From Pontixanthobacter aquaemixtae (GTDB lineage Bacteria > Pseudomonadota > Alphaproteobacteria > Sphingomonadales > Sphingomonadaceae): 64,000 bases of DNA. The notes under the pieces were generated by a model that was not told the origin of the DNA, searched no databases, and saw only the letters and a program-made list of their open reading frames with translations. This document shows positions 1-64,000 of the stretch, in pieces. Where the stretch lies: the NCBI RefSeq assembly GCF_009827395.1, contig NZ_WTYX01000001.1, positions 1,183,722 to 1,247,721 of the forward strand. The letters are read 5' to 3'. Made by a program: the position numbers and the translations under genes. The first letter of the stretch is position 1, and every line of letters begins with the position of its first letter.

Positions 1-165
1 TGTCCGCGCAGCGGGCGCCCGTTCAAGCATCCGCGCCTTATCCGGTCCGCCCATCGAAATGTCGAATTCGTTGAACTCGACACCTTTGCTGGTCAAAAGC
101 TGCTTTGCCCGGTGGCAAAAACCGCATGTAAATTTGGTGTAAATATCGACGGTGGGAGCGCTCAT
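1..165 (-). CDS. grxC: Glutaredoxin 3 (GrxC), 3' part missing at window edge
   Basis: The first 55 residues of a class I glutaredoxin are visible; the rest lies left of the window. The protein begins MSAPTVDIYTKFTCGFCHRA and carries the redox motif C-G-F-C at residues 14-17, in place of the more usual C-P-Y-C. Glutaredoxins reduce protein disulfides and glutathione mixed disulfides in the cytoplasm with glutathione. The ATG at 163-165 is the only plausible start. The gene is divergent from the small heat-shock gene, with about 170 bases between the two starts. The family is clear; the grxC symbol follows the usual alphaproteobacterial glutaredoxin 3. Confidence 0.85.
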   Translation of the reverse strand, partial: MSAPTVDIYTKFTCGFCHRAKQLLTSKGVEFNEFDISMGGPDKARMLERAPAART

Positions 166-208
166 TGCCGTGTCCTCAAATTGGTCCAGATTGCTTTCGC
201 GGAAAGAA

Positions 209-238
209 CTTGAAAGCGATTTTCCTGCTTCCTAGATA
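209..238 (+). promoter_or_regulatory. Sigma-32 (RpoH) type heat-shock promoter
   Basis: CTTGAAA at 209-215 is followed after 15 bases by CCTAGAT at 231-237. This fits the RpoH consensus of proteobacteria (CTTGAAA, 11-16 bases, CCCATNT; in alphaproteobacteria CTTG, 17-18 bases, CYTAT). It lies directly upstream of the thermometer-like leader of the small heat-shock gene, so transcription would start near 243-246. Confidence 0.7.
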
Positions 239-242
239 GTAT

Positions 243-334
243 TTGCTCCCGGTGCCACAATGGGTCGGGGCAGTAATCGGCACGGTGCCGCATATTGCGG
301 GCTTTGCCATGTCAAATTGCTCAATGAGGATTTG
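243..334 (+). promoter_or_regulatory. ROSE-type RNA thermometer in the hsp20 leader
   Basis: The roughly 95-base leader folds into successive hairpins. GTGCC (252-256) pairs with GGCAC (279-283), and CCGCA (288-292) pairs with TGCGG (296-300). The last hairpin, 313-334, pairs CAAATT and CT on the left with AGGATTTG on the right, leaving one unpaired G at 319. The AGGA ribosome-binding site (327-330) is thus masked by TTGCT (317-321). That arrangement, with a bulged G opposite the Shine-Dalgarno sequence, is the hallmark of ROSE elements, which open at heat-shock temperature and allow translation of small heat-shock proteins. The fold was done by eye. Confidence 0.75.
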
Positions 335-338
335 TAAT

Positions 339-812
339 ATGTCACGTTTTGATTTTACCCCCTATCGCCGTAGCACCGTTGGTTTCGACCGTCTGTTCGA
401 CTTGCTCGAAAACCAGTCGCGCAACAGCGGCGGTGAAAATTACCCCCCTTTCAATATCGAGCGCCGCGGTGAAGACAATTACCGGATCACGCTGGCCGTC
501 GCCGGTTTCAAACCGGCGGATATCGATATAACCGCGCAGCAAAACCTGCTGACCGTGCAAGGCAAGAAGCGCGAAGAACCCTCGCCAGACAGCGATATGC
601 TGCATCTCGGCATTGCCAATCGCGGGTTCGAACGCCGCTTTGAACTGGCCGATTTTGTGCTGGTCGAGAATGCCGGGCTCGAAGACGGGCTGCTGACGAT
701 CGATCTGGTGCGCGAAGTGCCCGACGCGATGAAGCCGAAAAAGATCGCGGTAAACGGCCAACCCTCGCTCGAAGTCGTGAAGAACGACGACGATTCAGCC
801 GACGCGGCCTAA
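339..812 (+). CDS. Small heat-shock protein, Hsp20/alpha-crystallin family (IbpA-like)
   Basis: A 157-residue ATP-independent holdase that would bind unfolding proteins in the cytoplasm during heat stress. The N-terminus (MSRFDFTPYRRSTVGFDRLF) is the standard IbpA-like opening. An alpha-crystallin domain follows, from about residue 38 to 138, with the conserved A-G-L-x-x-G-L-L-T-I segment near its end and a charged C-terminal tail. The reading frame is open back to 243, but 339 is the real start. It follows the AGGA site by 8 bases and sits where a ROSE element places the start codon, and the upstream 32 codons overlap the thermometer hairpins. It has its own sigma-32 promoter and terminator, so it is a single-gene heat-shock unit. 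Confidence 0.93.
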   Translation: MSRFDFTPYRRSTVGFDRLFDLLENQSRNSGGENYPPFNIERRGEDNYRITLAVAGFKPADIDITAQQNLLTVQGKKREEPSPDSDMLHLGIANRGFERRFELADFVLVENAGLEDGLLTIDLVREVPDAMKPKKIAVNGQPSLEVVKNDDDSADAA

Positions 813-835
813 GCTAAACTCTTTGATTTGGAATT

Positions 836-868
836 GGCCCGGGGCAGATTGCTGGCCCGGGCCTTTTT
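836..868 (+). terminator. Intrinsic terminator of the hsp20 gene
   Basis: GGCCCGGG (836-843) pairs perfectly with CCCGGGCC (856-863), with a 12-base loop and a run of five T at 864-868. It ends the single-gene heat-shock transcript. Confidence 0.85.
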
Positions 869-1204
869 CTTGGACTGCCTAAATGGAATTGGGGTAGATC
901 CGAAGACCTACCCCAGCGGCGCATAACGCCGCCCTGTCCGGATTTGATCGTTCGGGTCGCAAAAGACGAACATATCCGAGACAAGCCAGAAAACTTGTGA
1001 ACTCTCCAGGCGCGCGAAATGACCCAAATCGCCAGGGCGAAGTTGCTAGCCCTTGCTAGAAAACGCCCCAAAGATAAAGGGCGATGCGCGGCGCTGTTCC
1101 AAATGTAGACTTGGCAACGCCCCCTGATTCACACGGGACTTGCCTGCTTTCAGAAAAAAGCGCGCCGTAACCCTTTGATTCTTCGGGGCCGAGAGGCGAG
1201 CTCG
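869..1204. other. Intergenic region with strong hairpins, no gene seen
   Basis: No convincing protein gene lies here; the open frame on the minus strand at 814-1071 has no family character and runs into the hsp20 terminator. The region is structured. Read on the minus strand, GGGGTAGGTC, TTCG and GATCTACCCC (near 893-916) form a ten-pair stem closed by a UUCG tetraloop. Next to it is GCGGCG/CGCCGC with a five-base loop (about 915-931). CTAGC-AAGG-GCTAG forms a short hairpin near 1047-1060. It could be the long 3' end of the pyrG transcript or a small RNA; neither can be decided from sequence alone. Confidence 0.4.
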
Positions 1205-2839
1205 CTAAACGAGGCGCGATTGCCGGAGGGCGGCTGAAATAAACCCGTCAAACAGCGGATGAGGTTCAAATGGCCGCGATTTCAGCTCGGGATGGAACTG
1301 GACACCGACAAACCAGGGGTGGTCCGGCCTTTCAACGGTTTCCGGCAGCAGCCCGTCGGGAGACATACCCGCGAACATCAACCCGGTTCCTTCCATAGCC
1401 TCACGATAAGCGCCGTTGACTTCATAACGGTGACGATGCCGTTCGGATATTTGCGTCGCGCCGCCATAGATCGTGCTGATATGGCTGTTCGCGGCGAGCT
1501 TCGCATCATAGGCGCCAAGCCGCATGGTTCCGCCAAGATCGCCGCCGGCCTCGCGTTCTTGCAATCCCTCTTCAGACATCCATTCGGTAATGATCCCGAC
1601 AACCGGTTCATCGGTGTCGCCAAATTCGGTTGAGGATGCACTTTCATGGCCGGCAAGCCGCGCTGCTTCCACGCAGGCCATTTGCATGCCCAGGCAGATG
1701 CCGAAGAATGGAACATTGCGTTCACGCGCAAAGCGGACGCTGGCGATCTTGCCTTCGGATCCGCGTTCCCCAAAGCCGCCGGGCACAAGAATGCCGTGCA
1801 AAGGCTCTAGCTGGGCGGCAATATCCGCATCGTCCTGCTCGAATACCTCCGCATCGATCCACTCGATGTTGACTTTCACCCGGTTGGCAAGGCCGCCGTG
1901 TACCAGCGCTTCGTTGAGCGATTTATAGGCGTCTTGCAGGCCGACATATTTGCCGACCACGCCGATTGTCACTTCGCCTTCGGGGTTGAAATAGCGGTCG
2001 GTAACATCATCCCAGCGCGAAAGGTCGGGCTTGGGCGCATCGGTAATTCCAAATCCGCGCAACACTTCGCTGTCGAGGCCAGCCTCGTGATATTGGAGCG
2101 GCACCGAATAGATTGACGGCGCATCCAGCGCTGGAATGACCGATTCCGGGCGCACATTGCAGAACTGGGCGATCTTCCTGCGTTCACCATCGGGAATTTC
2201 GTGTTCGCTGCGGCACAGAAGCACGTCGGGCTTGATGCCCAGTGCTGCCAGTTCTCTTACCGAGTGCTGGGTCGGCTTGGTTTTGAGCTCGCCTGCCGCG
2301 GCGATGTAGGGAACCAGCGTGACATGCACGCTGAGCGTCTGGAACGGTTCCAGTTCGTTTCTGAGCTGCCTGATCGCCTCCATAAAGGGCAGCGATTCGA
2401 TGTCGCCAACGGTGCCGCCGATTTCGCACAGCACGAAATCGAGATCGTCGGTATCAGCAAGCGCGAAGGCCTTAATCTCATCGGTAACATGCGGGATCAC
2501 CTGCACCGTCGCGCCGAGGTAGTCTCCGCGCCGTTCGCGAGCGATAATGTCCTGATAGACGCGGCCGCTGGTCACATTGTCGCTTTGCCGCGCCGAAACG
2601 CCGGTAAAACGTTCGTAGTGGCCAAGATCGAGATCGGTCTCTGCCCCGTCATCGGTGACGTAAACCTCGCCGTGCTGATACGGGCTCATCGTGCCCGGAT
2701 CGACGTTGAGATAGGGATCGAATTTGCGAATCCGAACCTTGTAGCCGCGCGCCTGCAGCAACGCTGCCAGACTTGCTGCCATGAGACCTTTGCCGAGCGA
2801 GGAGACCACGCCGCCGGTGATAAAAATGTACCGCGCCAT
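1205..2839 (-). CDS. pyrG: CTP synthase
   Basis: CTP synthase makes CTP from UTP, ATP and glutamine, the last step of pyrimidine nucleotide synthesis. The 544-residue protein has the usual family length. The N-terminal amidoligase domain starts with [19 protein letters not shown], containing the ATP-binding loop, and spans about residues 1-270. A class I glutamine amidotransferase domain follows from about 290. Its nucleophile is Cys382 in G-I-C-L-G, and its His516/Glu518 pair lies in Q-F-H-P-E. The gene lies downstream of secG with a 98-base gap and probably shares its transcript, as in many alphaproteobacteria. Confidence 0.97.
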
Positions 2840-2937
2840 GGGAGTTGGGCCTTAAGGCTCAAATGTGAGTCGGGGCAAGCACAATGGTGCGGCGAATTGC
2901 CGCAATCCACAACTTGTCATGATTTATTCTGCTTTGC

Positions 2938-3315
2938 TTAGCCTGCGACGTCCGCCAGCGGATCATCGGATGGCGCTTCTGCGGGCGCTTCAGTCGCGGG
3001 TGCAGCATCTGCAGGCGATCCGGTGATCGGATCAGCTGGTGCGCCTGCGCCGCGCTCGACAGTCGATGTAATCGCGCTCGATCCGGTTTCCTTCACCGCT
3101 ACGGCTGCAAGAGCAATCGACAGGGCGACAAAGCAAATCGCCAGCCATTTGGTTGATCGTGAAAGAAAATCAGCCGCGCCGCGCGCGCTCATCATGCCAT
3201 TCGGGCTGCCGCCAATACCCAATCCGCCGCCTTCCGAACGCTGCATCAAAATGGTGATGACCAACGCCGCAGCGACAAGCAATTGCACGACAGTGAGAAA
3301 CAGAAAGAGAGACAT
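2938..3315 (-). CDS. secG: Protein translocase subunit SecG
   Basis: A 125-residue inner-membrane protein that assists SecYE during protein export. It has two membrane segments, at about residues 3-22 and 55-75. Between them is the conserved cytosolic loop with Q-R-S-E-G-G-G-L-G and the N-G-M-M-S-A-R-G stretch typical of SecG. The C-terminal 45 residues are rich in Ala, Pro and acidic residues, a common alphaproteobacterial extension. The order tpiA-secG-pyrG is widely conserved in alphaproteobacteria. A stem-loop (TGCGGC/GCCGCA, near 2889-2905) lies in the gap before pyrG but lacks a T run, so read-through is expected. Confidence 0.92.
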   Translation of the reverse strand: MSLFLFLTVVQLLVAAALVITILMQRSEGGGLGIGGSPNGMMSARGAADFLSRSTKWLAICFVALSIALAAVAVKETGSSAITSTVERGAGAPADPITGSPADAAPATEAPAEAPSDDPLADVAG

Positions 3316-3410
3316 AGTCAGATTACTCTAAATTACCTGAGCTGCATGTAGGGGCGCGATTGGCCGAGGGCAAGCCACCCGGAGCGCACCGCCTAACCGG
3401 CAGCCGTGTC

Positions 3411-4175
3411 TTATTGGTCCTGCAGCTCTGCAGCGGCCAATACAATTCCGAGGAAGCTTTCAGCCGTCAGGCTTGCACCGCCAACCAGCGCGCCGCCCAC
3501 TTCGTCAGCCGCGAGAAGCTCCTTGGCATTATCTGCATTTACGGAACCGCCGTAGAGGATGCGGACCTGATCGGCCATTTCTTCGCCATAGAGATCGACA
3601 AGCAAGGCTTTGATCGAACGGTGCATCGCGCCAATATCGTCCACTGTCGGTGTCCGGCCCGTGCCGATTGCCCAAATCGGTTCATAAGCGATCGTCAGAA
3701 CTTCATCGGCATTGTCGAGCGTTTCGGGCAGCGAGCTTTTGAGCTGGCGTGCGACAAAGCTCTCGGCCTTGCCCTCGTCACGGGTTTCCTCGGTTTCACC
3801 GCAGCACAAAATGACGCGCATTCCGGCTTCGATCGCCGATTCGACCTTGGATTTGATCAGGGCATTGGTTTCCCCGTGATCCTGGCGCCGTTCGCTATGG
3901 CCCAAAATTGCAAATTTTGCGCCTGCATCCGCCGCCATCGAGGCAGAAATGTCGCCAGTATGCGCACCGTCCGCTCCGGGCGAAACGTCCTGCGCACCAA
4001 CGCCGATCTGTTCGACTTCACGGTGAACCGCGTGAATCAGAGTGAAAGGCGGCGCCAGCGCCACTTCCACTTTCATCACACGCTGCGAAGTACGGTCAAT
4101 CGCGCGCGCTTCAGAAAGCATGGCGCGCGTGCCATTCATTTTCCAGTTGCCAACAATATAGGGCCGGTCGGCCAT
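3411..4175 (-). CDS. tpiA: Triosephosphate isomerase
   Basis: Interconverts dihydroxyacetone phosphate and glyceraldehyde 3-phosphate in glycolysis and gluconeogenesis. The 254-residue TIM barrel has all catalytic residues: Lys12 in N-W-K-M-N-G, His93 in I-L-G-H-S-E-R-R and Glu165 in A-Y-E-P-I-W-A-I-G-T-G. The frame stays open to 4238, but the start at 4175 (MADRPYIVGNWKMNG) gives the normal family N-terminus and has AGGA about 8 bases upstream. It is divergent from ppiD across a 222-base gap and leads the tpiA-secG-pyrG set. Confidence 0.96.
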   Translation of the reverse strand: MADRPYIVGNWKMNGTRAMLSEARAIDRTSQRVMKVEVALAPPFTLIHAVHREVEQIGVGAQDVSPGADGAHTGDISASMAADAGAKFAILGHSERRQDHGETNALIKSKVESAIEAGMRVILCCGETEETRDEGKAESFVARQLKSSLPETLDNADEVLTIAYEPIWAIGTGRTPTVDDIGAMHRSIKALLVDLYGEEMADQVRILYGGSVNADNAKELLAADEVGGALVGGASLTAESFLGIVLAAAELQDQ

Positions 4176-4319
4176 ATCAAATTCCTGAAATAGTCTAAAA
4201 TGCGGGCGGATGACTCGTGCCATCCATTTGGTCGCCACTTATATGGGGTGTGTGGACAGGTCCGCTAGACGCAACGAGCCAATAGGTCAAAAGACTTTCC
4301 AACCTGTTGCGGGGAGGAC

Positions 4320-4340
4320 GCAGGCCAGATAAAGGCCTGC
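4320..4340. other. Hairpin in the tpiA/ppiD divergent promoter region
   Basis: GCAGGCC (4320-4326) pairs perfectly with GGCCTGC (4334-4340) around a seven-base loop, 58 bases before the ppiD start. Two copies of the palindrome TCCGGA follow (near 4353-4375). This would lie in the ppiD leader or an operator; there is no T run, so it is not a plain terminator. Confidence 0.4.
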
Positions 4341-4397
4341 ACATACAACGAACCCTCCGGAGATATAGTCCGGACCAGACCGGACGCAAAAGACACC

Positions 4398-6338
4398 ATG
4401 ATCCAGTTTTTCCGCAAGTTCTTCCAATCGAAAGTCGGAATCGCCGTAACCCTGGCATTTCTCGGCCTGATTGCCTTCGCCTTTGCCAGCGCGGACGTTT
4501 CCAGCACCGGCACATTCGGCGGCGTATCCGGCGGTGATCGCGTGGCCGTTGTCGGCGATGAAAAGATCAGCACTTCGGATTTGAGCCGCGCGGTAAACAA
4601 TGCCGTGGACAGCATGCGTCAGCAGAACCCGACAATTTCGATGGAAGCCTTTCTGGAGCAAGACGGCCTGGAGCAAGTGCTTGACCAAGTGCTTGAACGC
4701 GCCGCGATTTCCGGATTTGCAGATAAATACGGCCTGCGCGCGGGTACAAATCTAGTGAATAGCGAGATTATCTCCAGCCCGGCCTTTCGCGGGGCTGACG
4801 GTAATTTCAGCGAAGAAAGCTATCGCCAGTTTCTGACGCTGCGCCGTTTGAACGACACCATCGTGCGCGAGGATTTACGCTCCGGCTTGCTTGAGCGTCA
4901 GGTGATCATCCCGTCGGGCCTGGGTAGTGTCGCCCCGGACAAATTTGCCTCGCGCTATGCCGCGCTGCTCAAGGAAACGCGCAAAGGCTCGATCAGCATT
5001 GTCCCTTCCAGCGCATTCGCGCCTTCGAAGGACCCGAGCGATGCGCAGTTGAAGGCCTTCTACGAAGAATCAAAGGGCGACTATATCCGCCCTGAGCGGC
5101 GGACCATCCGCTACATCACCTTCGGCGACAATGAATTGGGCAAGCTCCCCGCGCCGACAGAGCAGGAAATCGCGGCCAATTACGAAGAAAATCGTGAACA
5201 ATTCGCGGCCAGCGAAGAACGCACCATTACGCAGATGATCGTTCCCACCAAACAAGCGGCTGACGCGGTTCGCAACCGTGTTCAGGGCGGCGCAACCCTC
5301 GAAGTGGCTGCGCGCGAGGCCGGCCTTACAACCGCGAAACTGGGCCCGGTATCGCGTTCGGATTATGCATCGCAATCTTCCGCGGCGGTTGCCAAGGCAG
5401 TGTTTGAAGCCAACAACAAAGCCATCGCCGTTCCCGCGCGGAGCGGATTGGGTTTCCACGTCGTCCGGATCGACGCGATTGATCGCCAACCGGGCAAAAA
5501 CCTAGATCAAGCTCGGGCCGAAATCACCGCCGCTTTGCGCGAACAAAAACGCCGCGCTGCGCTGTCCGATCTTGCCGCGCGAATCGAAGAGCAAGTCGAT
5601 GACCGCGTTTCGCTGACCGATATCGCTGCCGAGCTGAAAGTGGATATTGCCACGACCAAGCCGGTGACCGGTGCGGGAACCGTTTACGAGAACCCGCAAG
5701 AACAGGTTCCGCAAATTCTGGCTCCAGCGCTGCAATCGGCATTCCAGATGGAAGAAAGCCGGCCGCAGCTTGCAGAGATCGTCCCCGGGCAAACCTTCCT
5801 TGTGTACGAAGCGTCAGACATCACGCGTTCTGCCGCTGCACCCTTGGCTGAAATCCGCACTCGCGTTGTCGATGCGTGGAAACTGTCCGAAGGTTCTAAA
5901 GGCGCGAAGGCTGCTGTTGACCGGATCATGAAGCGCATTGCCGAAGGCGTTGCAGTTGCCGGTGCGGTTGCGGCGGAGAAATCGCAATCACGCTTCCCGC
6001 CCGTTGATGAGATCAATCTGAACCGCGAACAATTGGTCGCGCTGGGCGGAAATGTACCCGCGCCGCTCGCATTGTTGTTCAGCATGGCCGAAGGCACCAC
6101 AAAGAAGCTTGAAGCCCCCAACAATGCGGGCTGGTTCGTGGTGCAGCTTGAAGACATTGAAGAAGGCACAATCTCGAAAGAGGACGAGCTGTTCACCCAG
6201 ACCAAGCAGAGCCTGGGGCCCATGCTGGGCAGCGAGTACAGCGAACAATTGCGCTCGGCGGTCCTCACCGAAATCGGGACGGAAACCAATGAGGCCGCAA
6301 TCGAAGCCGTGCGCAAGCAGCTCGCTGGCGAGAATTAA
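4398..6338 (+). CDS. ppiD: Periplasmic peptidyl-prolyl isomerase / folding factor, PpiD/SurA family
   Basis: A 646-residue membrane-anchored chaperone of the PpiD type, expected to help outer-membrane and periplasmic proteins fold as they leave the Sec machinery. One N-terminal membrane anchor (about residues 13-33) is followed by a SurA-like N-terminal chaperone region. A parvulin-type PPIC domain lies near residues 265-365, ending G-L-G-F-H-V-V-R-I-D, and a second helical region reaches the C-terminus. The length matches PpiD (about 620-650). It is followed after 28 bases by trpE, an arrangement common in Sphingomonadales, so transcription of trpE probably starts upstream of ppiD. Whether the parvulin domain is catalytically active cannot be judged; in E. 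coli PpiD it is not. Confidence 0.88.
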   Translation: MIQFFRKFFQSKVGIAVTLAFLGLIAFAFASADVSSTGTFGGVSGGDRVAVVGDEKISTSDLSRAVNNAVDSMRQQNPTISMEAFLEQDGLEQVLDQVLERAAISGFADKYGLRAGTNLVNSEIISSPAFRGADGNFSEESYRQFLTLRRLNDTIVREDLRSGLLERQVIIPSGLGSVAPDKFASRYAALLKETRKGSISIVPSSAFAPSKDPSDAQLKAFYEESKGDYIRPERRTIRYITFGDNELGKLPAPTEQEIAANYEENREQFAASEERTITQMIVPTKQAADAVRNRVQGGATLEVAAREAGLTTAKLGPVSRSDYASQSSAAVAKAVFEANNKAIAVPARSGLGFHVVRIDAIDRQPGKNLDQARAEITAALREQKRRAALSDLAARIEEQVDDRVSLTDIAAELKVDIATTKPVTGAGTVYENPQEQVPQILAPALQSAFQMEESRPQLAEIVPGQTFLVYEASDITRSAAAPLAEIRTRVVDAWKLSEGSKGAKAAVDRIMKRIAEGVAVAGAVAAEKSQSRFPPVDEINLNREQLVALGGNVPAPLALLFSMAEGTTKKLEAPNNAGWFVVQLEDIEEGTISKEDELFTQTKQSLGPMLGSEYSEQLRSAVLTEIGTETNEAAIEAVRKQLAGEN

Positions 6339-6366
6339 GGCGGCTTGATCCTCCGCACATTGCCTT

Positions 6367-7890
6367 ATGTCCCAATCAGCGAGTTTCCGCCTAGCCAATG
6401 CCGATAAAGCTCGCGAACAGCTGGCCGCGGGGAAACCGGCGCTTGTCTGGCGCAAGATCATTGCGGACGCCGAAACTCCGGTTGGCGCGGCGACCAAGCT
6501 GATCGAACCCGAACGCGGCGATTTCCTGCTCGAATCGGTAGAAGGCGGTGAAGTGCGCGGGCGATACAGCTTGCTCGGGCTGGATCCCGATCTGGTGTTT
6601 CGCGCATCGGGCGAGACGGCAGAAATCAATCCCCGCTGGAAACAGGATCGCAGCGCTTTTGAACAATGCGAAACCGGAACGCTTGGCGCGCTCAGGCAGC
6701 TGGTCCAGCAATGCCGCATCGACGTGCCTGAAGCGCTTCCCCCGGCCCTCGCCTGCCTTGTCGGTTATTTCGGATATGAAACCATCGGCCTCGTCGAGAA
6801 ACTACCGCGCGCTGCTGAAAACCCGCTCGAACTGCCCGACATGCTGTTTGTCCGCCCGACGGTTATTCTGGTGTTCGATGGCCTGACCGAAGAATTGTTT
6901 GCCATCGCCCCGCTATGGAATGACGATGCCGATCCAGAGCGCCTGATCGAGCGTGCGGGCGACCGGATTGACGAAACTCTGCGGCGTTTGACCAAACCCG
7001 GGCCGGCGGCTGCGGCGCAATCCGATCTGCCAGACATGGCGCTCAACCCCACGATGGAAAGGGCCGATTACGCAGCGATGGTCGGTAGGGCGAAATCCTA
7101 CATCGAAGCGGGCGATATTTTTCAGGTGGTGCTGGCGCAGCGTTTTACCTGCCCCTTCCCGCTTCCCCCGCTCGACCTTTACCGCGCACTGCGCCGGGTA
7201 AATCCGTCACCGTTCCTGTATTTTCTCGATCTGCCCGGTTTTGCCGTGGTTGGCTCCAGTCCCGAAATTCTGGTGCGCGTGCGCGATGGTGAAGTGACGA
7301 TCCGGCCCATTGCCGGAACCCGGCCACGCGGGGAAACCGCCAGCGCGGATCGCGAAGCCGAGGCGAGCCTGCTCGCCGATCCGAAAGAGCGCGCGGAACA
7401 TCTTATGCTGCTTGATCTGGGCCGCAATGATGTGGGCCGCGTGGCCAGGGAAGGAACGGTGGAAGTCACCGATAGCTACACCGTCGAACGTTACAGCCAT
7501 GTGATGCATATTGTCAGCAATGTGGTGGGACAGCTTGCGCCCGAACATGACGCGCTCGACGCGATGTTCGCGGGCTTTCCGGCGGGTACGGTCAGCGGCG
7601 CGCCCAAAATACGCGCCTGCGAAATTATTGCAGAGCTGGAGCCGGAAACGCGCGGCGCCTATGCCGGCGGGGTCGGCTATTTTGCGCCCGATGGCTCGGT
7701 CGATAGCTGCATCGTGCTGCGCACCGGCGTAGTTAAAGACGGCACGCTGCATGTTCAGGCAGGGGCCGGAATCGTTGCAGACAGTAACGCCGAATATGAA
7801 CAGCGCGAATGCGAGGCAAAAGCCGGTGCGCTGATTGCCGCAGCAAACGAGGCCGCACGGGTAGCCGGCGAACCGGGATTTGGACAATGA
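6367..7890 (+). CDS. trpE: Anthranilate synthase component I
   Basis: TrpE converts chorismate to anthranilate, using ammonia from TrpG, as the first step of tryptophan synthesis. The 507 residues comprise an N-terminal regulatory part, with the L-L-E-S feedback-like element near residue 57 (F-L-L-E-S-V-E), and the chorismate-binding domain. The latter has I-A-G-T-R-P-R-G, L-L-D-L-G-R-N-D-V-G-R-V and G-F-P-A-G-T-V-S-G-A-P-K-I-R-A. The stop overlaps the next start (ATGA at 7887-7890). Only 28 bases separate it from ppiD, leaving no room for a leader-peptide attenuator directly before trpE. Confidence 0.96.
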   Translation: MSQSASFRLANADKAREQLAAGKPALVWRKIIADAETPVGAATKLIEPERGDFLLESVEGGEVRGRYSLLGLDPDLVFRASGETAEINPRWKQDRSAFEQCETGTLGALRQLVQQCRIDVPEALPPALACLVGYFGYETIGLVEKLPRAAENPLELPDMLFVRPTVILVFDGLTEELFAIAPLWNDDADPERLIERAGDRIDETLRRLTKPGPAAAAQSDLPDMALNPTMERADYAAMVGRAKSYIEAGDIFQVVLAQRFTCPFPLPPLDLYRALRRVNPSPFLYFLDLPGFAVVGSSPEILVRVRDGEVTIRPIAGTRPRGETASADREAEASLLADPKERAEHLMLLDLGRNDVGRVAREGTVEVTDSYTVERYSHVMHIVSNVVGQLAPEHDALDAMFAGFPAGTVSGAPKIRACEIIAELEPETRGAYAGGVGYFAPDGSVDSCIVLRTGVVKDGTLHVQAGAGIVADSNAEYEQRECEAKAGALIAAANEAARVAGEPGFGQ

Positions 7891-8699
7891 AACGACTATT
7901 GATCCCTGCAATTGTTCTGATGCTTTCGGGCTGCAATCCGGAACCTGAAGGCGAGCCTGTGCTGCGCACCGAGATCGGAAGCGGCGTTGCCGAGGAAACC
8001 GCAAGCGCCCCCGCGCGTGATTCCGCCTGCCGCAAAGCAACCTTTGAACAGCATTCCTTCACCCATTGCATTGCCGATCCCGCCAAGCATCGGATCACCA
8101 CTGCGCTGGGTCCCGATGGCGGCACGCCCTATCGCAGCCTAGCCAATCTGGCCGCCGGGCGATCCGCCGATGCGCCGCTGGTCGCCTTTGCGGTCAATGG
8201 CGGAATGTTTGGCGATGACGGCAAGCCGATCGGATACTACGTCGAGAATGGCGACCGCATGAAAGAACTGAGCCGCGCCGACGGGCCGGGCAATTTCCAC
8301 CTCAAGCCCAACGGTGTTTTCTACGGAACCGGCGACAAATGGGCCATCCGCACAAGCGAAGATTTCTATTCGAATGTGGGTGATCGCCCGCAATTTGGGA
8401 CGCAATCGGGCCCGATGCTGGTCATCAAGGGCAAGCTGCACCCTGAAATTGCCGAAGATGGCCCATCGAAGGCTATCCGCAACGCAGTGGGCATTGACGC
8501 GAAAGGCCGCGCGCATTTTGTCATTTCAGACAAACCTGTGTCATTTGGCGCATTGGCACGCTTCTACCGCGACGAGCTCAAGACTCCCGACGCTTTGTTT
8601 CTTGATGGCAATGTCTCGGCGCTATGGGATCCGGCAAGCGACCGGCTCGATCTGGGCGCCGCGCTAGGACCGCTCATCGTGGTCGAAATGAAAGAATGA
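7887..8699 (+). CDS. Phosphodiester glycosidase (DUF2233/NAGPA family) lipoprotein
   Basis: A 270-residue protein whose start overlaps the trpE stop (ATGA). It begins with a lipoprotein signal, MKRLLIPAIVLMLSGC, with the lipobox L-S-G-C, so it is probably membrane-anchored in the periplasm. The body matches the DUF2233 fold. It has the F-A-V-N-G-G-M-F segment, a Q-S-G-P-M-L-V segment, the V-G-I-D-A-K-G-R-A-H-F-V-I-S-D repeat-like strand and a near-terminal A-L-F-L-D-G-N-V-S motif. Human NAGPA, which removes GlcNAc from phosphodiesters, shares this fold; the bacterial substrate is unknown. Why it sits in a trp operon is unclear, and translational coupling to trpE suggests coordinated expression only. 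Confidence 0.8.
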   Translation: MKRLLIPAIVLMLSGCNPEPEGEPVLRTEIGSGVAEETASAPARDSACRKATFEQHSFTHCIADPAKHRITTALGPDGGTPYRSLANLAAGRSADAPLVAFAVNGGMFGDDGKPIGYYVENGDRMKELSRADGPGNFHLKPNGVFYGTGDKWAIRTSEDFYSNVGDRPQFGTQSGPMLVIKGKLHPEIAEDGPSKAIRNAVGIDAKGRAHFVISDKPVSFGALARFYRDELKTPDALFLDGNVSALWDPASDRLDLGAALGPLIVVEMKE

Positions 8700-8700
8700 T

Positions 8701-9663
8701 ATGATGGATTACAGCCGCACGCTTTACCCGCCGATCGAGCCCTATGAAACCGGCATGCTCGATGTCGGTGAAGGCCATTCGCTTTATTTTGAACGGTCGG
8801 GCACGCCGGGCGCGAAGCCAGCAGTATTCCTCCATGGCGGCCCTGGGGGCGGAATGGCGCCTTCGCATCGCCAGCAATGGGATCCCGAGCTGTATGATGT
8901 GTTGCTGTTCGATCAACGCGGCTGCGGGAAATCAACGCCCTTTGCCGAGATCGAGAACAACGACACATGGCGCATTGTCGAGGATATCGAGCGGCTGCGC
9001 AAAATGTGCGGGCATGACGCGTGGCAGGTCTTCGGCGGCAGCTGGGGCGCAACGCTCGCCCTTGCCTATGCGCAGTCGCACCCTGAACGCACCACCGAAC
9101 TGGTCCTGCGCGGTGTCTTTCTGGCGCGGCAAAAGGAAAAGAACTGGCTTTACAAATACGGCGCGAGCGAGATCATGGCCGAACAATGGGATGCATTCTC
9201 CGGCCTGATCCCAGATGATGAACGCGGCAATCTGGTCGAAGCCTATTACAAACGGCTGACCAGCGATGATGAGCAAACGCGTCTTTCCGCCGCGCGCGAA
9301 TGGTCGCTTTGGGAGGGCAATGTCGCGACTTTGCTGCCCGACGAAGATCTGCTCGGTGAATTTGCTGATCCATCCAAGGCGGTTCCCTTCGCTCGCATCT
9401 GTGCGCGGTACTTCCTCGAAGATTTCTTCCTCGAAGAAGCACAATTGCTCAGCGGCGCAGACAAGCTGAAAGGCATCCCCGGCATTATCGTGCAGGGCCG
9501 CCACGACATTTGCACCCCGCCCACTTCGGCATGGGAGCTCAAGAAAGCATGGCCAGAAGTCGATCTTCGGATTGTGCATGACGCCGGCCACAGCGCGGGC
9601 GAGCCGGGCATTATCGATGGCCTCGTGCGTGCGACCGATGAACTGGCGGGCAAGACTGTCTGA
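8701..9663 (+). CDS. pip: Prolyl aminopeptidase (proline iminopeptidase), alpha/beta hydrolase
   Basis: Releases N-terminal proline from peptides in the cytoplasm. The 320 residues show the S33 family pattern. H-G-G-P-G-G-G forms the oxyanion region (about 41-47), F-D-Q-R-G-C-G-K-S-T-P follows, and the nucleophile serine is in G-G-S-W-G-A-T. The acid lies in G-R-H-D-I-C-T-P and the catalytic histidine in H-D-A-G-H-S. Two adjacent ATG codons (8701 and 8704) are possible starts. It follows the DUF2233 gene by one base, so it is part of the ppiD-trp transcript. Confidence 0.93.
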   Translation: MMDYSRTLYPPIEPYETGMLDVGEGHSLYFERSGTPGAKPAVFLHGGPGGGMAPSHRQQWDPELYDVLLFDQRGCGKSTPFAEIENNDTWRIVEDIERLRKMCGHDAWQVFGGSWGATLALAYAQSHPERTTELVLRGVFLARQKEKNWLYKYGASEIMAEQWDAFSGLIPDDERGNLVEAYYKRLTSDDEQTRLSAAREWSLWEGNVATLLPDEDLLGEFADPSKAVPFARICARYFLEDFFLEEAQLLSGADKLKGIPGIIVQGRHDICTPPTSAWELKKAWPEVDLRIVHDAGHSAGEPGIIDGLVRATDELAGKTV

Positions 9664-9720
9664 CAATGCCGCCAGCTTTCCTTGCTTGATTGCGCGCGGG
9701 AGACAGGCAAAGGCGCACCT

Positions 9721-10320
9721 ATGATACTCGTCATCGACAATTACGACAGTTTCACATTCAACCTGGTCCATTACCTGATGGAACTGGGCGCGGAAGTGCG
9801 CGTGGAGCGCAACGATGCGATGTCGGCGGCCGATGCGATTGCAACCGGCGCGCGCGGGTTTCTCATCTCCCCCGGCCCGTGCACCCCGAATGAAGCGGGA
9901 ATCAGCCTCGATCTGGTTGCCGCCTGCGCTGATGCGGAAAGGCCGCTTCTCGGCGTGTGCCTTGGGCACCAATCGATTGGCCAGCATTTTGGCGGCAAAG
10001 TCGTTCGCGGCGGTTTGATGCACGGCAAAACATCGCCCGTCATGCACGACGGAACCGGTGTGTTCGAAGGCCTGCCCTCGCCCTACACCGCCACCCGCTA
10101 TCACTCGCTGATCGTGGAAGACATTCCCGATGTGCTCAGCGTCAATGCGACCAGCGAAACACCGGGTCAGGACGGAGAGAAAGTGATGGGGTTCCACCAC
10201 CAGACGCTGCCCATTCACGGCGTGCAATTTCATCCCGAAAGCATCGCGACCGAGCACGGGCATGCCTTGCTCGCCAATTTCCTGCGCATTTGCGGCATGA
10301 CGCCGAAGGAACTTCCATGA
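9721..10320 (+). CDS. trpG: Anthranilate synthase component II (glutamine amidotransferase)
   Basis: Supplies ammonia from glutamine to TrpE. The 199-residue class I amidotransferase begins [19 protein letters not shown]. It has the nucleophile Cys80 in L-G-V-C-L-G-H-Q and the His/Glu pair in V-Q-F-H-P-E-S. An upstream in-frame start at 9682 would add 13 residues not seen in the family, so 9721 is preferred. Its stop overlaps the trpD start (ATGA). Confidence 0.96.
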
Positions 10321-11309
10321 AAACGCTCCCTCTCGAAGTGCCGCATATGAACGAGGCCGAGGCTGAAGATGTGTTCGGCTGGATCCTCGACGGCGAAGCG
10401 AGTGACGAGGAAATTGGCCGCTTCCTGCTGGCGATGACCGAACGCAGCGAGACGGCGGAGGAAATCGCGGGCGCAGCGCGCGCTTTGCGGGCGCGTTTGA
10501 TCCCGATTGCGGCGCCCGAAAACGCGATCGATGTGTGCGGCACCGGCGGCGACGGGCATCATACGCTGAACGTTTCAACCGCGGTGTCGTTGGTCGTAGC
10601 GGCAAGCGGCGTTCCGGTGGCCAAGCATGGCAACCGCGCGGCATCTTCCAAATCGGGCGCCGCAGACACGCTGGAGGCGCTCGGGCTCGACATGGATGTG
10701 GCCGGGGCAACTGCCGAAAAGACTCTCGCCGAACTGGGCATCTGCTTTCTGTTCGCGAAAAACCACCACCCCGCGATGGGGCGGATTCAGCCGATCCGGC
10801 AAAGGCTGGGCAAGCGGACGATTTTCAACCTGATGGGGCCGCTATCCAATCCTGCCGGTGTAAAAAGCCAGCTGATCGGAATTGCACGGCCCGCCTATGT
10901 CCCGATCTATGCCGCGGCCAAAGCTGCGCTGGGCACCAAGCGGACCATGATTGTTTCGGGCGATGAAGGGCTCGACGAACTGAGCCTCGCCGGCGGAAAC
11001 GAAGTCGCCGATGTGCAAGGCAGCGAATTTGAAATGAAACGCGTGGATGCGTCTTTGGCTGGTCTGCCGCATGCACCGGTAGAGGCCATCCGAGGCGATG
11101 ATGCGGCGCATAATGCAGCCGCGCTTAAGGCTCTGCTCGATGGCAGCCCCGGCCCCTATCGCGATGCGGTGATTTTCAACGCCGCCGCGTCGTTGATTGT
11201 TGCGGGCATGGCCACGGATTGGGCCGAAGGCGCCGCGCAGGCACGTGAAGCTCTGGATTCGGGCAAGGCAAAGGCCCTGCTGCAAAGCTGGATTGCGATG
11301 ACGCAATGA
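10317..11309 (+). CDS. trpD: Anthranilate phosphoribosyltransferase
   Basis: Transfers phosphoribose from PRPP to anthranilate, the second step of tryptophan synthesis. The 330-residue protein has the family signature D-V-C-G-T-G-G-D-G near residues 73-81 for PRPP binding, K-H-G-N-R-A-A-S-S, and the N-L-M-G-P-L-S-N-P segment. The long upstream extension of the frame is only the trpG region in another frame. The ATG at 10317 overlaps the trpG stop. Its own stop overlaps the trpC start at 11306. Confidence 0.96.
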
Positions 11310-12091
11310 ACAAGCTTGACGAAATATGCGCGACCAAGCGGGACGAAGTGGCAGCGCGTAAAGCCGCCAATTCGCTCAGCACCTTGGAAGCACGCGCCAG
11401 CGAACAGAGTGCACCGCGCGGTTTTCACGCTGCGCTCAAGGCCAAAGCAGAACGCGGCTTCGGCCTGATCGCCGAAATCAAGAAAGCCTCCCCTTCCAAA
11501 GGCTTGATCCGCGAAGACTTCCGCCCTGCCGATCATGCACGCGCATATGCAGCTGGCGGCGCGGCCTGTTTGTCTGTGCTGACCGACGCGCCCTATTTCC
11601 AGGGGCATGAGGATTTTCTGATCGAAGCGCGCGCCGCCTGCGATCTGCCTGTGCTGCGCAAGGATTTCATGGTCGATCCATGGCAAGTCGCCGAAGCGCG
11701 GGCGATTGGCGCGGATGCGATCCTGATCATTGTCGCCGCTCTCGATGATGGCGTAATGGCCGAAATAGAGGCCGCCGCAATCGCACATGGCATGGATGTG
11801 CTGGTCGAAGTGCATGACGAGGAGGAAATGGAGCGCGCGGCTTCGCTGAAATCACGACTGATCGGGGTGAACAATCGCGACCTCAAACGTTTTGTCACCG
11901 ATTTGGGTGTTACCGAACGCCTCTCGAAACTGGCTCCTGAAGGCACGTTGCTGGTGGGTGAAAGCGGTATTGCGAGCCATGCTGACTGCAACCGCCTCGC
12001 GCAGTCGGGCGTGCGATGTTTCCTTGTCGGCGAAAGCCTGATGCGGCAGGCCGATGTCGAGACGGCGACGCACGCCTTGCTCAACGGCTAG
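11306..12091 (+). CDS. trpC: Indole-3-glycerol phosphate synthase
   Basis: Closes the indole ring from CdRP, the fourth step of tryptophan synthesis. The 261-residue TIM barrel shows the conserved [13 protein letters not shown] segment, [22 protein letters not shown] and the phosphate-binding G-E-S-G-I. It is a stand-alone trpC, not fused to trpF. The genes trpF, trpB and trpA are not in the window. Its ATG overlaps the trpD stop by four bases. Confidence 0.96.
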
Positions 12092-12150
12092 GCAAAGCTC
12101 TGTCCTACTCGCAACGCCTGTGGCACAAGCGCCCCATGCGATCACATTTC

Positions 12151-12163
12151 AACATCAGATGTT
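12151..12163. repeat. Short perfect palindrome between trpC and moaC
   Basis: AACATC-A-GATGTT is a perfect six-base inverted repeat around one base, 91 to 104 bases upstream of moaC. It could be an operator; no regulator is implied by its neighbours. Confidence 0.35.
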
Positions 12164-12205
12164 CAGCCCGCAAGCAAGCCTTGCGCGCTGCCGGGAATTT
12201 TGCCT

Positions 12206-12238
12206 TTGAACAGTGGTCCATGTGGTCCGTCTGTTCAA
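12206..12238 (+). promoter_or_regulatory. Eight-base inverted repeat in the moaC leader
   Basis: TTGAACAG (12206-12213) and CTGTTCAA (12231-12238) are exact complements 17 bases apart, ending 16 bases before the moaC ATG. The loop contains TGGTCC twice, with ATG between the copies. As RNA it would form a stem-loop next to the moaC ribosome-binding region; as DNA it could be a regulator site. No T run follows, so it is not a terminator. Confidence 0.45.
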
Positions 12239-12254
12239 TAAAGAGCGCAGAACT

Positions 12255-12728
12255 ATGAATGGCCTCACGCATCTCGATGACGAAGGCAATGCGCGCATGG
12301 TCAATGTCGGCGGCAAAGCAGAAACCGCTCGCACGGCGACTGCGACGGGCACAATCACGATGAGCAGCGCGGCATTGGACGCCATTCGCGACGGAAATGT
12401 CCCCAAGGGTGATGTGCTGGCGGCAGCGCGGATCGCGGGAATAATGGCTGCAAAAAAGACATCGGAGCTGATCCCGCTTTGCCATCCGCTTGGCCTAGAT
12501 GCGGTCGAAATCGCATTTGCGTTTGAAAGTAATGCGGTGAGAGCCACCGCGACAGCATCGCTAACCGCAAAGACCGGCGTGGAAATGGAAGCATTAACAG
12601 CTGTTTCCATCGCGCTTTTGACAATTTACGATATGGCAAAAGCCATCGACAAAGGCATGGTGATCGAAGGCGTCAGGCTGCTTTCGAAAACCGGCGGTAA
12701 ATCGGGCGATTGGCACGCCGGTCAATGA
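12255..12728 (+). CDS. moaC: Cyclic pyranopterin monophosphate synthase (MoaC)
   Basis: Second enzyme of molybdenum cofactor synthesis, forming cyclic pyranopterin monophosphate from the MoaA product. The 157-residue protein has the family motifs [30 protein letters not shown] and [10 protein letters not shown]. The frame extends upstream to 12213, but those residues would lie in the inverted repeat, and [16 protein letters not shown] is the normal family start. The stop overlaps the moeA start (ATGA). Confidence 0.95.
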
Positions 12729-13915
12729 TACCGCCCATCCCTTTGCACGAAGCACAGGCGCGGTTGCTTGAACTGGTACGCCAGACACCGGTTGAAACGG
12801 TGCCATGCGAGGATGCACTTGGCCGCTATCTGGCAGAGCCGGTTCTTGCAGGCCGCCGCCAGCCATCTGCAGACCTGTCAGCAATGGATGGTTTCGCGGT
12901 CGCTGCAGATGGCCCCTGGCGGATTGTGGGTGAAAGCCGCTGTGGCGCTCCCTTTGAAGGCACGCTCAAGCCCGGGGAAGCGACGAAAATATCGACCGGC
13001 GCGCATATGCCGGTCGGGGCAGACGCCGTTGTCGTCATTGAAGATGCCGAATTGGGCGACGCGAACAGCTTGCGCGCGGCCGAGACACCAGTGCCGGGCC
13101 GCCATATCCGCCGCGCCGGAGAGGATTTCGAAGCTGGCTCGCGCATTCTCGATGCCGGAACGCGGGTGATGGCGCCGCAAATAGCGCTCGCCCGCATGGC
13201 CGGGGAAAGCGCGCTGCGTGTTCGCGCGGTTCCCAAGCTTTCCATTCTGGAATGCGGCGACGAACTGGCAGAAGATCAGGCCGATTGCGCCGCGCATCAG
13301 ATCCCGGCCACCAATGGCGCCATGCTGCGCGCAATGGCGAAGGCCGAGCGGGTGCACATCGAACACGGGCCGCCCGTTGCCGATAATCTGGACAGCCTCA
13401 TCGCAGCTGTGGAGGCGCAATCCGCCGCCGATCTTCTGGTCTTCAGCGGCGGAGCCTCCGTAGGCGATCACGATCTCGTCCGGCCGGCGCTGGAACGATC
13501 AGGCGCCAATATCGACTTCTGGCGCGTCGCCATAAAGCCGGGCAAGCCGCTGATGGTCGCGACACGCGGCAGCCAGATTATCCTTGGCCTGCCCGGCAAT
13601 CCGGTCTCCAGCTACGTAACTGCATTCCTGTTCATGCTTCCGGCTCTGCGCAAAATGCTGGGCGCCGAGCGCTGCATCCCGCATCCGCTTGCCCTACCTT
13701 GCAGCGAGGCATTGCCCGAAGGCGGGCCGCGGCGGACGTTCATTCGTGCGAGATTGGAGAATGGAACAGCGGTTCCGCTAGCCCAGCAGAGCAGCGGCGC
13801 CTTGGGCGCGCTCGCCCAAACCGATGTGTTGATCGAACGCGCGGAACATTGCGCAGCCACCGATGCGGGCGCGCATGTGCCTGCCTATCTCCTCGGAAAC
13901 GGCTACCTAGCTTGA
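12725..13915 (+). CDS. moeA: Molybdopterin molybdenumtransferase (MoeA)
   Basis: Inserts molybdate into adenylylated molybdopterin, the last common step of molybdenum cofactor assembly. The 396-residue protein shows [10 protein letters not shown] near residue 55, the [11 protein letters not shown] segment, the [11 protein letters not shown] molybdopterin-binding loop, and K-P-G-K-P-L with G-L-P-G-N-P-V-S-S. The ATG at 12725 overlaps the moaC stop, so the two are translated together. The pairing with trpC and lexA is common in alphaproteobacteria. Confidence 0.95.
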
Positions 13916-13939
13916 CCTTTCGCCATAAGTTGCCTAATT

Positions 13940-13954
13940 GTTCCGCATTCGTTC
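13940..13954 (+). promoter_or_regulatory. SOS box (alphaproteobacterial LexA site) of lexA
   Basis: GTTC at 13940-13943 and GTTC at 13951-13954 are exactly seven bases apart. This is the GTTC-N7-GTTC direct repeat recognised by LexA in alphaproteobacteria. A third GTTC starts at 13958. The site lies 46 to 61 bases before the lexA ATG, as expected for autorepression. Confidence 0.85.
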
Positions 13955-14000
13955 ACCGTTCGGTACCGAATCACAGGAAGCGATCAAGGAGCATTCCGCA

Positions 14001-14687
14001 ATGCTGACGGCAAAGCAGCACGAACTTATCCGCTTTATCCAGCAAAGGCTGGAAGAAACCGGCATTTCCCCATCTTTCGAAGAGATGAAAGAGGCGCTGG
14101 ATTTGAAAAGCAAATCGGGCGTCCACAGGCTGATTTCCGCTTTGGAAGAGCGCGGCTTTATCCGGCGTTTGCCCAATCGTGCGCGCGCTTTGGAAGTGTT
14201 GAAAAACCCGGAAGATGTGCTTCCCGGCGCTGCCCCCAAAGCTGCCAATGATGTTGTTGCAAAGACCACATCTGCGCCTGCTGCTGCGCCTGAGCCGGCA
14301 AATGACGTGATTGAATTGCCATTGCATGGCCGCATTGCGGCGGGTGCTCCGATTGAAGCGCTGGAAGGCCAGAGCAGCTTGCCTGTTCCTGCTGCGCTGC
14401 TCGGCCCAGGCGATCACTATGCGCTCGAAGTATCGGGCGACTCGATGATCGAAGCGGGCATTTTTGACGGCGACTTTGCATTGATTAAACGCACCAATAC
14501 CGCGCGGGATGGCGAGATCGTGGTGGCTTTGGTCGACAACGAAGAAGCAACGCTCAAATATCTCCACCGTGATGGTGCAAAGGTGCGGCTTGATCCGGCC
14601 AATGCCAGCTATTCAGCACAAGTGTATAATCCGGGACAGGTGGAAGTTCAGGGCAAGCTCGCAGGGCTGCTGCGGCGCTATCACTGA
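14001..14687 (+). CDS. lexA: LexA repressor, SOS regulator and self-cleaving protease
   Basis: Represses DNA-damage genes and cleaves itself when RecA filaments form. The 228-residue protein has an N-terminal winged helix-turn-helix (about residues 1-65, [20 protein letters not shown]). The Ala114-Gly115 cleavage bond is in R-I-A-A-G-A-P. The serine/lysine pair is Ser148 (S-G-D-S-M) and Lys186 (A-T-L-K-Y-L). The linker of about 40 residues is rich in Ala and Pro. The start at 14001 has AAGGA 10 bases upstream; the earlier in-frame start at 13938 would lie before the SOS box. It is convergent with comEC. Confidence 0.96.
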
Positions 14688-14705
14688 TTGCGCGGCGTGT
14701 AGCGG

Positions 14706-16907
14706 TTAGCGCCGATTTGCGCGCCACCAGCCATGCTCTCCTTGTGAATCGGCAACACTGTCAAAGCTCTCGTTCCCGAGATCGATCGCCAATCCGCCGG
14801 TTGTGTCGAGCAAGTTGCGGTCGGCCTTGAGCCATTTGGGCTTGCAAGAACGCGGCAAGTACCGGTCTGCAATGACAATATCCGCCTGATCACATGCGGC
14901 GGCGAGCGCCCTCGCCTCGACCCGGTTGTTGCTTCGCGCCATAAGGATGCGCCAGCTACGCTCCCCGCGCACAAGCGGGATGACACAAAAGTCGCGGCTG
15001 CAATCGGCCTCGGGCCACTCGGCCAGCGGCACCGGAACGCCATCCATCCCCGCCAGTTCCAACAGATTGTCGCGCGCATAATCGCTCCGGCTTTCGCGCA
15101 GGACCAGCAACTGATCGCCCTCCCCCGCTATCCCGACATGCCTGCCATCTCCGGACACCAGAATATCGGGGACCGGCCGGAACAGGAAGATCAGCGTCGC
15201 AATGCCGGCAGGGAGAAATCCAAACAGGCGAACCCGCCCGCGCCACAGCCCGATCCACAGTCCGCCCGCAAGGAACAGCGCAAATATGCCCCACCCCATC
15301 TCCGGCATCAGCTTCACAGCCCCCGGCTGGTCCGCGGTGAAATGCGCAATCCCGATCAGCAGGTCGAGCGATTTGCCCGCCAGCCACCACACCGGCGCAC
15401 CCAGCCCGAAAATATCAAGCAGCAGCGCCAGCGCGATCAGCGGCATCGAAGCAAAGGTTGTGAGCGGGATCCCGATCACATTGGCGAAGGCGCCGTAAAC
15501 ACCGGCCCGGTGAAAGTGGAACAGAACAATCGGCATCAGTGCCAGCTCGATCACGAAACCCGTTGCCAGCAGCATGGCCGCCCGCCGCCCGCTTCGCGCC
15601 AGCCAACTTTCCTCTCTCGGCGCGAGGAATGCCTTTACCCGCGCCGTATTGTGCAGCGCGACGATCGCGAGCACCGCAGCGAAACTCATCTGGAAACTCG
15701 GCCCGATAAGCGATTCAGGCCACAAAACCAGCACAAACAGAGCAGCAACCGCAACCATTCGCAGCGACAACGCCTCGCGGCCCAGCGCGAGTGCAATGAG
15801 CACCAACATCGCGCCAACGCAGCTGCGCACGGTCGGGACTTCGGCACCGGTAAGCAGCGTATAGCCAATCCCCGCCAATGCCGCGACGCATGCCGCCACC
15901 AAGGGCAGCCGCACCCTGAGCGCGAGCCATTGCCACAAGGCCAGCAGCTTGATCGCCAGCAAATAGGCCGCGGCAATAACCGCGCTTACGTGAAGCCCGC
16001 TGATCGAAAGAAGATGGGTCAGCCCCGCATCGCGCATCGCCTCTTCATCGGCATCGCTGATCGCGCCGCGGTCGCCGCTGGCCAGCGCTGCGGCGATGGA
16101 GCCCGCCGATCCGTCCAACCGGCTGCGCACATGCGCGGCAAGCGCCCTTTGCGTGGCGGCCAGTCTATCGCTAGATCTCGCAGCTTCGACAATCTCGATG
16201 TCACCGAGCACCGATCCCGTCGCAGCAAAGCCCTGAAACCACGCCGAGCGCGCAAAGTCATACCCACCAGGCAACATTGCCGGTGCAGGCGGCATCAGCC
16301 TCGCGCGCAAACGGATGAGTGCACCTTCCGAAAGGCCGCCTTGGTCTTTCGCAATTGGCAGATTAACGCGGACTTTGCGTGCCCTCCCTGTTTCCGGATC
16401 ACGAGACGCCAAAACAAGTCGCACGCGGTCTTGCGCCGGTTGCTCGTCCCGTTCGAGTATGCGCGCTTCGAAAACGGTGACTTCCGGGCGGGCAATAGCT
16501 TCTGCGCCGATCATTTCCGAGCGGACCCAGATTGCAGTACAACCCAATGCAAACATCACCGCAATCGCCACCACCGATCTCTGGATTTCCACCCTGTCAG
16601 TGGCATCGCGCCATGCCGCCACGGCTCCCAACGCGGCAAGGCTGCAGACACCGATCAACGCCGCCCATTGCCATGCATGGCCCAATGCGAACCACGCTGC
16701 TATCCCCGCGCCAAATGCCACTGTCAGCCACGGGCCTTTGTCGAATCCCGCCTCGCCCAAAAACCGGTTGATCTGGCCGAGAATACTGGACATTTGCGGT
16801 GCTTTGGGCCAAGTGCGCTGCACTGCAGCATTCCCGGTCTCAACGGCTTTTTCCGGCGTTTCGTCAGCCCCGTTTTCCAAGGGTACAAGAACGTCGTCAG
16901 CAGCCAT
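14706..16907 (-). CDS. comEC: ComEC/Rec2-type DNA-uptake membrane channel
   Basis: A 733-residue polytopic membrane protein of the ComEC family, which carries single-stranded DNA through the inner membrane during transformation. An N-terminal DUF4131-like part with membrane segments (about 50-130) precedes the Competence domain. The latter contains the diagnostic L-T-H-L-L-S-I-S-G-L-H-V-S segment and about ten membrane helices. The C-terminal 150 residues show no H-x-H-x-D-H metal site of the usual metallo-beta-lactamase domain, as in many alphaproteobacterial members. ATG at 16907 is chosen; in-frame GTG codons at 16913 and 16931 are alternatives. The gene is divergent from gltX, with 29 bases between the starts. 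Natural competence cannot be inferred from this gene alone. Confidence 0.88.
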   Translation of the reverse strand: MAADDVLVPLENGADETPEKAVETGNAAVQRTWPKAPQMSSILGQINRFLGEAGFDKGPWLTVAFGAGIAAWFALGHAWQWAALIGVCSLAALGAVAAWRDATDRVEIQRSVVAIAVMFALGCTAIWVRSEMIGAEAIARPEVTVFEARILERDEQPAQDRVRLVLASRDPETGRARKVRVNLPIAKDQGGLSEGALIRLRARLMPPAPAMLPGGYDFARSAWFQGFAATGSVLGDIEIVEAARSSDRLAATQRALAAHVRSRLDGSAGSIAAALASGDRGAISDADEEAMRDAGLTHLLSISGLHVSAVIAAAYLLAIKLLALWQWLALRVRLPLVAACVAALAGIGYTLLTGAEVPTVRSCVGAMLVLIALALGREALSLRMVAVAALFVLVLWPESLIGPSFQMSFAAVLAIVALHNTARVKAFLAPREESWLARSGRRAAMLLATGFVIELALMPIVLFHFHRAGVYGAFANVIGIPLTTFASMPLIALALLLDIFGLGAPVWWLAGKSLDLLIGIAHFTADQPGAVKLMPEMGWGIFALFLAGGLWIGLWRGRVRLFGFLPAGIATLIFLFRPVPDILVSGDGRHVGIAGEGDQLLVLRESRSDYARDNLLELAGMDGVPVPLAEWPEADCSRDFCVIPLVRGERSWRILMARSNNRVEARALAAACDQADIVIADRYLPRSCKPKWLKADRNLLDTTGGLAIDLGNESFDSVADSQGEHGWWRANRR

Positions 16908-16936
16908 GACCACTATTGGATAGGAAATCACTGACT

Positions 16937-18376
16937 ATGGCAAGCAATAGAGGGCCAATAAAAGGCGAAGTTGTTACTCGCTTCGCGCCCTCGCCAACCG
17001 GCTTTCTTCATATTGGCGGAGCGCGAACTGCCCTGTTTAATTGGCTGTTTTCGCGCCATTACGGCGGAAAATCGCTGCTGAGGATCGAAGATACGGACAG
17101 GAAGCGGTCAACTCAGGAGGCAATTGACGCCATTCTGGATGGACTTTCCTGGCTTGGCCTGGAGTATGACGAAGAACCCTTCTTCCAATCCCAGCGTGCC
17201 GATCGCCATGCGGAAGTGGCGCAGCAATTGTTGGCCAGTGGCCATGCCTATCGCTGCTATGCAACGCCCGAAGAGCTGGAGGAAATGCGTGCGCAGCAGC
17301 GCGCCGCAAAGCAACCCATGCGCTATGATGGCAGGTGGCGTGACCGCGACCCGTCGGAAGCACCCGAAGGCGCTAGCTTTGCTGTACGACTGAAGACACC
17401 GACCGAAGGCGAGACATCTATCGACGATCTCGTTCAAGGCCGGGTGACAGTTCGCAACGAAGAGATTGACGATTACATCATCCTTCGCGCTGACGGCACG
17501 CCAACCTATATGCTCGCCGCCGTTGTCGATGATCATGATATGGGCTGCACGCATATCATTCGTGGTGACGACCATCTGAACAACGCGTTCCGGCAGTTGC
17601 CGATTTACCACGCAATGAATGCGATCGAAGGCGGATGGGACGATCCAACCTACGCCCACATTCCGCTGATTCACGGCAATGACGGTGCAAAACTATCCAA
17701 ACGGCACGGTGCATTGGGGGTCGATGCCTATCGCGATGAAATGGGCATTCTGCCAGAGGCGCTGTTCAATTATCTGCTGCGCCTTGGTTGGGGGCATGGC
17801 GACAAGGAAGAATTCACGCGCGAGGAAGCGATCGAGCTGTTCAGCCTCGACGGGGTCGGCAAGAGCCCATCCCGCTTTGACATCAAGAAGCTGGAAAACT
17901 TCAATGGCCATTACATGCGCGAAGCCGACGATACGCGGCTCGCTGAAATAGTTGCCTCGCGCCTTGGCGCAGAAGCGAATGTCGATTTGCTGGCCAAAGC
18001 CATGCCGGTGATGAAGACTCGCGCGAAAACCATTGACGAACTGGTCGATGGTTCGCGCTTTCTGTTTGCGACGCGGCCGCTGCAAATGACGGAGAAAGCA
18101 GCAAAATTGCTTACCGATGAAGGTAGACAATATTTGTTTGCGGTATCCCAACGATTGAAATCTGAAAATAACTGGACAATTGAGGCTCTCGAAGCCAGTA
18201 CAAAGGCACTCGCCGAGGACCTTGAACTGGGCTTCGGCAAACTGGCGCAGCCAATGCGCGCTGCGCTGACCGGAACGACAACGTCACCCGGAATTTTCGA
18301 TGTGCTGGTCCTGTTGGGACGAGACGAGGCGCTCGCGCGGATTGACGCGCAGGCAGTTGCGCCAAGTCGCGATTGA
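16937..18376 (+). CDS. gltX: Glutamyl-tRNA synthetase
   Basis: Charges tRNA-Glu with glutamate in the cytoplasm. The 479-residue class I synthetase has the HIGH-type motif H-I-G-G in [15 protein letters not shown] and the KMSKS-type motif K-L-S-K-R-H-G. A helical anticodon-binding half follows. The start at 16937 ([20 protein letters not shown]) is preferred over the TTG at 16916. Some alphaproteobacteria carry two gltX copies, one charging tRNA-Gln; which type this is cannot be told here. Confidence 0.95.
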
Positions 18377-18411
18377 ACCAGACATGATTGAACGGGCAAA
18401 GGAGAATGAAC

Positions 18412-19698
18412 TTGGCGGATGAACAGGCAAAACTGGCGCTAAACGGACAAGACCACGAATATCCCGTGCTGAAAGGCAGCGTCGGGCCAGACGTGGTGGA
18501 TATCCGCAAATTGTACGGCCAGACGGGCGCCTTCACTTTCGATCCGGGGTATAAATCAACCGCCAGTTGCGAAAGCGCGCTGACCTATATCGATGGCCAG
18601 GAAGGAATCTTGCTCCATCGTGGTTATCCTATCGGACAACTGGCTGAACATTCCAGCTTTATGGAAGTCGCCTACCTGCTGCTCAATGGCGAGCTGCCTT
18701 CTGGCGATGAGCTTGCGGACTTCGACAACACCATCACGCGGCACACAATGCTGCACGATCAGCTACGTCAGTTCTACCAAGGTTTCAGGCGTGACGCGCA
18801 CCCGATGGCGATCATGTGCGGCGTTGTTGGTGCGCTCTCTGCATTCTACCACGATAGCACCGATATATCCGATCCAGAACACCGCAAGATCAGCAGCCAC
18901 CGATTAATCGCAAAAATGCCAACCATCGCTGCGTGGGCGTACAAATATGCGATCGGGCAGCCATTCCTTCAGCCTGATAACTCGCTGAGTTACACCGGCA
19001 ACTTTCTGCGAATGACCTTCGGTGTTCCAGCAGAAGAGTACGAAGTTGTACCCGCCGTTGAGAAAGCAATGGACCGGATTTTCATCCTCCATGCCGATCA
19101 CGAACAGAATGCGTCAACTTCGACCGTCCGTTTGGCCGGTTCGTCGGGCGCGAACCCGTTCGCCTGTACCGCAGCGGGCATAGCCTGCCTGTGGGGCCCG
19201 GCACATGGCGGCGCAAACGAGGCGGCGCTCAACATGCTGCGTGAAATCGGTACGCCCGATAAAATCGCACATTATATCGAGCGCGCGAAAGACAAGAACG
19301 ATCCGTTCCGCCTGATGGGCTTTGGCCACCGCGTTTACAAAAACTACGATCCCCGTGCGACGGTGATGCAGAAAACCGTTCGCGAAGTGTTTGATGCGTT
19401 GAAAGTCAGTGATCCGGTCTTCGAAACAGCCCTGCAGCTCGAAGAAATGGCGCTGAATGACGATTATTTCAAAGAGAAGAAGCTGTTCCCCAATGTGGAC
19501 TTCTACTCTGGCGTGATCTTGTCTGCGATTGGCTTCCCGACAACGATGTTCACCGCTCTATTCGCTCTCGCCCGTACGGTCGGTTGGGTCGCGCAGTGGA
19601 ACGAAATGATTTCCGATCCGGCTCAGGTTATCGGTCGCCCGCGTCAGCTCTACACCGGGCCAACGCAACGCGATTATGTTCCGGTAGACAAACGGTAA
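18412..19698 (+). CDS. gltA: Citrate synthase (type II)
   Basis: Condenses oxaloacetate and acetyl-CoA to citrate, the entry of the TCA cycle. The 428-residue protein has the catalytic His segments ([14 protein letters not shown] and [11 protein letters not shown]) and the [13 protein letters not shown] segment. The TTG at 18412 is chosen because AGGAG (18400-18404) lies seven bases upstream. The ATG at 18406 is only one base from that site. The stop is two bases from the stop of the convergent kinase gene. Confidence 0.95.
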
Positions 19699-19700
19699 TC

Positions 19701-21083
19701 CTATTTCCCTGCTTCGGCAGCGGGCAGATCAAGTATAAAGCGCGCTCCTTCACCGGGCGCGCTTTTTACTTTCAGGTCACCGCCCATCGCGCGCGCAATG
19801 CGGCGGGAAATATAGAGGCCGAGCCCCGAGCCGCCATCGCCGGTCCGGCCAAGCCGTTCGAATTTCTCGAAGACGACCGCTTGCTGGTCATCGGTAAGCC
19901 CCGAACCTTGATCGCTGACCGTCACGCGCGCACCCGATCCGGTTTGCGCTACGCCGATTTCCACGGTGGATCCCTCGGGTGAATAGCGGATCGCATTGGT
20001 CACGAGATTGAGCAGTATCTGCAGCACGCGCCTGAATTCCGCGGTCGCCGGGCAAGTGACATCACTCGCTGGGGCAACAAGCTTGATCTTGTTCTCCATC
20101 GCCCGGACATTGAGGATGCCGACCGCGCGGCGCGCCACATCGGCTGCATCAATCTGATCCGGAGCGGTTGTGAAGCTTTCAGATTCAACCACTTCAAGAT
20201 CGGACAGATCCTCGATCAAAGCCATCAAGTGCTGGCCTGCCGACGCAATATCGGACGCGTAATTGCTATATTCCTCTGCCAGAGGGCCTGCCATTTTCGA
20301 CCGGATCGTCTCGGCATTGGCGATAATGCGGGCGATCGGTTGCCGCAGCACCGGCGACAGATCCCTGCCTATAGAGTGCATCGTTTCCGGCTTGGTTGCC
20401 GGCTGCGGTTTGCGCCGGTCGATCAGCGGGCGATTGGGCACCAGATAGAGATCAAATCCGCTGCTTCCCGGCTCTGGCTGGCCCAGAGGGATCAGGCTGG
20501 CGGTCCAAACCCGGTCAGACCCTTCGATCCGGCATTCCGCGCCATCGAGCAGGCGCCAATGGAGAGGCTGCTGGTGCGAGTTGCCCGGAAAGGTGACAAA
20601 TTCTGTCCAGGGATGGCCGCGCGACTGGCGCATCCGCGCGGTCAGATCAGCCAAATCGCGCGCTTCGCTCTCTACCGTCAAAACGCCTTGTTTGGCATCG
20701 AGCCGCGCCGTCAATTCAGAGATGGATTGGTCAATATCCCGCTTGCGCGCCACCTCTGCCGCCTCTGACTCGTCGGGCAGCGGAGAGGTTTGCCAACTGG
20801 CAACGCCGATAAAGCATCCGCCTTCCTCGCGTCCGGTTGGTGTCGCCTCGACCCAGGCGCTCACGATTTCATCACCCGTATGGGCGTGGACGGTGCGCGC
20901 GAGGCGCAGGCCGGAATCGGCAACTTTTTGAACCAGTTCGCGCAGTTCGGGAATCGCTATCACGCCGGGAATTTCGCCGCCGCAATGCTGCTGGAGCGAA
21001 GCGAGCGGTTCCTGCGCTTCAATCAACCGGTTGGCGCTGTCAGTCCGCGCACGAGCGATAAATGATCCGGATAGCGAGCTCAT
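19701..21083 (-). CDS. PAS-type sensor histidine kinase lacking the phospho-accepting His
   Basis: A 460-residue cytoplasmic protein without membrane segments. Residues 1-225 look like two PAS-type sensory folds. A HisKA-like dimerisation region follows, then an intact ATP-binding domain with N-L-V-T-N-A-I-R-Y-S-P, D-Q-G-S-G-L and G-G-S-G-L-G-L-Y-I-S-R-R. In the H-box, the segment D-L-S-P-V-L-R-Q-P-I aligns base by base with the usual V-S-H-E-L-R-T-P-L. The His position is therefore Pro244. It may bind ATP without autophosphorylating in the usual way, like a pseudokinase; Caulobacter DivL, with Tyr at this place, is a known precedent. Start at 21083 (MSSLSGSF), four bases after the DUF2336 stop, so the two are coupled. 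Confidence 0.8.
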   Translation of the reverse strand: MSSLSGSFIARARTDSANRLIEAQEPLASLQQHCGGEIPGVIAIPELRELVQKVADSGLRLARTVHAHTGDEIVSAWVEATPTGREEGGCFIGVASWQTSPLPDESEAAEVARKRDIDQSISELTARLDAKQGVLTVESEARDLADLTARMRQSRGHPWTEFVTFPGNSHQQPLHWRLLDGAECRIEGSDRVWTASLIPLGQPEPGSSGFDLYLVPNRPLIDRRKPQPATKPETMHSIGRDLSPVLRQPIARIIANAETIRSKMAGPLAEEYSNYASDIASAGQHLMALIEDLSDLEVVESESFTTAPDQIDAADVARRAVGILNVRAMENKIKLVAPASDVTCPATAEFRRVLQILLNLVTNAIRYSPEGSTVEIGVAQTGSGARVTVSDQGSGLTDDQQAVVFEKFERLGRTGDGGSGLGLYISRRIARAMGGDLKVKSAPGEGARFILDLPAAEAGK

Positions 21084-21087
21084 CAGG

Positions 21088-22035
21088 TCAACCCGCCGCC
21101 ATTCCGCCAGACGCGGCAAGTATTTCCGCCGCGCGATCGCGGCGCAGCATGTCGAAGCCTTCGGGCAAAGCTATTTCCGGATGGATATAGAGGAATTGCT
21201 CTTCCACTTCTTTAGGCTTGAGACCAGCGGCACGCAGCGACAGCGCGAGCCGGCCGACTTGCCGGTCATTGGTGGAAAGCACGGCGATTTCGCGATCCTG
21301 GTTCGATCCCAGCGCCAATGCCGTCAGGAAGATGGCAACGCCAGCGTGCGAAACCGAAAGTGCGGCCATTGCACCGCTGCTCATTCCTGAAACCAACCGC
21401 GACAGGAGCCCCAATCGGCTGGCTCCTTCGTCATAATCCGCGCGCAATTTCATTTCCGCCAGCGCGGTAATCTCGTCGAGGCCTTCGCCGGCATGGGTAC
21501 GCCATGTCAAAACAGCTGCGTGGAACAGATCGCCGGGCAGCTCTTTCAGTGGAAGCTCCATGCGCCCTTGCTGCTGGATAAAGCGCGCCTGCGCCGCCAG
21601 AACCGCCATGGCAGTGCTCGAAACAGCGCCGTCATCCGAAGCGATCATGGCCTGGGTCAGGGGCGACAGGACCGGATCGATAGTGCTGCGTTGTTGGAGG
21701 GAAAGCGCCAAATTCCGCTCCACCGCGAGCGAGTGGCAATGCGCGAGGAATTGCGTGTTGCCGAGCAAATGCGCGATCAAATCCTCGGCCTGCGACCGGA
21801 TGAACCCCAAAATGTCGTCTTCGCCGGCCTCTTTTGCCTGCGCGAAGAGCATTTGCGCGGCAACGTGAGAGGCCATTCCGCGAACCTGCGCGACGATCTC
21901 GTCGCTGAATAGCGAATTGTCCGGGCTGGCAACCAGATGGCCGATGATTGGCGCAACTGTTCCGAGCACAGCATCACCATGCGCAAGCTCGTCGCGCAGG
22001 ATCCCCTCCACTGGAATGTCAGCTGACTGGTTCAT
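21088..22035 (-). CDS. DUF2336 family protein
   Basis: A 315-residue, mostly helical soluble protein of a family found in alphaproteobacteria whose role is unknown. The sequence is a chain of short amphipathic helices, with a proline-rich turn (G-F-D-M-L-R-R-D-R-A region) at the end. No catalytic motif or signal peptide is seen. The start at 22035 (MNQSADIPVEG) has GGA ten bases upstream; 22050 is an alternative. It sits between the degenerate membrane protein and the His-less kinase on one strand, and a CtrA-like site lies about 40 bases upstream. Confidence 0.65.
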   Translation of the reverse strand: MNQSADIPVEGILRDELAHGDAVLGTVAPIIGHLVASPDNSLFSDEIVAQVRGMASHVAAQMLFAQAKEAGEDDILGFIRSQAEDLIAHLLGNTQFLAHCHSLAVERNLALSLQQRSTIDPVLSPLTQAMIASDDGAVSSTAMAVLAAQARFIQQQGRMELPLKELPGDLFHAAVLTWRTHAGEGLDEITALAEMKLRADYDEGASRLGLLSRLVSGMSSGAMAALSVSHAGVAIFLTALALGSNQDREIAVLSTNDRQVGRLALSLRAAGLKPKEVEEQFLYIHPEIALPEGFDMLRRDRAAEILAASGGMAAG

Positions 22036-22073
22036 AGCCGTTCCGTCCATCGCACCGCTTTAGCGCGACATGG

Positions 22074-22088
22074 TTAATCGCCCGTTAG
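22074..22088 (-). promoter_or_regulatory. CtrA-like binding site upstream of the DUF2336 gene
   Basis: On the minus strand this reads CTAA, seven bases, TTAA, followed by CC. It matches the CtrA consensus TTAA-N7-TTAA at seven of eight positions. It lies 39 to 53 bases before the DUF2336 start, a position where it could touch a promoter. The site overlaps the 3' end of the preceding gene. Confidence 0.45.
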
Positions 22089-23285
22089 CTTGACCGAGTA
22101 AGATTGAACCAACAGGGCGATCAACAAAAATGCGGCAAGCAATTGAATTACAACAGTTAATTGCCCAAAAGCCAGACCAACCCCGAGAATTCCCGACAAC
22201 ACGCCCCGATCTTCGAGCAATTCTCGCCATTTTCCGGGCCTTGAAGGTGCGGTAGAAACCACACCAAGGCGCAGCAACCCGAAGAGCATCAGCACGGCAA
22301 ACAATGCAGCCGTTTGCGCGGCCGGTTCGACAGTCTGAATCACCAACACCATCAGCACGAGGTCCAACACCGCCGGTGGCAATTTGGCCAGTATCTTGCC
22401 GCCTTTGGTTTGATCCCCGCTGCCGCGCAATATCGCCGATATCGTCAGGCTGAAGCGCGCCGCAAAGGCAGCCAATGCGGCGGCCACAAAGCCTGCGATC
22501 GGAAAACCGAAATATCCACTCACAAGCGCGAGCGCCAATAATGCATATCCAAGCCCGCCAACGGCGCGCGCGGCGCTGATGGGCCGGTCATGGCGCTTCA
22601 GCACGGTCAGCGCCGCTCGATCCGCCGCCGCGGTGACAGGGGCGACAAAACTCGCAGGCTGAGCCGCATTGCCGAGCCAGCGTTTTTCAAACTCCTGCAG
22701 CTTCCCCTGCTCCTGAACCAAAATCCATTGGTGATCGGCAATTGCATGATCGGGAAGCGGAGCGGTCTTTGTTCCGGATTGCAAAGCCAGTCTCAGCAAG
22801 CTGGACTGCGGATCAATATCGGTCGGCATCTGAGCCAATTGCTCAACCAATGCTCCGCTCGCCAGCATCAACCCGCCCCATGCAACATCGCGATCAAGCC
22901 GCTCAAAGCCTTCAGGAACAGCGGTTTCCGCGGGCAGAATGACAACTTTTCGGCGTCCAACCAGAATTTCTTGCGCCAATTGACTGTCAAACGCCAATCC
23001 GTCCGCAATGACCAGCAGTTCATCGGCGGAACTAACCAGGCCTGAAAGCGGCCTGAAGTCACGGATCGTTTGGAAGCGAACGCCAGCCCTTTCGGCCTTT
23101 TGCTGCAACGAAATCAGTTCCGGATGCAGCGTTTCAGACAGGCACACGACAGTTTCGCATTGGTTCGCCAACGCGAAATCAAGCTGCCGCTCAAGCACAG
23201 TGCGCCCGCCTATCCGCGCGAATGCACGCAGCTTGTGGCCATCACCTGATAGCGTTTCAATTGAAGATAACAGCGCGACCCGCAC
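22074..23285 (-). CDS. Membrane protein with degenerate nucleotidyltransferase-like domain
   Basis: A 403-residue protein in two parts. Residues 1-175 resemble a GT-A nucleotidyltransferase fold (F-A-R-I-G-G-R-T-V-L-E-R-Q-L-D-F-A-L and L-L-V-I-A-D-G), but the glycine-rich nucleotide loop is missing. Residues about 235-403 hold five or so membrane helices. The order recalls bifunctional inositol-phosphate cytidylyltransferase/CDP-alcohol transferases. However, the CDP-alcohol motif (D-G-x2-A-R with two downstream Asp) is not present. It is probably a non-catalytic relative; no function is assigned. It follows the Hpt-like gene by 61 bases and precedes the DUF2336 gene on the same strand. Confidence 0.6.
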   Translation of the reverse strand: MRVALLSSIETLSGDGHKLRAFARIGGRTVLERQLDFALANQCETVVCLSETLHPELISLQQKAERAGVRFQTIRDFRPLSGLVSSADELLVIADGLAFDSQLAQEILVGRRKVVILPAETAVPEGFERLDRDVAWGGLMLASGALVEQLAQMPTDIDPQSSLLRLALQSGTKTAPLPDHAIADHQWILVQEQGKLQEFEKRWLGNAAQPASFVAPVTAAADRAALTVLKRHDRPISAARAVGGLGYALLALALVSGYFGFPIAGFVAAALAAFAARFSLTISAILRGSGDQTKGGKILAKLPPAVLDLVLMVLVIQTVEPAAQTAALFAVLMLFGLLRLGVVSTAPSRPGKWRELLEDRGVLSGILGVGLAFGQLTVVIQLLAAFLLIALLVQSYSVKLTGD

Positions 23286-23346
23286 CCATACGCTCCCTTT
23301 TCAGGAGCACGTGCTTAGGCGGGCACTCGCGTCGTGCCAAGCGCCC

Positions 23347-23655
23347 TTAACTGTGGTCGCTTACAAAGTCCTGATAGAAGGCTTCGATTTTCCGGATGAT
23401 AACCGGCTCGCCGGGCGCAGATTCGAGCGCTTCCGCCGACAATTTCAGCAATTCTTCTGCATGGAAACTGGCAGCCACCCCTTTCAGGCGAAGCGCGGCC
23501 ATGTTCCAGTTTCCGTCGCAGCGTGATCGTTTCAGAAAGTCGATCTGGCGTTCGACGCTTTCCGCGAATGCATTGCGCAATTCGGCCATCAGCGCAGGGT
23601 CTTCCCCCGCTGCCGCAGCCAAAGTCGCATCAAGAGTGCCGTTTTCATACAACAT
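23347..23655 (-). CDS. Hpt-like phosphotransfer domain protein lacking the active His
   Basis: A 102-residue stand-alone helical protein. The central segment A-A-L-R-L-K-G-V-A-A-S-F-H-A-E-E-L fits the Hpt pattern A-A-H-R-L-K-G-A-A-A-S-F-G-A, with Leu55 where the phospho-accepting His belongs. The R-L-K-G core and the following L-x-x-L-x-x-x-A-L-E-x-A helix are kept. It could therefore bind receiver or kinase partners but cannot carry the phosphoryl group at the usual residue. It is the first gene of a minus-strand set with the membrane protein, the DUF2336 protein and the His-less kinase, and is divergent from the coiled-coil gene. Confidence 0.65.
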   Translation of the reverse strand: MLYENGTLDATLAAAAGEDPALMAELRNAFAESVERQIDFLKRSRCDGNWNMAALRLKGVAASFHAEELLKLSAEALESAPGEPVIIRKIEAFYQDFVSDHS

Positions 23656-23691
23656 GACGATCCGAAATACGCTCCACGATGTTAAGATGGG

Positions 23692-23727
23692 GTTTCACCC
23701 TGTGGAAAAAGTGCTAGATTCTCCACA
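23692..23727 (+). promoter_or_regulatory. Promoter of a probably leaderless transcript, with GANTC site
   Basis: TAGATT (23715-23720) makes a fair -10 box, with GTTTCA (23692-23697) as a weak -35 box 17 bases upstream. The expected start of transcription falls at about 23727, the A of the ATG. No Shine-Dalgarno sequence precedes this ATG. GATTC (23717-23721), a GANTC methylation site of the CcrM type, overlaps the -10 box. TGTGGA (23701-23706) and TCCACA (23722-23727) form an inverted repeat around it. Confidence 0.4.
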
Positions 23728-26345
23728 TGACCGGGGAAACCAACTTACGAGCTGTTGGCAGTAATGAACCGCAAGATGCGGATATTGATGCCAATTCCGA
23801 AGCGCATGACGAAGTTTTGTCGTTGACCGAGGAGGTTGATGACGAATGGGATTATGAACAACCGGCCCGTTCGCGCCTTGGTTGGATCGTTCCCGCAGCG
23901 GCAATATTGACGGCAATCGGCTGGACCGCATTTTATGGGTGGGCCCATCAGTCTGAACTGCTTTCCGGTGGTACACCGCAGCAATGGACAGGCTGGATCA
24001 CAGCGTGGTCGATTCCGGTTTTGCTGATCGTATCCTTTTGGCTGCTGGCAATGCGCAACAGCAAGCGTGAGGCCGAGAAATTCGGCGCGATGGCGCATAT
24101 GCTGTCGGAAGAATCCGCCTTGCTCGAGCAGCGTTTGCTGACCGTCAACCGAGAGCTCAGCCTTGCGCGCGAGTTTCTTGGATCTCAATCGCTGGAACTG
24201 GAATCGCTTGGCCGCATCGCCAGCGAGCGTCTGTCCGAACATGCGGACCGGTTGCAATCGCTGGTCCGCGACAATGGCCAGCAGGTCGATGCAATCGCCA
24301 GTGTCAGCACCACTGCGCTGGAAAATATGGGCAAATTGCGCGACGATCTGCCGGTCATCGCCAATTCTGCCAAGGATGTTTCGAACCAGATCGGCACTGC
24401 CGGACAAACCGCTGAGAACCAGATTGCCGGCCTCGTGTCCGGATTTGAACGGCTCAACGCGTTTGGGAAGGCAAGCGAGGATCAGGTCGACTCAATCCAA
24501 TCGAAAATCGAAGCTGCGCTCGCTACATTCGAGGCGCAGACAGCCGAGATGGAGGATCTCGCCGAAACCCGTTTCAGCGCACTACGCCAAAAGAGCGACG
24601 ACTTCCGAACAGAGCTCGACAGCCGCGAAGTTGAAGCCCTGGCGGCAATGCGTCGCCGCGCCGATTCCCTGGCCGAAGAATTCGCCAAAACGAAGGAAGG
24701 TCTCGACACCGAGGAAGAGGAAGCGCTGCGATCTTTGCGAGCGCGCCTCAACTCGCTGCGCGAGGAAGCCGGAACAGTCAGCAATTCATTGCAGGAAAGC
24801 GAAGCCAACGCGCTTGCAAGCTGGGAATCGCGCACTGCCACTTTGAAGCAGCAACTTCTGGACGCGATTGACGAGGTCACGCGCATTGACCAAACCGCTA
24901 TCGGATCCGCCAATGCCAAGCTCAATGCCTTGCGCGAGGAATCCGAAGCGATTGATGCCGGGTTCAAGCAGCGCGATGAGAAGCTGCTCGAACAGCTCAA
25001 CACCCGCCGGCGCATTCTGTCGGAAAATGAAGAACAGGCGATTGAATCGCTCTCCGCCCGCCTCGAAAGCTTCGATGAAGCCATTGCCGAGCGCCAGGAA
25101 GCGCAGAGGAGCGAATCCGAACAGTTCGCCCAGCGCAGCGAGGCGATTGCCGAACGCATCGATAGCCTGCGAACGACACTGACCGAGATGGCTGAGCTCG
25201 GCTCGCAAACAGAAGCAAGCCTCACCCAAAGCGTGCAAGGTATCGCTGCGGCACTTTCCCAAAGCCGGGAACAGATCGATGGAACCGATCAAGCCGTCAG
25301 CCAGCTGACCGATGCCAGCGTTCGTCTGCTGGAACTTATACAGGCAAGCGCTCAGCACAGCGCGGTCGATCTGCCAGAGGCTCTGACAACTGCCGAGGAA
25401 CGTCTGATAGAGGTGCGCGAAAGTGCCGAAAGCCTGAAAAGCGTGGTCGGCGAAGCCAGCGACAAGGGCGAGGAGCTCTCGAACTACGTCCTGGCCGCGA
25501 AGGAAACCAGCGAAGCATCTGCAGAACAGCTCGACGCGCTGCGTGAACGCGTGGCGGATTCCAATGCCGAAACGCAAGAAACGCTCACCAATCTAACAAC
25601 CGGCTTGGGCAAATTGAGCGAAGAAAGCGACCTGCTGTCAGCAAAGGCTCAGGATCAACTCCGGCAAGCGATTACCGCGCTGGAGGAAGCGGCTCGCAAT
25701 GCTCCGGCTACAGTTGAGACGCGTCTCTCGGGTAGCATTCATACGGTTGCTGCCAATTTGAGTGCACGCGCGCGAGAATCGCTCGACAAAGCGCTGCAAG
25801 ACGCATCGCGCGACTCGATTGCGAAGCTCGAAGATGCGGCATCGCAAGCAAGTGCGGCAAGCCGCGACGCTGCAATCCACCTGCGCGATCAACTCACCAA
25901 AGTAGACGAGTTGGCTGGCAATCTGGAAAATCGCGTCGCCCGTGCCCGGGAACAGGCTGAGGAGCAGGTTGGCAATGATTTCGCCCGGCGAATGGCGATG
26001 ATTACCGAAAGCCTCAATTCAAATTCGATCGACATTGCCAAAGCCATGTCGAACGATGTCACCGATACGGCTTGGGCTTCCTATCTGCGCGGCGATCGCG
26101 GCATCTTTACACGCCGCGCGGTGCAACTGCTTGGCAGCACAGAAGCGCGCGATATCGCCGAGATTTATGATGATGATCCGGAATTCCGCGAGAATGTCAG
26201 CCGGTACATCCATGACTTCGAAGCAATGCTGCGCAGCATGCTTTCCACGCGTGACGGCAACGCGCTGGGCGTAACGATTCTCAGTTCCGATATGGGCAAG
26301 CTCTATGTCGCACTGGCGCAATCGATCGAGCGCCTCCGCGAGTAA
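23727..26345 (+). CDS. Large membrane coiled-coil protein, TipN-like architecture
   Basis: An 872-residue protein with an acidic N-terminal tail (1-48), two membrane helices (about 51-71 and 88-109), a very long coiled coil (about 115-790) rich in Glu, Ala, Leu and Arg, and a conserved-looking globular C-terminal cap. The cap contains T-A-W-A-S-Y-L-R-G-D-R-G-I-F-T-R-R-A-V-Q-L-L. This size and layout match Caulobacter TipN, a polarity marker of about 880 residues with two N-terminal membrane segments and a C-terminal coiled coil. The match is by architecture, not by alignment. No other start is available before residue 80, and the ATG has no ribosome-binding site. A structural or chemotaxis-like role is the alternative. 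Confidence 0.6.
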   Translation: MTGETNLRAVGSNEPQDADIDANSEAHDEVLSLTEEVDDEWDYEQPARSRLGWIVPAAAILTAIGWTAFYGWAHQSELLSGGTPQQWTGWITAWSIPVLLIVSFWLLAMRNSKREAEKFGAMAHMLSEESALLEQRLLTVNRELSLAREFLGSQSLELESLGRIASERLSEHADRLQSLVRDNGQQVDAIASVSTTALENMGKLRDDLPVIANSAKDVSNQIGTAGQTAENQIAGLVSGFERLNAFGKASEDQVDSIQSKIEAALATFEAQTAEMEDLAETRFSALRQKSDDFRTELDSREVEALAAMRRRADSLAEEFAKTKEGLDTEEEEALRSLRARLNSLREEAGTVSNSLQESEANALASWESRTATLKQQLLDAIDEVTRIDQTAIGSANAKLNALREESEAIDAGFKQRDEKLLEQLNTRRRILSENEEQAIESLSARLESFDEAIAERQEAQRSESEQFAQRSEAIAERIDSLRTTLTEMAELGSQTEASLTQSVQGIAAALSQSREQIDGTDQAVSQLTDASVRLLELIQASAQHSAVDLPEALTTAEERLIEVRESAESLKSVVGEASDKGEELSNYVLAAKETSEASAEQLDALRERVADSNAETQETLTNLTTGLGKLSEESDLLSAKAQDQLRQAITALEEAARNAPATVETRLSGSIHTVAANLSARARESLDKALQDASRDSIAKLEDAASQASAASRDAAIHLRDQLTKVDELAGNLENRVARAREQAEEQVGNDFARRMAMITESLNSNSIDIAKAMSNDVTDTAWASYLRGDRGIFTRRAVQLLGSTEARDIAEIYDDDPEFRENVSRYIHDFEAMLRSMLSTRDGNALGVTILSSDMGKLYVALAQSIERLRE

Positions 26346-26348
26346 GCG

Positions 26349-26630
26349 TTAAGTCGGCGTACTGAGCAGTTCCTCGAACAGATTAAGCGCGTCTGCGCCG
26401 ACCCAGCCATAGATGTAATTGAGCACGAACAATGCTGTCAAAATGGCAGCAACGATTGACGCGCGGAAAGCATGCCGCCCGGGCTGGAAATTTGCAGGCG
26501 CGCTATCGGCCTGACCGGGCACCTTGGCAATGCCGGCCTCGTCATGCGTTTTCACTCCGAAAGGGAGCATGATGAACGCGCTCATCACCCAGATAAGCGC
26601 ATAGATCGCGACGATAGAGGTAATTTTCAT
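26349..26630 (-). CDS. DUF1467 family small membrane protein
   Basis: A 93-residue protein with two membrane helices (about 5-24 and 58-80). The conserved N-terminal stretch W-V-M-S-A-F-I-M-L-P-F-G-V-K-T and the following acidic loop are typical of DUF1467. Its function is unknown. It lies four bases downstream of the RNase J gene and closes the long nuo-birA-coaX-rnj operon, as in many alphaproteobacteria. It is convergent with the coiled-coil gene, with three bases between the stops. Confidence 0.85.
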   Translation of the reverse strand: MKITSIVAIYALIWVMSAFIMLPFGVKTHDEAGIAKVPGQADSAPANFQPGRHAFRASIVAAILTALFVLNYIYGWVGADALNLFEELLSTPT

Positions 26631-26634
26631 GGCT

Positions 26635-28281
26635 TCATCCGCCGGTTAGCATCACTTTGACTTGCGGCCGTTTCCCGCTCCAACGTTGCGCCGCTCTGCG
26701 CGTGGCAAGTCGGGCGGCTTCTGCAATCGCGCCTGCATCGCTTCGCGCGCTGCCTTTGAGCTTTTTCAAGGCATCCGCGATATCCGATTTTGCTTCGGCG
26801 ATGAAGTCCTCATGGTCCTCATCAAGCGGCAGTCCCAGCGCCTCGATACTTGCCCTGCCCTTGGGATCGAGCGCAACGACGACAACGCCATTATAGGCCA
26901 TCCGCCGCCTCATCGCGATCGATTCGCCATCGGCCGGAACAATTAGATCGCCATCCAGAACCAGGCGCCCTGTACGAGTTTGTGCCAACCGGGAAGGTTT
27001 GCCCGGCGCCAGGCGCACAATGTCGCCGTTTTTCTGAAAGAGGTTATGCGGAATCCCCGCGGCACGGCCAACGCGAGCCTGCTCCTGCATATGGCGTATT
27101 TCGCCATGAACGGGAACGAGCACTTCCGGCCTGAGCCAGCCATACATCGCCTCAAGCTCTGGACGCCCCGGATGCCCCGAAACATGGATTGCGCTCTGCC
27201 GCTCGGTCACCATCACGATGCCGCTATCAGCCAGCTTGTTTTGTATCTTCCCGATGGAGATTTCGTTGCCGGGGATCTGCTTGCTCGAAAACAGCACGAC
27301 ATCGCCAGCAATCAGTTCGAGCGGATGGTTGGATTCAGCTATTCTGGACAAAGCCGCGCGTGGTTCGCCCTGACCGCCGGTTGCAACAATCATGATTTCG
27401 CCGCGCGGCAGGCCCATCGCGGTGTCAAAATCAACCGGATCGGGGAAGTCGAGCAAGTATCCATTGGCTTGCGAAACCTCGAGAATCCGGTCGAGCGAAC
27501 GTCCGGCAACGCAAATCTGACGGCCATTGGCTTTCGCTACCTCGCCAAGCGTGTGCAGCCGCGCCACATTGGATGCAAAGGTGGTAACCAGCACGCGCTT
27601 GCCTTTATGGCGTGCCACTTCGTCCATCAGGCCTTTATAGACGGCCCCCTCTGACCCGCTGGGTTCGGGATTGAACACGTTGGTGGAATCGCACACCATC
27701 GCGAGGACGCCTTCATCGCCGATCACGGTGAGTTCTTCCTCGGTCGTGGGTTCACCGACGATTGGGTCCTCATCTAACTTCCAATCGCCCGTGTGGAATA
27801 TCCGCCCATATGGCGTATCGATGACCAGCGCATTACCTTCTGCGATTGAGTGCGCTAATGGGACATAATTGACATCGAACGGACCAACGGAAAAGCTGTC
27901 CGTACCCTCAATCACGTGCAGTTCGACCTCGTTGGTAATCCCCGCTTCTTCGAGCTTGCGACGGATCAGCTCGGCAGTGAACGGCGTCGCATAAAGCGGC
28001 ACGCCCAGATCAGCGGCGAAATAGGGGATCGCGCCGATATGGTCCTCATGCGCATGCGTCAGAACAATGCCCGCCAGATCATCGAGCCGTTCCTCGATGA
28101 ATTCCAGATCGGCGAACACCAAATCGACCCCTGGATACTCGTTGCCGGAGAATGTCATGCCCAGATCGACCATCAACCATTGGCCATCGCAGCCATAGAG
28201 ATTGACGTTCATCCCGATTTCGCCCGAGCCGCCGAGCGCGAGGAAGAGCAGTTCGTTTTCGGGTGTGTAGTCTTTCTTCAC
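26635..28281 (-). CDS. rnj: Ribonuclease J
   Basis: A metallo-beta-lactamase-fold ribonuclease with endo- and 5' exonuclease activity, used in RNA maturation and decay. The 548 residues include the metal site [10 protein letters not shown], later H-T-G-D-W-K-L-D, the beta-CASP insert ([10 protein letters not shown] and S-S-K-Q-I-P-G-N-E), V-S-G-H-P-G-R-P-E and V-P-V-H-G-E. The start is a GTG that overlaps the coaX stop (GTGA). The linkage to nuo, birA and coaX is typical of alphaproteobacteria. Confidence 0.95.
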
Positions 28282-29054
28282 GAAGCCGCCCGGTTGGCCA
28301 GAATCGCAAGTCCCTGGATCGTCAAATCCGCATCAACTTCATCGAAAATCTCGGTATTGTCATCGAACAGGATCGCAAGCCCGCCGGTTGCAACGACTTT
28401 CGCGGGCCTGCCTATTTCAGCGCGCATTTTCTCGATCAGGCCTTCCATCATCGCGACATAGCCCCAGAACACGCCGATCAGCATCTGATCCTCCGTATTG
28501 CGCCCGATCACGCTTTTGGTGTCGGGGGCCCGGATCGCAATGCGCGGAAGTTTGGCGGTTTTGCCGACCAATGCGTCGAGCGACAGATTTATGCCGGGTG
28601 CGATGATCCCGCCTTTGTAGGTTCCGTTGAAATCGAGCGCTTCAAACTTCGTCGCCGTGCCAAAGTCGACCACAATCAGATCGCCCTCGTACTTCTCGTG
28701 CGCCGCAACGCAATTCAGCGCGCGGTCCGCACCCAGGGTTTCCGGGCGATCAACGTCAATTTCGAAGCCCCAGGCCGCATCGCCCTTGCCCGCTATCAGC
28801 GGAGTGATCCCGAAATATTTCTGCGAAAGAACAGTAAGGTTGTGGTCAGCGCGCGGCACCACAGAGGCAAAGATGATCTGGGTAATATCCTCCCGCGAGT
28901 AACCTTCGATTTTCATCAGCTGGATCAGCCAGACGGCATATTCGTCACCTGTCCGGCGCGGGTCGGTCGCGATACGCCAGCGTGTCTTGATCTCGCCCCC
29001 GTCAAACAGGGCAAAAACCACATTGGTATTTCCGACATCGGCTGCAAGCAGCAT
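28278..29054 (-). CDS. coaX: Type III pantothenate kinase
   Basis: Phosphorylates pantothenate, the first step of coenzyme A synthesis. The 258-residue protein has the acetate/sugar kinase fold marks of Coa[13 protein letters not shown] at the start, [17 protein letters not shown], and G-G-I-I-A-P-G-I. The stop overlaps the RNase J start. Its start is 26 bases from the birA stop. Confidence 0.95.
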
Positions 29055-29079
29055 AGTTCGTTCCTTCTGGCCAATAAAT

Positions 29080-29790
29080 TCAAGCCAACATTACATCGCC
29101 GGCGTGAATGGCACGCTGGGAGCCATCCGCCAAGCGCAGTAATAGCGATCCATCTTCGCCGAGCCCGGCAAAGCTGCCTTGCTGCGGTGTGGCGTCACCA
29201 TCGTGGAATGTCAGCGCAGTCCCAACCGGGTGCGCGGCTTTGGTCCAGCGGCGGATAAGCGGTTCCAATCCGAAGCTGCGCCAGCGTTCCAATTCGGTCG
29301 CAAACACATTGGCCAATCTCTCAGCGAAATCATCGCGGTCAGGAGTGGGGCCCAGTTTGGACAATGCAATGGTTTGGCGATCAGTTAATTCAGGCGCGGC
29401 GGCCAAATTGACCCCGATGCCCACAACCACGGAATTGCCCTGCCCTTCAAGCAGAATTCCCGCAAGTTTGGCCCTGCCTATGAGGACGTCGTTGGGCCAT
29501 TTGAGCGACATTGCGGACGGATCGGGAACGAGCGGCAAGCACGCTTCATACACAGCCAGCCCGGTCAACAATGCCAATGTCGCGCCTGCCGGGTCGCCTT
29601 GGGCAAGATGGACCACCGTTGATCCCATGAAATTGCCCGAACCGTCAAACCAGTCGCGCCCCTGGCGCCCGCGCCCCGCGCTCTGGCGATCAGCGACAAG
29701 CCATTCGCCTTCGGGAACACGCTCTTTTCCGGCCAAGCGCGCTGCCAGATCGGAATTGGTAGATCCGGTTTCTGTGACGTAGTGGATCAA
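29080..29790 (-). CDS. birA: Biotin-[acetyl-CoA-carboxylase] ligase
   Basis: Attaches biotin to the carboxyl carrier protein. The 236-residue protein has only the catalytic and C-terminal domains, without the DNA-binding domain of E. coli BirA, so it is not expected to act as a repressor. The biotin-binding motif is [10 protein letters not shown], followed by L-K-W-P-N-D-V and G-I-L-L-E-G. TTG at 29790 overlaps the nuoN stop (TTGA) and gives the normal N-terminus [15 protein letters not shown]. The frame stays open 14 codons upstream, inside nuoN. Confidence 0.92.
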
Positions 29791-31250
29791 ACGACGAAGA
29801 ACAGCGCTGATGCGGCGCGTTCGGTTACCCAATCAAGGCCAGGCGTGAGCAAATAGCCGAGCGGAGAGATTATCAGCGCACTAAGCGCCAACACGATCCA
29901 GCGTGCTTTGCTTTGGTCCGCAACCACCACATCGGCGGGCTCATCAAAGAACATCACTTTGACGAATTTGATATAATAGAACGCGCCGATCACACTTGCC
30001 GCGATACCGACTGCAGCGAGGATGACCATGTCAGCCTCCACCGCAGCCTGGAAGATCACGAATTTGCCGTAAAAGCCCAACAATGGCGGGATACCGGCAA
30101 GGCTGAACATGATCGCCAACAGGCACCAGGCCAGAACCGGACGCGTGCTGGACAGGCCCGAAATATCGCCAAACGTCTCGAGCTGGTTTCCGCCACTATC
30201 CTTCAGCATCATCAAGGCGACAAAGCTGCCCAGTGACATCACCACATATATCGCAAGATATGTCAGCATGGCGCCTGCCCCGGCTGCGGTGGCAACGGCC
30301 AGGCCGATCAGAATGAAACCGATATTGTTGATCGAAGAATAGGCGAGCAGGCGTTTCAAATTCTGCTGGCCAATAGCGCCCAATGCACCAACCACGATTG
30401 ACGCCAGAGCAGCAAAGATAATGATCTGCTGCCAGGCTGCCGCATTGCCCCCGAATGGATCGAGCGCAATTCGCATTGTGATTGCGACCGCAGCGACTTT
30501 TGGCGCGGTTGCAAAGAATGCTGTGACCGGTGTCGGCGCGCCCTCATAAACATCGGGCGTCCACATATGGAACGGCACCGCAGCGATCTTGAAAGCTAGG
30601 CCCGCAAGTACAAAAACAACGCCGAACAGCGCGCCAGTGCTCAAACCATCGCCAAGCGCGGCACGAATGCCCAGATAGCTGGTCGATCCGGTAAATCCGT
30701 AAACCAGGCTCATCCCGTACAGCAGGATCCCGCTGGCTAGCGCGCCCAGAACGAAATATTTGAGACCCGCCTCAGCCGAGCGGCCATCATTGCGGCTGTA
30801 GCTGGCGAGAACATAGGAAGAGAGGCTGCTCAGTTCGAGGCCGATATAGAGCGTCATCAGATCAATGGCCGAAACCATCAGCCCCATCCCGACGGCTCCG
30901 AACAGCATCAGCACCGGATATTCGGGCCGATACGCCCCTTTAGCGTCGAAAAACTTGGGTGCGACAATCAAACATCCGATAGTAGCGATATAGATCAGTA
31001 TTTTGGCGAAGCTGCCAAAGGCATCCATCCGGTAAAGCCCGCTCCACACATCTCCGCCCAGTTCGAAGGCAGAATTGGTGAACAGATTTACCGTAAACGC
31101 CGCTGCACCCAATAGAGCCAGAACAGCCAGAGCCGTTACCGTCTTCGCCGATTTCTGCCCTGCAAATGCGGCAACAATCAGCAGGATAAGACCCGCGACT
31201 GAAAGCTCGACCTCGGGGCCGGAGAGGTAAAAGGAATTAAGATAGCCCAT
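29787..31250 (-). CDS. nuoN: NADH dehydrogenase I chain N
   Basis: One of the three large antiporter-like proton-pumping subunits of complex I in the inner membrane. The 487 residues form about 14 helices, with the charged G-L-E-L-S-S-L-S-S-Y-V-L, a conserved lysine region at V-L-A-G-L-A-F-K-I-A-A-V-P-F-H-M-W-T-P-D-V-Y-E and L-K-R-L-L-A-Y-S-S-I-N-N. Its start shares one base with the nuoM stop (TAATG), and its own stop overlaps the birA start. Confidence 0.96.
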   Translation of the reverse strand: MGYLNSFYLSGPEVELSVAGLILLIVAAFAGQKSAKTVTALAVLALLGAAAFTVNLFTNSAFELGGDVWSGLYRMDAFGSFAKILIYIATIGCLIVAPKFFDAKGAYRPEYPVLMLFGAVGMGLMVSAIDLMTLYIGLELSSLSSYVLASYSRNDGRSAEAGLKYFVLGALASGILLYGMSLVYGFTGSTSYLGIRAALGDGLSTGALFGVVFVLAGLAFKIAAVPFHMWTPDVYEGAPTPVTAFFATAPKVAAVAITMRIALDPFGGNAAAWQQIIIFAALASIVVGALGAIGQQNLKRLLAYSSINNIGFILIGLAVATAAGAGAMLTYLAIYVVMSLGSFVALMMLKDSGGNQLETFGDISGLSSTRPVLAWCLLAIMFSLAGIPPLLGFYGKFVIFQAAVEADMVILAAVGIAASVIGAFYYIKFVKVMFFDEPADVVVADQSKARWIVLALSALIISPLGYLLTPGLDWVTERAASALFFVV

Positions 31251-32800
31251 TAGTGCGCCCCCTCACCGTCATGCTCTTTGGCATCGATGGTATTGGCCGC
31301 CCCAGCCTTCGGTTCGCCTACCTCAAGCTTGGCGTCGCCAATCGGCGCAGCACGTGCAATCCGCGCATCCAGCGCCGCGATATCGGCGCGCATCGGCGCA
31401 AGGAAACTCTCGGGATAAATCCCCATCCACAATACAGCTGCGGCTATCGGGCCCAGCATAATCCACTCACGCACAGACAGGTCTTTCATTGCGGCCGCAT
31501 CGGCATTCTTCTGTTCGCCAAAGGCCACGCGGCGATAGAGATAGAGCATGTAACCCGCGCCCAGAATTATGCCGGTGGTCAGGACAAAGGTCGCCAAGCT
31601 GGAGATTTTGTAAACGCCTGCAAGGCTCAGAAACTCTGCCACAAATCCGCTGGTGCCGGGCAAGCCAATGCTCGCCATCGTGAACAGCAAGAAGAACAGC
31701 GCATATTTGGGCATGTTGATCGACAAGCCGCCATAGCGGTCAATTTCGCGCGTATGCAGGCGGTCGTAGATCACGCCAACACACAGGAACAGCGCGCCCG
31801 AAACCAAGCCGTGGCTGAGCATCATGATCATCGCGCCCTCAAGGCCCTGCACGTTGAAGGCAAACAGGCCCGCAGTTACGATCGCCATATGCGCGACCGA
31901 ACTATAGGCGATCAGCTTCTTCATATCGTGCTGGACCAGCGCGATCAGGCTGGTCACAACCACAGCAATCATCGACAGGCCTAGGATCAGCCACACGAAT
32001 TGCGCAGACGCTTCGGGGAACATCGGCAGGCTGAAGCGGATAAAGCCGTAACCGCCCATTTTCAGCAGAACACCCGCCAGAATGACCGAACCTGCCGTTG
32101 GCGCCTGCACGTGCGCATCGGGTAGCCATGTGTGCACCGGCCACATAGGCATTTTCACCGCGAAGCTGGCGAAGAATGCCAGCCACAGCCATGTTTGCGC
32201 CTCGGGCGCGAAGTCGTAATTCATCAGCGTCGGGATGTATGTGGTGCCCGCTTCGTTCACCATCCACAGCATCGCGATCAGCATCAACACCGAACCGAGC
32301 AGCGTATAGAGGAAGAACTTATAACTGGCGTAGATCCGGTTATCGCCGCCCCAGATGCCGATGATCAGATACATCGGGATCAGACCCGCTTCGAAGAAGA
32401 TATAGAACAGGAACAAATCCTGCGCGGCGAACACGCCGATCATCAGCAATTCCATCAGCAGGAACGCTGCCATATATTCGCCAACGCGCTTCTGGATCGA
32501 GTCCCAGCTGGCAAGAATGCAGATCGGCATCAGGAATACCGACAGCACGATCAGCATCAAGGCAATGCCATCTATGCCCAGCGCATATTTGAAGCCGGCG
32601 AACAAATTCGCCTCTTCCTGGAACTGCCACTGCGCGCCGCCGATATCGTAATTGACCCACAGCAGGATACCCAGCGCGAGATCAATCAGCGTTGCCACAA
32701 GCGCAATCATCCGCGCTGCCTCTGCTTTCACAAAGAAACACGCGGCCGCCGCGATCGCGAGAACCGCCAGCATTACAGATAGGATGGGAAAACCGTCCAT
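31250..32800 (-). CDS. nuoM: NADH dehydrogenase I chain M
   Basis: Antiporter-like membrane subunit of complex I, 516 residues. It shows the E-A-G-L-I-P-M-Y-L-I-I-G-I-W-G segment with its key glutamate, K-M-P-M-W-P-V-H-T-W-L-P-D-A-H, and D-M-K-K-L-I-A-Y-S-S-V-A-H. The C-terminus is unusually long and charged, with many Ala, Lys and Glu residues and ending in a His. Its start touches the nuoL stop by one base. Confidence 0.96.
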   Translation of the reverse strand: MDGFPILSVMLAVLAIAAAACFFVKAEAARMIALVATLIDLALGILLWVNYDIGGAQWQFQEEANLFAGFKYALGIDGIALMLIVLSVFLMPICILASWDSIQKRVGEYMAAFLLMELLMIGVFAAQDLFLFYIFFEAGLIPMYLIIGIWGGDNRIYASYKFFLYTLLGSVLMLIAMLWMVNEAGTTYIPTLMNYDFAPEAQTWLWLAFFASFAVKMPMWPVHTWLPDAHVQAPTAGSVILAGVLLKMGGYGFIRFSLPMFPEASAQFVWLILGLSMIAVVVTSLIALVQHDMKKLIAYSSVAHMAIVTAGLFAFNVQGLEGAMIMMLSHGLVSGALFLCVGVIYDRLHTREIDRYGGLSINMPKYALFFLLFTMASIGLPGTSGFVAEFLSLAGVYKISSLATFVLTTGIILGAGYMLYLYRRVAFGEQKNADAAAMKDLSVREWIMLGPIAAAVLWMGIYPESFLAPMRADIAALDARIARAAPIGDAKLEVGEPKAGAANTIDAKEHDGEGAH

Positions 32801-34797
32801 TACATCAGCACCCAGGTGATCGCCGCGACAAGCCCAAGGAGCATGATCAGCGCGTAGCTATTGAGATATCCGGATTGGACCTTCTTGGCTGCGAGCGAGC
32901 CTTTCTCGACAACCCAGGCCGCACCATTGGGACCGAAACGGTCGATGATGCCCTGATCGCCAATGATCCAGAATTTGCGGCCCAGCCAGAAAGCGGGCCG
33001 GACAAACAGGAAGTTGTACAGCTCGTCAAAGTACCATTTGTTGAACACAAATTGGTGGATGTATTTGAACTGCTGGACAAATTTGCCCGGAATGGATGTG
33101 TCTTTGATGTAGGCGAGCCATGCGCCGACAAAGCCGAGTACCATCACGATCAGCGCCGCATATTTCACCGGATAGGGAACCGCGTGCATCGCATGGATAA
33201 GAGGCTCGTTAAAGAACACCGAGTCTGCCCAGAATGCAGCCCCGTCGAGGAAACTTGGCGCAAAAACCTGTCCGGCAAAGATCGCGCCCAGCGACAACAC
33301 GCCCAGCGGTATCAGCATCGACAGCGGGCTTTCATGCGGGTGATACCCGCCAGTTGTGTCCTCGCCGGCCTCTTCAGGCGTTTTGTGAACGCTATGCTGG
33401 ATATGCTCGCTCTCGATCCAGCGGGGCTTGCCCCAGAAAGTCAGGAACATCAGGCGCCAGCTGTAGAAGCTGGTCAGCAAAGCGGCGAACACACCCATCC
33501 AGAAGGCGAATGTACCGAGCTCTGTTCCGCGCGCGAAGGCAACTTCCAGGATCGCGTCTTTTGACCAGAAGCCGGCAAAACCCGCGCCCAAATGATAGAT
33601 GCCGACGCCGGTAATCGCGAGCGTACCGAACATCATCGCCCAGAAGGTCAGCGGGATCTTCTTACGAAGGCCGCCGTAATAACGCATGTCTTGCTCGTGG
33701 TGCATCGCGTGAATGACCGAGCCGGCGCCCAGGAACAGCAGTGCCTTGAAGAACGCGTGGGTAAACAGGTGGAACATCGCCACACCGTAAGCACCAACAC
33801 CCGCGGCGAAGAACATATAGCCGAGCTGCGAGCAGGTCGAATAAGCGATGACGCGTTTGATGTCCCACTGCGTCGTGCCGATGGTTGCGGCAAAGATACA
33901 GGTGGCCGCGCCGATAAAGGTTACCATTCCCAATGCAATCGGCGCTGTTTCGAACATCGGCGACAGGCGGCAAACCATAAACACACCGGCGGTAACCATC
34001 GTTGCGGCATGGATCAGCGCAGAGACCGGAGTCGGGCCTTCCATCGCGTCAGGAAGCCATGTGTGCAGGCCGAGCTGCGCGGATTTGCCCATCGCGCCGA
34101 TGAACAGCAGGATGCACAGAATATCCATCGTGTGCATGCGGTATCCCATGAACCCGATTGTTGCGCCGCTCATCGCTGGCGCAGCTTCGAGAATTTCAGG
34201 AATGCTGGTTGTGCCGAACACCAGGAACGTGCCGAAGATACCCAGCATGAAGCCCAGATCGCCCACGCGGTTGACCACGAAAGCTTTGATCGCGGCGGCA
34301 TTGGCAGACGGTTTCTTGAACCAGAACCCGATCAGCAGATAGGAGGCGAGGCCCACCCCTTCCCAACCGAAGAACATCTGCACGAGGTTGTCCGCCGTCA
34401 CCAGCATCAGCATGGCGAAGGTAAACAGGCTGAGATAGGCGAAGAAGCGCGGCTGATCCGGGTCTTCGTCCATATAGCCCCAGCTATACAGATGGACGAG
34501 CGCGGACACGGTGGTGATCACCACCAGCATGACCGCGGTCAGCGTATCGACGCGCAGCGCCCAGTCAAAGCTGAGATTACCCGATTGCACCCATTGGAGG
34601 ACGGGAACGACCTCAGCGGTGGCAGTGCCACTGATAAAGCCGAGGAAAATCGGCCAGCTCAGCGCACAGGAAACGAACAGCGCTCCGGTCGTCAGCGATT
34701 TGACAACCGTATTGCCAAGCGCCCGATTGCCCAGCCCGCCAATAATCGCGGCCAGCAAGGGCAAGAAAACGATAATCAGGATAGTGGTGTTCAGCAC
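32800..34797 (-). CDS. nuoL: NADH dehydrogenase I chain L
   Basis: The outermost antiporter-like subunit of complex I, 665 residues, with about 16 helices and the long lateral helix near the C-terminus. Visible motifs are [44 protein letters not shown] and [15 protein letters not shown]. It lies three bases after nuoK. Confidence 0.97.
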
Positions 34798-34800
34798 CTT

Positions 34801-35106
34801 TTATCCCTTCATCTGGTTGACGTCGTCCACGGCAATTGTGCCGCGACCACGATAGTAAATGACAAGGATGGCAAGCCCGATGGCCGCCTCTGCCGCGGCA
34901 ACGGTCAGCACGAACATCGCAAAGATTTGCCCGACCAAATCGTTCAGGAACGCGCTGAACGCGACCAGCTGGATATTCACCGCGAGCAAAATCAGTTCGA
35001 TCGCCATCAGAATGATGATCACATTCTTCCGGTTGAGGAAGATGCCGAGAACCCCCAGCACGAACAGGATCGCGCTGACGACCAGATAATGTTCAATTCC
35101 AATCAC
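34801..35106 (-). CDS. nuoK: NADH dehydrogenase I chain K
   Basis: A 101-residue, three-helix membrane subunit of complex I with the two conserved buried glutamates, in [11 protein letters not shown] and [10 protein letters not shown]. It has the standard family length. Its start overlaps the nuoJ stop (ATGA). Confidence 0.96.
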
Positions 35107-35726
35107 AGTTCGATCCCCTTGCCAATTTCGGGGTTCTTCATTTCGGTTGCCTCTTCAGGACGGCGGCGGTTCTGTTTGCCGATATCCTGATGGCCCCGCG
35201 CGCCTTCGGGGCTTTCGCGGTGAGTCAGGACAATCGCGCCAATCATCGCCACCAGCAGGATGATCCCCGCGGTTTCGAACAGGAAGATATATTTGCTGTA
35301 GAGCAGCGCGCCGATGGAGGTGATGTTGCTCGCATCCGCCAGCGGTGCAGCCGAACCATCCGGAACGCCAAGCTCCAGCGCACCGGCCTGATACGCACCG
35401 ATGCCCAGCACCAGCTCCGCCAGCAGGACCATTGCAATTGCAATCCCGAGCGGAAAGTTTCTGATAAATCCGGCGCGCATTTCGGCGAAGTCGATATCGA
35501 GCATCATCACCACGAACAGGAACAGCACTGCGACCGCACCGACATAAACGATAACCAGCAGCATCGCGATGAATTCGGCGCCAACCAGCACCATCAGCCC
35601 CGCTGCATTGAAGAACGCCATAATCAACCACAGCACCGAATGTACCGGGTTGCGCGCGGTAATCGTAAACACGCCGCTGGCGATCACGAGCAGCGCGAAT
35701 AGGTAAAAGGCGAAAGTCTGGATCAT
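35103..35726 (-). CDS. nuoJ: NADH dehydrogenase I chain J
   Basis: A 207-residue membrane subunit of complex I with five helices, including [17 protein letters not shown] near residue 60-76, the pi-bulge helix region. The C-terminal 35 residues are soluble and charged. It starts 15 bases after nuoI. Confidence 0.95.
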
Positions 35727-35741
35727 AGTTCCGCGCGGCCC

Positions 35742-36230
35742 CTATCTATACGGCGCATCGGCTTCAAGGTTTGCGGCAATCGCGCGCTCCCACTTGTCCC
35801 CGTTCGCCAGCAATTTCGCCTTGTCATAGAGCAATTCTTCGCGCGTTTCGGTCGCATATTCGAAGTTTGGTCCCTCAACGATGGCATCAACCGGGCACGC
35901 CTCCTGACAGAAACCGCAATAGATACACTTCGTCATATCGATATCGTAACGCGTGGTGCGGCGGCTGCCGTCTTCGCGCGGTTCGGATTCGATCGTGATT
36001 GCCTGCGCCGGACACACCGCTTCGCACAGCTTGCACGCGATGCAGCGCTCTTCTCCGTTGGGATAGCGCCGCAAAGCATGCTCACCGCGAAAACGCGGGC
36101 TCAGCGGGTTCTTCTCGAACGGATAGTTGATCGTCGACTTCGGTTTGAAGAAATACTTCAAGGTCAGCATATGCGCCTTGACGAACTCCCAAAGGGTGAA
36201 GCTCTTGATGAGGTGTGTGAGGGTGCTCAT
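35742..36230 (-). CDS. nuoI: NADH dehydrogenase I chain I (ferredoxin-like)
   Basis: Carries iron-sulfur clusters N6a and N6b between the peripheral and membrane arms of complex I. The 162-residue protein has two 4Fe-4S motifs, [12 protein letters not shown] and [12 protein letters not shown], and the opening [14 protein letters not shown]. Its start overlaps the stop of an extra secreted-protein gene (ATGA). Confidence 0.97.
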
Positions 36231-36709
36231 TGTTTGCTCTCGGATTTCTTGCAGGTGCCGAGCATGATGAGTTGAAGAATCTCGCGCCGCTCATCTTCCA
36301 TTATTACCGAGCCCATAGGCGTCAGTGAAAAGGAAGCCTTGCGCTTGTCGATGTCCGATATCTCGACAAGTGCTCCGCATCCAAGCTCTGTGAAGAGGCA
36401 ATTCTCCGACTTGTTGGTCGAGAACGCGAACTGACCCGGAGCAAGTGACATCGCCGGGTAATCGCCCCCTACGCCGACGGCATCCAGAATTCCCGGATCG
36501 TGCGACACTGTGATTGCGCCATTAGCGGCGCGGGTTGCAACAAACGTCCATCGGAAGGTGTCGCGACTGTCTTTGTCTACGTCACTAGCCGAGTAATTCC
36601 ATTCACCCTTGTCGCTCATTAGGACGAGCTGCTTCTCAGCCTGACAATCATAGGTTGTCGAATGGCCACTAGTGGTCGCTAAGGCAGCGAGGATCGCCAG
36701 CAAGCTCAT
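36227..36709 (-). CDS. Hypothetical exported protein inside the nuo operon
   Basis: A 160-residue protein of no recognised family. Residues 1-16 ([16 protein letters not shown]) look like a short cleavable signal peptide, so it is probably periplasmic. The mature part contains four cysteines ([16 protein letters not shown]) and a beta-rich pattern. Both ends overlap the neighbouring nuo genes by four bases (ATGA with nuoH upstream and nuoI downstream). It is therefore built into the operon and would be translated with it. Base composition appears more AT-rich than its neighbours. It could be an accessory protein or a passenger that arrived recently. Confidence 0.75.
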
Positions 36710-37752
36710 ACCGCATACCTCGTCAGCATAAGATATCCCGAAATCAGGAAGATGAAGAGCAGGCTCAACGGCAGGAATACTTTCCAGCCAAGCCGCATCA
36801 ACTGGTCATAACGGTAGCGTGGTACAGTCGCCATGACCCAGCTGAACATGAAGAAGAAGAAAAACGTCTTGAGCAGGATCCACACGATGCCGGGCACCAT
36901 ATATAGCGGCTCCCAATCAATCGGGGGCAGCCATCCGCCGAAGAACAGGATCGCATTGAGCATGCACATCAGCAGGATGTTGGCATATTCGCCAAGCCAG
37001 AACAGCGCGAAGCTCATCGAGCTGTATTCGGTCTGATAACCAGCGACGAGTTCGCTCTCTGCCTCGGTCAGGTCGAACGGCACGCGCGCTGTCTCTGCGA
37101 GGCTGGAGATAAAGAACATCACCCACATCGGGAACAGCAGCGGATGCACGACATAGGCATTGATCACGCCCAGGCCGAAACCGCGCTGCGCCTCGATAAT
37201 GGCGTTCAGATTGAAAGTGCCGGCGAACAGCACCACGCAGACCAGAATGAAGCCGATCGAAACTTCATAAGAGATCATCTGCGCCGCGGCGCGCATCGCC
37301 GAATAGAACGGATATTTGGAATTGGACGCCCAGCCCGAGATCACCACGCCGTAAACACCCAGCGAGCTGATCGCGAGGATATAGAGCAGGCCGACATTGA
37401 TATCCGCCAGCACCATCTTCGCGCTGAAAGGCACCACCGCCCAGGCGAGCAGTGCCACGGTGAAGGTGATAATCGGTGCGAGCAGGAACAGCCCCTTGTT
37501 GGAGGCGCTGGGGATGATCGTTTCCTGCAGGAACACTTTCAGACCATCGGCAAAACTTTGCAGCAAGCCGAACGGACCAACCACATTGGGCCCGCGCCGC
37601 AAATTGATCGCCGCCCAAACCTTGCGGTCAACATAGATGATCATCGCCACTGCCAGCATCAGCGGCAGCGCAATCAGCAGCACACCGGCAAGCGTAGCGA
37701 CAAACCACGCCCACTCGTAATTCATGCCGAGAGATTGGAAGAATTCGGTCAT
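36706..37752 (-). CDS. nuoH: NADH dehydrogenase I chain H
   Basis: Membrane subunit that forms the quinone-binding site with NuoB and NuoD. The 348 residues make eight helices. The quinone-chamber segments are [44 protein letters not shown] and [11 protein letters not shown]. Its start overlaps the stop of a small membrane-protein gene; its stop overlaps the start of the exported-protein gene. Confidence 0.97.
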
Positions 37753-38009
37753 TCCTTATCTCCCCGCTCGAAAAGCCAGATGTCGAGCCTCCAGACAATG
37801 GCGGCTCCCACGAATGCTGGCACAGCGGATGTAATTCCACCCAAAATACCTACCAACACCGCGGTCATCTGGAATCCGCCTCCCGCAGATGACATCGGCC
37901 CAAAGTTCAAGATCATCAGAAATGGAGAAACAAGACTGACAAGAACGATGACAATGGCAAGCCAGAATAGAATTCGGGCGGCATTTCGCATCAGATTTGA
38001 ATATTCCAT
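37749..38009 (-). CDS. Hypothetical two-helix membrane protein between nuoG and nuoH
   Basis: An 86-residue protein of no known family. It has two membrane helices, about residues 12-34 ([15 protein letters not shown]) and 47-74, joined by a Gly/Ser-rich loop, and a short charged C-terminus (E-R-G-D-K-E). The frame is open to 38060, but ATG at 38009 shares a base with the nuoG stop (TGATG). Its stop overlaps the nuoH start (ATGA). The double overlap supports a translated gene. Confidence 0.75.
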
Positions 38010-40018
38010 CACTCTGCCGCCTCCCGCATTTCTTCGCCGTGGAGCAGTTCTGCCGAACATTGCTGCATCACCGCGCTCGCACGGGCGATGGGGTTGGTCA
38101 GGTAGAAATCCTTGATCGGATAGGCATCGATTACGCCTTCGGCCTTGGCTTTGCTGTCTGCTTTCGGAAGATCGCCGTAATTGGCCAAACCTTCTTCACC
38201 CAGCGCTGGCACAGCCTTGATCATCGCGCTTTGCAACTGGTCAAATGTGTCAAACCCAACTTCAACGCCCAGCGCATCCGCCAGCGCGCGCAGAATTGTC
38301 CAATCCTCGCGCGCATCGCCCGGGGCAAACACGGCCTTTTCGGCAAATTGAACGCGGCCTTCGCTATTGACGTAGGTTCCGTCCTTTTCGGCGTAGGACG
38401 CTGCCGGCAGGATAATATCCGCCGCGTGCGCGCCTTTGTCGCCATGGTGGCCGATATAGACTTTCAGCGCATCGGCAAATGGCTCAAAGTCCATTTCATC
38501 CGCGCCCAGCGAAAGCACCACTTTGGGCTTTGCCTTGGCGATATCTGCCATGCCGTTCTTCTGCGCATAGCCGAGCATTAATCCGCCCATCCGCGCGGCG
38601 GAGAAATGCAGCACGTTGAAGCCGTTCCAGTCCTTCTTCACGAGCTTGTACTTGCTCGCAAAGGCGAGACCACCTGCCAGCGCGCCTTTTGCCAAGGCAG
38701 CGCCGCCCATGATCATCGCGGGGCGCTCTGCCCCTTTGAACGCATCAGCAGCGGCTTTGGGCAGCTTGGACACAACCGAAAGGTCTTCGCCCAGGAACGT
38801 CGCCGGATAGGTCGTTTCCCATTCAGGCCCGACGACAAACACTTGCGCGCCGTTCTTCACAGCCTTTCGAATACGCGCATTGAGCAGCGCCGCTTCCCAG
38901 CGAACATGGCTGCCCACGATCAGGATCGCGTCCGCCCGCTCAATACCGGCAAATGTCGTGTTGAAATTCACCGCTGCGAGGTTCGATACGTCATAATCCA
39001 TGCCGGTCTGACGCCCTTCGAGCAGCTTGCTGCCCATCGCGCCGAGCAGCGACTTGGCCGCAAACATGGTCTCGCAATCGACCATATCGCCGGCAACTGC
39101 GGCAATCTTCTTGCCCGGCTTGGCTTTGGCAATGGCTTTGAACGCCTCGTCCCAGCTCGCCTCGGTCAGCTTTCCGCGCTTGCGCATGAACACTTTGTCG
39201 AGGCGGCGCTTGGTCAGACCATCGACTTGGTAACGGCCTTTGTCAGACAACCATTCCTCATTCACATCGTCGTTGATGCGAGGCAGCGCGCGCATGACTT
39301 CGCGGCCACGGCTGTCGAGACGGATATTCGCCCCCATCGCATCGGACACATCGATGCTGAGCGTTTTCTTCAGCTCCCAAGGCCGCGCCTCGAAAGCGTA
39401 GGGCCGCGAGGTAAGCGCGCCGACGGGGCACAAGTCAATCACATTGGCCGAAAGCTCGTGCTGGGCCGCCTGCTCCAGATATGTGGTGATTTGCATATCT
39501 TCGCCGCGGTAAAGCGCGCCGATCTCGTCCACGCCCGCAATCTCTTCGGAGAAACGCACGCAGCGGGTGCAGTGGATGCAGCGGGTCATCACCGTCTTGA
39601 TCAGCGGACCCATATATTTCTCGGTCACAGCGCGTTTATTCGCGGTGTAGCGCGTTGCGCCGCGGCCATAGGCCACCGACTGGTCCTGCAAATCGCATTC
39701 GCCGCCCTGATCGCAAATCGGGCAATCGAGCGGATGGTTGATCAGCAGGAATTCCATCACCCCTTCGCGCGCGGTTTTCACCATTTCGCTATCGGTGCGG
39801 ATTTCCTGCCCTTCGGTAGCGGGCAACGCACAGCTCGCCTGCGGCTTTGGCGGCCCCGGCTTCACTTCGACTAGGCACATGCGGCAATTGCCGGCAATGC
39901 TCAGCCGCTCGTGATAACAGAAACGCGGGATTTCCTTCCCCGCAAGCTCGCAAGCCTGAAGAACAGTCGCGCCGTCTGGAACGTCTAGTTCTTGGCCGTC
40001 TACGGTGACTTTAGGCAT
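38009..40018 (-). CDS. nuoG: NADH dehydrogenase I chain G
   Basis: The largest peripheral subunit of complex I, 669 residues. It has an N-terminal 2Fe-2S ferredoxin domain (C-x-x-C within A-G-N-C-R-M-C-L-V-E), the C-P-I-C-D-Q-G-G-E-C-D-L-Q-D segment with its upstream His ligand, the 4Fe-4S motif C-I-H-C-T-R-C-V-R-F and a molybdopterin oxidoreductase-like C-terminal domain. Its ATG overlaps the stop of the small upstream gene by eight bases. Confidence 0.96.
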   Translation of the reverse strand: MPKVTVDGQELDVPDGATVLQACELAGKEIPRFCYHERLSIAGNCRMCLVEVKPGPPKPQASCALPATEGQEIRTDSEMVKTAREGVMEFLLINHPLDCPICDQGGECDLQDQSVAYGRGATRYTANKRAVTEKYMGPLIKTVMTRCIHCTRCVRFSEEIAGVDEIGALYRGEDMQITTYLEQAAQHELSANVIDLCPVGALTSRPYAFEARPWELKKTLSIDVSDAMGANIRLDSRGREVMRALPRINDDVNEEWLSDKGRYQVDGLTKRRLDKVFMRKRGKLTEASWDEAFKAIAKAKPGKKIAAVAGDMVDCETMFAAKSLLGAMGSKLLEGRQTGMDYDVSNLAAVNFNTTFAGIERADAILIVGSHVRWEAALLNARIRKAVKNGAQVFVVGPEWETTYPATFLGEDLSVVSKLPKAAADAFKGAERPAMIMGGAALAKGALAGGLAFASKYKLVKKDWNGFNVLHFSAARMGGLMLGYAQKNGMADIAKAKPKVVLSLGADEMDFEPFADALKVYIGHHGDKGAHAADIILPAASYAEKDGTYVNSEGRVQFAEKAVFAPGDAREDWTILRALADALGVEVGFDTFDQLQSAMIKAVPALGEEGLANYGDLPKADSKAKAEGVIDAYPIKDFYLTNPIARASAVMQQCSAELLHGEEMREAAE

Positions 40019-40310
40019 CGTCCAAAGTCTCCCGATAATTTATGAGTTGATCGCGATACATATTCAGCAAGCTGGAATTGATATCCAAAAGGCCGCCAAT
40101 AATTCGCCCAAAGACCAGTCCAACCATACCGAGGACGGCTATGGGCCATCCCCACTCTTCGCCACCGAATCCGCCAAATGTGCCAACGACAAATGCGCCC
40201 AGCCCTAAAATGGCTGCAATAGCTGCCGTACTCGAGGAATTCCGGCTATGAGCACCATCACACCAGGCAATTTTGCGTTCTAGATCCGCGATGTAATCCC
40301 CTCGCCTCAT
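40011..40310 (-). CDS. Hypothetical two-helix membrane protein between nuoF and nuoG
   Basis: A 99-residue protein of no known family. A polar N-terminus ([17 protein letters not shown]) precedes two helices, about residues 28-47 and 53-75, linked by a Gly-rich turn ([10 protein letters not shown]). A polar C-terminal tail ([17 protein letters not shown]) follows. Its start overlaps the nuoF stop (ATGA) and its stop lies inside the start of nuoG (ATGCCTAA). The frame remains open far upstream only as a shadow of nuoF. Confidence 0.75.
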
Positions 40311-41599
40311 TCCGCTGCCTCCGCAAATTTCGCATTGTGCTCTTCGATCCTGCGCTCCAGCTCTGGACGGAAATGGCGGATCAGGCCCTGGATCGGCCAG
40401 GCTGCCGCATCGCCGAGTGCGCAGATGGTGTGGCCTTCGACCTGCTTGGTAACTTGCTGAAGCATATCGATTTCTTCGATTGTCGCATCGCCGGTGCGCA
40501 GGCGCTCCATCATGCGCCACATCCAGCCTGTGCCTTCGCGGCAGGGCGTGCATTGGCCGCAGCTTTCGTGCTTGTAGAAATAGCTGATCCGGCTGATCGC
40601 GCGAACAATGTCGGTGCTCTTGTCCATGACAATAACCGCGGCTGTACCAAGACCCGATCCGACAGCTTTCAACCCGTCAAAATCCATCGGTGCGTCGATA
40701 ATGTCTTTGGCAGGAACCAATGGCACAGAGGAACCGCCCGGAATGACCGCCAGCAGATTGTCCCATCCGCCGGTGATGCCTCCGCAATGTTTTTCAATCA
40801 GCTCGCGGAAAGGAATGCTCATTTCCTCTTCCACGACGCATGGCTTTTCGACATGGCCGCTGATCTGGAACAGCTTGGTGCCGTGATTGCCTTCGTTGCC
40901 GAAACCGGCAAACCAGCTTGCGCCGCGGCGCAGAATGGTCGGGACAACCGCGATTGATTCAACATTGTTGACCGTGGTTGGGCAGCCATAAAGGCCCGCC
41001 CCTGCCGGGAATGGAGGCTTGAGGCGTGGCTGACCCTTCTTGCCTTCCAGGCTCTCGATCATCGCGGTTTCTTCGCCGCAGATATAGGCGCCCGCGCCGC
41101 GATGCATGAAGACATCGAAATCATAGCCGGAACCGCTGGCATTCTTGCCGATCAGACCGGCGGCATTCGCCTCGTCGATCGCTTTCTGTAGCACTTCAGC
41201 CTCGCGGATATATTCGCCGCGAATGTAGATATAGGCCGCGCGTGCGCGCATGGCGAAACCGGCGACCAGCGCGCCTTCGATCAGCTTGTGCGGATCATGG
41301 CGGATAATCTCGCGGTCCTTGCACGAACCCGGCTCGGATTCGTCGGCATTGATGACCAGAAAGCTCGGCCGGCCATCCGCGCTCTCCTTGGGCATGAAAG
41401 ACCATTTCAGGCCGGTCGGGAAGCCAGCCCCGCCGCGTCCGCGCAGACCCGATGATTTGATCTCTTCGATGATCGCATCCTGCCCCTTGGCAATCAGATC
41501 TTTGGTCTTATCCCAATCGCCGCGCGCCTGCGCAGCTTTCAGGCCCCAGTCCTGAAAACCGTAGAGATTGGTAAAGATGCGGTCTTTGTCAGCGAGCAT
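40307..41599 (-). CDS. nuoF: NADH dehydrogenase I chain F (NADH- and FMN-binding)
   Basis: Site of NADH oxidation in complex I. The 430 residues include the FMN/NADH loop [15 protein letters not shown], the [11 protein letters not shown] segment, A-Y-I-C-G-E-E-T-A, and the N3 cluster ligands [15 protein letters not shown] at 41599 ([14 protein letters not shown]) matches the family start; 41614 would add five residues. Confidence 0.97.
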
Positions 41600-41632
41600 A
41601 TGCGAGCGCCTCACAAATAACGTCGTGCAGGC

Positions 41633-41779
41633 TCATGATAGATAGCCCTGCGAATAGATGTACAAACCGCCGCACAGAATTGCGGCGATGGCAGCGAATT
41701 TCACCATGCCCTTGATGACCTTCCACGCAACAAATGCGAGGCCGAGAGCGATAGCAAGAGTGACCCAGTCAAAGCCCAT
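41633..41779 (-). CDS. Very small membrane protein between nuoE and nuoF
   Basis: A 48-residue open frame beginning MGFDWVTLAIALGLAF and ending G-L-Y-I-Y-S-Q-G-Y-L-S. It consists almost wholly of two hydrophobic stretches (about 5-19 and 27-43) joined by V-A-W-K-V-I-K-G-M. Its ATG uses the A of the nuoE stop (TGATG at 41777-41781), and AAGGA lies eight bases upstream within the end of nuoE, so translation is well supported. No family is recognised. Confidence 0.65.
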   Translation of the reverse strand: MGFDWVTLAIALGLAFVAWKVIKGMVKFAAIAAILCGGLYIYSQGYLS

Positions 41780-42447
41780 CACCATTCCTTCCGGTAATCG
41801 TGATTGGCATCGACCATGTCTTTCAGCGTGGTCGGACCGCCCGATGGTTCGGAGGTATGGCGCCCTGGCTCTTGCGTGCCTTCCTTGGGCTCCTCGCCCT
41901 TGGTCAGCGCGTCAAGTACCGCATCGAGCCGCTCAACGGTCAAATCTTCGTAATTGGCGTCGTTGATCTGGACCATCGGCGCTGTTGCACAATTGCCCAT
42001 ACATTCGACTTCGGTCAGCGTCCAAAGACCGTCTTCGGAGACTTCGCCCTTTGCCATCCCGCGCTTCTTGCAAGCGGCAATGATATCGTCCGATCCGCGC
42101 AGCATGCAGGGCGTGGTGCCGCATACTTGCACGTGATATTTCCCAACCGGAACAAGGTTATACATGAAATAGAATGTCGCGACTTCGAGCACGCGGATAA
42201 CCGGCACATCGATATAGGCGGCGACATATTCGATCACCGGCAGCGGCAGCCAGCCTTGCGTATCGGTTTCCGCGCCAACCTGACGCTGCGCCAGATCGAG
42301 CAGCGGCATAGTCGCCGATTTCGCGCGGCCTTCGGGGTATTTGGCAATATGCCAATCCGCCTTCGCCTTGTTCTCTTTCGTCCATTCGAAAGAGCCCCAG
42401 CGCTCGCGCAGTTCAGGCGTATCGGGTGCGATGTGACGGTTAGCCAT
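41779..42447 (-). CDS. nuoE: NADH dehydrogenase I chain E
   Basis: Thioredoxin-fold subunit that holds the 2Fe-2S cluster N1a. The 222 residues include the ligands C-G-T-T-P-C and C-M-G-N-C. The C-terminal 40 residues are an acidic, Gly/Pro-rich extension (G-E-E-P-K-E-G-T-Q-E-P-G-R-H), as in many alphaproteobacteria. Its start shares one base with the nuoD stop. Confidence 0.95.
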   Translation of the reverse strand: MANRHIAPDTPELRERWGSFEWTKENKAKADWHIAKYPEGRAKSATMPLLDLAQRQVGAETDTQGWLPLPVIEYVAAYIDVPVIRVLEVATFYFMYNLVPVGKYHVQVCGTTPCMLRGSDDIIAACKKRGMAKGEVSEDGLWTLTEVECMGNCATAPMVQINDANYEDLTVERLDAVLDALTKGEEPKEGTQEPGRHTSEPSGGPTTLKDMVDANHDYRKEW

Positions 42448-43658
42448 TAGCGGTCACACTCCCCGAATACGACATCGATTGCGCCGAGAATCGCGGTTGC
42501 GTCGGGCAGCATATGGCCTTTGCTCATCATATCCATCGCTTGAAGGTGACTGAACGCCGTCGGGCGGATTTTGCAGCGATAGGGTTTGTTGCTGCCATCG
42601 CTCACCAAATAGACGCCGAATTCGCCTTTGGGGCTTTCGGTCGCGACATAGACTTCGCCTGCCGGAACGTGGAAGCCTTCTGTGTAGAGTTTGAAGTGGT
42701 GGATCAGCGCTTCCATTGACTGCTTCATCTCGCCGCGTTTTGGCGGGGAAACTTTGCGGTCGTCTGAGCAGATCGGGCCTTCGGGCATTTCTGCGAGGCA
42801 TTGTTTGATGATCTTCGCGCTTTCGTACACTTCCTTCACGCGCACCATGAACCGGTCATAGCAATCCGAATTGGTGCCCACCGGAATATCAAACTCCATC
42901 CGGTCATAAACATCATAGGGCTGCGATTTGCGCAGGTCCCACGGAATGCCCGCGGCGCGGATCATCGGGCCGGAGAAGCCCCACGCGATCGCGTCTTCCT
43001 TGCTGACATGCGCAATATCGACATTGCGCTGTTTGAAGATGCGGTTGTCCATCACCAGGCTCATCGCATCGCCGAACAATTCGGGCAGACGCGTATCCAC
43101 CCAATCGCCGATATCGGTCAGCAGCTTCAGCGGCACATCCTGATGAACCCCGCCCGGGCGGAACCACGCGCTGTGCATCCGTGCGCCCGATGCGCGTTCG
43201 AAGAAGTTGAGGCAATCCTCACGCAGATCGAAGACCCATAGGTTCGGGGTCATCGCGCCCACATCCATCACATGCGCGCCGATATTGAGCATGTGGTTGC
43301 AGATCCGGGTAAGTTCGGCGAACAAAACACGCAGATATTGCCCACGTTCCGGCACTTCGAGATTAAGCAGCTTCTCGATTGCGAGAACGTAGGAATGCTC
43401 CTGCGCCAGCGGGCTGCAATAGTCGAGCCGGTCGAAATAGGGCAGCGCTTGCAGATAGGTCTTATGCTCGATCAGCTTTTCGGTGCCGCGATGAAGCAAT
43501 CCGACATGCGGATCGATCCGCTCGACGATTTCACCATCCAGTTCCATCACCATCCGCAAAACGCCGTGCGCCGCAGGGTGCTGGGGACCGAAATTGATCG
43601 TGTAGTTGGAGATGACTTCGCCGTCAGTGGTCAGCGATTCTTCGAGCTGCATGCTCAT
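42447..43658 (-). CDS. nuoD: NADH dehydrogenase I chain D
   Basis: The 49-kDa quinone-reaction subunit of complex I. The 403 residues have the [14 protein letters not shown] signature with its quinone-site His, [11 protein letters not shown], and a C-terminal V-F-G-E-C-D-R. It is separate from nuoC, not fused. Its start overlaps the nuoC stop (ATGA). Confidence 0.97.
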
Positions 43659-44374
43659 GCATCACCTCCCGATGGTTTTGCGGCCTTCTTGTCCGCCTTC
43701 TTGCCCGCGCCGGTTTGCTTGGGGCTTTCCGTCGTTTTTGGTTCGTCGACAGGAGGCGTATCGGCCTTCTCGTCGCCGGGAAGCACATATTCTGCGCCTT
43801 CCCACGGGCTCATGAAATCAAACTGCCGCAGATCCTGCGCGAGTTCGACGGGCTCGTACACAACCCGCTTTTCCTCTTCGGAATAGCGCAGCTCGGTATA
43901 ACCGGTGAGCGGGAAATCCTTGCGGAACGGGTGCCCTTCGAAACCGTAATCGGTCAGAATGCGGCGCAAATCGGTGTTGCCGTCAAACAGCACGCCATAA
44001 AGGTCGAACACTTCGCGCTCGAGCCAGCCGGCATTGGGCCACAGGGTTGTGACCGTTGGAACTGCATTATTCTCATCAGTCGAAACCTTCACCGTCACAC
44101 GGTGGTTCTTGGTCAGCGACAGCAGCATATACACGACTTCGAAACGCTCTGCGCGCTCGGGGAAGTCAACACCGGCGATTTCCATCAGCTGCTGGTAGGA
44201 ATGATCATCGCGCAACATCCGCAGCACATCTTCGATGCTGTCGCGCGATACGGTGAGAACAATCTCTCCATGCGCTTCATCCGCGCTGATCAGGGAAGCG
44301 CCAATCGCCTTTGCCAACGTGTCTTTGACGCCGTCATTGCTGGCATATCTGGGGGCCGAGTGAAGAACAGTCAT
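43655..44374 (-). CDS. nuoC: NADH dehydrogenase I chain C
   Basis: The 30-kDa structural subunit of the peripheral arm, 239 residues. The signature is [21 protein letters not shown], followed by [12 protein letters not shown]. The last 40 residues are an unstructured Lys/Ala/Pro tail. It lies one base after nuoB. Confidence 0.96.
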
Positions 44375-44375
44375 A

Positions 44376-44948
44376 TTAACGCTCTATCGTCCCGGTGCGG
44401 CGGATCTTGCGCTGCAATTGCATCACGCCATAGAGCAGCGCTTCTGCAGTCGGCGGGCAGCCGGGAATATAGATATCAACCGGAACAATCCGGTCACAGC
44501 CGCGGACCACGCTGTAGCTATAGTGGTAATAGCCACCGCCATTGGCGCAGCTGCCCATCGAAATCACATATTTCGGATTGGACATCTGATCGTACACTTT
44601 GCGCAGTGCCGGGGCCATTTTGTTGCACAGCGTTCCGGCAACCACCATCACGTCGGACTGGCGCGGTGATGCGCGCGGCGCGGCGCCAAACCGCTCCATA
44701 TCATAGCGCGGCATATTGGCGTGGATCATCTCCACAGCGCAGCATGCGAGGCCGAAAGTCATCCACCACAGCGAGCCCGTTCGCGCCCATTCAAACAAAT
44801 CCTCGGTGCTGGTGACAAGGAAGCCCTTGTCATTCACCTCGGTCTGCAGCGCGTTGAAATAATCCGCGTCAGGCTGACGAATCTCGCCCGCTTTCGCAGT
44901 GGGCAAAAGCGAACTTTGCGCGGCGGTAGGTGCGGCTTGATTGGTCAT
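44376..44948 (-). CDS. nuoB: NADH dehydrogenase I chain B
   Basis: Holds cluster N2, the last iron-sulfur centre before quinone. The 190 residues carry the ligands in [17 protein letters not shown] and P-G-C-P-P-T-A-E. Start at 44948 ([11 protein letters not shown]) overlaps the nuoA stop (ATGA) and is preferred over 44954. Confidence 0.97.
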
Positions 44949-45319
44949 TCCCACTCCAAAGCTCCTACTTTCCAGGCATAGGCAAAGCCGACAATCAGTT
45001 CGAACAGGAATACCATCATCGTTATCCAGCCTGGCCAGCCGGTCAGATCAAGGCTGACCGCCCAAGGGAACAGGAACGCGGCTTCAAGGTCAAAAATGAT
45101 GAACAGGATCGCAACCATATAGAATCGCACATCAAATGGCGCGCGCGGGTCTTCAAATGCAGGAAAGCCGCATTCATATTCGCTGTTCTTCTCCGCATTC
45201 GGGCTGTGCGCGCCGGTCAGCCGCGAAACGCCCATTGGTAGGAACACGAACAGAGCTGACAATCCCACTGCAATGAACAGAAAGATCAGGATCGGAAGAT
45301 ACTGTAAAGGGTCGAACAA
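44945..45319 (-). CDS. nuoA: NADH dehydrogenase I chain A, first gene of the nuo operon
   Basis: A three-helix membrane subunit of 124 residues with the family mark Y-E-C-G-F-P-A-F and the following [20 protein letters not shown]. The only start giving a normal N-terminus is a TTG at 45319. No clear ribosome-binding site precedes it, which may set a low or regulated initiation rate. A good promoter lies about 100 bases upstream. Confidence 0.95.
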
Positions 45320-45419
45320 GGGGACACACCCGACTGTTAGTAAAGCTTAGGCGCGCCCTAGTCCCCTGCCCCACGCTTCGCAAGGGGGTGAGGCGTGTAA
45401 AATGAGCGAAAATCGGTGC

Positions 45420-45449
45420 ATTATATGCAAGCCGGCCCTAGAGCGGCAA
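45420..45449 (-). promoter_or_regulatory. Promoter of the nuo operon
   Basis: On the minus strand TTGCCG (45449-45444) and a perfect TATAAT (45425-45420) are 18 bases apart. Transcription would start near 45413 and give a leader of about 95 bases before nuoA. The promoter overlaps the last bases of the preceding lipoprotein gene. Confidence 0.6.
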
Positions 45450-46727
45450 ACGCCGGACCTGTGTTGCTATGGATGGCTTGCCTTCAATTGGCACCCCGCC
45501 CTCTTCGAAGCGATCCCACTGACCGGTTGCGACATAATACAATGCGCCATCGCGGATTGTACCGCCAAGGGGTTCCGTCCACGCGGAATGCGCCTGCTCA
45601 AGGACTGTCAAATTTGTCGCGGATTTTCCATCATCGGAAAGGTCAATCGCAACGATGCGCATCGGGTTCATCCCGTTCTGTATACCGATCAGGCGGTTCC
45701 CGGCGCGCCACAATCCGTCGATTCCGTCAAGAATCACGGGCTTTTGCGCAACCAGCCGGGAGATCTTGCCGCTGTGCAGATCGACAATCGCAATGCCGTA
45801 GCGATAATCGCTTACATATAGTTTGGTGCCATCGGCGCTTGTCGCAAGACCCTGTGGCGACCGGAATTGCCGTTTGTCTTGCCCGACAATCTTTTCCAAC
45901 TGGCTCTGGCCGGGCGCAGCAAGATAAATTTCCCCGCCAAGCGGATTGCTTGCATAGACCTTACCGCCGCCCGCAAGGTGGATGTCTGAAGGGTTTCCGC
46001 CAGACACCAATTCAATGCTCGTCGGGCTGGTATTCTGATTGATACCGAACCGGAAAAGACCCTTCGCCATTGTCCCGGCTTCTGCGCCCGACATGCCCAG
46101 ATCGGCTGATGCCACCCACAATGTGCGTGTTTCAGGATCAATGGCGATGCCGCTCAGGCTGTTGGCATTGGGCAATGGCGCGCCCGTCCAAGTGCCATCA
46201 TCATCGATCCCGAAGATCATGCGTGAAACCACCGTCGAAACGACCATTCTGCCATTTGCGGGATCGATCGCGATGCCCTCCACTAGCTTGGCTGTTTCAG
46301 GAACGGTTGCCGCAACCTCGCTCCGCTCTATCGGCTTAGCATTGCTTTTCAGCGCCGCTGCCAAATTGGCCGCAATCGCGGTTTCGCCCGCCATGTTCAG
46401 AATTTGCGCGCGTCCCGCATCGCTGAAAGAATAGCCACGGTCGGCGAGCCACAATGCCTCTCTGACCACGCCAGCAGCGTTTTCGGTCTCCGCGTAATGC
46501 CGCAGCAGTCGCAACCGCACCGATGCACTGTCCGGAAATGCGCGGGCCAGCGATCTCAATCCGGCGAGATCGGAAATTGTGCCTGTTTCCTCATCAACTG
46601 CGCGCCAGCCGGCATCGCCGGAAACGACAAATCCAGCAGTCGCGCGGGCTGATCCTGGCGACACAGGCGGCACGTAATTGCACGCCGATACGCTTAGTAC
46701 GGCGACAAGACAGGCGAGCGTTCTCAT
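45438..46727 (-). CDS. Beta-propeller (SMP-30/NHL-like) lipoprotein
   Basis: A 429-residue predicted lipoprotein, with signal MRTLACLVAVLSVSAC and lipobox S-V-S-A-C. Residues 45-130 are helical repeats of TPR character. From about 140 the sequence repeats the pattern G-I-A-I-D-P (G-I-A-I-D-P-A-N-G-R, G-I-A-I-D-P-E-T-R-T, G-L-A-T-S-A-D-G-T-K-L-Y-V-S-D), typical of six-bladed SMP-30/gluconolactonase-like propellers. The substrate is unknown. Its ATG overlaps the stop of the aldehyde dehydrogenase gene (TGATG), so the two are co-translated. Confidence 0.75.
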   Translation of the reverse strand: MRTLACLVAVLSVSACNYVPPVSPGSARATAGFVVSGDAGWRAVDEETGTISDLAGLRSLARAFPDSASVRLRLLRHYAETENAAGVVREALWLADRGYSFSDAGRAQILNMAGETAIAANLAAALKSNAKPIERSEVAATVPETAKLVEGIAIDPANGRMVVSTVVSRMIFGIDDDGTWTGAPLPNANSLSGIAIDPETRTLWVASADLGMSGAEAGTMAKGLFRFGINQNTSPTSIELVSGGNPSDIHLAGGGKVYASNPLGGEIYLAAPGQSQLEKIVGQDKRQFRSPQGLATSADGTKLYVSDYRYGIAIVDLHSGKISRLVAQKPVILDGIDGLWRAGNRLIGIQNGMNPMRIVAIDLSDDGKSATNLTVLEQAHSAWTEPLGGTIRDGALYYVATGQWDRFEEGGVPIEGKPSIATQVRRLPL

Positions 46728-48157
46728 CACTTCAATTGCGTAGCAATCGCCTTCTTCGTGGCTTTACCATAGGGCGGTTTGAAACCGGCAATTTTGGCAA
46801 TGTCCATTTTTGGCTGCGAATAGACCGAACGTGCATGGCTGAATTCCTTGAACCCTTCAGGCCCGTGATAGGAACCGATGCCCGATGGTCCCACCCCGCC
46901 AAAGGGCAGATCATCCATGGAGATATGGAAAATCACATCGTTCACTGTCACACCGCCAGAAATTGTTTTTTGGAGAACACGCTCTTGTTCGCCCGTGCTC
47001 TGGCCAAAATAATATAATCCCAAGGGCCGGTCATTCTGGTTCACATAGTCGATCGCTTCGTCGACATCCTTGTAGGTCTTGACCGGCAAGACGGGGCCGA
47101 AAATCTCTTCCTGCATCGCTTGCATATCATCATTGACGTTGCGCAGAATGGTCAGCGGCATTTTGCGGGAATTGGAATTCGAGAAATCCTCTTCCGCCGG
47201 ATTGACCTCGATGACTTCCGCGCCCTTCTCTTTTGCGTCTGCGACCAGCCCTTGCAACCGGTCAAAATGGCGGTCCGTCACGACGGAGGCGTAATCATCA
47301 TTATCGAGCAAAGTCGGATATTGATTGTGAACGCCCAGCTGGACACCGGCAATCGCGGCCTCTTCCTTCTCTTCGGGCACAATCATGTAATCGGGCGCGA
47401 GACATATCTGTCCGGCGTTCATCATCTTGCCCATCGCAATCCGCTCGCCTGCTTTCTCAAGATCTGCGCTGCGCCCCAGAATAACCGGAGATTTCCCGCC
47501 CAGCTCCAGCGTGACGGGAACGAGATTTTTGCCCGCTGCCTCCATCACTTTGCGACCGGTCGCGGTCGAGCCGGTGAACAGCAGATGGTCGAATTGCAAC
47601 GATGAAAACGCCTGCGCCACTTCCGGGCTGCCGGTGATCACCGCCACTTCATCCTGCTCGAAATATTCGCTGACCAATTTGTCCATCAGCGCAGAAGTCG
47701 CTTCGGTAAATTCGGACGGTTTGACCATCGCCCGATTGCCCGCAGCCAGAATCTGCATCAGCGGGTTGAAAGTCAGCTGCACGGGAAAATTCCACGGGCT
47801 CATGATGCCGACAACGCCCTTGGGTTCATAGCGAACCTCGGCCTTTGCACCCAGCAAGCCAAGCGGGAACGTTACTTTCCGTTTTTCCGGCTTTGACCAA
47901 GCGCCCATATGTTTGAGGCAATATTTTCCGAAATTCACCGAACTGACGATATCGGTGATCATCGACTGATCGACGCTGCGATTACCGAAATCCTCATTCA
48001 TTGCCTGACACAAAACTTCGCTGTGATCCTTGAGCAATGCGATTGCCCGCTTGATCCTGTCCCGGCGCCGATCGAGCGCTTCAGGGCGCGCGGCGACAAA
48101 GGCATCGCGCTGGAGCTTCAGGATTGTTTCCATTTCGGCGTTTTTATCGGCGGCCAT
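46727..48157 (-). CDS. Coniferyl aldehyde dehydrogenase-like aldehyde dehydrogenase
   Basis: A 476-residue NAD(P)-dependent aldehyde dehydrogenase of the group that includes CalB and fatty aldehyde dehydrogenases. The conserved V-T-L-E-L-G-G-K-S-P-V-I-L-G gives the general-base Glu. N-A-G-Q-I-C-L-A-P-D-Y holds the nucleophile Cys. F-P-V-Q-L-T-F-N-P-L and P-F-G-G-V-G-P-S-G-I-G-S-Y-H-G are also present. ATG at 48157 has GGGAGAG upstream; the frame extends to 48250 without support. The substrate (coniferyl aldehyde or a medium-chain aldehyde) is inferred from the subgroup only. Confidence 0.88.
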   Translation of the reverse strand: MAADKNAEMETILKLQRDAFVAARPEALDRRRDRIKRAIALLKDHSEVLCQAMNEDFGNRSVDQSMITDIVSSVNFGKYCLKHMGAWSKPEKRKVTFPLGLLGAKAEVRYEPKGVVGIMSPWNFPVQLTFNPLMQILAAGNRAMVKPSEFTEATSALMDKLVSEYFEQDEVAVITGSPEVAQAFSSLQFDHLLFTGSTATGRKVMEAAGKNLVPVTLELGGKSPVILGRSADLEKAGERIAMGKMMNAGQICLAPDYMIVPEEKEEAAIAGVQLGVHNQYPTLLDNDDYASVVTDRHFDRLQGLVADAKEKGAEVIEVNPAEEDFSNSNSRKMPLTILRNVNDDMQAMQEEIFGPVLPVKTYKDVDEAIDYVNQNDRPLGLYYFGQSTGEQERVLQKTISGGVTVNDVIFHISMDDLPFGGVGPSGIGSYHGPEGFKEFSHARSVYSQPKMDIAKIAGFKPPYGKATKKAIATQLK

Positions 48158-48324
48158 TATGTCTCTCCCATTGGTATCGAATTGCCACCCATTTTTCACG
48201 AGAGTCAGCACATTGACAAGCGGAGAATAGGCTTGGCGCGTTTCCCGCATAGCTATGTCGATTGATTTTGGTGCGCTGCAACATTAGGTCAGGGGAAATT
48301 TCACTTTGAACTGGAAAGAACCCA

Positions 48325-49521
48325 ATGACCCAATTCTCCGCTGCCGACCCGATCGTAATCCTTTCCTATGCACGGACCCCGATGGGCAGCATGCAGGGCG
48401 TTTTGTCCGATGCAACTGCGACCGAGCTGGGCGCAACGGCGGTAAAAGCAGCGGTCGAACGCGCTGGAGTTTCCGGAGATAAGGTAGACCGAATCTATAT
48501 GGGCTGCGTCCTGCCCGCAGGCCTCGGCCAGGCCCCGGCCCGCCAGGCAGCGCTGAAGGCCGGTCTGCCAAAATCGGTGCAAGCCACCACGGTCAACAAG
48601 GTTTGCGGATCGGGCATGCAGACGGTGATTATGGGCTCGGAAGCGCTGGCATCGGGGACTGTGGGTACGGTTATCGCAGGCGGCATGGAGAGCATGACCA
48701 ACGCGCCCTATCTGCTGAAAAAGCACCGCTCGGGAGCGCGCATCGGGCATGATACAGCCTATGACCATATGTTCCTCGACGGTTTGGAGGATGCATATGA
48801 AGAAGGCCGCGCAATGGGCACTTTTGCGCAAGATACTGCCAACGAATATCAACTGACCCGCGAAGAGATGGACGATTACTCTATCGAATCGCTCCGCCGG
48901 GCAAATGCCGCAATTGAAAGCGGCGCTTTTGCGGATGAAGTTGTTCCGGTGACGATTTCGACCCGGCGCGGTGACACGGTGGTCGATACTGACGAAGCCC
49001 CCGGCCGCGGCAATCCCGACAAGATACCAACGCTCCGCCCGGCATTTGCCAAAGACGGGACGATTACGGCCGCGACATCAAGCTCGATCTCAGACGGCGC
49101 GGCTGCGGTTGTTCTCACGCGCAAAAGCCTCGCCGAAGAAAACGGCCAGAAAGCGGTAGCAACGATTGTCGCCACCGCTGCCCATGCGCAGGAACCATCC
49201 GAATTCACGATTGCGCCAATCGGTGCGATCAATTCGGTTCTTGAGCAAGCCGGCTGGTCAACCGATGACGTTGATCTGTGGGAAGTGAATGAAGCCTTCG
49301 CATGTGTCGCCATGTTCGCGATGCGCGACATCGGCATCCCGCATGAAAAGATCAACGTAAACGGTGGCGGGACCGCGCTTGGCCATCCTATCGGGGCAAG
49401 CGGAACGCGCATTATCGTGACTTTGCTCAACGCGCTGAAACAGCAGGGCAAGAAACGCGGCGTGGCCAGCCTGTGCATCGGCGGCGGTGAAGCAACTGCG
49501 ATTGCGGTTGAGATGGCCTGA
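48325..49521 (+). CDS. Acetyl-CoA C-acyltransferase (thiolase)
   Basis: A 398-residue thiolase. The acylated Cys is in N-K-V-C-G-S-G-M-Q-T, the catalytic His in G-G-G-T-A-L-G-H-P-I-G-A-S-G and the second Cys in L-C-I-G-G-G-E-A-T-A. It resembles biosynthetic acetyl-CoA acetyltransferases (AtoB/PhaA type). A degradative acyl-CoA role is possible. GGAAAG precedes the ATG. It is divergent from the aldehyde dehydrogenase, with 167 bases between starts. Confidence 0.93.
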   Translation: MTQFSAADPIVILSYARTPMGSMQGVLSDATATELGATAVKAAVERAGVSGDKVDRIYMGCVLPAGLGQAPARQAALKAGLPKSVQATTVNKVCGSGMQTVIMGSEALASGTVGTVIAGGMESMTNAPYLLKKHRSGARIGHDTAYDHMFLDGLEDAYEEGRAMGTFAQDTANEYQLTREEMDDYSIESLRRANAAIESGAFADEVVPVTISTRRGDTVVDTDEAPGRGNPDKIPTLRPAFAKDGTITAATSSSISDGAAAVVLTRKSLAEENGQKAVATIVATAAHAQEPSEFTIAPIGAINSVLEQAGWSTDDVDLWEVNEAFACVAMFAMRDIGIPHEKINVNGGGTALGHPIGASGTRIIVTLLNALKQQGKKRGVASLCIGGGEATAIAVEMA

Positions 49522-49587
49522 TGTACCAGTAAGTGGACAATTAGGCTTCGATTCTTATTATCGCATTGGGATCAAGGGGGGGATGGA

Positions 49588-50253
49588 ATGCAAAAGGTCG
49601 TAAGTACGATTGACGAACTGAATTTCTTTACGGTGATAGGAACCGTAGAAGGAGCGAGCACTTGGTCGGAAACGAGCTTTAGCACTACTACAAGGCCGGG
49701 CTTCACTGACTCGACTGGTTATACCACGAGCGGATACACTACCACGTCAACGTCAACCACGGAGCGAAATCGATTTTTCGTCAAGCGCACCGAAGATGGC
49801 AAAGAATACGAAGTGGACCTGTACGGAAACAAATTTAGCGTCAGAGAAGGACACGAGGTCGGTATTTTTTACGTTGGGAGAACTGACGACGATCTGTGCT
49901 ATCCGCTGCTCTACGAGAACTATTCGACCGACAAACGTTGGATGCGTCGGAGCAATTTCGACTCAGCACGTGGTACAGCAGTCAAAGCTGGCTGTTTGAG
50001 CGTGACAACGATCACTCTGGGAGCACTCGGCCTGATGTTCGCTTTAGCCGCGCTGAGCGAGGGGCATGAGCTCGGTCCCCTATTGGGTGTGTTAGGTGCC
50101 GGTTTACTTGGCCTTGGTATCTTTCTCACACTTCGGGCATCAGCAAGCGGCAATCAGGCTCGAGCGATTGACGCAAGGATTATAGAAATTGGGAAGCGCA
50201 ATCTTGAGAATCGAACTTCGGTGTTAAAAAAAACGCCCTTGTCCGCAGGATAG
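49588..50253 (+). CDS. Hypothetical membrane protein with Ser/Thr-rich stretch
   Basis: A 221-residue protein of no recognised family. Residues 22-60 are a low-complexity Ser/Thr/Gly/Tyr stretch (T-T-S-G-Y-T-T-T-S-T-S-T-T-E). A small beta-like domain (60-125) follows, then two membrane helices (about 132-151 and 157-177) and a basic C-terminal tail. A run of seven G (AAGGGGGGG) lies just upstream of the ATG as ribosome-binding site. Codons and base composition look more AT-rich than the neighbours, which hints at transfer. It stands alone between thiolase and an oppositely directed SH3 gene. Confidence 0.65.
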   Translation: MQKVVSTIDELNFFTVIGTVEGASTWSETSFSTTTRPGFTDSTGYTTSGYTTTSTSTTERNRFFVKRTEDGKEYEVDLYGNKFSVREGHEVGIFYVGRTDDDLCYPLLYENYSTDKRWMRRSNFDSARGTAVKAGCLSVTTITLGALGLMFALAALSEGHELGPLLGVLGAGLLGLGIFLTLRASASGNQARAIDARIIEIGKRNLENRTSVLKKTPLSAG

Positions 50254-50404
50254 AAGAACAATCGCAGGTAATTGTGCGGCTGGCTAAATCGCTTACTTCG
50301 TCAGCGGCGATGGAACGGCGAGAGGGTTTCGCAACCCAATTTCCGTCACAATACAAACGTGCGGAACTTCATCCTGGCTGCAGTGCATTCTCTGTAGATG
50401 CGTC

Positions 50405-50875
50405 TCACGGTTTCCCCGCGCCCCAAAGTCGGTCTTGTGCGACCCAGCCTTCGCGGCCGCCAACGTCAAATTCGCACCATCCGGCGGAACACGTCCCGAG
50501 CACGCCCACCACTCCGGGCTCTGCATTCCACTTCAGCTTGCTATTGTCAGCGGGCTTTTCACGCATAGCCGCAAGCCCTTCTCCGATCACCAAGGCCCCG
50601 CGTTTTGCGCTTAGCAATCCTTGGCTCACCCAGCCGGTTGTACCTTCGGAATCTTCGATCAATCGCCAGCCATCAACCACGCGGACAACCTTAATCGGCA
50701 AGCCTTTGCGCTTATACACCCAGTCGATCCGGTATTCGCGGCTGGGGCCGACTCTCATATTGAGCTCTTCGGTGTTGATCGTCGCCCAATAGGGCACTTC
50801 GCGCTTCTGCGCATGAGCGGGCAATGTGAACGACGTCGCGGTGACAAGAATCGCGAAAAGAATCCGGATGAGCAT
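50405..50875 (-). CDS. Exported SH3-domain protein
   Basis: A 156-residue periplasmic protein. A Sec signal peptide (about 1-22, ending P-A-H-A-Q) is followed by two bacterial SH3-like repeats. The first has L-N-M-R-V-G-P-S-R-E-Y, W-R-L-I-E-D-S-E-G-T-T-G-W-V-S. The second has A-A-M-R-E-K-P-A-D, W-C-E-F-D-V-G-G-R-E-G-W-V-A-Q. Such domains often bind cell-wall peptides. Its right end is about 90 bases from the D-2-hydroxyacid dehydrogenase start and divergent from it. Confidence 0.85.
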   Translation of the reverse strand: MLIRILFAILVTATSFTLPAHAQKREVPYWATINTEELNMRVGPSREYRIDWVYKRKGLPIKVVRVVDGWRLIEDSEGTTGWVSQGLLSAKRGALVIGEGLAAMREKPADNSKLKWNAEPGVVGVLGTCSAGWCEFDVGGREGWVAQDRLWGAGKP

Positions 50876-50965
50876 CCGATTATTCTAACGCTTTAAGTGG
50901 CGATGCTTCAAGACTCATCGCTTGACGCTTGACGCATGGCCGCGTTGCGCCCTAGCGCCCTACCC

Positions 50966-51982
50966 ATGGCTGAAAGCAACGACAAAACCACGCGCCGTGT
51001 CACTGGAATGCCAAAGGTGATTGTCACCCGGCATCTGATGCCCTCTGTCGAAGCAAGAATGGCCGAGCTTTACGACACCACGCTCAACACCGGCGATGTC
51101 CCGCTTTCGCGCGCGCAGCTTGTCGATGCGATGCAGAATTCGGACGTACTCGTTCCCACGGTCACTGATACTATCGACAAGGAGATGATCGCGCAGGCGG
51201 GCGACCGTCTTGGCCTGATCGCAAACTTCGGCGCAGGGACGGATCATATTGACCTCAACGCCGCGCGCGACCGCGGTATTATGGTCACCAATACCCCTGG
51301 CGTGTTCACCGATGACACGGCGGACCTGACGCTTTCGATGATCATCGGCGTACCGCGCCGCGTTCGCGAAGGCGTTTCGCTGGTCCGCAAGGGCAAATGG
51401 ACCGGCTGGGCACCGTCGCGGATGCTAGGGCGCCAGTTGGGCGGAAAGACGCTGGGGATCATCGGAATGGGCCGGATCGGCCAAGCGGTGGCGCATCGCG
51501 CGCGCGCTTTCGGCCTCAAGATCGCCTATCACAACAGACACCGCCTGCCCCTGGCAATCGAAACGATGCTGGGCGCTGAATTTCACGAGCATGAAGACAG
51601 CCTGATTGCCGCGTCAGACATTGTTTCACTGCATTGTCCGGCAACAGAGCGGACAATCGGGTTTTACGATGAAGGCCGTTTTGCGCTGATGAAGGACGGG
51701 GCTTGCTTGATCAATACGGCGCGCGGCGATCTGGTGGATCAGGAGGCGCTCATTGCTGCGCTGGAGAGCGGCAAATTGTCGGGCGCGGGCCTCGATGTTT
51801 ACCCTGACGAGCCCAATGTTGACGCGCGCCTTCTCGCCCATCCAAACGTGATGACTCTGCCGCATATTGGAAGCGCCACCGCTGAAGGCCGCGAAGCCTC
51901 TGGCGAGAAAGTAATCGCCAATATCCGCTTTTGGGCTGACGGCCACCGCCCGCCCGATCAAGTACTGGACGCCTTGGTGTGA
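50966..51982 (+). CDS. D-2-hydroxyacid dehydrogenase (glyoxylate/hydroxypyruvate reductase type)
   Basis: A 338-residue NAD(P)-dependent enzyme that would reduce glyoxylate, hydroxypyruvate or a related 2-keto acid. The Rossmann motif is G-I-I-G-M-G-R-I-G-Q-A-V-A. The substrate-site Arg lies in N-T-A-R-G-D-L-V-D, and the His in L-P-H-I-G-S-A-T. ATG at 50966 is chosen; ATG at 51008 (MPKVIVTRHLMPS) is an alternative. Its stop overlaps the next start (GTGA). Confidence 0.88.
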   Translation: MAESNDKTTRRVTGMPKVIVTRHLMPSVEARMAELYDTTLNTGDVPLSRAQLVDAMQNSDVLVPTVTDTIDKEMIAQAGDRLGLIANFGAGTDHIDLNAARDRGIMVTNTPGVFTDDTADLTLSMIIGVPRRVREGVSLVRKGKWTGWAPSRMLGRQLGGKTLGIIGMGRIGQAVAHRARAFGLKIAYHNRHRLPLAIETMLGAEFHEHEDSLIAASDIVSLHCPATERTIGFYDEGRFALMKDGACLINTARGDLVDQEALIAALESGKLSGAGLDVYPDEPNVDARLLAHPNVMTLPHIGSATAEGREASGEKVIANIRFWADGHRPPDQVLDALV

Positions 51983-52557
51983 CGGCGGACAAACCCGTCA
52001 CATCGCAGGAACTCTCCGACATTTGCCTTTCCTGCGGGATGTGCTGCGAAGGTACGCTTTATTCGCACATTCCGCTGAAGCCGGAAGAAATAGCCAAGGC
52101 GGAGGGCCGCGGATGGAAGATCGACGAAATTGGCAATGGAGAGACCGGGTTTCTCTCTCCGTGCCACGCGCTTTCGGGCGCTTGTTGCACGATTTATGGC
52201 GATCGTCCCTCTGTCTGCGGAGCCTATAGCTGCAGGGTTCTGCGCCGGGTGAAAAACGGACGCATTGCAGTGGAGGAAGGCCAATCCATCATCGCCAAAG
52301 CTACCTCTTTGCGTGATCAGCTCCGCCAGTATGTCCCGGCCGGTACAACGCTGTTCGATTTCAGGAGAAAGGCGGCCGATTGGGTGGATAACTGGCAGCA
52401 ATTAAGCAAAGCGGAACGCAAGGAACTCGCCCCCGCCATGCTGCTGATTACCGAACTGACCAACCTTCTCGACAAAGAGGTGCTCTGGATAACGGACAAT
52501 GCGAGATCGCCCGAACCCTCTATGATGTCGGACAAAGATGGCGACCGCGTCGCCTAG
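51979..52557 (+). CDS. YkgJ-family cysteine-cluster protein
   Basis: A 192-residue protein with the cysteine pattern C-L-S-C-G-M-C-C, then C-H, C-C and C-G-A-Y-S-C, as in the UPF0153/YkgJ zinc- or iron-chelating family. Its role is unknown. It begins with a GTG overlapping the dehydrogenase stop, so the two are co-translated. It is convergent with the lipase-like gene. Confidence 0.8.
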   Translation: MTADKPVTSQELSDICLSCGMCCEGTLYSHIPLKPEEIAKAEGRGWKIDEIGNGETGFLSPCHALSGACCTIYGDRPSVCGAYSCRVLRRVKNGRIAVEEGQSIIAKATSLRDQLRQYVPAGTTLFDFRRKAADWVDNWQQLSKAERKELAPAMLLITELTNLLDKEVLWITDNARSPEPSMMSDKDGDRVA

Positions 52558-52563
52558 GCGCGG

Positions 52564-53262
52564 TCAGCCTGTTCCCGCGCTTCGTCGAGCCAGTATATCG
52601 ATAATTCCGCCAACTGCGCGGCGCGAGCTGCCCATTTCCAAATGCGTGACAGGCAGTTCCACTTGCTCGTCTGATTCATCGCTCTGTCCGCATGCGCATT
52701 CGGGTGCGATCACGCCATCGACTGGAGACCAAACCGCGATTGTGTGCACGGGTGGCTTTATCGAAAGGTCTTCTTTGAAGGGCGGATTTTCCACCGTGTG
52801 ATCATTGACAAACTCGTAGACCCGCCAGGCATTGTTGGCATGCCGATCGCCGGAAAACGGAGTGCCCAAGGTCACAACAAGGCTGATCTTTTCCGGATGG
52901 CGATGCGCCAATGCGCGTGCATAGAGCCCGCCAAGGCTCCATCCGACGACCATGACCGGTTGCCGCGATGCCGACGCTACACGGTCCAATTGCCGTTCAA
53001 CCATGGCAAGGCTTTCCTGCGTCACGCGAGCGTTATAACCGCCGCCCAAACCCGACGAGACAAATCCTGCCGCATCGAGCGAACGCCTGAGGAAGCTTGT
53101 GGAACCATCGCCCGACATGAGGCCGGGAATAACCAGCACGGGTTCGCCATGCCCAACAGTTCCAGATTGCAAGACCGGCCTGATGCGTCCGGCTATCAGC
53201 TTTGGGATCGCAAATGCTTCCCTAGCCAAATAGGGAAATGCAGGAGGCTTCACGTCGGACAA
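52564..53262 (-). CDS. Alpha/beta hydrolase, lipase-like
   Basis: A 232-residue hydrolase with the nucleophile elbow G-W-S-L-G-G (Ser109), an oxyanion loop near V-I-P-G-L-M-S-G-D, an acid in V-W-S-P-V-D-G-V-I and a candidate His in V-T-H-L-E-M. No signal peptide is seen, so it is probably cytoplasmic. It resembles triacylglycerol lipase/PGAP1-like esterases; the substrate is unknown. It lies seven bases downstream of the nitronate monooxygenase-like gene. Confidence 0.8.
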   Translation of the reverse strand: MSDVKPPAFPYLAREAFAIPKLIAGRIRPVLQSGTVGHGEPVLVIPGLMSGDGSTSFLRRSLDAAGFVSSGLGGGYNARVTQESLAMVERQLDRVASASRQPVMVVGWSLGGLYARALAHRHPEKISLVVTLGTPFSGDRHANNAWRVYEFVNDHTVENPPFKEDLSIKPPVHTIAVWSPVDGVIAPECACGQSDESDEQVELPVTHLEMGSSRRAVGGIIDILARRSAGTG

Positions 53263-53269
53263 TAACGCA

Positions 53270-54676
53270 TCAATCCCCGGTCAAAATCCGGTCGACCAAT
53301 TCCTTCACTGTGGGCGTGAAGTTGTTGGAATAGAATGGGTCCTGCTTGAAACGATAGGCCGAATGTCCGGCAAAGGCGAGATTGTCATCCGTATCTCCGC
53401 CATGCGCAATATCCTGCAATGTCTTTTGAATGCAGAAACTACGCGGGTCAGCCAGGCGCCCGGTTGTGTAGTCATCATGGTCTTTCCACGAAGAGAACCC
53501 GCAATGTGACAGGCAGCCCATACAATCGGCCTGGTCCTTGCGGATCGTATCGCGGCTTTCGGGGGTGACGAACACGAGAGTGTTGTCGGGCGTTTTGAGA
53601 GCTTCGGTGTAGCCCTCTGCAAACCACGCTTTGGCAACGCCCCAATCATGCGGTGTTACCCAGAAATTCTTGCCTCTTACGCCGAAGTCGAGCTGCGCCG
53701 TGTGATCGCCTGCCTCGGTCTTGCTGAACGCAATTTGCCGTTCGCTGCGATGCACCAGGTCATTCAGGAAAGGATTCTTCACCGCAGAGGAATAAAACCC
53801 CGTGGGCGAGAACTTGTGCAGCAACACTTGTCCTGGCTCGACCGTGCGAAGCATGTCCTTCCATCCTTGCGGGATCGGGCTTTCCTGAGTCAGAAGCGGG
53901 CGCGTACCAAACTGGAAACAGATTTTGCCAAGTTCGGGATTGTCGATCCAGTTTTCCCACTCGCGCAGAAACCAGACGCCGCCCGCCATAACGATGGCGG
54001 TCTCTTCAGAAACACCCTCTTTACGCATAGTGTCGCGCAAATCCTTGACCCGTGGATAGGGGTCTTGCGGTTCGCGCGGGTTTTCTGCGTTGGAAAGGCC
54101 GTTATGGCCTCCTGCAAGCCATGGGTCTTCATAAACCACCGCCGCCATCAGATCGGGAACCTTGGAATAGCTCCTCTTCCATAGCGCGCGGAATGCACGC
54201 GCGGAGCTGATGATGGGCAGGTAGTGGACATTATACCGCGCGGCGATTTCCGCCAGCTTGTAAGGCATGCCTGCGCCGCAAGTGACACCTGTCACCAACC
54301 CTTGGGTTTTCTCTAGAATACCTTCGAGAATCTCTTGCGCACCGCCCATTTCCCATAGGACATTGATATTGATCGCGCCTTTGCCGCCAGCAATATCATA
54401 AGCTTTCTTGACTTGCTCGATACCGCCGTCGATGCCGTATTGGATCAATTGCTCGTGGCGCTCTCTGCGGGTCCGCTGCGGATAGACCTGCGGGATGATC
54501 TCGCCATTCTCGTCGGTGCTATCGGCATTGACCGCGCTGACAGTGCCGATCCCGCCTGCAGCAGCCCAGGCTCCCGAACTCGTATGATTCGTCGCAGAAA
54601 CGCCTTTGCCGCCCTCAATCAATGGCCAGACTTCACGTCCGCCATAATTAATCGGGCTCAACCCCTTAAATGCCAT
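53270..54676 (-). CDS. Nitronate monooxygenase-like flavoprotein with extra Cys cluster
   Basis: A 468-residue TIM-barrel flavoprotein of the 2-nitropropane dioxygenase/FabK superfamily. Visible parts are G-I-G-T-V-S-A-V-N near the N-terminus, I-N-I-N-V-L-W, G-V-T-C-G-A-G-M-P, V-V-Y-E-D-P-W-L-A-G-G-H-N-G and I-V-M-A-G-G-V-W-F-L. The family is about 350 residues, so roughly 110 extra residues are present. The C-terminal addition holds four cysteines, at 385, 388, 392 and 415 (C-M-G-C-L-S-H-C ... S-F-C-I-Q-K), as in an iron-sulfur or zinc site. The substrate is unknown. Confidence 0.8.
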   Translation of the reverse strand: MAFKGLSPINYGGREVWPLIEGGKGVSATNHTSSGAWAAAGGIGTVSAVNADSTDENGEIIPQVYPQRTRRERHEQLIQYGIDGGIEQVKKAYDIAGGKGAININVLWEMGGAQEILEGILEKTQGLVTGVTCGAGMPYKLAEIAARYNVHYLPIISSARAFRALWKRSYSKVPDLMAAVVYEDPWLAGGHNGLSNAENPREPQDPYPRVKDLRDTMRKEGVSEETAIVMAGGVWFLREWENWIDNPELGKICFQFGTRPLLTQESPIPQGWKDMLRTVEPGQVLLHKFSPTGFYSSAVKNPFLNDLVHRSERQIAFSKTEAGDHTAQLDFGVRGKNFWVTPHDWGVAKAWFAEGYTEALKTPDNTLVFVTPESRDTIRKDQADCMGCLSHCGFSSWKDHDDYTTGRLADPRSFCIQKTLQDIAHGGDTDDNLAFAGHSAYRFKQDPFYSNNFTPTVKELVDRILTGD

Positions 54677-54702
54677 TACTCATCAGTTCCTTGAAATTCG
54701 GC

Positions 54703-55455
54703 TTACTTTTCAGCGTTGCCCGCCCCGCCCGCCGGCTTTGACCCGGGTCCGCGGCATGGTTTTATATCTTTCGGTTCAGGCCTCGTAGCGGCTGCCTTGA
54801 ACTGTGCATAGTACCCGGCCAATTCGGGCGCATCTTTGAAGGCCACCAATTCGAACCCCACCTGCCTGAATTCGCAGGACAGAAGCAGCGGGTCGATGCC
54901 ATGCTGGTCCGTTGGGCGATCTACATCCACAACAATGACCTGCCCGCCTTCATTGAGCGCCGACCATAGTCGCCAAAGGAAGGCATAGGGCTCCTGAACT
55001 TCATGATACATATGCACCATGAAGATCCGGTCGAAGCTTTTCTCCGGCAGACGCGGATCATCACCCGCCCCCAGCTTGATCGAAACATTGTCGAGCCGCT
55101 CTTTCTCGACCCGATTGCCCAGCCGCTCCAGCGCTTCTTCATCGATGTCTTGCGCCAAAACCCGGCCATCCGCACCAACGCGCTTGGCCAGACGGACAGT
55201 GTAATATCCTTCACCTGCACCGATATCCGCGACGGTAGTGCCTAGTTCAATCTCCGCGAGATCCATTACTGTTTCGGCCTCTCCTTTGGCATCGCGCGCG
55301 GTCTCGGTCGAAAAGGCATTGGAACCAAGATCCGACACGGGCCGGTCAGGACGGGGAAAATCGAGCGCCGATTCCGGGCGATCGGATTCGCCATCCGCTG
55401 CCTTGCAGGAAGACAGAGCCAGCGCCGCAAGCAAAAGGAGAGAAAGGCTTCGCAT
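54703..55455 (-). CDS. SAM-dependent methyltransferase-like lipoprotein
   Basis: A 250-residue protein with a lipoprotein signal, MRSLSLLLLAALALSSC. A class I methyltransferase fold follows: V-A-D-I-G-A-G-E-G-Y-Y-T motif I near residue 75, A-Q-D-I-D acidic loop, D-R-I-F-M-V-H-M-Y-H-E motif IV. A membrane-anchored periplasmic position is unusual because SAM is cytoplasmic. ATG at 55455 is preferred over 55494, which would hide the lipobox 13 residues further in. The C-terminus ends in a Gly/Pro-rich tail. Confidence 0.8.
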   Translation of the reverse strand: MRSLSLLLLAALALSSCKAADGESDRPESALDFPRPDRPVSDLGSNAFSTETARDAKGEAETVMDLAEIELGTTVADIGAGEGYYTVRLAKRVGADGRVLAQDIDEEALERLGNRVEKERLDNVSIKLGAGDDPRLPEKSFDRIFMVHMYHEVQEPYAFLWRLWSALNEGGQVIVVDVDRPTDQHGIDPLLLSCEFRQVGFELVAFKDAPELAGYYAQFKAAATRPEPKDIKPCRGPGSKPAGGAGNAEK

Positions 55456-55532
55456 ATGCGAGAGGTCTTTAGCGCCAAGCGGCACGAGTAGCAAAAGCGA
55501 TTATTGTGTGGTCAACAACGCCGTGGGGTTGG

Positions 55533-56330
55533 CTAACGCAATCGGGTCGGGTCCGTTTCCACACGCGTGGCTATTTCGCCGATATCCTTGAACCGCGCCA
55601 AGGCGATTGCGCCAGCAGCGATTTCGTGGACACCGGTGATTGCTCCGCTGGAAATCCACCAACCGGCTTGCGGCTTGATCCCGCGCTGCGCGAGGTTGCG
55701 AAGCAGGAAACACACAGCTCCGAATGGACCATCCAGCATGGTTGATGTTGTCGCCTTGCCCACTTCGCGGCCATCAATGTCGAGAGAGATATCGACATCA
55801 TCAAGCGTGTCCCAGACTGTCCGGTCTACGCGCTTTCCAATCAGAAGGCCGGCATTGTTGCCATGATCGGAAACCGTCACGCAGGGACCATCCTGGTTAA
55901 TTTTGGCATAGGGCGATGAGGCTACTTCTATCCCGATGCAGACTTCGTCCACCCAATCCATCGCTTCGTCGCGGTCGCGTGGCAGCGCGGCATCCTTTGG
56001 GTCAAGACGGAGCATAAATTCTGCTTCGACCGCCGCAAATCCACCCTCGAAAATCCGGAAAACATTGCCTTCGTTATTCTCGCGCTGGATAGCGTCTTCG
56101 AAAACCGGGCCAATTAGCCGGTTGGCGCCGAGACTGTCGCTGGCGGGAACGTTAATCTTCCCGACTTTCCAGCCACCGATCGGCCGATTCCAGATCGAAA
56201 TAGCTTTATCCTGAATGCTGTAAGCACTGGCTAGATCGACTGGGGGGCTACCGGGATAGTTGCTGATTGGCTTCCACGATTGACGGGCGTCAACAAACGC
56301 ATGTGCAATTTCACCCGCTTCGGAATTCAT
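55533..56330 (-). CDS. 2-keto-4-pentenoate hydratase-like (FAH superfamily) enzyme
   Basis: A 265-residue protein of the MhpD/fumarylacetoacetate-hydrolase superfamily, with G-W-K-V-G-K-I, the metal-binding V-E-A-E-F-M-L segment (two Glu), G-I-E-V-A-S-S and the D-H-G-N-N-A-G-L-L-I-G stretch. Relatives hydrate 2-hydroxypentadienoates in aromatic meta-cleavage. Next to a LacI regulator and uronate genes, a dehydratase or hydratase acting on a 2-keto-3-deoxy sugar acid is equally plausible. ATG at 56330 has GGGGTGGAG upstream; the frame runs three codons further to a GTG. An operator-like site lies 51-65 bases before it. Confidence 0.8.
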   Translation of the reverse strand: MNSEAGEIAHAFVDARQSWKPISNYPGSPPVDLASAYSIQDKAISIWNRPIGGWKVGKINVPASDSLGANRLIGPVFEDAIQRENNEGNVFRIFEGGFAAVEAEFMLRLDPKDAALPRDRDEAMDWVDEVCIGIEVASSPYAKINQDGPCVTVSDHGNNAGLLIGKRVDRTVWDTLDDVDISLDIDGREVGKATTSTMLDGPFGAVCFLLRNLAQRGIKPQAGWWISSGAITGVHEIAAGAIALARFKDIGEIATRVETDPTRLR

Positions 56331-56380
56331 TAACTCCACCCCTTCAAGAAACTCACCCTAAAGCATGACTTTGACGAAAA

Positions 56381-56395
56381 AGGAAACCGGTGTCA
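56381..56395. promoter_or_regulatory. LacI-family operator-like site, copy 1
   Basis: AGGAAACCGGTGTCA. On the minus strand it reads TGACACCGGTTTCCT, identical over 15 bases to copy 2 at 57571. The core ACC-GGT with the central CG and the GGTGTCA half-site are typical of LacI-family operators. It lies between the hydratase gene and lacI, which diverge from here. Confidence 0.7.
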
Positions 56396-56500
56396 AAACG
56401 ATTCTGACTTGGCGTTTGCGAATAGATTTCAATTTCGCACTGCAATTCGGATGTGGTTGGCCTATAGGTCAGGCGCAAAGATCAGGAGGGGTTTGAAAGA

Positions 56501-57526
56501 ATGGCAATGTCCGGTTCGTCACCGACAATCAATGACGTTGCACGCATTGCAGGCGTGTCAAAGAAAACGGTCAGCAGAGTCATCAATCGGTCGCCCTTGC
56601 TGAAAGAAGCGACACGGGAAAAAGTCGAGAAGGTTATCGCCGAACTCGGTTACACTCCCAACCCTCAGGCGCGTGCTCTCGCCCTACGCCGTAATTTCCT
56701 GCTTGGCCTGCTGCACGACAACCCGAACGCGCAAACCGTGCTCAATTTCCAGGAAGGCGTGCTCGATGCGATCCGTGACACGGAATTCGCGCTTGTTGTC
56801 CGGCCGGTAGACCGCCGTTCGCCCGATATGCTGGAAGACATCCGCAACTTTCTCGAAGTACAAAGGCTCTATGGCGTTTTGCTGTTGCCGCCAATTTCCG
56901 AGAATGACGAATTGGCGGAACTGTGCCGCGATATGGGTTGCGGCTATGTACGCATGGGTTCGGCAGCGCTCGATACATCGGAACATCTCGTGCAGTCGAA
57001 CGACCGCGAAGTTGTCGAATCGGTGATCGATTATCTGGTTGAACTGGGCCACCGCAGGATTGGATTGATCGAAGGACCATCGGGGTTCCGGTCCGCTGCC
57101 GAACGCCGCGAAGGGTTCCGCGCGGCCATGAAACGCCACGGCCTGGAAGTGCCCGAAACAGCCGTCGCCCAAGGCAATTACCGATTTGATTCCGGGGTGG
57201 AAGCGGCCAACAAACTGCTGCAAGGCGACACCCAGATCACCGCGCTTTTCGCAAGCAACGATGAAATGGCGGCGGGCGCATATCATGCGGCCAGAGAGAA
57301 GGGGATCGCGGTTCCCGGGCAGCTGTCGATCGTCGGCTTCGACAATTCCCCGATCGCTGCCCATATCTGGCCACCGATGACCACGGTCAGCTGGCCGATT
57401 CGCGAAATGGCCAAGTCCGCAGCATTGAAATTGATCGATCCGGGTTCTGACGGCGCGAAGCCTTCAACCTTTCCCGCCCGCCTTGTAACGAGGGACTCGG
57501 TTGGCCCTCCCCCGCCTACGACGTAA
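56501..57526 (+). CDS. LacI-family transcriptional regulator of the uronate/pectin locus
   Basis: A 341-residue repressor. The N-terminal helix-turn-helix is T-I-N-D-V-A-R-I-A-G-V-S-K-K-T-V-S-R-V-I (about 8-27), followed by the hinge N-P-Q-A-R-A-L-A-L-R-R. The sugar-binding domain includes G-H-R-R-I-G-L-I-E-G, A-L-F-A-S-N-D-E-M-A-A-G-A and V-P-G-Q-L-S-I-V-G-F-D. AGGAGGGG nine bases upstream supports the start at 56501. Operator-like copies on both sides suggest that it controls the hydratase, itself and the isomerase gene. The effector is probably a uronate breakdown product such as 2-keto-3-deoxygluconate, by context only. Confidence 0.93.
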   Translation: MAMSGSSPTINDVARIAGVSKKTVSRVINRSPLLKEATREKVEKVIAELGYTPNPQARALALRRNFLLGLLHDNPNAQTVLNFQEGVLDAIRDTEFALVVRPVDRRSPDMLEDIRNFLEVQRLYGVLLLPPISENDELAELCRDMGCGYVRMGSAALDTSEHLVQSNDREVVESVIDYLVELGHRRIGLIEGPSGFRSAAERREGFRAAMKRHGLEVPETAVAQGNYRFDSGVEAANKLLQGDTQITALFASNDEMAAGAYHAAREKGIAVPGQLSIVGFDNSPIAAHIWPPMTTVSWPIREMAKSAALKLIDPGSDGAKPSTFPARLVTRDSVGPPPPTT

Positions 57527-57570
57527 GCTCAAGGTTGAAATACAACCCTGTTTCGGTCTAAACGAATAAA

Positions 57571-57585
57571 TGACACCGGTTTCCT
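57571..57585 (+). promoter_or_regulatory. LacI-family operator-like site, copy 2
   Basis: TGACACCGGTTTCCT, identical over 15 bases to copy 1 in opposite orientation. It lies 61-75 bases upstream of the isomerase start, where it would overlap a promoter. Both copies deviate in the same half from the perfect palindrome TGACACCGGTGTCA. Confidence 0.7.
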
Positions 57586-57645
57586 CTCGCTTCGAATCGA
57601 GGCATTGAGGCGACAAAACAATGCTCTTGCGAGCAAGGAGACAAT

Positions 57646-58278
57646 ATGAAGATCGCTTTGATCAACGAGAACAGCCAAGCAGCCAAAAATTGCATCATTC
57701 ACGACGCCCTGACCGCCGTTGCCGAGCCACTTGGCCATGAGGTGCACAATTACGGGATGTATACTGCAGAGGACGACGCGCAGGTTACCTACCCCATGGT
57801 CGGCTTGCTGACAGGCATATTGCTGAATTCAGGCGCTGCCGATTTCGTGGTCACCGGATGCGGAACCGGCTCGGGCTCAATGCTGGCGGCCAATGCAATG
57901 CCGGGCGTGTTTTGCGGCCTGGTGATTGACCCGACCGACGCCTTCCTCTTCGCCCAGATCAATGACGGCAACGCCGTTGCCATGCCCTATGCCAAGGGTT
58001 TTGGCTGGGCTGCGGAACTGAATCTGCAGGATTGCTATCGCAAATTGTTCGAAGGCGAGAGCGGCGTCGGTTACCCCAAAGAACGTGCAGCGATTATGAA
58101 AAAGAATCGCGGCGTTCTGGCAGATCTGAAGTCGAAAACCTGCCATGACATGCTGACAGTGCTCAAGACCGTTGACCAAGAACTGCTTCGCAGCGCTGTC
58201 GCTGGTGAGAAATTTGCCGAGCTTTTCTACGCCAATTCGAAAGACGATGCGATCAACGAATATCTGCGCGGTCTCTAA
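57646..58278 (+). CDS. RpiB/LacAB-family isomerase, DhuI-like
   Basis: A 210-residue sugar isomerase of the RpiB family. The signature V-T-G-C-G-T-G-S-G-S-M-L-A-A-N contains the active-site Cys72, and I-N-D-G-N-A-V-A-M-P is the second family segment. It is longer than ribose-5-phosphate isomerase B (about 150). It has the size of streptococcal DhuI (about 213), the RpiB-type enzyme that isomerises 4-deoxy-L-threo-5-hexosulose uronate. The directly following KduD-like gene supports this role rather than pentose phosphate isomerisation. AAGGAGA precedes the start. A role for this protein as plain RpiB cannot be excluded. Confidence 0.82.
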   Translation: MKIALINENSQAAKNCIIHDALTAVAEPLGHEVHNYGMYTAEDDAQVTYPMVGLLTGILLNSGAADFVVTGCGTGSGSMLAANAMPGVFCGLVIDPTDAFLFAQINDGNAVAMPYAKGFGWAAELNLQDCYRKLFEGESGVGYPKERAAIMKKNRGVLADLKSKTCHDMLTVLKTVDQELLRSAVAGEKFAELFYANSKDDAINEYLRGL

Positions 58279-58300
58279 GTCAGGACGGGAGAATTGATCC

Positions 58301-59074
58301 ATGATTAACGGTGCATTCGATCTGACCGGCAAAGTGGCTCTGGTGACCGGCGCAAATACCGGCATCGGTCAAGGCATAGCTGTCGCACTGGCCCAAGCGG
58401 GGGCCGATGTGGCGCTTGTCGCCCGGCGTGATCCTGCGGAAACCAAGAAGCTTGTCGAGGAAGCCGGCGTCCGCGCGCATGTTGTCATGGCTGATCTATC
58501 TTCGATCGAACCGTGCGAGAGAATTGTCGAGGATGTGGTTGCCGCGCTCGGCCGCATCGACATACTCGTAAACAATGCGGGCATCATCCGGCGCACCGAC
58601 GCGCTCGATTTCTCGGAAGAGGATTGGGATGCAGTGATGGAAGTAAACCTCAAGGTGTTGTTCTTCCTAAGCCAATCAGTCGCCCGTCATATGACCGGAT
58701 GGGCCAGCCAGTCTGGCGAGCGGGGCAAGATCATCAACATCGCTTCGATGCTCACATTCCAAGGCGGGATTCGGGTTCCCAGCTACACCGCAAGCAAAAG
58801 CGGCGTAGGCGGATTGACCAAGCTGATGGCGAATGAATGGGCGCTCAAGGGTATCAACACCAATGCCATTGCCCCGGGATATATCGCCACCAACAACACC
58901 GAAGCGCTCCAGGCTGACGAAACCCGCAACCGGCAAATTCTCGAACGGATTCCGGAAGGCCGCTGGGGCGATCCGGCTGATATCGGCGGGGCTGCCGTGT
59001 TCCTCGCCAGCAGGGCATCGGATTACGTCCAAGGACACATTCTTGCCGTTGATGGTGGGTGGCTCGCGCGATGA
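58301..59074 (+). CDS. KduD/DhuD-like short-chain dehydrogenase
   Basis: A 257-residue short-chain dehydrogenase. The cofactor motif is T-G-A-N-T-G-I-G-Q-G-I (residues 16-26), and N-N-A-G is at 91-94. The catalytic residues are Ser149, Tyr162 and Lys166 (S-Y-T-A-S-K-S-G). The closest recognised type is 2-deoxy-D-gluconate/2-dehydro-3-deoxy-D-gluconate dehydrogenase (KduD), which reduces 3-deoxy-D-glycero-2,5-hexodiulosonate to 2-keto-3-deoxygluconate. It follows the isomerase by 22 bases with GGGAG upstream, so the two form a functional pair. Confidence 0.88.
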   Translation: MINGAFDLTGKVALVTGANTGIGQGIAVALAQAGADVALVARRDPAETKKLVEEAGVRAHVVMADLSSIEPCERIVEDVVAALGRIDILVNNAGIIRRTDALDFSEEDWDAVMEVNLKVLFFLSQSVARHMTGWASQSGERGKIINIASMLTFQGGIRVPSYTASKSGVGGLTKLMANEWALKGINTNAIAPGYIATNNTEALQADETRNRQILERIPEGRWGDPADIGGAAVFLASRASDYVQGHILAVDGGWLAR

Positions 59075-59077
59075 TAC

Positions 59078-59116
59078 TTTCGCCGGAAACAGGCTGCCTC
59101 GCCTGCTTCGGCGAAA
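59078..59116 (+). other. Strong stem-loop between the dehydrogenase and esterase genes
   Basis: TTTCGCCG (59078-59085) pairs perfectly with CGGCGAAA (59109-59116). The inner CAGGC/GCCTG extends the stem, giving about 15 pairs with a small internal bulge and a six-base loop. No T run follows, so it is more likely to protect or partly terminate the transcript than to end it. Confidence 0.55.
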
Positions 59117-59164
59117 ATTCGCTACGCCATTCGCCTTCTTCAGGCGCGCAGTGTTCGCGAGCCT

Positions 59165-60730
59165 ATGTCAGCCGGTAGCGGAATAAGCCGGCGAAGCGCC
59201 ATCGGCGGCGCTATGGCAGGGGCCGCCCTGCTCCATGCACCCGCGATCAGTGCTGTGGCTGGAAAGCCTGATCCCAAAGTATTGAATTACCGCGGCTTCA
59301 TTGACCGTGGAACCCCGGCCTTTTTCGGCATCCGTTATGCCCGTGCGCAGCGTTTCGATCTACCGGTGCGCGAACCGCTACCGCAAAGTGAGACTCCGGC
59401 GACCGAGTTTGGCCCCTTGTGCCCGCAACGCAACCCGATGACACCGCTGATGAGCGAGGATTGCCTGTTCCTCAACATCTGGTCGCCCGATCCCTCCGCC
59501 AATGCGCGACGTCCGGTTATGGTCTATTTCCACGGCGGCGCTTACAATTGGGGATCTGTCACCGATCCGATTACGCAAGGCCCGCATCTTGCCACTAAGG
59601 GCGATGTCGTAGTCGTCAGCGTCAATCACAGGCTAAACCTGTTCGGATATGGATGGCTGTCGCCCTTTGGCGATCGCTTCCGCAGCAGCGGAAATGCCGG
59701 ACAGCTCGATCTGGTTTGCGCGTTGCAATGGGTACGCGATAACATCGGAGCCTTCGGCGGCGATCCTGATCGTGTAATGGTGTTCGGCCAATCCGGAGGG
59801 GGAGCCAAAATTGCCACTCTGATGGCAATGCCCGAAGCAGATGGCCTGTTTCACTCCGCAGCCACGATGAGCGGACAGCAAGTGACCGGACAGGGGCCGG
59901 AAAACGCATGGAAAAGGACCCGTGCATTCATGCGCGAAATCGGGATCGGCGAGAATGATGCGGAGGCGCTGCTTACTCTACCGCACGAGCGCCTGATCGA
60001 AGGGCTGACCGCTGTCGATCCGATACTGGGCGGCGGGATCTATTTCGGCCCGGTGCTCGATATGGTTCACCTCCACCGCCATCCGTTCTGGCCCGATGCC
60101 GCACCGCAATCGCGCCATATTCCAATGATCCTGGGCAACACTAGCGACGAAACCCGCGCCTTTATCCGCGCAGACGGGCCGGTAGTGCGCGATCTCGATT
60201 GGTCCAACATCGCCGAGAGGCTTGCTCCGCAAATCAGGATCGACCTGCGCCCTGACTGGGTCATATCGCAATACCGCGCCCAATTTCCCGAATGGTCCGC
60301 AGAAGAAGTTTTCTACGCCGCGACCACCGCGGGGCGAAGCTGGCCCGGCCAAGTTATTGAAGCAGACAGGCGGGCAGAAGCAGGTGCCAAAGCCACTTGG
60401 GTGTACCAATTGGACCGGGAAAGCCCGATCGATCCCAAACGCGGCGCGGCGCATACCGATGATCTGCCCTATGTCTTCGGGACGCTTGCTGCTCCGGGAA
60501 GTTATTCGGGCACAGACAAACGAGCGCAAGAAATCAGCGATGCGACGATCGCCGCATTTGCGGGAATGGCGCACAATGGAAAGCCGGGCCTTGAGAGCTG
60601 GGCACCATACACCCTGCCCGACCGCGAAACGCTCGTCATCGGGCAAGAGCACATTGCAATGCAAAGCGATCCCAGACGATGGGAACGCGAACTCTGGGCA
60701 ACAGGCCCCTATATCCAACCGGGGAGTTGA
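59165..60730 (+). CDS. Type-B carboxylesterase with Tat signal
   Basis: A 521-residue exported esterase. The N-terminus has a twin-arginine signal, I-S-R-R-S-A-I-G-G-A-M-A-G-A-A-L-L, so it is folded before export. The carboxylesterase family marks are E-D-C-L-F-L-N-I-W-S, F-H-G-G-A-Y, the nucleophile Ser210 in F-G-Q-S-G-G-G, Glu329 in G-N-T-S-D-E-T and His430 in A-A-H-T-D-D. In this locus it probably removes acetyl, methyl or feruloyl groups from pectic material. It is followed by the acetylesterase gene after three bases. Confidence 0.88.
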   Translation: MSAGSGISRRSAIGGAMAGAALLHAPAISAVAGKPDPKVLNYRGFIDRGTPAFFGIRYARAQRFDLPVREPLPQSETPATEFGPLCPQRNPMTPLMSEDCLFLNIWSPDPSANARRPVMVYFHGGAYNWGSVTDPITQGPHLATKGDVVVVSVNHRLNLFGYGWLSPFGDRFRSSGNAGQLDLVCALQWVRDNIGAFGGDPDRVMVFGQSGGGAKIATLMAMPEADGLFHSAATMSGQQVTGQGPENAWKRTRAFMREIGIGENDAEALLTLPHERLIEGLTAVDPILGGGIYFGPVLDMVHLHRHPFWPDAAPQSRHIPMILGNTSDETRAFIRADGPVVRDLDWSNIAERLAPQIRIDLRPDWVISQYRAQFPEWSAEEVFYAATTAGRSWPGQVIEADRRAEAGAKATWVYQLDRESPIDPKRGAAHTDDLPYVFGTLAAPGSYSGTDKRAQEISDATIAAFAGMAHNGKPGLESWAPYTLPDRETLVIGQEHIAMQSDPRRWERELWATGPYIQPGS

Positions 60731-60733
60731 AGC

Positions 60734-61603
60734 GTGAAACGAATATTTTTCGCAAGCCTGGCCATGGCTGCAGCCAATGTTGCAAGCTTTGCATCAGCCC
60801 AGACCGCGCCCTCTACCCCGGCACCGCAAACGCAAAGCGGCACGGTCGAAAACATCAACAAGATTATCCTCGTCGGCGATTCGACGACTGCCACGGGAAA
60901 TGGGTGGGGATCGATGTTTTGCGCTCACCACACAACGCACCCCACTGCCTGCCTCAACCTCGCCCGCAATGGCAGGAGCAGCGGGTCATTCCGGGCCGAG
61001 GGGCTGTGGGATGTTGCCCTGCGCGAAATGCAGGTAGAGGGATATGGCGATGTCTTTGTCCTGATCGGCTTCGGTCATAATGACCAGCGCGGCAAACCGG
61101 GCCGATCGACCGATCTCGAGACCGAATTTCCCGCAAACATGCGCCGCTACGTCGCTGAAATTCGCGCTGCCGGAGCGACGCCGGTTTTGTTCACGCCGCT
61201 GACCCGTCGGTCATTCGATGACGGAGAGGTCACCCGCGATCTCGACGCTTGGGCGAATGTTATCCGCCAGATTGCGAAAGACACAGGAACACCATTGATC
61301 GATCTGAACGAGCGCAGCCGCGACATTGTCCAGGCTCTGGGCCCCTCGGTCCAGAACATGCTGGCCGAACGCCCAGCCAGCCCCGAAGTGTCTGCGGCGG
61401 CTGCTATTGATGGCGAAACGCTGCCTTCTGAAACGGGTCGGCCTGACTTGCCGGCTTCGCCCCCGGACTTGCGCATCGCGAAGATGAATTCGCGTTTTGA
61501 CTATACCCATCTCGGCGAATTTGGCGCGAAACTGTTCGCGTCGGTCGTCGCAGCCGAAGCGGTAAAGGTGGAGCCTGAAATTCGCCGGCTGATCCGTCCC
61601 TGA
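60734..61603 (+). CDS. Rhamnogalacturonan acetylesterase-like SGNH hydrolase (CE12 type)
   Basis: A 289-residue exported esterase. A Sec signal peptide (about 1-22, ending A-S-A-Q) precedes an SGNH fold. Block I is L-V-G-D-S-T-T-A-T-G (Ser50), followed by the Gly in A-R-N-G-R-S-S-G-S-F. G-H-N-D is at 114-117 (Asn116), and Asp256/His259 are in F-D-Y-T-H-L-G. This is the pattern of rhamnogalacturonan acetylesterases, which remove acetyl groups from pectin side-chain backbones. The C-terminal quarter has a Pro/Ala/Ser-rich insert. The gene ends six bases from the convergent cupin gene. Confidence 0.88.
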   Translation: MKRIFFASLAMAAANVASFASAQTAPSTPAPQTQSGTVENINKIILVGDSTTATGNGWGSMFCAHHTTHPTACLNLARNGRSSGSFRAEGLWDVALREMQVEGYGDVFVLIGFGHNDQRGKPGRSTDLETEFPANMRRYVAEIRAAGATPVLFTPLTRRSFDDGEVTRDLDAWANVIRQIAKDTGTPLIDLNERSRDIVQALGPSVQNMLAERPASPEVSAAAAIDGETLPSETGRPDLPASPPDLRIAKMNSRFDYTHLGEFGAKLFASVVAAEAVKVEPEIRRLIRP

Positions 61604-61609
61604 CCGCGA

Positions 61610-62047
61610 TCAGTCCTTGGGGCTAACCGGGTAGGATATGATGATCGACAGAGGTTCCGGTCCGACCTGTCTGATGCCGACCACAGCGCCTTCATACAAA
61701 TAAGCCGCCATGCCCGGGCTCAGTTCTGCCTCGACTCCGTCCGACATAACCACGCCTTTCCCAGACGTTACATAATAGACCTCGTCATGCGAGATCGGAT
61801 GTTCACCAACTGCCGCGCCGGGATCGAGGACACGCCGGCGGAATTCCATTGTCCGCGGCTGCGGCGCAGCATCGCTTATGCGGTAGGCGGTCGACATCCC
61901 GATGGCGCCGTGAGGCGGCGCCTCGCGGACTTTCACGTCACTCTCGGAAACCACGACCATCGGCGGAACGGTGGAAACTGGCTGCGCGCCATTCGCTGCG
62001 CAAGCGCCCAATTGCGCAGCGAGAAGTATCAGCGCACAGCGTTTCAT
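61610..62047 (-). CDS. Cupin-domain lipoprotein
   Basis: A 145-residue protein with lipoprotein signal MKRCALILLAAQLGAC. The cupin barrel has the metal-ligand pattern G-E-H-P-I-S-H-D-E-V-Y-Y-V-T-S-G-K-G (two His and a Glu). ATG at 62047 overlaps the pectate lyase stop (ATGA), so the two are translated together. Cytoplasmic cupin KdgF opens unsaturated galacturonate rings, but this protein is predicted to be periplasmic. Similar chemistry outside the cytoplasm is possible but unproven. Confidence 0.83.
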   Translation of the reverse strand: MKRCALILLAAQLGACAANGAQPVSTVPPMVVVSESDVKVREAPPHGAIGMSTAYRISDAAPQPRTMEFRRRVLDPGAAVGEHPISHDEVYYVTSGKGVVMSDGVEAELSPGMAAYLYEGAVVGIRQVGPEPLSIIISYPVSPKD

Positions 62048-63375
62048 TTGTTGGATTCCCGCATCTCGCGGTCTCTTGGCGAAAGGTGTTCCTGTGCGCC
62101 GGCTTTCTGCCCCGGCATAACACCAGACTTTGTGGTCATATCGGACAGATTCCAATCGACCGCGACGAAGGGCGCTTTGGTAGAAGCGAACTCGGGATAG
62201 CCGCCTACTTCGCTTTCGGAATCGATGATTTCGCCCCGCCCCTCGGCGATGAAGAACAGCACGCGTGTTTCCATTTCGCTTCTGTCCCAAGGACGCGCGC
62301 CCGCGGTGGCAAGCAGGTGCGTTTCGACCTCGATCGACGGCAAGATGGTATAGTCCGACAAATCGTGAAGCGGCGCATCCTGCTGCTTGATCTCGGCCGA
62401 AGTCACGCCATACCGGCCGAACATGGGAAGGTCGCTTCCATACCGGTCCACCGCAACGTTATCGTGGCCGTAATAGAGTAGGTCTCCCACCCCGCCGATT
62501 GTGAGGAAAGGCAGCCCATCATCGGTGCTGTTGCCACCGCGCAAGACGTTGCCAACCGCGGTCAGCTTTCCGTCCACTGCCCCGTGCCCCGCCCATTCGA
62601 GGTCCATGAGGTTGTAGTGAACCGCCCGGTATTGCGGATCGTAAATCAGATTGTTGATCATCAACGCTTCAACGCCCCCTTTGAGCAGCGGCGAGCGTTC
62701 GACATTATGCGCCCAGATATTGCCTTCGAAGACGATACCCGTTGCGTTGTCGTGGATGAGCGAACCTTTTGAATGCTCTCCTTTGGGGTGCGTTGAATCG
62801 GCAAGGCCTTCGGCGGCAAGGTTCGACCGGAAAACGATGTTTCGGCTTGTTCCCTCGCGCCATTCCTCCACCGTGTCGCCGGTAAAGCGGGGGCCAGAGG
62901 CGGACATGTTCTCGTCAATCGCCCAGAAGAAGCTGTTATTTTCAATTACAACGTTGTGCGCTGAACGGGTGGAAAATGCATCCACTTCCCAGCCATGGCG
63001 TTTGGGCAGGCCGTCACTGCCAACGACCACGCGCAGATGTTGAAGCAGCACATCATGCGTTTTCACATCGATCCCGCCGCGAAGGATTGTAATCCCTGGC
63101 GAAGGCGCTGTCTGGCCAGCGATAGTCACAAACGGCTCTGCAATTTCGAGCGTTGATCGCTCCAAATCGATTGCTCCACCTACTTCGAAAACAATGATCC
63201 GGGGGCCTTTGGCAGCAAGCGCTTCGGCAAGGCTACCGGGACCGTCTTTTGCCAAGGTGGTGACGCGGATGATTTTGCCGCCCTTGCCCCCTGATGTGGG
63301 GTCTGGCGGAGACGCATAGACAAGATTTCCGAATACCAGGGCAAGCACGGCAGCAATTTTCAATATGGTCCGCAT
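62044..63375 (-). CDS. Pectate lyase, polysaccharide lyase family 1 type
   Basis: A 443-residue exported lyase that cleaves polygalacturonate by beta-elimination. After the signal peptide (about 1-21) comes a right-handed beta-helix. It has G-P-G-S-L-A-E-A-L, F-E-V-G-G-A-I-D-L, T-I-A-G-Q-T-A-P-S-P-G-I, the calcium region W-E-V-D-A-F-S-T and W-A-I-D-E-N-M-S, and V-E-R-S-P-L-L-K-G-G in the place of the R-x-P-x-x-R catalytic segment. The last 90 residues are a linker and charged tail. It is probably read from the same promoter as the TonB receptor or from one in the 115-base gap before it. Confidence 0.87.
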   Translation of the reverse strand: MRTILKIAAVLALVFGNLVYASPPDPTSGGKGGKIIRVTTLAKDGPGSLAEALAAKGPRIIVFEVGGAIDLERSTLEIAEPFVTIAGQTAPSPGITILRGGIDVKTHDVLLQHLRVVVGSDGLPKRHGWEVDAFSTRSAHNVVIENNSFFWAIDENMSASGPRFTGDTVEEWREGTSRNIVFRSNLAAEGLADSTHPKGEHSKGSLIHDNATGIVFEGNIWAHNVERSPLLKGGVEALMINNLIYDPQYRAVHYNLMDLEWAGHGAVDGKLTAVGNVLRGGNSTDDGLPFLTIGGVGDLLYYGHDNVAVDRYGSDLPMFGRYGVTSAEIKQQDAPLHDLSDYTILPSIEVETHLLATAGARPWDRSEMETRVLFFIAEGRGEIIDSESEVGGYPEFASTKAPFVAVDWNLSDMTTKSGVMPGQKAGAQEHLSPRDREMRESNK

Positions 63376-63431
63376 GACATCCTCACTTTATTCTATTCTT
63401 GCCGGTCAATCGATGGCTCGGCTGTGCGCAC

Positions 63432-63470
63432 AAAAAAGCCGCCGGCGTGAGGAGAGTCGCGCCGGCGGCC
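63432..63470 (-). terminator. Intrinsic terminator of the TonB-dependent receptor gene
   Basis: GCCGCCGGCG (63438-63447) and CGCCGGCGGC (63460-63469) are perfect complements of ten bases with a twelve-base loop. On the minus strand the hairpin is followed by six T (63437-63432). It separates the receptor gene from the pectate lyase gene. Confidence 0.85.
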
Positions 63471-63491
63471 TATCAAGTCAATTCTACCGGC

Positions 63492-64000
63492 TCAGAAGCT
63501 GTAACGCGCACCGAGCAGGAAGTTGCGACCCGTATGGTGGTAGAGTGTCGGCAGATTCAGCACATCGAATGTCTGAAACTCGAACTCGTCGGTCAAGTTG
63601 ATCGCTTCGAAGGTGACTTCGACCTGATCTGTCAGCTGGTAGGAAGCCGAGAAATCGAGGTTGAAAGTCGAACCGACGCCGCGCGATTCGCGCCCTTCGG
63701 TCCGTCCGCTCGCATTAGGAAGCCGGGTGAGATAGGCATCGCGATAGGCACCGGTAACACGTGCCGCAAACTTCTCATCTTCATAATAGAGCGTTGCGTT
63801 GAACGAGTTTGGCGAGAAGCCGATAATGTCGTCCGAATTGACGTAGGTGTAGTTACCGACGAACCCGAAATTATCCAGACCGGAACCAAGGAAGGTAAAC
63901 GGAGTCTGGAAAATCACTTCCAGACCTTTCACCTTCGCATCGTCACCGTTGACCTGCTGGTTGATATCAACCCGCGGGTCCTGTCCTGCAGAGAGCAGTT
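63492..64000 (-). CDS. TonB-dependent outer-membrane receptor, C-terminal part
   Basis: The last 169 residues of a TonB-dependent receptor; the start lies beyond the right end of the window. The visible part is a run of outer-membrane beta-strands with the typical K-G-L-E-V ... G-F-V-G-N-Y-T-Y-V-N-S-D, F-S-P-N-S-F-N-A-T-L-Y-Y-E-D-E-K, S-Y-Q-L-T-D-Q-V-E-V-T-F-E-A-I-N-L-T-D and a final aromatic residue (R-Y-S-F). Such receptors import large substrates with TonB energy. Next to a pectate lyase, uptake of oligogalacturonides is likely but not shown. Confidence 0.93.
   Translation of the reverse strand, partial: LLSAGQDPRVDINQQVNGDDAKVKGLEVIFQTPFTFLGSGLDNFGFVGNYTYVNSDDIIGFSPNSFNATLYYEDEKFAARVTGAYRDAYLTRLPNASGRTEGRESRGVGSTFNLDFSASYQLTDQVEVTFEAINLTDEFEFQTFDVLNLPTLYHHTGRNFLLGARYSF

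Follow-up and report, generated by a model that had tools for sequence, protein, structure and literature searches.

Two histidine kinase-like proteins of the Sphingomonadaceae carry opposite defects: HK has an intact ATP site and no phospho-accepting histidine, and DHP bears the histidine beside a defective ATP site, which is why the two may be halves of one enzyme. We put at about even the chance that the two form a HisKA-type split histidine kinase, with HK as its ATP half and DHP as its acceptor half. Among 112 genomes of the family (Sphingomonadaceae throughout; G- and L-numbers denote sampled genomes and loci), 103 encode both proteins, none HK alone, two DHP alone and seven neither; G053, whose kinase bears His, is excluded from these counts. 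HK is encoded in a compact block within a 64,000-nucleotide stretch of Pontixanthobacter aquaemixtae DNA (the window), and the layout of the block, four minus-strand genes and one divergent coiled-coil gene, is as first annotated:

19701-21119, minus strand: HK, longest open reading frame, TTG start at 21119, 472 aa
19701-21083, minus strand: HK (His-less HisKA/HATPase_c protein; proposed ATP half), probable ATG start at 21083, 460 aa
20352-20354, minus strand: Pro codon at the phospho-acceptor His site of HK, residue 244 of 460 (256 of the 472-aa frame)
21088-22050, minus strand: sequence-divergent protein of the DUF2336 family, encoded beside HK in the operon
22074-23285, minus strand: NTP/membrane gene (NTP), a decayed nucleotidyltransferase/CDP-alcohol phosphotransferase fusion with an AF2299-like fold and its catalytic motif lost
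23347-23655, minus strand: His-less Hpt-domain protein
23491-23493, minus strand: Leu55 codon at the Hpt His site
23727-26345, plus strand: two-helix membrane coiled-coil protein, conserved C-terminal region YLRGDRGIFTRRAV ... GKLYVALAQ

All five gene families occur in order in 17 of 20 loci (L061–L080, the first 20), which, together with the family-wide absence of His, excludes chance grouping or a local mutation. The initial annotation had named His-bearing orthologues, or a neighbourhood that is not conserved, as signs of a local mutation or a chance grouping; because both His losses are family-wide and the neighbourhood is conserved, neither applies inside the family, and His is found at both sites in relatives from other families and in early-branching G053.

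HK matches the HisKA (6.3e-08) and HATPase_c (3.5e-27) profiles, and its alignment to HK853 places Pro at the phospho-His position, bearing out the reported combination of Pro244 in place of the phospho-His with intact ATP boxes. The protein was located in 71 of the 80 loci in a named set and in 50 of the 62 in an overlapping unnamed set (many loci are cut or hold a partial block), and no family row has His at the acceptor site (0/71 named and 0/49 unnamed; L292 is gapped there). The substituted residue is variable: mostly Pro in the window's relatives, it varies among R, S, Q, G, A, E, T, D and N further out. Both N-box Asn, the G1 Asp/Gly/Gly and the three G2 Gly are retained in 24 of 24 rows and the acceptor His in none of them; one member of the 33-row HK residue alignment, L087, is a DHP. 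By its residues, HK fits the role of an ATP half without acceptor His.

DHP (G000:C1:609912-611636) is encoded far from HK in the window's genome, and mostly away from the block in genomes with the His-less kinase; its start lies within 5.4 kb of the coiled-coil gene start in 8 of 104 genomes (from 106 that bear DHP, leaving out G053 and G130), with Hpt also there in five of the eight. Across 51 aligned rows (excluding L349) the acceptor His is invariant, N-box Asn is absent at both positions (0/51) and the first G1 Gly has become Pro in 50, so that by residues the genomes with HK also encode a candidate His-bearing half whose ATP site is defective. Two of the three G2 Gly are mostly kept (48/51 and 45/51), the G1 Asp remains in 10/51, and because this part of the ATP-site signature survives, we infer rather than observe the loss of ATP binding. 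His and Glu of the acceptor motif HExxT are invariant in 32 of 32 rows, and T356 is nearly so. The structure model has a pLDDT of 84.2; solved histidine kinases match it, the RetS kinase region (6dk7, 7n0e) among them, and it predicts a kinase-like layout that includes a PAS-like part. In a quick tree (no bootstrap, long branch) DHP forms a separate clade (100), apart from HK and its His-bearing relatives, so that an origin of DHP by duplication of the block kinase is unsupported; so is a DUF2336 identity for its N-terminal region (profile comparison probability 0.3 per cent).

As a split kinase, HK and DHP would assemble via their DHp helices, the CA domain of HK would phosphorylate the DHP His in trans, and DHP would pass the phosphate to a response regulator and also remove it; more tentatively, that regulator may be DivK. 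A single-domain regulator that is probably DivK-like is encoded at G000:C2:271046-271381 (134-aa frame). The proposed kinase would comprise HK and DHP, with Hpt, NTP and the coiled-coil protein as block neighbours. Against it, joint loss could come about through genome reduction, and the phosphate on DHP could come from a different kinase or from a receiver domain.

HK might instead be a DivL-like pseudokinase, whose DHp–CA fold would detect the phosphorylated form of a response regulator and direct another kinase non-catalytically, a reading we regard as possible though fairly unlikely. Caulobacter DivL, a characterised pseudokinase of this type in the passages of PMC4211667 that concern it, is likewise a HisKA kinase that has lost its His, and the DHp of the His-less HK retains a GPL..Y..YA.DI stretch common to its His-bearing relatives. 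The same passages describe weak ATP binding in DivL, whereas the ATP residues of HK are invariant, and DivL has Tyr where HK has Pro or a variable residue. A Tyr-bearing, DivL-like kinase (L268) is already present in the genome as a separate gene, and branches away from the HK family (on a long branch, Caulobacter DivL being outside the tree); the family kinases share a clade with the DUF2336-linked kinases (SH-aLRT 97), and HK, which groups with the latter and not with L268, is by this tree not a DivL orthologue. This reading also leaves the co-occurring His-bearing DHP unexplained. The annotated view of HK as binding-only, like DivL, is therefore weakened by its invariant ATP residues, by L268 and by DHP.

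ChpT is a DHp protein with a decayed CA domain, and DHP, built in the same way, could be a phosphotransferase of the ChpT kind that takes its phosphate from a receiver domain, with HK as an ATP-gated modulator and their joint loss reflecting a common pathway, not a common active site. The genome encodes a CckA-like protein (L272), and joint loss is compatible with any common pathway; however, DHP has HExxT in a kinase-like layout and a PAS-like part in its model, a separate ChpT-like protein (L279) is present, and the reciprocal defects of HK and DHP would become coincidental, which makes this account decidedly unlikely.

For the co-occurrence underlying the split-kinase proposal, absence of HK was assigned by judgement: G105, G131, G466 and G478 have no match at 1e-30, and the weak matches of G121, G133, G135, G440 and G458 (4e-36 to 2.8e-38) were treated as generic kinases. 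Gene maps, which cover all of these except G105, G121 and G133, agree with its absence in G131, G135, G458, G466, G478 and G440. DHP is present without HK in G131; G478, which lacks HK and whose DHP lacks the DHp region, was scored DHP-present in the 112-genome count and DHP-absent in the tree analysis, and the G083 kinase, split over two frames, was scored present. On a tree of 57 genomes with both traits, DHP absence changes on four branches, HK changing in the same direction on 3.6 of the four on average and in the opposite direction on none; the tree-corrected sign test (4 pairs, 0 opposite) gives p 0.125, with too few events to reach 0.05, a level that takes six or more independent pairs that differ. 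One of the four joint-absence branches leads to G440; it is deep and very long, and the ancestry of G440 may never have possessed HK or DHP. Hpt, its states assigned by hand from the gene maps, changes eight times on the tree without tracking HK loss. Mirror-tree comparison gives 0.57 for DHP–HK versus 0.32–0.34 for NTP, coiled coil and Hpt with plain distances, and 0.61 versus 0.63 for the coiled coil with rank distances. Several genomes without HK and DHP are small (2.4–2.7 Mb). That HK and DHP are functionally unrelated decayed kinases, absent together through genome reduction and common ancestry, would fit these small genomes, the few sign-test events and the lack of specific signal in the rank comparison, but not the absence of HK-only genomes (0/112), the conserved catalytic residues of each half or the eight unlinked Hpt changes, and seems very unlikely.

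Outside the family, the kinase of the DUF2336–HK operon bears His in 14 of 14 cases, including early-branching G053 (the 13 outgroup loci were picked among the best outgroup matches), and Hpt encoded divergently from the coiled-coil gene bears His in 18 of 18; both losses thus derive from ordinary His-bearing ancestors. Analysed with the 13 outgroup rows, G053 diverges ahead of 23 family rows (support 100; long branch; G440 outside the tree); without outgroups it falls beside G123, with a long-branch warning. Since DHP is already ATP-defective in G053 and the kinase still His-bearing, DHP would have decayed first and HK lost its own His afterwards.

The second reported substitution, Leu55 of the Hpt-like protein, is real: in the alignment it occupies the position of the His in relatives that have one. 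Located in 72 of the 80 named loci and in 43 of the 62 unnamed ones, the protein has no His in any family row (0/70 named and 0/41 unnamed; L184 and L187 are gapped, and L095 and L096 are His-bearing rows from other families), and the residue there is not fixed, being M, L, Q, E, W or others. Alone, the window's protein falls below a Pfam Hpt (PF01627) match, and no match was found among PDB sequences or plasmids; at family level, 16 of 29 alignment rows (two of them His-bearing outsiders) match at E≤1, the best at 5.5e-10. A profile search of 18 family genomes matched 14 at E≤0.5, strongly only in G053 (1.8e-14), and most of the weak matches are probably other Hpt proteins. G083 holds a possible 50-aa Hpt remnant. 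For this protein, a binding-only regulator is the simplest reading.

The window's DUF2336-like protein does not itself match the DUF2336 profile (PF10098), and the label holds at family level: 2 of 20 relatives match at E≤0.1 (best L084, 1e-13), and all four homologues tested from beside His-bearing kinases are clear DUF2336 proteins (3e-70 to 2e-64). No mention of DUF2336 was found in the literature searched. The divergent gene encodes a large two-helix membrane coiled-coil protein, as annotated; it also neighbours Hpt divergently outside the family, and its layout presumably resembles that of the Caulobacter polarity protein TipN. NTP, described as a degenerate nucleotidyltransferase/membrane protein, is indeed decayed, and is now assigned as a decayed CDP-alcohol phosphotransferase. 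It shares the two-part layout of the CDP-alcohol phosphotransferase AF2299 (PDB 4q7c, 4o6m; alignments of 414 and 417 columns, with a TM-score of 0.53 normalised to the query length), from which the block copies differ in lacking the DG..AR catalytic motif (0/26, L100 keeping a DG remnant); of the 12 homologues encoded elsewhere, 8 have it. The idea of binding-only regulators acting together is borne out only in part. The suggestion that all five genes act together found no support, since Hpt loss fails to track kinase loss and NTP and coiled-coil genes are retained without HK, DUF2336 and Hpt in the gene maps of G458, G466 and G478; the case for one functional unit is weakened.

We know of no reciprocal loss of functions in RetS/GacS. 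Like the proposed pair, these are HisKA kinases in a co-complex, according to the title of PDB 7n0e, and the DHP model resembles the RetS kinase region. CheA3/CheA4 of Rhodobacter sphaeroides, in the parts of PMC3591291 that treat them, resemble HK/DHP in that one protein is an ATP-dependent kinase without acceptor His domain and the other combines acceptor and phosphatase; they are CheA proteins, in which P1 is a domain of its own, whereas HK and DHP, known from sequence, are both HisKA-type and keep the DHp–CA fold with one function decayed in each. Those parts also discuss HisKA/HATPase splits, a precedent, and predict switch-like or bistable output from split kinases, the biochemically characterised example named there being CheA. 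Limited literature searches found no description of the HK/DHP pair, and class membership does not rest on PMC10127582 or PMC8116508.

If the proposal is true, a HisKA pair with reciprocal decay in 103 of 112 family genomes, His-bearing relatives outside and G053 in between would be a clean case of one enzyme becoming two. A wider model, in which the DUF2336-linked kinase of the Sphingomonadaceae became an obligate two-gene HisKA split kinase (an ATP half, and a half with His and phosphatase motif) that replaces DivJ/PleC in DivK control upstream of DivL-CckA-ChpT-CtrA, we consider unlikely. According to the relevant text of PMC2877005, DivJ-PleC-DivK is degenerate or lost in Sphingomonadales, and the HK/DHP pair is a concrete, testable candidate for the input to the CtrA pathway there.

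The five genes of the block were all found where the initial annotation had placed them, and both of its residue calls hold: Pro lies opposite the acceptor His when the kinase is aligned to HK853, and the Hpt-like protein carries Leu55 at a site occupied by His in relatives outside the family Sphingomonadaceae.

19701-21083, minus strand: kinase (HK), with HisKA and HATPase_c domains
21088-22050, minus strand: DUF2336-like protein
22074-23285, minus strand: nucleotidyltransferase-like protein (NTP)
23347-23655, minus strand: Hpt-like protein (Hpt)
23727-26345, plus strand: coiled-coil protein

Residues were counted in 80 named loci and in another, overlapping set of 62 loci. At the kinase site, His occurs in none of 71 named rows (70 Pro, 1 Ser) and in none of 49 rows from the second set (33 Pro, otherwise Arg, Ser, Gln, Gly, Ala, Glu, Thr, Asp or Asn); at the Hpt site, it is missing from 70 named rows and from 41 family rows of the other set. 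Pro and Leu, whose conservation the initial annotation proposed to check, are not fixed: His is missing from all the family rows counted but the replacing residue varies, indicating that His was lost, not swapped for one fixed residue.

A recurrent gene order is evident (gltX-gltA forward; HK-DUF2336-NTP-Hpt reverse; coiled-coil forward; DUF1467-RNaseJ-coaX reverse). Among the first 20 loci, 17 contain all five block families, and the other three have no detectable DUF2336 (L073, L080) or NTP (L077). The block is divided in the four genomes inspected for splitting (G035, G047, G119, G140), Hpt and the coiled-coil gene remaining by RNase J, with NTP and HK elsewhere. The coiled-coil protein, which is most conserved at its C-terminal end and has no Pfam match at cut-off, has its nearest named match in Pontixanthobacter sp. 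CEM42 (71% identity; closest records possibly excluded), which places the window on the Erythrobacter side of Sphingomonadaceae. Its profile matches 181 of the 196 genomes sampled from the order Sphingomonadales (E<=1e-8) and, at E<=1e-6, 84 of the 289 sampled from the class, some class-level matches spanning just the coiled coil.

A HisKA search of the window's genome produced 15 matches, 11 above cut-off. The candidate partner of the kinase, DHP (G000:C1:609912-611636), keeps the HELRTP motif and lacks the usual ATP boxes. Aligned to the kinase, DHP has His in 51/51 rows, the N-box Asn in 0/51 at either position, Pro for the first G1 Gly in 50/51 and the G1 Asp in 10/51, while it mostly retains two of its three G2 Gly (48/51 and 45/51); kinase rows in the same alignment have His in 0/24 and the N-box, G1 and G2 residues in 24/24. 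These reciprocal losses suggest one active site common to two proteins, in which HK would supply ATP and the CA domain, and DHP the His. The DHP model (mean pLDDT 84.2) comprises a helical region at the N-terminus, a PAS-like portion, a DHp and a CA-like domain; its structure matches are solved kinases, and Pfam recognizes HisKA only. The gene directly downstream of DHP, which has no Pfam match, contains a similar stretch in the window's genome and G140 (TVDTEEEFDW / TIDTEEDF):

L331:4370-5437, gene downstream of DHP, with the stretch
L087:1621-2745, gene downstream of DHP, with the stretch

The 196-genome sample includes 113 family genomes, of which 106 gave a DHP match; by our reading, none of the remaining seven has the kinase. 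Excluding G053, a family member that still has His in both kinase and Hpt, 103 genomes have both genes, none the kinase only, two DHP only (G131, and G478, in which the DHp region of DHP is missing) and seven neither (Fisher 1e-9, kinship ignored). Mapped onto a tree built from 58 coiled-coil proteins, DHP presence changes state four times and kinase presence five; across four independent pairs, the kinase follows DHP in 3.6 and opposes it in 0 (p 0.125, the minimum attainable with four pairs). One of the four is G440, whose branch is very long and deep, and both genes may have been missing from it from the outset. The presence of Hpt (eight changes) does not track kinase presence (seven pairs: 2.1 same, 1.0 opposite, 3.9 no difference). 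Mirror-tree values are 0.68 for DHP-DUF2336, 0.57 for DHP-HK and 0.32-0.34 for NTP, Hpt and the coiled-coil protein; with rank distances over 24 genomes, DHP-HK (0.61) is not above DHP-coiled-coil (0.63). Of 104 genomes compared, 8 have DHP starting <=5.4 kb from the coiled-coil gene (G035, G080, G088, G097, G116, G119, G140, G452), with Hpt there as well in G035, G080, G097, G119 and G140, and the kinase located elsewhere in G035, G119 and G140.

At locus L400 of G083 (6208-7632), the His-less kinase is spread over two frames, and neither DUF2336 nor Hpt was detected, apart from a 50-aa possible Hpt remnant; this is perhaps a stage in losing the system. G131 and G466, which share the genus label of G083, both lack the kinase.

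His-bearing relatives indicate where the losses occurred. In G053 and at 13 loci from other families of the order, picked among the strongest outgroup hits, a kinase relative encoded by a 546-653 aa frame adjoins a DUF2336-like gene (14/14; Pfam confirmation in 4/4 tested) and carries His (14/14); in a quick tree with SH-aLRT support only, these kinases group with those of the family in a single clade (97). Outside the family, a His-bearing Hpt gene divergent from an adjoining coiled-coil gene was found at 16 of 38 loci fetched (same order 14/18, other orders 2/20), several loci ending at contig ends, so that misses are not all true absences; L095 and L096 show this arrangement too, so that 18/18 such Hpt carry His. 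The His-bearing kinase (L281) and Hpt (L381, adjoining the coiled-coil gene) of G053 lie on different contigs, and its DHP-like protein, L350, combines His with an ATP site that is already defective, so the decay of this site preceded loss of the kinase's His. With outgroups, G053 diverges ahead of 23 family rows (on a long branch, support 100); without them, it falls beside G123, with a long-branch warning. If the early branching holds, kinase and Hpt each lost His, and the two loci came together, after the G053 split. Both losses would then belong to one stretch of history, and would not be repeated evidence of linkage.

NTP (window 22074-23285; see also L261, L262, L263) is a third block protein now devoid of its catalytic signature. 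Its model (mean pLDDT 91.8) matches nucleotidyltransferases and also, over 414 alignment columns, AF2299; the CDP-alcohol motif DG..AR is found in 0/26 proteins inside the block versus 8/12 homologues outside; and a homologue adjoins a myo-inositol-1-phosphate synthase-like gene in G105, G440 (Pfam-confirmed) and G053. The ancestor of NTP is a nucleotidyltransferase/CDP-alcohol phosphotransferase fusion, and NTP appears to be a decayed enzyme of inositol-lipid type, retained next to a signalling block.

In PMC3591291, CheA3/CheA4 is the characterised split-kinase case, EnvZ retains activity with its domains on separate polypeptides, and 1556 of 42417 HisKA proteins lack HATPase. The HExxT of DHP fits the phosphatase motif named there, and, judged from these motifs, HK and DHP could possibly form a bifunctional split kinase. 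DivL, a weak ATP binder and proposed sensor of DivK~P (PMC4211667), differs from the block kinase, which keeps its ATP residues. A separate Tyr-bearing kinase, L268, exists in the window's genome.

That genome also encodes proteins that we take, from their motifs, to be CckA-like, ChpT-like and DivK-like; no DivJ or PleC was recognised among its HisKA matches. According to PMC2877005, the DivJ-PleC-DivK system is degenerate or has been lost in Sphingomonadales, several members of which have an orthologue of DivK or PleC. That DivK is the target of the kinase/DHP pair is a guess that fits.
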